Positions 1 to 19,535 of a DNA stretch of 19,535 nt are shown here, one piece after another. How positions within the stretch are numbered: the first letter of the stretch is position 1; each line of letters begins with the position of its first letter. This DNA is from Thermoanaerobacteraceae bacterium (lineage in GTDB: Bacteria; Bacillota; Desulfotomaculia; Desulfotomaculales; Ammonificaceae). A program made the position numbers and the translations under genes. The notes beneath the pieces are model-generated. The model searched no databases. It saw only the letters and a list, made by a program, of their open reading frames with translations, and was not told the DNA's origin. The DNA lies in assembly GCA_030016455.1 (NCBI GenBank), contig JASEJH010000004.1, positions 1 to 19,535 on the forward strand, in the 5' to 3' direction.

Positions 1-1
1 G

Positions 2-403
2 GAAGGGATTGTGCCCGGCGGCGGGGTTGCGTTTGTCAACTGCCTCCCGGTGCTCGACGACCTGAAGTTCGACAGCCCGGACGTCCAGACCGGTGTGAAC
101 ATCGTGCGGCGGGCGCTGGAGGAACCCCTGCGCCAGATCGCGAACAACGCCGGTTACGAAGGGTCTGTCGTGGTCGAAAAGGTCAAAGCGAGCGATCCGG
201 GGATCGGGTTCGACGCGTTGACCGAGCAATACGTGAACATGATTGAGGCCGGGATCATCGACCCGGTGAAGGTGACGCGTTCGGCGCTGCAGAATGCGGC
301 CAGCATTGCTTCCATGATCCTGACCACCGAGTGCCTGGTGGCGGAAAAGCCGGAGAAAGACAAGAACAAGATGGGAGCCGGGATGTCTCCCGACATGATG
401 TAA
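2..403 (+). CDS. groL: Chaperonin GroEL (60 kDa), C-terminal part
   Basis: This is the last 133 codons of GroEL; the rest lies upstream of the window, so the gene is partial at its 5' end. The reading frame is open from base 2 and begins [11 protein letters not shown], a conserved GroEL stretch. Later conserved blocks include [23 protein letters not shown], followed by [21 protein letters not shown] at the start of the C-terminal equatorial domain. The protein ends in a Gly/Met-containing tail (GAGMSPDMM), the flexible tail typical of bacterial GroEL. GroEL forms the ATP-driven double-ring folding cage in the cytoplasm with GroES. A strong intrinsic terminator follows the stop codon by about 40 bases, so groEL ends its operon here and cysK is a separate unit. 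Confidence 0.97.
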
Positions 404-444
404 GGTTTGCTTCAGGGACAATACCTGGTACTGTTTCTCGTTGG

Positions 445-472
445 AACCCCGCGTGAAGCGGGGTTTTTGTTT
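445..472 (+). terminator. Intrinsic terminator after groEL
   Basis: A perfect 8-bp stem (AACCCCGC at 445-452, GCGGGGTT at 458-465) encloses a 5-base loop and runs into a T-rich tract. It lies 42 bases after the groEL stop. Confidence 0.92.
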
Positions 473-530
473 CGAATCGAGGAGCGGGTTTTACTGTGTC
501 TCTTTTTGCTTTGGGCTGGTTCGGAGCAGG

Positions 531-560
531 TTGTTGTTTTGCGTCTGCAAACGTTATAAA
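531..560 (+). promoter_or_regulatory. Candidate promoter of cysK
   Basis: A TATAAA -10-like hexamer (555-560) lies 18 bases after a weak TTGTTG -35-like hexamer (531-536), about 75 bases before the cysK start. An inverted repeat, TGTTGTTT at 532-539 and AAACAACA at 566-573, flanks the -10 element. A smaller one (TTTGC/GCAAA, 538-551) lies inside it. These could form an operator, but no regulator can be named from sequence alone. Confidence 0.35.
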
Positions 561-634
561 ATCAGAAACAACAGGTTGTAGAGGGTTTGCGAGTGCTCGT
601 TTTTGCGAATTCTCGACTTTTTCGGAGGTGGAGG

Positions 635-1564
635 GTGCACGAAGTCAACGATGCGCTGTTGGAGTTAATCGGGAACACACCCCTGGTCGAATTGGCGAGA
701 ATCGCCGCCGACCTGCCGGCCAGGGTAGCGGCGAAGTGCGAATGGTTTAATCCCGGGGGAAGCGCGAAGGACCGGCCGGCGTGGTGGATGCTCCAGGACG
801 CGCTGGCGAGGGGATTGATCCGGCGTGGGGACACGATTGTTGAGCCCACCAGCGGCAACACCGGTATCGCGCTGGCCTGGCTCGGGGTGCGGCTCGGCCT
901 GCGGGTGATCCTCACCATGCCCGAGACGATGAGTGAAGAGCGCCGCAAACTCCTGCGGGCGCTCGGTGCTGAGGTGGTCCTGACGCCGGCGGCGGAAGGG
1001 ATTCCGGGTGCGGTTCGTTGCGCGGAGGAGATTGCAGCGGCGGCGGGGGCGTTCACCCCGAACCAGTTCGGCAACCCGGCCAACCCGGAAAGCCATTACC
1101 GGACCACCGGACCGGAGATCTGGCGGGATACGGAAGGACGGGTAGACATTGTGGTCGCCGGTGTCGGCACCGGCGGCACCCTCACCGGCGTTGCCCGGGC
1201 GCTGAAAGAACGCAAACCCGGGGTAAGAACGGTCGCCGTAGAGCCGGCGGAGTCACCGGTGCTTTCCCGCGGTGTAGCCGGGAAGCACGGTATCCAGGGA
1301 ATCGGTGCGGGGTTTGTGCCACAGGTGCTGGACAGGGATTTGATTGACGAGGTTTTCCCGGTGCCGACGGAGGCGGCGTGTGAGATGGCGCGGTCCCTGG
1401 CGGTGAAGGAAGGAATGCTCACGGGTATTTCTGCGGGAGCAGCCTGTTTTGCGGCTCTTTCCGTGGCCGGGCGTCCGGAGAACGCGGGGAAGCTGGTGGT
1501 GGTGGTCTTTCCGGACGGAGGCGAACGTTACCTTTCCACAGGCTTGTTTGATGATGCAGGGTAA
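635..1564 (+). CDS. cysK: Cysteine synthase (O-acetylserine sulfhydrylase)
   Basis: This cytoplasmic PLP enzyme makes L-cysteine from O-acetylserine and sulfide. The 309-residue length is normal for the CysK/CysM family. The N-terminus [13 protein letters not shown] is characteristic. NPGGSAKDR carries the PLP lysine, about K45. [11 protein letters not shown] is the substrate-binding loop, and GTGGTLTG is the PLP phosphate-binding loop. [10 protein letters not shown] and GISAGAA are also conserved. I chose the GTG at 635 because GGAGG lies six bases upstream and the family homology starts there. The frame is open further upstream (to 587), but those residues do not look like CysK. The downstream gene begins only 16 bases after the stop and is probably co-transcribed. 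CysK versus CysM or a cystathionine beta-synthase-like paralog cannot be settled by motif reading. Confidence 0.93.
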
Positions 1565-1580
1565 GAGGGAGAAACCCGGC

Positions 1581-2048
1581 GTGAGCGAGGGAATGCTTCT
1601 GGTGGCACTCGGCTGCGGCCGGCTGAAAGAGATTTTCGACATCGCCTCAAGGCACCCCTTTGTCGTTTTCGGGACGATGGACGGGGAAGTTTTTGCGGGC
1701 CTAGCGGCGCGGGGCCTGCTCAAACGGGCGGCGCGGCTCCCGGTTTACTTTTACGAAACCGGGTGAATCGCCCCGCGGCGGGTGGTTGCCGTCGGCAGCC
1801 TGGCAAAGATCTGGCTTGGACTTCCGGAGGACATTACCGTGCCGGAAGAACTGCAAAGGGCTTTCGAAGACTACTTCGGCGCGGAATGGAACCAGGTGTT
1901 AGTGGGGGCCGAAAAACCTTTCGGCTACCACGCCGCCAACAACGCCTACTTCGCGGTGGAAGGACTTTGGCCCGTAGAAAACCTGACCCTGACCGAGTTG
2001 CTGGAGCGAGAGAAGGTGAAACTGTCTGCCAACATCATTATCAGTTAG
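1581..2048 (+). CDS. Unknown protein with in-frame TGA (candidate selenoprotein, or a gene broken by a nonsense mutation)
   Basis: Two open stretches lie in the same frame, separated only by TGA at 1764-1766. Read through, they give a 155-residue protein with the TGA at residue 62 (context FYETG-U-IAPRR) and a cysteine at residue 12 (LGCGRL). I chose the GTG start because AGAGGGAG lies nine bases upstream; ATG 1551, overlapping cysK, is an alternative. I do not recognise the family. Three points favour selenocysteine over a stop. The frame is maintained on both sides. No good ribosome-binding site precedes the next start, GTG 1782. A seven-base-pair hairpin with a GTC loop follows the TGA at the right distance for a bacterial SECIS. 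A second TGA-containing gene occurs in this window, which suggests the organism decodes UGA as selenocysteine. The main alternative is a recent CGA-to-TGA mutation or sequencing error, which would restore Arg. A role near cysteine metabolism is only a neighbour-based guess. Confidence 0.5.
1784..1800 (+). promoter_or_regulatory. Candidate SECIS hairpin after the TGA at 1764
   Basis: GGTTGCC (1784-1790) pairs with GGCAGCC (1794-1800) in seven base pairs, one of them G-T, around a GTC loop. The loop begins 25 bases after the TGA and starts with G. Bacterial SECIS elements are known to be short hairpins just inside the coding region, with a G among the first loop bases. The stem resembles that of the E. 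coli fdhF SECIS. A hairpin this size can arise by chance in GC-rich coding DNA. Confidence 0.42.
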
Positions 2049-2335
2049 TATCAGTCCCGGCGTAAAAAGGGAACAGGCTACGTTTTTTTTCCTCTGCCAC
2101 TTTCCGAAGAGCGCCAACCGCAGAAATAAACAAAAAGATTCCTCTGCATAATAATTTCTAAGCCCTCTAGTTTATCTCCAGGCTGCAGCGTGCAGCGTTG
2201 AAACCGGGTTGAGACCGCCTGTGTCGCCCGGCAGTGGGGACTCCGCAGGTGCCGGAATATTCCTCGCGCCCGCCCGCTCCGTTCTTTTCCCGGCAGGTTT
2301 TTATGTTCGGCGGGTACAGGGTGGCTTCCCTCTTA
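2049..2335. other. Intergenic stretch between convergent units, no gene seen
   Basis: No ORF with a credible start and coding character is seen. It holds a T8 run (2083-2090) about 35 bases after the upstream stop, without a convincing stem before it, so termination of the cysK unit is uncertain. A small CTGCA/TGCAG hairpin lies near 2180. The + strand reading frame that begins near 2209 continues antisense over the spore coat gene and is a shadow. Confidence 0.5.
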
Positions 2336-2376
2336 AAACCGCGGGCCCGGTCGCGGTGAGAAGCAGACCGGGCCCG
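2336..2376 (-). terminator. Intrinsic terminator after the spore coat genes
   Basis: A perfect 11-bp inverted repeat (2342-2352 with 2366-2376) surrounds a 13-base loop. On the minus strand it is followed by GCGGTTTTAAG, a short T-tract. It lies about 20 bases past the stop of the coat gene. Confidence 0.75.
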
Positions 2377-2397
2377 AAACTTAGTCCGGCGCTGAAG

Positions 2398-2721
2398 CTA
2401 ACGGGGGGTATAGAACTGCTGTGTTTCCGGTTGCATCGGCGTACCCTGGGACTGCGAAATCACGGTTTGAACATGGTTCATTGTCTGCGCGAGCATTTCG
2501 GGTCGGGCCTGGAAAACCTGGTACCAGCCCCGGCTCTGCATCAAACCGAACCACTCGTCTGCCATTGCCAGGTGCTCCTGCGCCATCCGGCTGAAAGCCT
2601 GCCTCAACTGGGGCGTGGCCGTCTCCATCGCCCCGTAGGCGTCGCGCAGGACGAGGTATTTCGTGCTATTCAGGCAGTCGATGGCCATACTGATAGGGCT
2701 TAGTTGCCGGTAATAGGGCAT
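2398..2721 (-). CDS. Spore coat protein, coat F-like
   Basis: This 107-residue, soluble, mostly helical protein has the look of the coat F (CotF-like) family. The N-terminal SPISMAIDCLNSTKYLVLRDAYGAMETATPQLRQAFSRMAQEHLAMADEWFGLMQSRGWY matches the helix-rich region seen in those proteins. The C-terminal tail is rich in Gln, Pro and Thr and ends in QQFYTPR. AAAGGAG lies eight to nine bases before the ATG. It follows a second coat-like gene by 18 bases, so the two form a pair, closed by a strong terminator. Coat F proteins sit in the outer layers of the endospore, so this gene suggests a spore former and probably mother-cell sigma factor control, though I see no promoter I would trust. The family call is from pattern only. 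Confidence 0.75.
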   Translation of the reverse strand: MPYYRQLSPISMAIDCLNSTKYLVLRDAYGAMETATPQLRQAFSRMAQEHLAMADEWFGLMQSRGWYQVFQARPEMLAQTMNHVQTVISQSQGTPMQPETQQFYTPR

Positions 2722-2739
2722 TACAACCGCTCCTTTCTT

Positions 2740-2982
2740 TTAGCTGTAGCGCCATTGAGTCTGGGGCATTACCCCGCCGGGAAAATTCTGTGCGTTCTGG
2801 AGGAACCCGACCATCGTCTGATAGTGGTTCTGGAACATCTGCTGGTGCCGGTTCAGGATGTCCTTGATTTGCGGGTCGGGGGCCTGCTGGGCGTATACCC
2901 GGTATTTTTCGACCAGGCAGATATGCCCCATGATCCTTTCCCCCAGTTCCATTGCTTCCTTTTCGGACAGCAATATCCTCAC
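2740..2982 (-). CDS. Small spore coat protein, coat F-like
   Basis: This short helical protein is related in style to its downstream neighbour. LSEKEAMELGERIMGHICLVEKYRVYAQQAPDPQIKDILNRHQQMFQNHYQTMVGFLQNA is the amphipathic two-helix pattern of coat F-like proteins. The C-terminus ends in QTQWRYS, aromatic and polar like the partner's. The start is uncertain. GTG 2982 keeps the LSEKE segment, which family members usually have. TTG 3006 would add eight residues. ATG 2952 has the best ribosome-binding site (AAGGA, four bases) but would cut into the first helix. It is the first gene of the coat pair and 18 bases from the next one. The two may form mixed assemblies in the spore coat; that is inference. 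Confidence 0.7.
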   Translation of the reverse strand: MRILLSEKEAMELGERIMGHICLVEKYRVYAQQAPDPQIKDILNRHQQMFQNHYQTMVGFLQNAQNFPGGVMPQTQWRYS

Positions 2983-3078
2983 CCCTGGACAGATTTTGGA
3001 GTGCAAGCTTTATTTTGTCCCGCAGGACGTGAAATTACACCGAAATTCAGCCTGCAATTTTAGCGTTCAAAAGCGTTT

Positions 3079-3120
3079 AAAGGGGCCACCCGATTACTCT
3101 TAAAGACGGCCCCCTTTTTT
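3079..3120 (-). terminator. Intrinsic terminator, possibly bidirectional
   Basis: AAAGGGGCC (3079-3087) pairs with GGCCCCCTTT (3108-3117) with one bulged C and a 20-base loop. It lies between the minus-strand oxidoreductase stop and the coat genes, so it most likely ends the thrC-oxidoreductase unit. The longer T-run is on the plus strand, where no gene precedes it; the minus strand has only CCTTTAAA. Confidence 0.65.
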
Positions 3121-3175
3121 CGTTTTCTTTCAGCGCGCGGTTGGGTAGTAGCGACCTCGTCTGCCTGACGGTTTT

Positions 3176-4546
3176 CTACCGGGTGGCAAAGGCTTTTTGG
3201 GCCGCGCTTTCGGCGGCCACGGTGAGGTAGTAGTTGGTCGGCGCGGCGGTGAGCAGCGGGTGCGTCCCCATCTGGAAGGAGGCGATCTGGTCGTGGGTCA
3301 TCCGGTTCAGGATGCAGGCAGCGATGACGTTCACCAGTTCACCGACGCTTTCGCCGCCCATTGCCTGGCCGCCCAGGATTCTTCCCGAATGCTTTTCGAA
3401 TACCAGCTTTACTTTCGTTTCCTTCACTCCCGGTATTACTTTAGGGTGCCGGTTGGGAGAAGAGGCTTCGCCTACCAACACCGCGTAGCCTTCGCGGCGG
3501 GCAAGCTCTTCCGTGAGACCGGCGGCGGCCAGGGTGAGTTTGCCGACTACTGTTGATACCACGCCGATCACCCCCGGGTTCTCGCGGCGCACGCCGTACA
3601 GGTTGGCTACCACCGTCCTGGCCTCCATCGTCGCCACCGAGGCCAGCCGGGTATGGCTCGGTTTTCCCTTGAAAAACGAGATTTTGGCGGCGCAGTCCCC
3701 GCAAGCGAAAATGTTCCCGTCTTCGGTTCGCATGGTCCGGTCGACCCAGATCCCGGCCACAGGGTCGGCCCGGAGTCCGGCCTGGATGGCCAGCTCGACG
3801 TTCGGCCGGACGCCTGCCGCAACGAGAACCAGGTCCGCCTTGAGTTCTTCGCCCCCGGAAAGGCGTACACCGGCGACTTCTTCCCCGCCGGTTATCTCCG
3901 CCACCTTTTGGCCGGTCAGGAGCTTGACACCTGCGGCGGTAAGTTCCTTTTCGGCGGCGATGCAGAAGGGCTCGTCGAAGGAAAGCGCCAGGCAGTGGGG
4001 CAGGACCTCGACGATGGTGACGTTTTTCTCGCTGTACCTGCGGATCTCCTCGGCGAATTCCACGCCAATGAAACCGCCGCCGATGATTACCACGTCCTCG
4101 GCTGCCTTCAAAGCGGCGAGAAACTCGGCGAGCGCCTCCGGGTTTTTCCGGATCGTGAAGACATTCTTTCTATCCGCGCCGGGAATCGGCGGAATGGTTG
4201 CCGTCGAACCGGTGGCCAGGACCAGCCTTTCGTAAGCTATCGCCGGGCCGTCGCTCAGGATCACCTTGCGGGCTTCCCGGTCGATGGCCGTCACTTCGCC
4301 CTCGACCAGTTCAATACCTTCAAAATCCAGCACCGCGTCCGGAACGAGATTTCGTTCCACCGCGCCGATGGTGCCGAAGAGGTAGGGGATGCCGCAGGGG
4401 ATCGGTACCGGGGAATCGCGCCGGATCAGAACCACGCCTTTATCAGGGTAATAACGCTTGGCCACAGTAGCGGTGGTAAGGCCTGCTACGCTGCCGCCGA
4501 GGACCACTATGTCCGCCGCTTCCGGAACCGGGAAATCTTCGTTCAT
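3176..4546 (-). CDS. FAD-dependent pyridine nucleotide-disulfide oxidoreductase (NADH oxidase / CoA-disulfide reductase-like)
   Basis: A 456-residue flavoprotein of the NADH oxidase, NADH peroxidase, CoA-disulfide reductase and persulfide reductase group. IVVLGGSVAGLTTA near residues 13-26 is the FAD-binding fold. C51 in PIPCGIPYLFG sits where this group has its single redox-active cysteine. VVIIGGGFIGVEFAEE is the NAD(P)H-binding fold. IFACGDCA is the second FAD motif. The C-terminal third is the dimerisation domain. There is no CxxxxC pair, so it is not a classical dithiol reductase. The ATG at 4546 has AAGGAAGGTGAT close upstream; the frame extends 12 codons further without a better start. 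It follows thrC by 45 bases and is probably co-transcribed. Likely substrates are oxygen, peroxide, CoA-disulfide, polysulfide or persulfide; the sequence does not decide. Confidence 0.88.
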   Translation of the reverse strand: MNEDFPVPEAADIVVLGGSVAGLTTATVAKRYYPDKGVVLIRRDSPVPIPCGIPYLFGTIGAVERNLVPDAVLDFEGIELVEGEVTAIDREARKVILSDGPAIAYERLVLATGSTATIPPIPGADRKNVFTIRKNPEALAEFLAALKAAEDVVIIGGGFIGVEFAEEIRRYSEKNVTIVEVLPHCLALSFDEPFCIAAEKELTAAGVKLLTGQKVAEITGGEEVAGVRLSGGEELKADLVLVAAGVRPNVELAIQAGLRADPVAGIWVDRTMRTEDGNIFACGDCAAKISFFKGKPSHTRLASVATMEARTVVANLYGVRRENPGVIGVVSTVVGKLTLAAAGLTEELARREGYAVLVGEASSPNRHPKVIPGVKETKVKLVFEKHSGRILGGQAMGGESVGELVNVIAACILNRMTHDQIASFQMGTHPLLTAAPTNYYLTVAAESAAQKAFATR

Positions 4547-4591
4547 TTCATCACCTTCCTTTGGATTGCAGTACACGAACAACCTCTGGGT

Positions 4592-6091
4592 TTAAATCCC
4601 AAGGATTTCTGCTACCACGGCCTTCATTTCCTCCCGCCGCGCGACGCGCCGGTGGCGTACCGGCTTTTCGGCAAGATTTCGCAAGCGTGCCGGCACCGGC
4701 CAGCCGGTATGGAGGGCAAGGAGATCCAGCAGCGCGAATTCGTCGTGGGTCCGGGCGACTTCTTCGCCCAGCAGCGCCCGGGCCACGTCCCGGTTGAACT
4801 TGAACGGGCTGGCAGTAGACAGCACCACGGTCGTCGTGGCGTCGCCGGTTTCCCGGCGGTAGTTGTCGTACACCCTGCGGGCCACAGCCGTATGGGGGTC
4901 GAGGACGTAGTCGTACCGGGAGTAAGTTTCCCTGATCGTGGCCAGTGCGGCATCGTCGCCGGCCCAGTCGGACCAGAAGATTTCCTGGACCCGCGTGCGG
5001 GTGGTGTCGTCAACAGTATAGCGGCCGGTATCTTTGAGTTCCTGCATCCAGGCGCGGACGCGGGCGGCGTCCCGGCCGGTGAGTTCGTAGAGCAGCCGTT
5101 CGAGGTTGCTCGAAACGAGGATGTCCATTGACGGTGAAATGGTTTTGTGAAACGGCCGGCGCCGGTCGTAAACACCGGTGTGGACGAAATCGGTGAGGAC
5201 GTTGTTGGCGTTGGCCGCCAGGATGAGTCTCTTGACCGGCAGCCCCATTTCCCGCGCGTAAAAACCGGCCAGGATGTTGCCGAAGTTGCCGGTCGGGACA
5301 ACGAAGTTAACCCCTTCTCCCGGCCGGATGACGTCTTTTGCAAGCAGATCCGCACAGGCCGAAAAGTAGTAGACGATCTGGGGCAGGAGCCGGCCCCAGT
5401 TGATCGAGTTGGCCGAAGAGAACTCAAAACCGGACTTTTTGAGGCGCTCCCTGATTTCCAGGTCGGTGAAAATCTCTTTCACACCGGCCTGGGCGTCATC
5501 AAAGTTTCCTTCCACCGCTACCACCCAGGTGTTCCTGCCTTCCTGGGTAACCATTTGCCGTTTCTGGACCTCGCTTACGCCTTCGTTCGGGAAAAAAACG
5601 ATAATCCTGGTTCCGGGAACGTCCCGGAAGCCCTCCAGCGCTGCCTTGCCGGTGTCGCCGGAGGTGGCCACCAGGATGACAATTTCCGCGGTGCTGCCGG
5701 TTTTCCGGACCGACAGGGTCAGCAGATGGGGGAGGATCTGCAGGGCCATGTCCTTGAAGGCACAGGTCGGTCCGTGCCACAGTTCCAGGATGTAGGAGCC
5801 GTCGCCGAGCGGCCGAAGCGGCGCGATTTCCGGCTGACCGAATTTTTCCGGGTTGTAGGCGGCGGTGACGCAATGACCGATTTCTCCCGCGGTAAAACCG
5901 GCAAGAAAAGGAGTCATGACGCGCCCGGCACGCTCCTGGTAGGAGACATCCCGCCAGGCGGCTATCTCTGCCGGCTCGAGCCGCGGCAGGGTTTCGGGAA
6001 CGTAAAGTCCGCCGTCCGGGGCGATGCCTTCCCGGATTGCCTGTGCGGCGCTGACACGGGCCGTCTGACCCCTGGTACTTTCGTAACGCAT
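4592..6091 (-). CDS. thrC: Threonine synthase
   Basis: This PLP enzyme converts O-phosphohomoserine to threonine in the cytoplasm, the last step of threonine synthesis. The 499-residue length matches the long threonine synthase class. The N-terminus YESTRGQ with GIAPDGGLYVPE is diagnostic. HGPTCAFKDMALQ contains the PLP lysine, K113. ATSGDTGKAALEGF is the phosphate and substrate loop. SANSINWGRLLPQIVYYFSA and VPTGNFGNILAGFYA are also typical. AGGAGGAGCAAG precedes the ATG. A TATACT -10-like hexamer lies at 6175-6180 on the minus strand, about 85 bases upstream, without a clear -35. I see no T-box features in the short leader. No other homoserine-pathway gene is adjacent, which is unusual for thrC. 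Confidence 0.96.
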   Translation of the reverse strand: MRYESTRGQTARVSAAQAIREGIAPDGGLYVPETLPRLEPAEIAAWRDVSYQERAGRVMTPFLAGFTAGEIGHCVTAAYNPEKFGQPEIAPLRPLGDGSYILELWHGPTCAFKDMALQILPHLLTLSVRKTGSTAEIVILVATSGDTGKAALEGFRDVPGTRIIVFFPNEGVSEVQKRQMVTQEGRNTWVVAVEGNFDDAQAGVKEIFTDLEIRERLKKSGFEFSSANSINWGRLLPQIVYYFSACADLLAKDVIRPGEGVNFVVPTGNFGNILAGFYAREMGLPVKRLILAANANNVLTDFVHTGVYDRRRPFHKTISPSMDILVSSNLERLLYELTGRDAARVRAWMQELKDTGRYTVDDTTRTRVQEIFWSDWAGDDAALATIRETYSRYDYVLDPHTAVARRVYDNYRRETGDATTTVVLSTASPFKFNRDVARALLGEEVARTHDEFALLDLLALHTGWPVPARLRNLAEKPVRHRRVARREEMKAVVAEILGI

Positions 6092-6279
6092 CTTGCTCCT
6101 CCTGTATTCTTGCTACCGCCTGAAGCTGCTCCGTCCCAAATGGTGCTCTGCAGAGTTACAGACGTTCTGCCCAAAGTATAACACAAAAGATTTTTAAGCC
6201 GGAGAAGTTTCTTTTTTCGCGTCTTCAGTTCGGGTCAAGGACGGCCGAAAAAAAATATAGTCAAAAACATCATCCTTAT

Positions 6280-6304
6280 GTTCTTTTCCGGCGCCTAAAA
6301 GAAC
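6280..6304. repeat. Perfect 8-bp inverted repeat before the metallopeptidase gene
   Basis: GTTCTTTT (6280-6287) and AAAAGAAC (6297-6304) flank a nine-base spacer holding the palindrome GGCGCC. It ends 16 bases before the ATG, so it could be an operator or an RNA hairpin near the ribosome-binding site. There is no T-tract, so it is not a standard terminator. Confidence 0.5.
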
Positions 6305-6320
6305 CGAAGCTGGTGGTAGG

Positions 6321-7001
6321 ATGCGGAGGCTTTATCTTTTCGTTTCGGTCTTGGTGGTAATGCTTTTGATAGCGCCACTTGTTCCCCCGCTCCTGTGTAT
6401 TTTCGGTCAGACTCCGCTTGCGCGCGTGGGAAACGTGCGGCTTTTCGCCGCGCGGGGCGTTCCGCCTGAAGCCCAAAAAGCCGCGTTATCGGAACTGCGG
6501 CACCTTGCTGCAACGCTTCCCACTGCTTGCGCCGAGAAGTGGCGGATCCGCCTCGCCGGACCCTGTTACGAGGCCAAAGACGGGTCGCTCGTTACCGGCT
6601 ATTCGTTTCCCGCGCGGGGCAAGGCGGTTGTACTCACTCCCTGCGGCGGCATGCTCGGGCCCATCTTCGAACTGGATCCCTCTTCCGGCAGAACGCTTAC
6701 CCTGAAGCCGGCGGAGCCGGCCGTTCCGTGCTACGTAGCCGCAACGATAACCCACGAAATCGGACACCTGGTCCGGTTTTATTTTTTGTCCGAAACAGAG
6801 TTTGACCGGTACCTGGAAGTGAGAGGCCGGCATCCGGGTATTGACCCCGAGGAGCTGTTTGCCGAGGACTTCCGGTGGCTCTTTGGTTCGGAAACGGCAA
6901 GACAAATAGCCTTCCAACCGAGCGGGATCACACCGCCGGGAGAGAAGGAGCGTGCGGTCATCGTCAGGGCAATCCGGGGTGAGGGTTCCACCGGTTCTTA
7001 A
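6321..7001 (+). CDS. Secreted or membrane-anchored zinc metallopeptidase candidate (HEIGH motif)
   Basis: This 226-residue protein starts with a positively charged residue pair and a long hydrophobic segment (about residues 4-28), a signal peptide or anchor. The zinc-binding HExxH motif is present as THEIGHL, with H145, E146 and H149. About 33 residues later the segment PEELFAEDF offers a glutamate third ligand, near E182, a spacing seen in gluzincin-like extracellular peptidases. Cysteines at 70, 82, 108 and 137 in the external part could form disulfides. The start is close behind GGTGGTAGG. Its stop overlaps the convergent downstream gene by four bases. I do not recognise a named family and cannot say what it cleaves. 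An envelope or spore-related role is possible but unsupported here. Confidence 0.75.
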   Translation: MRRLYLFVSVLVVMLLIAPLVPPLLCIFGQTPLARVGNVRLFAARGVPPEAQKAALSELRHLAATLPTACAEKWRIRLAGPCYEAKDGSLVTGYSFPARGKAVVLTPCGGMLGPIFELDPSSGRTLTLKPAEPAVPCYVAATITHEIGHLVRFYFLSETEFDRYLEVRGRHPGIDPEELFAEDFRWLFGSETARQIAFQPSGITPPGEKERAVIVRAIRGEGSTGS

Positions 7002-7333
7002 CCTTCCGCGGCGATGTGATCGAAAAACTGGAGGAGTTGCTCGCCCTTTGCAGACAGGAAATCCACCAACTGGGATTCGGTTAAAGGCCTGGTAAGATCC
7101 GGGTCTGCCTGGTCGGCGAGGCTGAAAAGCAGCCTTTTTATTTTCCCCATTTCGACCGTCACCAGGATTACCACGGTTTCCCCGCCGAAATCGGTGGTGA
7201 ACTCGAACTCGTCGAAATCTTCCGGGGGCTCGGGGACGTACCTCCCGGCGATGCCGAGGGCGGACAGCTTTTCGGCATCCTTCACGTTCTCCAGGTTCAA
7301 GCTCTTGCCGACGTATTTGCGAAAGCGTTCCAT
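6998..7333 (-). CDS. Conserved-looking protein of unknown function
   Basis: A 111-residue acidic, soluble protein with no signal peptide or membrane segment. AGGAGGGAGCAAC precedes the ATG, so translation is well supported. There are no cysteines and no recognised catalytic motif. The middle alternates beta-like stretches (FEFTTDFGGETVVILVTVEM), and the C-terminal half is helical. It starts 114 bases after the stop of mvhA with no clear terminator between, so it may be the last gene of the hydrogenase operon. Its end overlaps the metallopeptidase gene tail to tail by four bases. I cannot assign a function; a role linked to the hydrogenase is possible only from position. Confidence 0.7.
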   Translation of the reverse strand: MERFRKYVGKSLNLENVKDAEKLSALGIAGRYVPEPPEDFDEFEFTTDFGGETVVILVTVEMGKIKRLLFSLADQADPDLTRPLTESQLVDFLSAKGEQLLQFFDHIAAEG

Positions 7334-7447
7334 GTTGCTCCCTCCTCAGACGGTATTAATGGTGCGCCGCTCCAAAGGAGCCTGCGGTTCGAGGTGATGG
7401 TTTTTCCCAAATCAGCCGTTGCATCCGCTTGAGCCAGCGTGCCGGTT

Positions 7448-8914
7448 TCAGGCTCTCTGGCCGGGAACTATGTGCCGGTAAAGTTCTCCGCGCCGGTAAA
7501 TTCTGATTTCCAGGGGCAGCCTGCCCAGTATCATGTGGCTGGCACAGGCCAGGCAGGGGTCGTAGGCCCTGACGGCCATCTCTACCATGTTCAGGAGCTT
7601 TTCGTCGACCCGGCCGTCTTTGATCAGTCCCTGGGCGGCTTTTTTCACGGACATGTTGATGGCGGCGTTGTTTTGCACCGTGGCCACGATCAGGTTCACC
7701 TTCTGCACGAGTCCCTTCTTGTCGGTAACGTAATGGTGGTAAAGGGTGCCGCGCGGCGCCTCGACCACGCCGACGCCCTCCGCAGGTTTTCCGGACGGGA
7801 CGTTGCGGACGTGGGGGTCGGTGACCTGGGGGTCCCGGGCCAGCTCCAGGACCCTTTCGCTGGCATACATCAGTTCCACGAGCCGCGCCCAGTGGTAGGC
7901 AAGGGTGTGGTGTACCGGCTTTTGGCCGAAAAAGCGGTACAGCTTTTCATAGGCCTCCTGGGCCAGAGGGGTTGCCATTCCGTCGGCCACGTTCAACCGG
8001 GCCAGCGAGTTGACGCGGTACACGCCGCTGTGCGGGCCGTCCATAAAGCCCTTCCAGCCTTTCTTTTTCAGGTAGGGGAACTTGATGTAGCTCCACGGTT
8101 CCACGTGTTCGCCGATGTGGTCCAGGTAATCCTTCGGTTCAAAAATGCAAACCTCTTTGCCTTCGGGGTCGACAACCCTGATTCTGCCGTCGTAAAAGTT
8201 TACCCTGTTGTTCGCGTCAACCATTCCCGCATAATGGGTCTCGTGACGGTAGAGGTCGCCGGCGATGATTTCCACCAGTTCCTGATTCTTCAGGACCAGG
8301 TTCTCGAAGATTTCCAGACTCTGCTTGCTGAATCCAACCAGGGCGCCGGCCAGGCGCTCGATTTCCTTACGGTCTTCTTCGGCCAGGGGTTTCGAAAGGC
8401 CCCCGGGCAGGGAGGAAACGGGGTAAATCGGGTGGCCGCCGACTATCTCCTGGATGCGCTGCGCGTAACCCCGGTTGTCAACTACGGCGGCGCCGATTTC
8501 CCTGCCGGCGGCGGCCACGAGTCCGAAGATATTCCGTTTTGCTGCACCTTCGTGCATCAAGAGCAGGTCGGGAGCGCCCAAGGCAAAGAAGTGCAGGATG
8601 TGGCTGTGGGCCATGTGGGCGCAGTAATACATCTCCCGCAGTTTTCTGGCGGCCTCGGGGGGCGCGACGCCGTAAACCGCGTCGCAGGCCTTGGCCGACG
8701 CCGTGTGGTGGGCTCCGGGACAGACGCCGCAGATTTTGGGCGTGATCCGGGGCAGTTCCTCCACCGGCCTGCCTTCACAGAACTTTTCAAAGCCCCTGAA
8801 CTCGATGACCTGGAAAAACGCGTCCACCACGTTTCCGGCATCGTCGAGGATGATTTCAACCTTGCCGTGCCCTTCAAGGCGCGTGTTCGGTTGAATTGAG
8901 ATCTTTCTCGCCAT
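7448..8914 (-). CDS. mvhA: Cytoplasmic [NiFe] hydrogenase large subunit, F420-non-reducing type (MvhA-like)
   Basis: The catalytic subunit, which splits or makes H2 at its Ni-Fe centre. In this 488-residue protein the two nickel-binding motifs are ICGVCPGAHH (C62, C65) and DPCLACASH (C454, C457, H460). NTRLEGHGKVEI near the N-terminus is conserved. The MvhA/group 3c assignment rests on the neighbouring MvhG and MvhD plus the sequence style; other group 3 subtypes are less likely. About 28 residues follow the last motif. Large subunits of this type are usually matured by a protease that removes such a tail; no maturation protease or hyp gene lies in the window. ATG 8914 has AGAGGA five bases upstream and follows mvhG by two bases, so the pair is translationally linked. 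No signal sequence is present. Confidence 0.93.
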   Translation of the reverse strand: MARKISIQPNTRLEGHGKVEIILDDAGNVVDAFFQVIEFRGFEKFCEGRPVEELPRITPKICGVCPGAHHTASAKACDAVYGVAPPEAARKLREMYYCAHMAHSHILHFFALGAPDLLLMHEGAAKRNIFGLVAAAGREIGAAVVDNRGYAQRIQEIVGGHPIYPVSSLPGGLSKPLAEEDRKEIERLAGALVGFSKQSLEIFENLVLKNQELVEIIAGDLYRHETHYAGMVDANNRVNFYDGRIRVVDPEGKEVCIFEPKDYLDHIGEHVEPWSYIKFPYLKKKGWKGFMDGPHSGVYRVNSLARLNVADGMATPLAQEAYEKLYRFFGQKPVHHTLAYHWARLVELMYASERVLELARDPQVTDPHVRNVPSGKPAEGVGVVEAPRGTLYHHYVTDKKGLVQKVNLIVATVQNNAAINMSVKKAAQGLIKDGRVDEKLLNMVEMAVRAYDPCLACASHMILGRLPLEIRIYRRGELYRHIVPGQRA

Positions 8915-8916
8915 CG

Positions 8917-9891
8917 CTATCCTCTTTTCCTGTTTATTATCGCCGAAGGCAGTGAGAACGGGTAAAAGATGCCCACGGCGTCTTTGACGGCCTCCAGGAC
9001 CTCCATTATCTTCGGCGGCTGGAGGTAATCTTCCCATTCACCGGTTATCGACGCTATCGCCGACATTGCCTCCGCGCCGGGGTCGGACATTGCCGGGAGC
9101 CACCCGTAGCAGCCCCGGCACGGCATGTTCACGTTGATGCAGCGCGCCCCGCAGCCGCCCCGGGTTGCAAAACCCAGGCATACAATGCCCTGTTCAAGGA
9201 GGCAATGTTCGCTGCCGGCGATAATCTCGTGGGGGCGGTACAACGTGGCGGCTTTTTTGGCTTCCTTTGTTTTCCCCCGCGGGCAGTCGTAACAAAGAGC
9301 CTTGTCGGACGCCAGAACCTTTTTGGCGGCGTTCCCCGCGGCGATGCTGCCGAGCGCGCCCAACAGCTCCATAATGGTGCTGTTCGACGGCGGGCAGCCG
9401 GGAACGTAGCAGTCTACCGGTACAACCTGCTCCAGGGACCGCACTTCCGGCAAGAATTCCGGAAGGGTCAGGCTGAAGCCTTCCTGCCCGGATACCGGCT
9501 GCGGCATGGTTCCCTCCTCGTTCACGTTTGACGGGGCCTCGAAATACGCCCGCTGCAGAAGTTCCTCACTGGTGAACTGGTTGGCCAGTCCGGGAATGCC
9601 GCCGAAGCATGCGCAGGAACCGTAGGCGACAATCTGCTTGCATTTCGTACGAAAGATCCTTGCTTCTTCTTCCTGCTCCGCCGTCCTCACCGCGCCGTTG
9701 ATGATGCCGACGTCCACGCTCCCGTCCGGCAGGTTTTCCAGGTCCTGGCGCTTGAAGTCCAGGGCCACGGGCCAGTAAAGGATTTCGACGCTTTCCGGCA
9801 GGTCAAGAATCGCTCTCCCTACGTCGAGGATAGAGACGTCGCAACCGCCGCACGAGGCGCCCCAGTTTAGAATAATTCTTATCCTGCTCAT
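8917..9891 (-). CDS. mvhG: Cytoplasmic [NiFe] hydrogenase small subunit (MvhG-like)
   Basis: The electron-transfer subunit that pairs with MvhA. This 324-residue protein lacks a Tat signal and starts directly with RIILNWGASCGGCDVSILD, whose C14 and C17 bind the proximal [4Fe-4S] cluster. YGSCACFGG and VPGCPPS supply the other two ligands. EHCLLEQGIVCLG and RGGCGARCINVNMPCRGCYG are the ligands expected for the medial and distal clusters. Electrons should leave through the MvhD part of the upstream HdrA fusion. The ATG shares bases with the TGA of the previous gene (ATGA), a sign of tight translational coupling, and GGGAGG lies six bases before it. The frame runs open a long way upstream, but that region is antiparallel-frame overlap with hdrA and shows no small-subunit similarity. 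Confidence 0.93.
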   Translation of the reverse strand: MSRIRIILNWGASCGGCDVSILDVGRAILDLPESVEILYWPVALDFKRQDLENLPDGSVDVGIINGAVRTAEQEEEARIFRTKCKQIVAYGSCACFGGIPGLANQFTSEELLQRAYFEAPSNVNEEGTMPQPVSGQEGFSLTLPEFLPEVRSLEQVVPVDCYVPGCPPSNSTIMELLGALGSIAAGNAAKKVLASDKALCYDCPRGKTKEAKKAATLYRPHEIIAGSEHCLLEQGIVCLGFATRGGCGARCINVNMPCRGCYGWLPAMSDPGAEAMSAIASITGEWEDYLQPPKIMEVLEAVKDAVGIFYPFSLPSAIINRKRG

Positions 9892-12239
9892 AGCGACCTC
9901 CCGAAAGGATTTGGACCAAGCTTCCGGAGCGTTCTGTCCATCTCTTCGATTGCCTTGGCCAGGTCCCGCCACATGGGCACGCCGATGTACTCCCACTTCA
10001 ACCGCCCGGCGCTGAGCCCGAGCTGGCGCATGACCGTATTCAGCAGCATCACCCTTTTGGCCGTCATGTAGTTGCCCGATCCGTGGTGACAGTTTTTCGG
10101 CGGGCACCCGGCGATGATGATGCCGTCTACGCCCATCTTGAAAATCTCCAGGAGCAGGCCAGCGTTGACCGAAGAAGAGCAGCGGATGCGGACGCTCCGG
10201 AAATTCTGCTGGGGAATCTTCAAGCCGTTTACTCCCATCAGGTCCGCGGACGCATAGGAGCACCAGTAACAAAGCAGTCCGAGTATCTTCGGTTCGTCGC
10301 CGTTGACTTCCGAGAACGCTACCGCCACCTGGTCGAGAATCTGCGCGTTGCTGAAGTTGCGGAGCCGAATCGCGTGGCTCGGACAGGCGGAAGCGCACAG
10401 CCCGCATCCCTGGCAGAAGGCCTGGTCTACCGCTGCTCCCTCCCCGGTCATCCGAATGGCGCCGTGGGGGCAGACGGTTTCACAGATGCGGCAGTGCGAG
10501 CACCGTTCCGGGTCAACCTCCGACACGAATTTCAGGAGTTCCTTTTCGCCCTTAGCGCCGTGCTGCAGGGCCCGCAGCGCCGCCGCGCTTCCCTGTTCGA
10601 TGCTCTCCTGGACCATTTTGGGGCCGGTGACGGCTCCGGCGATGTAAACCCGGTCGATGAAGGACTCCGTGGGCCGGAGGATCCGGGGTTGGACCTCGAG
10701 CGGGTAGCTGTACCTGTCCGTTTTGAGCTTCAACTTTTCAATCAATCTGTTGCCTTGGGGAAGCAGGGCTTCGGCCAGGACGAGCAGGTCGGTTTCCAGT
10801 TCTTCTGTTTCCCCGTCCGGCGTCACCAGGTGGAGCTTCAGGCCGGCGTCCGCGTCCTCTACCCGGACCACCTCTCCGTTAATGAACTCCACATAATCCT
10901 TGGCATCGTTGTAAAACTGCTCGAAAGCCCTGCCGTACGTCCGGACGTCGCCGAAGTAAATCATCGCTATTTCGGCGTGGGGCTTCAGCGCCGCCGCCCG
11001 GTTCGCCTGCTTCACCGCGATGCTGCAGCAGGTCTTGGAACAGTAAGGCATACCTTTCGGAATCTCTTTGCCGGCGGACCGCGACCCGCCGCAGAGCATG
11101 AAGGTGATGCGTTCGACCTCTCCTCCGCCGGGGCGGTTCAGCCGGGCCGCGATGAGGCGTTCCATTTCCATGCTGGACAAAACGTTGGGGGAAGCGTAGT
11201 TTAGTTCTTCAAGGGTGTTCAGGTTGAGGGTCTTGAAACCCGTGGCGAGGATGACTGTTCCAAAAGTGTCTTCAACGATTTCCGGTTGGGCGTCCAGGTC
11301 TATCGCGCCGGTGGGGCAGACGTTCAGACATTCGCCGCACCGGGTGCAGGCGCCGCTATCCAGCGTATAGGTGTCGGGAATCGCCAGCCTATACTCCTTG
11401 TCAATCGCCTTCCGTTTTGTCCAACCGTACTCGTATTCGTTCTGCATCTCCACCGGGCAGACTTCGGCGCACTTGCCGCAGCTCACGCACCTTTCCGGGT
11501 CGACGAACCGGGCCTGCCTGGTGATGGTCACTCTGAAGTTCCCGTTTTCCCGCGCGATGTCGGCGACCTCGGCGTTCGTGAGGATTTTGACGCGGGGGCT
11601 GAAGGCGACTTTCCGTGCCTGGACCGGGGCTACGCAGTCGCTGACGCACATCGCCGGCCACCCTTCGCACTGGAGCAGGTAGGGGATCTGGCAGAAGTGG
11701 CCGCCGAGGTAAGCCCGCTTCTCCACCAGGACCACGTCGGTTCCGGCGGCGGCCAGGTCCACGGCGGCCTGCATCCCGGCAGGACCGCCGCCGATGACGA
11801 TGCTCTTCGGCATAATTTTTACCGGGTCCGGGGTAGGAAGGTTGGATTTGAGCTTTGCGTGCGCCATCCGGAGCATGTCCAGCGCCTTGCCCGTCAGGTC
11901 CCCGTCGTGAATCCAGACGCACTGCTCCCTCAGGTTGGCGACCTCGAACATCGCCTTGTTCAGACCCATCTCACTTAGGAGGGCGCCGATGCGGTCCTCG
12001 GTGAAGGTGAGGGACGACCTTTCGGAGCACCCGGCGAAAAGGAGCCTGTCGCAACCCTGGAAGTCCTGCTTGATTCTAGAAAGATCCTGGCGGCAGAGGT
12101 TGTCCACCCGGGAAACCTTGACTACGCCTTCAAGCTCAGCCGCCTTTTCCGCCAGTACCTCTACGTTGACTTTTTCGGCAATCTGGCCGCCGCAACTGCA
12201 CACGACCACGCCTATCCGGGGGTTTGGGGCGTTTTTCAC
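9888..12239 (-). CDS. hdrA: HdrA-MvhD fusion: FAD and iron-sulfur electron-bifurcating subunit
   Basis: A 783-residue cytoplasmic protein joining two normally separate proteins. Residues 1-135 are the HdrA N-terminal domain with cysteines 14, 16, 49, 63, 71 and 107. IGGGPAGMQAA (150-160) begins the FAD-binding domain, followed by an unusual cysteine set (183, 191, 198, 202). Two ferredoxin motifs, CVSCGKCAEVCP (251) and CTRCGECLNVCP (298), lie within the flavin domain. PYCSKTCCSIAVKQA is typical HdrA. A second ferredoxin pair occupies 580-619. Residues 649-783 are an MvhD/FlpD domain with CYWCSY, CSSS, AGCPPKNCHHGSGN. Such HdrA proteins split hydrogenase electrons between ferredoxin and a second acceptor. 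The GTG start has GGAGGAG eight bases upstream; the extra upstream open frame has no similarity. It is the first gene of the operon. Confidence 0.94.
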   Translation of the reverse strand: MKNAPNPRIGVVVCSCGGQIAEKVNVEVLAEKAAELEGVVKVSRVDNLCRQDLSRIKQDFQGCDRLLFAGCSERSSLTFTEDRIGALLSEMGLNKAMFEVANLREQCVWIHDGDLTGKALDMLRMAHAKLKSNLPTPDPVKIMPKSIVIGGGPAGMQAAVDLAAAGTDVVLVEKRAYLGGHFCQIPYLLQCEGWPAMCVSDCVAPVQARKVAFSPRVKILTNAEVADIARENGNFRVTITRQARFVDPERCVSCGKCAEVCPVEMQNEYEYGWTKRKAIDKEYRLAIPDTYTLDSGACTRCGECLNVCPTGAIDLDAQPEIVEDTFGTVILATGFKTLNLNTLEELNYASPNVLSSMEMERLIAARLNRPGGGEVERITFMLCGGSRSAGKEIPKGMPYCSKTCCSIAVKQANRAAALKPHAEIAMIYFGDVRTYGRAFEQFYNDAKDYVEFINGEVVRVEDADAGLKLHLVTPDGETEELETDLLVLAEALLPQGNRLIEKLKLKTDRYSYPLEVQPRILRPTESFIDRVYIAGAVTGPKMVQESIEQGSAAALRALQHGAKGEKELLKFVSEVDPERCSHCRICETVCPHGAIRMTGEGAAVDQAFCQGCGLCASACPSHAIRLRNFSNAQILDQVAVAFSEVNGDEPKILGLLCYWCSYASADLMGVNGLKIPQQNFRSVRIRCSSSVNAGLLLEIFKMGVDGIIIAGCPPKNCHHGSGNYMTAKRVMLLNTVMRQLGLSAGRLKWEYIGVPMWRDLAKAIEEMDRTLRKLGPNPFGRSL

Positions 12240-12383
12240 GTGCTTCTCCTCCGTAAAACCATTTAGCCGCCGGCACTCGGGCAGCAGGTTTGGGTTTGGA
12301 AAACTCTCTCGGGGGTACCCACCGCTGGCAAAACACGGAAAAATTTGTAACGCTTGCGGGACCACCCGCTTGACCTTTTTTTT

Positions 12384-12413
12384 ATCATAAGTTTAATAAC
12401 TGATGTAAATCAA
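12384..12413 (-). promoter_or_regulatory. Promoter of the hdrA-mvhGA operon with an FNR/CRP-like palindrome
   Basis: On the minus strand TTGATT (-35, 12408-12413) and TATGAT (-10, 12384-12389) are 18 bases apart, close to the main sigma-factor consensus, about 140 bases before the GTG. The -35 forms part of TTGAT-TTAC-ATCAG (12400-12413), which matches the FNR consensus TTGAT-N4-ATCAA at all but the last base. Because the site overlaps the -35, a bound regulator would more likely repress than activate. The regulator itself is inference. Confidence 0.6.
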
Positions 12414-12470
12414 GATGGAATTATGGTAAATTCTTTAAAACTGGCGCTGCCTCGGGAGTTTTATGCTTTC

Positions 12471-12512
12471 CAAAAAATATAAAGGGGCAACGAGGTGTTG
12501 CCCGTTGCCCCC
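12471..12512 (-). terminator. Terminator of the exported hydrogenase operon
   Basis: On the minus strand GGGGCAACG pairs with CGTTGCCCC (12503-12511 with 12484-12492) over a ten-base loop and runs into TTTATATTTTTT. It lies about 55 bases after the cytochrome stop and separates this operon from hdrA. Confidence 0.93.
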
Positions 12513-12566
12513 GGCTGGGCAGGTATCAGAAAAATCAACCCTTTGCGTCGTTCTGCCTCAAAGTCC

Positions 12567-13181
12567 TCATTTGCCGATGTGGGCGTGGCAGGAAGCGCAA
12601 ACGTCAACACCGCCCTTGCCGACTTTCGCCGCGGTAGGCGCCTTCATGTGCGCCGCTCCGTTGCTGTGGCACGCTTCACACGGTACGCCCGGCAGCGCCG
12701 AAGAGACGTCCGGGTGGCAGGCCTTGCAGCTGGTGGCGCCTTCAGGCGGATAGTTTATGGTAAGCTGTGTTGCGTCCTTGTTGACGCCCGCCTGTGCCCC
12801 GAGTAACTGGGTGAGGTCGCGGGCGGAAATGTACGCCCGGCCGTCAATTACGGCCACGTTTACCTCACCGGTGGTTCCCAGGAAACTCAGACCCATCTTT
12901 TTCATGATCGCCTGTTTGTAAACGCGCTTGACTGCCGGTTTGGCGGCGGTGGTTTTGGTTGTTGCGGTCTTGGTTGTCGTGGTCTTGGTCGTCGTAGTAG
13001 TGGTAGTAGGCTTGGTAGTGGTCGTCGACGTCGTTGTGCCCGGGGTTTTTCCGCCGTGGCAGCCCGCGCAGTTACTGCCCATGTTCGGGTACGCGCCTGC
13101 CGGGTTGAGGTTCAAATTTGTGACCAGGAAAACGAACGCGGCGGTAATCGCCACCCCGATAATCGCCCATTTCCGATTCAT
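12567..13181 (-). CDS. Exported tetraheme c-type cytochrome with Thr-rich linker
   Basis: A 204-residue exported protein. Residues 5-22 are hydrophobic after NRK, an uncleaved anchor or signal peptide. Four heme-binding CxxCH motifs occur: CAGCH at 38-42, CKACH at 152-156, CEACH at 168-172 and CASCH at 195-199. The first is separated from the other three by a Thr/Lys low-complexity linker (49-81) and a domain of about 60 residues. This domain (VNVAVIDGRAYISARDLTQLLGA) resembles the copper amine oxidase N-terminal-like fold found on Gram-positive surface proteins. It is the third gene after the exported hydrogenase subunits, 56 bases behind the large subunit, so it should take electrons from that enzyme outside the membrane. 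GGAGGG precedes the ATG. The final acceptor is not encoded here. The domain assignment is tentative; the hemes are clear. Confidence 0.88.
   Translation of the reverse strand: MNRKWAIIGVAITAAFVFLVTNLNLNPAGAYPNMGSNCAGCHGGKTPGTTTSTTTTKPTTTTTTTKTTTTKTATTKTTAAKPAVKRVYKQAIMKKMGLSFLGTTGEVNVAVIDGRAYISARDLTQLLGAQAGVNKDATQLTINYPPEGATSCKACHPDVSSALPGVPCEACHSNGAAHMKAPTAAKVGKGGVDVCASCHAHIGK
12939..13037 (-). repeat. Threonine-rich coding repeat in the cytochrome
   Basis: Residues 49-81 are almost all Thr with interspersed Lys, from ACN-codon runs. The codons vary (ACC, ACT, ACG, ACA), so this is a degenerate protein repeat and not a clean DNA microsatellite. It reads as a flexible, possibly glycosylated spacer through the cell wall. 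Confidence 0.8.
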
Positions 13182-13237
13182 ATCACTTTTCCCTCCTTCT
13201 CTATTCCAAGCGTCTTAGAGCACCCGAAAACAGACGC

Positions 13238-14824
13238 TTACAGAGCCGTACTGCCGTTCAGTTCAATCCTGACCACCCGGTTTGAGGTCGGGTGGATCAG
13301 ATGCACGGCACAGGCGATGCACGGGTCGAAGGAACGGACGACCCGGACGATGTTAATCGGGTTGTTCAGGTCGGGAACGGGGCAACCGATGAGCGCCTTT
13401 TCGATCGGCCCGACTTGGCCGGCGGCGTCCCGCGGGGAAGCGTTCCAGGTGGTTGAAACCACCATTGAATAGTTGGCGAGCACCTTCTGGGAGATTATTG
13501 CCCAGTGCCCGAGCGACCCGCGCGGCGCCTCGACGAGACCGTATCCCCGGCCGGATGCCGGAGGCTCCCAGTGGGCGGTGTCGTGAATGGTCCGGTCGCC
13601 CTGGGCGATGCGGCTTTCGAGTTTGTCCAGCCACCGGTACATCCCGTCCACGATCATTAATGCCTCCAGGGCCCGTGCAGCGTGCCTGGCCACCGCACCC
13701 GGTTTGACTCCCTGGGCCACCAGGTCCGTTAGCGTTTTGACGGCGCTGTGCGAGTTTTGCCGGGCGATGGCCACCATCAGCCGCGCCAGCGGCCCGACCT
13801 CCATCGGGTTGCCGTCATACCGCGGTGCTTTCAAGAAGGAGTAAGCATCGGGTTTGTCGAGCGTGAAATTCTGCCCCTCGTTGTACGGGTGTCCGCCGTC
13901 GGTGTCGAGGTACCAGCTGTACGTTACGGCTTCAGTAATCTTCTGTTCAATTGCCGCGGGGCTGGTTTCGACCAGCGAGCCGTTGACGATGGCGCCGGCA
14001 GGCAGGAGGAAGTTTTCTCCGGTGTCGTCCTCCGGGAAGCCGCCGTAACAGAGGAAGTTCTGGTACCCCACGCCGACGTCTGATTTGGCCAGCCCCAGAA
14101 GCGGTCCCGTGCCGAGGAGGACGACGTCGGCCACGTAAACGTTCTTGATAAAATTGGCTACCTGGTCAAGCAGGCTCTTGAAAGCTCCCCGCTGCTCGGC
14201 GTTGGGAAGCTGGGTTACACCGCCCGGGACGATCGAGGACTGGTGCGGCTGCTTCCCGCAGAAAATGGCCGCCATTTTCTTGGCCACCGCCTGCATTTTC
14301 AGCGCGGTGAGGTAGCTCTGAACGCAGTGGGCGACCAGATCCAGGTCTTTGACGCAGTATTCATCCGGGGTGTACCGCGGCAGAAGCGGGCCCGCCTGGT
14401 TCGTCCGGAGCAGTTCCTTGATTTGTAAAAGGTTGGGGTCGGTACCCTGATAATTGGTGAGCACCGCCAGGTCCAGGTAGTCAAGGGCAGAAAGGTGGTA
14501 AAAATGCAGCGGTTTGTCGTGGAGCCAGCAGGCTCCTAAGATCAAGTTTCGCAGAAGACGTGCCAGTTCCGGTAATTTTTTCGTTCCCTGGGCCTTTTCA
14601 ACCGCAATGGCGGAGGCCCAGCCGTGGGACCCGAAACATACACCGCAGAGCCGCTCGGTTACATAGGTCGCGTCGCGGGGGTCCCGGCCGGTCAGCATTT
14701 TTTCTATTCCCCGCGCCATGGTGCCGCTTGACCAGGCATCGGAGATAACACCGTTGGTGACTTCGGCTTCGATTTTTAAGTGGCCTTCGATTCGGGTAAT
14801 GGGGTCAACGACTACACGCGCCAT
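13238..14824 (-). CDS. Exported [NiFe] hydrogenase large subunit, group 1-type
   Basis: The 528-residue catalytic subunit of an uptake-type hydrogenase (HyaB/HynA family). Metal ligands are in ERLCGVCFGSHGWAS (C60, C63) and SFDPCIACAVH (C502, C505, H508). The ERxCGVC form with DPCxACAVH is the group 1 pattern. DPITRIEGHLKIE near the start and GRGYGLVEAPRGSLGHW in the last third are conserved. It has no signal peptide of its own; such subunits are carried across the membrane with the Tat-signal small subunit. A 20-residue tail after H508 is probably removed during maturation. AGGAGG lies nine bases before the ATG. It starts 62 bases after the small-subunit stop and is followed by the cytochrome. 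All nickel ligands are Cys codons, so this is not a [NiFeSe] enzyme. Confidence 0.95.
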   Translation of the reverse strand: MARVVVDPITRIEGHLKIEAEVTNGVISDAWSSGTMARGIEKMLTGRDPRDATYVTERLCGVCFGSHGWASAIAVEKAQGTKKLPELARLLRNLILGACWLHDKPLHFYHLSALDYLDLAVLTNYQGTDPNLLQIKELLRTNQAGPLLPRYTPDEYCVKDLDLVAHCVQSYLTALKMQAVAKKMAAIFCGKQPHQSSIVPGGVTQLPNAEQRGAFKSLLDQVANFIKNVYVADVVLLGTGPLLGLAKSDVGVGYQNFLCYGGFPEDDTGENFLLPAGAIVNGSLVETSPAAIEQKITEAVTYSWYLDTDGGHPYNEGQNFTLDKPDAYSFLKAPRYDGNPMEVGPLARLMVAIARQNSHSAVKTLTDLVAQGVKPGAVARHAARALEALMIVDGMYRWLDKLESRIAQGDRTIHDTAHWEPPASGRGYGLVEAPRGSLGHWAIISQKVLANYSMVVSTTWNASPRDAAGQVGPIEKALIGCPVPDLNNPINIVRVVRSFDPCIACAVHLIHPTSNRVVRIELNGSTAL

Positions 14825-14886
14825 ACTATATTACCTCCTTCATGGAGTCGATTTCGGGCTGTGCCTTCCGCCGGGCAATTCACCAA

Positions 14887-15843
14887 TCATTTAGGGTGCG
14901 TATGGTACCCGACGGTATTCTGGTAAAGCGGGCTGAAACCGCCGTAGAATTCCGGTTCGGTGCACCCCGCGCAGGGGGCGTTGGAACCGATACACCAGTT
15001 GACCCCGTCGTTCCATAAGAGCGTAGGGCAGTTCGCGTAAGTGACCGGCCCTTTGCATCCCTTCAGGAGCAGGCAGTAATTGGCCTGTTTGGGATCGTTC
15101 CAATCCAGGAGGAAAAGCCCGTGATGGTAGTACATCCGGCGCGGGCATTCGTCGTGGACGGTCTTGTTGAAGTACATCTTGGGGCGCTTGTACTGGTCCA
15201 GCGCCGGCGGCTTGCCGTAAGCGAGGTAGTAAACAACAGTGCCGAAGAACCACTCGGGCTTGAGCGGGCACCCGGGAAGATTGACCAGCGGCTTGTCAAT
15301 GCCGTATTTTTTGAGGAAATATCCCACGCCCTGGCCGTTGGAGGGGCACGGTTTGTTGATCCCGCCGTATGTCGCACAGGCGCCGATGGCGATAATGGCC
15401 GTAGCGTTTTTGGCTGCGGCAACCAGGGTGTCCTCGAGAGGCTTGCCGGCAACATAGAGGAAGCGCGGATCAGCGGCGGGAACAGAACCCTCCATCACGA
15501 GGATGTAGTTTCCTTCCGCGATGGCGTCTTCGAGGGCCTTTTCCGCCACGTCGCCGGATGCGGCCATGATGGTTTCGTGGTACTTGATCTCAACGAAGTT
15601 GAGGATTACTTCGCCCGGGTCGGGCTGGTCGAAGCGGGAACCGGCGATTCCGGCGATGATTGATTCCGTACAGCCGGTACATTCCTGTCCGTGGAGCCAG
15701 ATTACATCAAGCTTGTCGGCGGCTTCCGCCCAGCCCTTGGGGAGGATTTCGGCCAAGCCCAGTGCGGCGGCCGCTGCCGTCATCATTTTAATAAAATCGC
15801 GCCGGCTGATCACCCTTGCTTTCAAAATACTTGTGAGTTCCAT
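14887..15843 (-). CDS. Exported [NiFe] hydrogenase small subunit with Tat signal, group 1-type
   Basis: This 318-residue protein (HyaA/HynB family) carries the iron-sulfur chain that takes electrons from the Ni-Fe site. ISRRDFIK (residues 12-19) followed by MMTAAAAALGLAEIL is a Tat signal, with AEA as a likely cleavage site. WLHGQECTGCTES begins the proximal cluster. GACATYGG and LPGCPLKPEW follow, and the medial and distal cluster ligands lie in the last 100 residues (HDECPRR, CLLLKGCKGP, CPTLLW, CAGCTEPEF). The C-terminus lacks the hydrophobic anchor helix that many membrane-bound uptake hydrogenases have, so the enzyme may attach through the large subunit or the cytochrome. ATG 15843 has GGAGGT six bases upstream; the GTG two codons earlier would have no spacing. 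It is the first gene of the operon. Confidence 0.95.
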   Translation of the reverse strand: MELTSILKARVISRRDFIKMMTAAAAALGLAEILPKGWAEAADKLDVIWLHGQECTGCTESIIAGIAGSRFDQPDPGEVILNFVEIKYHETIMAASGDVAEKALEDAIAEGNYILVMEGSVPAADPRFLYVAGKPLEDTLVAAAKNATAIIAIGACATYGGINKPCPSNGQGVGYFLKKYGIDKPLVNLPGCPLKPEWFFGTVVYYLAYGKPPALDQYKRPKMYFNKTVHDECPRRMYYHHGLFLLDWNDPKQANYCLLLKGCKGPVTYANCPTLLWNDGVNWCIGSNAPCAGCTEPEFYGGFSPLYQNTVGYHTHPK

Positions 15844-16134
15844 ACTCACACCTCCATGGGGTTTCGAATTTCGCCCTGCGCATTGTGATCCGGGACTGCG
15901 GATTGTCGTTTCCCAAAGAAGAACACTTTTAGCGTGTTTTTGCCATGCGGTTCCTGTTGGGGTTCCTCACCTCCCTTGGCTTTAACACATGGCAGAACAA
16001 AGGTTCTCCATGCGTTTTCGACATCGCTGCTTGTCTAACCGAGATTTTCGAAGAACTAACATGGTCAGTTCGTCGCCTCGCCGGAAAGAGCACCCCGGAA
16101 CGGGCAACGTACACGGCGGGTCGAATCTACCCCC
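15844..16134 (-). promoter_or_regulatory. Long structured 5' leader of the exported hydrogenase operon
   Basis: From the promoter at 16135-16163 to the ATG lie about 285 bases. A nine-base helix with one G-T pair (15941-15949 with 15986-15994) encloses 36 bases. A second small hairpin, AACAC/GTGTT (15922-15926 with 15934-15938), follows it downstream. A mini-ORF, MAKTR, sits between AGGA and the second hairpin. Nothing matches a riboswitch I know. The leader might be regulatory RNA, but no mechanism is shown. Confidence 0.45.
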
Positions 16135-16163
16135 ATTTTAATCGCCCATAATTTCTATGTCAA
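16135..16163 (-). promoter_or_regulatory. Promoter of the exported hydrogenase operon
   Basis: On the minus strand a perfect TTGACA (16158-16163) and a TAAAAT (16135-16140) are 17 bases apart, a near-consensus main sigma-factor promoter. A second TTGTCA copy lies about 35 bases upstream. Confidence 0.8.
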
Positions 16164-16515
16164 GACAAAAAGCGACTTTTTAACCACCTATTTGACAAAA
16201 TACCACCATTCTTGCGCTTGTGGGATGAAGTGGTATTGCTAAAGCACCGGGGAAGCATGTTCGACTTCATACCGGGCTTTTGAGCGCAGGTTGATCAATT
16301 CCGGTATCCAGTAAGAAACGAGTCAGGTGGGAAGTAGCAGAAGAAAAGTATCCGGGTTTTTCAAGGACCAGCAGGTTTTCAACGCCGGCTTTGGCTGCAG
16401 TTTCTCGACGCTGAAACGGTGTAATACGGATCAGGCACGCTGGGTCCGGGGGGGTGCCGGGGTAGGGGGCGGGGCTGTTTAAACGCCGTATGGGAGGCCG
16501 TTCGCGCGGCGGTGA
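16164..16515. other. Intergenic stretch, possible gene remnant
   Basis: No credible complete gene is seen. On the minus strand a start-less open frame ends at 16267-16269. It reads plausibly as protein (GVENLLVLEKPGYF, then SHLTRFLLDTGIDQPALKSPV) but matches nothing I recognise. The GC-rich block at 16446-16475 is low-complexity G. Confidence 0.35.
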
Positions 16516-16947
16516 TCAGTCGAGGACCGGGCCCGAACCTACGACAAACCTGCCTTTGAAGTACTTCAGCCTGATCTCCAGCGCTTCTTCCACGGCCCAT
16601 TTATCCACGCCGACCAGCTTCATCCGGCAGAGGTTGTACAGCTTGATGTTGTGCGTGTACTTTTCGGCGCCGTCGGCGGCTGGCTGCAGCCTGGGGCAAG
16701 GGAATTCGCCGCACTCGAAGCAGAACTCGATCCCCTTCCGTTCGGCGCAGGCGTACGTGGGACACAAAGGAAAAATCAGCGGCCGGCCTTTTTCACCCCG
16801 GCAACCCTTGCAGGGCAGCTTCTCCGGCGGGATTTTCATCGCTTCCGAAAACCTTGCTCTTGCGTTTTCGGTGATGTTTCGCTCGTGGAGCTTGCAGTTG
16901 AAGCAGTCCAGCCCGCAGGGAGCGATCAGGTCTCGCGGCACGTCCAT
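16516..16947 (-). CDS. DUF3795-like cysteine-rich protein
   Basis: A 143-residue cytoplasmic protein with ten cysteines in the pattern of DUF3795: APCGLDCFNCKLHE (C11, C15, C18), PCKGC (C46, C49), C62, C67, and FCFECGEFPCP (C76, C79, C84). The cysteines could bind zinc or an iron-sulfur cluster; the function of the family is not known to me. The second half, including YNLCRMKLVGVDKWAVEEALEIRLKYFKGRFVVG, is helical. AGGTGAAAGA precedes the ATG. It lies 63 bases after a membrane protein on the same strand and could be co-transcribed with it. Position next to redox genes suggests a redox or metal role, but only weakly. Confidence 0.78.
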   Translation of the reverse strand: MDVPRDLIAPCGLDCFNCKLHERNITENARARFSEAMKIPPEKLPCKGCRGEKGRPLIFPLCPTYACAERKGIEFCFECGEFPCPRLQPAADGAEKYTHNIKLYNLCRMKLVGVDKWAVEEALEIRLKYFKGRFVVGSGPVLD

Positions 16948-17010
16948 TCTTTCACCTCGCGTTAATCAACTGTGTTTTTAAAAGTCGCAGAAGGTTTAAA
17001 TAAACTGGCT

Positions 17011-17451
17011 TTACCAGCCGTTCTTTATCACGTGGACAACTACCGGTCCAAAGTTGGACCAGCTAATGAGCAGCGAAAGAGCGATTCCGGCGAAGGTCGT
17101 AACGCTGCTAATTTTTTTAATCAAGAATGCTTGCCCCTTGTTCCTTTGTTTAAGATAAAAAAGGCTGATGTTGGCGAACAAGATTGCCACGCCCAGATAC
17201 GCGCACCTTTTTAACCGGAAACCCAAGAGGGCCGAAACGAACATGGCGGTGATGAATACTATTCCAACCGGAGGGAAGTTCCGGATTACGTAAGGGAGGG
17301 ATAAGTCATCCGTTCCGGGATCGGGAAATCTGGTGGCGAGGAAATTATCCAGGGGCGCCGCAAATAGCAGTAAAAGCCCTGCGGTGATGAGGTAGCATAA
17401 CACCAGGTACTTTCCAACCCAGAGCCAGGTGGCCCGGTCAAGTTGCCGCAT
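17011..17451 (-). CDS. Small integral membrane protein of unknown function
   Basis: This 146-residue protein has four predicted membrane helices at about 11-32, 60-79, 83-100 and 115-132, connected by short basic loops such as KQRNKGQAFLIKK. The first extracytoplasmic loop is acidic (DPGTDDLS). There are two cysteines and no recognised catalytic motif. A TATAAT hexamer at 17548-17553 on the minus strand, about 100 bases upstream, may be its -10 element, though the spaced -35 is poor. The ribosome-binding site is weak. I cannot name the family. Confidence 0.65.
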   Translation of the reverse strand: MRQLDRATWLWVGKYLVLCYLITAGLLLLFAAPLDNFLATRFPDPGTDDLSLPYVIRNFPPVGIVFITAMFVSALLGFRLKRCAYLGVAILFANISLFYLKQRNKGQAFLIKKISSVTTFAGIALSLLISWSNFGPVVVHVIKNGW

Positions 17452-17691
17452 AACCTTTTAACCCTTTCCCGAAACCGTGCTCCGTGGGACGCAGTGGCCG
17501 GAAAAAGCCTTCATCTGCGGCCCGGCACGATTTATCTTCTATCTTACATTATAAAGCCTTTCTAACCCGCTGGAATATTTCTTTGTCAAGACCATAAGCG
17601 GGGGTGGAGAGTCTCCCTCCTCCTTCTTTTTTCCATATGAGGTGTTATGGTAGTATTACAAGAAAGACAAAATAGAAGGGGGGTGGGGTAC

Positions 17692-17907
17692 GTGTCTCAG
17701 AAGGTTCTGATTTTCGGGAAAGAAGGGTGACCGTACACGAAGGCTGCCCTGGATGCTTTCGCCAAGAAAGGGGTTGCCTACCGCTACCTGGACGTGAAAG
17801 AAGACCCCGGCGCGATGAAGCAAATGCTGGACTATTCGGAAGGCCGGAGGGCGGTGCCCGTAATCGTAGAGGGCGAGAAGGTGACCATCGGTTTTGGCGG
17901 AACCTGA
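17692..17907 (+). CDS. Glutaredoxin-like selenoprotein (UPYT active site)
   Basis: A 71-residue thioredoxin-fold protein read through a TGA at 17728-17730. Before it is SQKVLIFGKEG, a first beta strand. The active site is then U13-PYT, where glutaredoxins have CPYC. AALDAFAKKGVAYRYLDVKEDPGAMKQML is the usual helix-strand-helix. RRAVPVIVEGEKVTIGFGGT supplies the cis-proline (VP), last strands and glycine-rich end. The match to glutaredoxin on both sides of the TGA, at exactly the catalytic residue, argues strongly for selenocysteine and against a broken gene. Known anaerobe proteins of this type have U or C at that position. The GTG start follows a purine-rich AGGGGGGTGGGG. A SECIS-like hairpin lies just after the TGA. 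It is a single-gene unit. Redox partner and substrate are unknown, and automated annotation often misses it. Confidence 0.9.
17738..17761 (+). promoter_or_regulatory. SECIS-like hairpin of the glutaredoxin selenoprotein
   Basis: CGAAGGC (17738-17744) pairs with GCTTTCG (17755-17761) in seven base pairs including one G-T, around the ten-base loop TGCCCTGGAT. The loop begins 15 bases after the TGA and has G at its second position, consistent with general rules for bacterial SECIS elements. Confidence 0.6.
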
Positions 17908-18035
17908 GGAGTTTAGGGGCGACCGTGCGTCGCCGCGGAAAGTGGTTGCCGGGGATCCTGCTCATCTTGAAAGCGGAAGTCTTCGGTCCTCGGCACCCAC
18001 AAGTTTAAAATGGGCTGTTCAAGGGGTAAAGGTTG

Positions 18036-18065
18036 GGCCGGAGAGTAACCGGCCTTTGGGTATTT
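18036..18065 (+). terminator. Candidate terminator of the selenoprotein gene
   Basis: GGCCGG (18036-18041) pairs with CCGGCC (18049-18054), loop AGAGTAA, followed by TTTGGGTATTTT. The T-tract is interrupted, so strength is uncertain. It lies about 130 bases after the stop, just before the convergent phosphoesterase end. Confidence 0.55.
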
Positions 18066-18069
18066 TGCT

Positions 18070-18933
18070 TCAATTGCTTTCCGCCGACAGCGTCACCAGC
18101 ACGATTTCGGGTTTGCAGTTGAACCTCAGAGGGATGCCGCTTTCCCCTAAACCGCCGTTGATAATCAGCGTTGTTTTCCCCGACCGGAAGACCCCGTAAT
18201 CCCATTCCGGGAAAAGCCCCTGGCCCGGGACGGTAACCGCTCCGATGAAAGGAAGCCGTATCTGGCCGCCGTGGGTGTGTCCGGCCAGCACCAGGTCAAT
18301 CTTCCGCTCAACCGCCTCCGGAAAGATGTTCGGCGCGTGGGCCAGCAAGATTCTCGGCGCCGAATCCTTTACCGGGTGGAGTGCGACATCCAACCGGTCA
18401 CGGTGAATATAGGGGTCATCCACGCCGAGAACCCAAATGTGCTGCCTGCCCCGCGCGATCTTTTCGGCTTCGTTAATCAGAATATGGACCCCGTGCTGCC
18501 GCAATATCTTCTCGGTTTGAAAACCGGTCCACCAGTCGTGGTTGCCCGGCACGAAGTAAACCGGCTTACCCTTTAAGTGTTCCAGCAGCCGGTCTACCGG
18601 TTCGTTCTTGGGGTCGTACTTGTTGACCAGGTCTCCGGTGATTGCCACCAGGTCGTATTCCTGCTTCTTAATCAGCGCCGCCAGTTTTTCCTGATTCCTG
18701 CCGAATTCCTTGCCGTGCAAATCGCTCAGGTGCAGGATCGTAAACCCGTTGAAGCCGGACGGAAGTCCGGCTACACGGACCGTACACTGCCTGACTTCAA
18801 CAGCGTGAATCTCCGCATACAGGTATAGGGCTGACAGCAAACATCCAAGCAAAACCGCTGACCATTTGAAGTACCGCAGTTCAGGTTTCCTCCTTGAAGC
18901 AGAAGGACCTCGAAAAATCTCGCTGTGGAACAT
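18070..18933 (-). CDS. Membrane-anchored metallophosphoesterase (YkuE/YaeI-like)
   Basis: A 287-residue calcineurin-like phosphoesterase. A single hydrophobic helix at about 24-40 anchors it, with the catalytic domain outside by analogy with related proteins. Metal ligand motifs are in order: SDLHG (D71, H73), GDLVN (D101), GNHDWW (N131, H132), LAHAPN (H199) and AGHTHGGQ (H219, H221). This set is complete, so the enzyme is probably active on a phosphodiester or phosphomonoester. In Bacillus and E. coli relatives a role on membrane lipids such as UDP-diacylglucosamine or similar compounds has been suggested; the sequence here does not fix the substrate. AAAGGA lies about five bases before the ATG. 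It starts 107 bases after an alpha/beta hydrolase gene, with a terminator between, so it is probably its own unit. Confidence 0.92.
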   Translation of the reverse strand: MFHSEIFRGPSASRRKPELRYFKWSAVLLGCLLSALYLYAEIHAVEVRQCTVRVAGLPSGFNGFTILHLSDLHGKEFGRNQEKLAALIKKQEYDLVAITGDLVNKYDPKNEPVDRLLEHLKGKPVYFVPGNHDWWTGFQTEKILRQHGVHILINEAEKIARGRQHIWVLGVDDPYIHRDRLDVALHPVKDSAPRILLAHAPNIFPEAVERKIDLVLAGHTHGGQIRLPFIGAVTVPGQGLFPEWDYGVFRSGKTTLIINGGLGESGIPLRFNCKPEIVLVTLSAESN

Positions 18934-18954
18934 CGGTTCCTTTCAGGTGATGAC

Positions 18955-18983
18955 GATAAAATTTAAAGGCGGCACATTCCGCC
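18955..18983 (-). terminator. Intrinsic terminator after the alpha/beta hydrolase
   Basis: On the minus strand GGCGG (18979-18983) pairs with CCGCC (18968-18972) around AATGTG and runs into TTTAAATTTTATC. The stem is short but the T-rich tail is good. Confidence 0.65.
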
Positions 18984-19040
18984 GCTGGAACAGTACTGGT
19001 TTAATCCCATTCTATATCAATCCTACAGGAATTTACAGGT

Positions 19041-19535
19041 TTATTTAAGCGCCTTGCCAGGCGAATCTTGCGCTGACCTCAAAAAGTGCGAGAGAAAGCT
19101 GTAGAACTCCTCCGCGCGGTCAATCATCGGCCAATGGAAGGCCGGCTCGAATTTTTTGTGGTGCAATGAGGCGGCTTCCAAGAAATCCAGCGTGCCTTCG
19201 GCCAGGCTCTCGCTCCCCCAGCAATAGACCTTCGGAACCTTAAGCCCGGCATAGGTCATCCCCATCCGGGATTCGCTGCGGCCCGGCAAAGGCTGGTTTT
19301 TCAGCACAATCTCCCTGGCGTTCGCTAAGAAAGCCTCCGGCCGGCAGAATTGGAGCGAGGCATAGTAGCGGCGGCACGAGGCCCACTTGCCGCCCCAGCT
19401 TTTCAAGACCAGTTCCTCTTTAAAATCCGTCTCGAACCACCCGGCAAAATCGCCGCGCTCCCACGCGTCGACTCCGGCCTTGACGTCGGCCAGCGCTGGC
19501 GATGCGGTTCCCAGCGCCATCAGGCCTGCCGCCAG
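19041..19535 (-). CDS. Alpha/beta hydrolase, C-terminal part
   Basis: Only the last 164 residues are in the window; the frame stays open to the edge and the catalytic nucleophile lies outside. The visible part holds a helical lid-like region (ALADVKAGVDAWERGDFAGWFETDFKEEL). PKVYCWGSESL then looks like the strand and loop that normally carry the catalytic acid, here with Glu (E in GSESL). FEPAFHWPMIDRAEEFYSFL is the typical loop with the catalytic His followed by the last helix. The substrate cannot be guessed. Methionine at 19520 is internal, not a start. Confidence 0.75.
   Translation of the reverse strand: MAAGLMALGTASPALADVKAGVDAWERGDFAGWFETDFKEELVLKSWGGKWASCRRYYASLQFCRPEAFLANAREIVLKNQPLPGRSESRMGMTYAGLKVPKVYCWGSESLAEGTLDFLEAASLHHKKFEPAFHWPMIDRAEEFYSFLSHFLRSAQDSPGKALK

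Follow-up and report, generated by a model that had tools for sequence, protein, structure and literature searches.

In the window, a stretch of 19,535 nucleotides, a small gene lies on the forward strand directly behind cysK (Table 1). Its reading frame opens with the GTG at 1581 and runs to the TAG at 2046-2048, and the TGA at 1764-1766 is its sole interruption, as the original prediction had described with two open stretches of one frame split by this codon. When the TGA is read as selenocysteine (Sec), a protein of 155 residues with Sec at position 62 is obtained. The gene starts 16 bases after the stop codon of cysK, which was identified by its match to TIGR01139 with 407 bits (cut-off 351, scanned from 626 to 1564). 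In the 3' half, no in-frame start precedes GTG 1782, and the site upstream of this codon is poor by eye, in agreement with the earlier remark that the second half lacks a good ribosome-binding site. No family of Pfam or NCBIfam matched the window protein at E values up to 1; the original prediction had not recognised a family either. When 31 members were compared with both collections, only single-member matches were found, with E from 0.0049 to 0.1.

Table 1. Features at the cysK-adjoining locus, in window coordinates
Feature	Position	Strand	Basis
cysK (cysteine synthase A), directly upstream	635..1564	+	TIGR01139 match; start 635 by eye
Purine-rich stretch, probable ribosome-binding site of the selenoprotein gene	1565..1574	+	Sequence inspection
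Very probable selenoprotein gene, 155 residues, Sec62	1581..2045, stop TAG 2046-2048	+	Frame translation, homologue search and alignment
Very probable Sec-UGA codon	1764..1766	+	TGA in one shared column of 52/52 genome loci
3' half of this gene, entered in the protein collection as 88 aa starting at GTG 1782	1782..2045	+	P0024
SECIS-type hairpin, 7-bp stem 1784-1790/1794-1800, loop GUC 1791-1793	1784..1800	+	Stem conservation and PMC13188914 constraints

Homologues and the residue at the TGA column

In a first search the read-through protein was compared with 60 relatives. It was present in 29 of them, and 29 of the 31 matches had exactly one TGA. Alignment A1, with 31 rows, was used as a query over the 113 genomes of the window's order, where the family was found in 46. 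The 50 matches consisted of 46 main copies with one TGA, two paralogues without Sec, one degenerate copy with two TGA codons and one fragment of 40 residues. The degenerate-looking copy (L090, G016:C252:4799-4942) is a second copy about 3 kb from an intact one. A second class was reached via L031, a relative in a metagenome-assembled genome (MAG) titled Deltaproteobacteria. Here, 6 of 85 genomes held the family with one TGA per main copy, and one genome also gave a partial match without TGA. Of 398 genomes sampled from the phylum, 8 matched, all within the window's order. The class-level search comprised the same 113 genomes as the order search, and beyond the phylum the search covered the class of L031.

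At all 52 genome loci, 46 from the order and 6 from the second class, exactly one in-frame TGA was found, always in the same alignment column; this pattern is far beyond chance. The 52 members are 26-59% identical to the window protein (alignment A3, 52 rows), and Sec62, A70, G72 and W103 are invariant. For 14 close pairs, dN was lower than dS in 27 of 28 half-gene comparisons, with one dS undefined. Cultured strains also carry the family: Desulfofundulus thermobenzoicus DSM 14055 (L032) and Ammonifex degensii KC4, the latter judged from the half-length entry Adeg_0320.

The protein collection gave 60 hits, 37 of them pieces of at most 112 residues and 23 longer. Since these searches scored the 8000 best-word candidates, more Cys forms may exist than were retrieved. 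At the Sec site the longer hits have W (17), Cys (4), Ile (1) or Ala (1). The Cys forms P0005, P0017, P0019 and P0020 are metagenome or MAG proteins, and Cys occurs at none of the 52 genome loci. Ile is found in P0021 from Thermodesulfitimonas autotrophica, and Ala in P0023 (L106), a paralogue in the window's own genome (G000:C21:2977-3420). An Ile paralogue (L105, G001) lies about 17 kb from the Sec copy of the same genome; both the Ile and the Ala paralogues come from genomes that also hold a Sec copy. By eye, a further relative, P0175, has neither Sec nor Cys at the site; it came from a search seeded with the clade richest in non-Sec forms.

All 17 W-type hits are on contigs of 0.9-2.3 kb. 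Ten were placed on the tree, and all ten group with the TGA-bearing L124 (support 93/81). P0012 extends 80 residues beyond the end of its relatives, and this extension begins with W. Because of this grouping and because P0012 runs through W, the W in the protein hits most plausibly reflects a gene caller that applied code 4 and so translated the TGA. The original prediction had proposed that TGA or Cys in homologues would support Sec, and that Arg or Trp would refute it. TGA was found at 52 of 52 loci, Cys in 4 of 60 protein hits and Arg in none of the 23 full-length ones, and the alternative of a changed CGA codon therefore fails. Trp, which had been named as refuting, stands in 17 of the 60 hits, in the W forms described above.

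In a tree of 68 proteins, rooted at the midpoint, Sec rows occur across the main clades and on both sides of the root. Three Cys forms as well as the Ile and Ala forms are found inside one clade, and the Cys form P0005 is near the second-class group. The simplest reading of this midpoint-rooted tree appears to be that Sec is ancestral and that the Cys, Ile and Ala forms are derived. Changes from Cys to Sec are the more often reported direction (PMC1794560, PMC13188914); the family would counter this direction because Sec is by far its commoner state. The window protein falls together with the clade of the second class (L124-L129, support 100/96), a class that includes the MAG titled Deltaproteobacteria, which suggests horizontal transfer of the selenoprotein gene between distant lineages.

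The downstream hairpin and the decoding of the TGA

The seven-base-pair hairpin with a GTC loop that had been noticed just past the TGA is indeed present, its stem starting 17 bases past the TGA and its loop 24 nt past the UGA. Numbered from the T of the TGA, the stem pairs columns 21-27 with 31-37 and was analysed in the 47 members outside one clade. All seven pairs were formed in 36 of the 47 members, compared with a mean of 1.1 and a maximum of 6 in 2000 synonymous-codon draws, and the mean number of pairs was 6.74 of 7 against 4.51 when synonymous codons were redrawn. The first base of the loop was G in 47 of 47 members. Ala70 was encoded by GCC and Gly72 by GGC, each in 45 of 47. The remaining five-member clade has a shifted stem (columns 15-20 with 25-30) that was perfect in all five members (null mean 0.8, maximum 4). 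Over all 52 members, 27 cells showed double changes where shuffles gave 6.5, and sliding the stem to six other positions lowered the scores for paired cells and for covariation every time. Double changes occurred in four pairs, which is no clear excess in the 52 members, as 110 of 500 shuffles reach four. These codon-level tests are independent of folding energies. Two paralogues without Sec have four of the six stem positions of the clade paired, and are too few to weigh.

For bacterial SECIS (bSECIS) elements, a loop of 3-9 nt, a stem of 4-16 bp, a G in the first two loop positions, a distance of 16-37 nt from the UGA and a minimum free energy of at most -7.5 kcal/mol are given (PMC13188914). 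The geometry of the family lies within these ranges, with a 3-nt loop, a 7-bp stem, G as the first loop base in 47 of 47 and a spacing of 24 nt. Folding energies were compared with synonymous shuffles, and the deepest dip was at the UGA (z -1.12, the lowest of 27 offsets). The hairpin alone has -9.8 kcal/mol in the window, and -7.5 kcal/mol or less is reached by 32 of the 52 members. Minimum-energy folds of 54 nt ranged from -9.3 to -28.7 kcal/mol in all 52 members and contained the conserved stem in 42, the window's not being among these. The window's 54-nt fold favours a competing hairpin at 1775-1792 (columns 12-18 with 23-29, loop GUGG) by 1.0 kcal/mol (-18.9 versus -17.9). Since the energy threshold is not reached throughout the family and the window's fold does not include the stem, the evidence for a SECIS element is its conservation and not the fold of a single sequence.

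The genome from which the window comes is a draft (80.55% complete), and Sec machinery was found in it: SelB with 364.9 bits (cut-off 242), SelA with 588.8 bits (cut-off 268, the C-terminal end in another frame) and a tRNA-Sec with the anticodon TCA (73.9 bits, gathering score 47). The SelA match is just before SelB at G000:C250:5238-6586. In it, model positions 1-408 and 406-453 fall in different frames, as though a frameshift or an assembly error had occurred near the C-terminus. Within the order, co-occurrence with SelB was uninformative as a test because SelB exceeds the cut-off in 109 of the 113 genomes. From this comparative evidence, rather than from biochemistry, SelB with Sec-tRNA(UCA) would decode the UGA at 1764-1766, directed by the hairpin.

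Could the TGA be explained without selenocysteine? A broken gene or an assembly error, by which CGA became TGA and no full-length protein is made, has a next to negligible probability. In one genome, a frame open except for one TGA does look like this, and the genome is a draft, but the same TGA is found in all genomes holding the gene, no full-length homologue has Arg at the site, dN is below dS in both halves, and the protein sequence does not account for the degree to which the downstream hairpin is conserved. The production of two separate proteins, the second from GTG 1782, is extremely improbable. The many short hits in the protein collection (37 of 60) are what it would lead one to expect, but the ribosome-binding site is poor by eye, the Cys, Ile and Ala relatives are single continuous proteins and the structure model folds the halves into one domain. 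That the UGA is read as Trp, by a near-cognate tRNA or a code change, to give an ordinary Trp protein is very unlikely. W does stand at the site in 17 of 60 protein hits; TGA, however, terminates 14 of the 52 genes, Trp103 is encoded by TGG in 52 of 52 members and Trp78 by TGG in all 47 that have Trp there. The ten tree-placed W rows group with a TGA-bearing gene and P0012 reads on through W where its relatives stop, and the Cys in four relatives, the Sec machinery and the SECIS-type hairpin also argue against Trp. Taken together, our results indicate that the suspected selenoprotein behind cysK is very probably genuine and belongs to a family so far uncatalogued. This confidence applies to the selenoprotein and not to its ligand.

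Genomic context, predicted fold and possible function

For the context, up to eight called genes on each side of the 52 loci were clustered, genes being called crudely as the longest ORFs; 20 of the neighbour proteins were compared with Pfam. One cluster adjoins the gene in 12 loci, its scanned member being CxxCxxCC; a class IV aminotransferase cluster is found one to two genes upstream in 4 loci, and spoIIR two genes downstream in 6. There is no shared pathway among the neighbours, and the function was therefore not drawn from the context. The original prediction had argued that the adjoining cysK makes Sec plausible. This carries little weight, because at none of the other 51 loci does a neighbour cluster with the window's cysK. 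A link to tRNA 2-selenouridine was also rejected, as mnmH is over the cut-off in 69 of 113 genomes without association (30/46 versus 39/67, p 0.56).

The structure model is confident (pLDDT 91.9) and folds both halves as one domain. The protein is small, apparently soluble and a single domain, with no signal peptide by eye. By fold alone and with middling scores the model resembles PUA-like proteins (ASCH/YTH), at Z values within the range that the tool flags as possibly generic; the resemblance to the PUA-like superfamily (ASCH/YTH/EVE) is moderately supported. A sequence search of the PDB returned two chance-level hits (E 0.61 and 0.92). In the model, Sec62 is positioned in a loop between strands 54-59 and 67-78. 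Judged by motif order, this loop may correspond to the one that follows the conserved Tyr of ASCH proteins, where residues of ZmASCH touch RNA phosphates. A universal resolving Cys was rejected, since the Cys positions vary and 4 of the 52 proteins have no other Cys.

The function of the family is something that we infer only. Tentatively, Sec62, beside the conserved Arg/His66 and the aromatic Y56-F57-Y58, might serve as a nucleophile or redox centre that acts on RNA or a nucleobase-like ligand bound in the cleft. The protein would then possibly, with the same tentativeness, be the first selenoenzyme with a PUA-like nucleic-acid-binding fold type, with RNA or a nucleobase (perhaps a modified one) being attacked or reduced by Sec62 within the cleft of the barrel. 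It would represent a Sec-first family with rare and derived Cys forms, overlooked because Cys homologs are the starting point of discovery methods. Should the predicted fold be correct, selenium chemistry extends to a superfamily whose known role has otherwise been the binding of RNA and modified bases.

There is a nearly even chance that the selenoprotein is instead a plain thiol/selenol redox or peroxide protein that binds no nucleic acid, its PUA-like resemblance reflecting only a common arrangement. Most characterised selenoproteins are thioredoxin-fold redox proteins (PMC13188914), the fold Z is in the possibly generic range, and in 19 of the 52 members a Cys lies no more than four residues from Sec. 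Against this, no thioredoxin title occurs among the 50 VIA and 50 Foldseek matches listed, and neither CxxU, UxxC nor any other xxU/Uxx motif is common to the 52 members. A role as an accessory of dissimilatory sulfate/sulfite reduction, which is compatible with either chemistry, is rather doubtful. In the order, dsrA is over the cut-off in 45 of 46 family-bearing genomes compared with 30 of 67 without the family; in the one exception, the genome of the window, a dsrA fragment at a contig end scored 149.8 bits. However, the association is driven by the order's families f8 and f15 (Fisher p 0.15 without both), and no dsr gene was among the 20 neighbour proteins scanned.

Comparison with known proteins

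The certain selenoprotein that had been pointed out at 17692 of the window is a member of UXX-star family 1 (NF041114, 111 bits, cut-off 72). Its gene covers about 17692-17916 on the forward strand (scanned as 17674-17907) and has two in-frame TGA codons. It shares the genome and the use of Sec with the family described here, but is glutaredoxin-like and of a known family. By eye, the product of 3176-4582 on the reverse strand resembles FAD oxidoreductases of the CoA-disulfide-reductase type and has a CGIP motif. At this motif, a catalogued selenoprotein form has UGxP (PMC13188914 Table 1).

To ASCH proteins such as ZmASCH and E. coli YqfB, sequence homology is undetectable. At the profile level ASCH homology was rejected, with no match to PF04266 (hhalign Prob 3% and 1.6%), and the invariant K, E and R columns of ASCH (K23, E26 and R28 of alignment A7) are absent from the family when A3 and A7 are compared by eye.

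The 2026 catalogue of 119 selenoprotein families and subfamilies has, in its Table 1, no identifiable entry for the family and no domain named ASCH, EVE, YTH or PUA (PMC13188914). In a literature search, with thin coverage of subscription papers and bioRxiv, no published description of the family was found. The family is a conserved addition to the catalogue. It also points to a blind spot, since Sec-dominated families can be lost to methods that depend on Cys homologs or on full-length proteins being annotated. This limit is stated for deep-Sep, where selenoproteins without Cys homologs may be filtered out; in the same source, a Cys homolog now seems to exist for every known selenoprotein (PMC12013277).

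With the catalogued prokaryotic selenoproteins, the family has in common the UGA-encoded Sec, the bSECIS-type hairpin immediately downstream and the Sec machinery (PMC13188914). It differs from them in that the window protein matches no NCBIfam or Pfam model and the family has no universal xxU/Uxx motif. The selenoprotein A of glycine reductase, GrdA, was compared by motif and model only; its CxxU motif (PMC13188914) is missing here and its Pfam model was unmatched. Like the family described here, GrdA is dominated by Sec and has few Cys forms (PMC1794560, PMC12013277).
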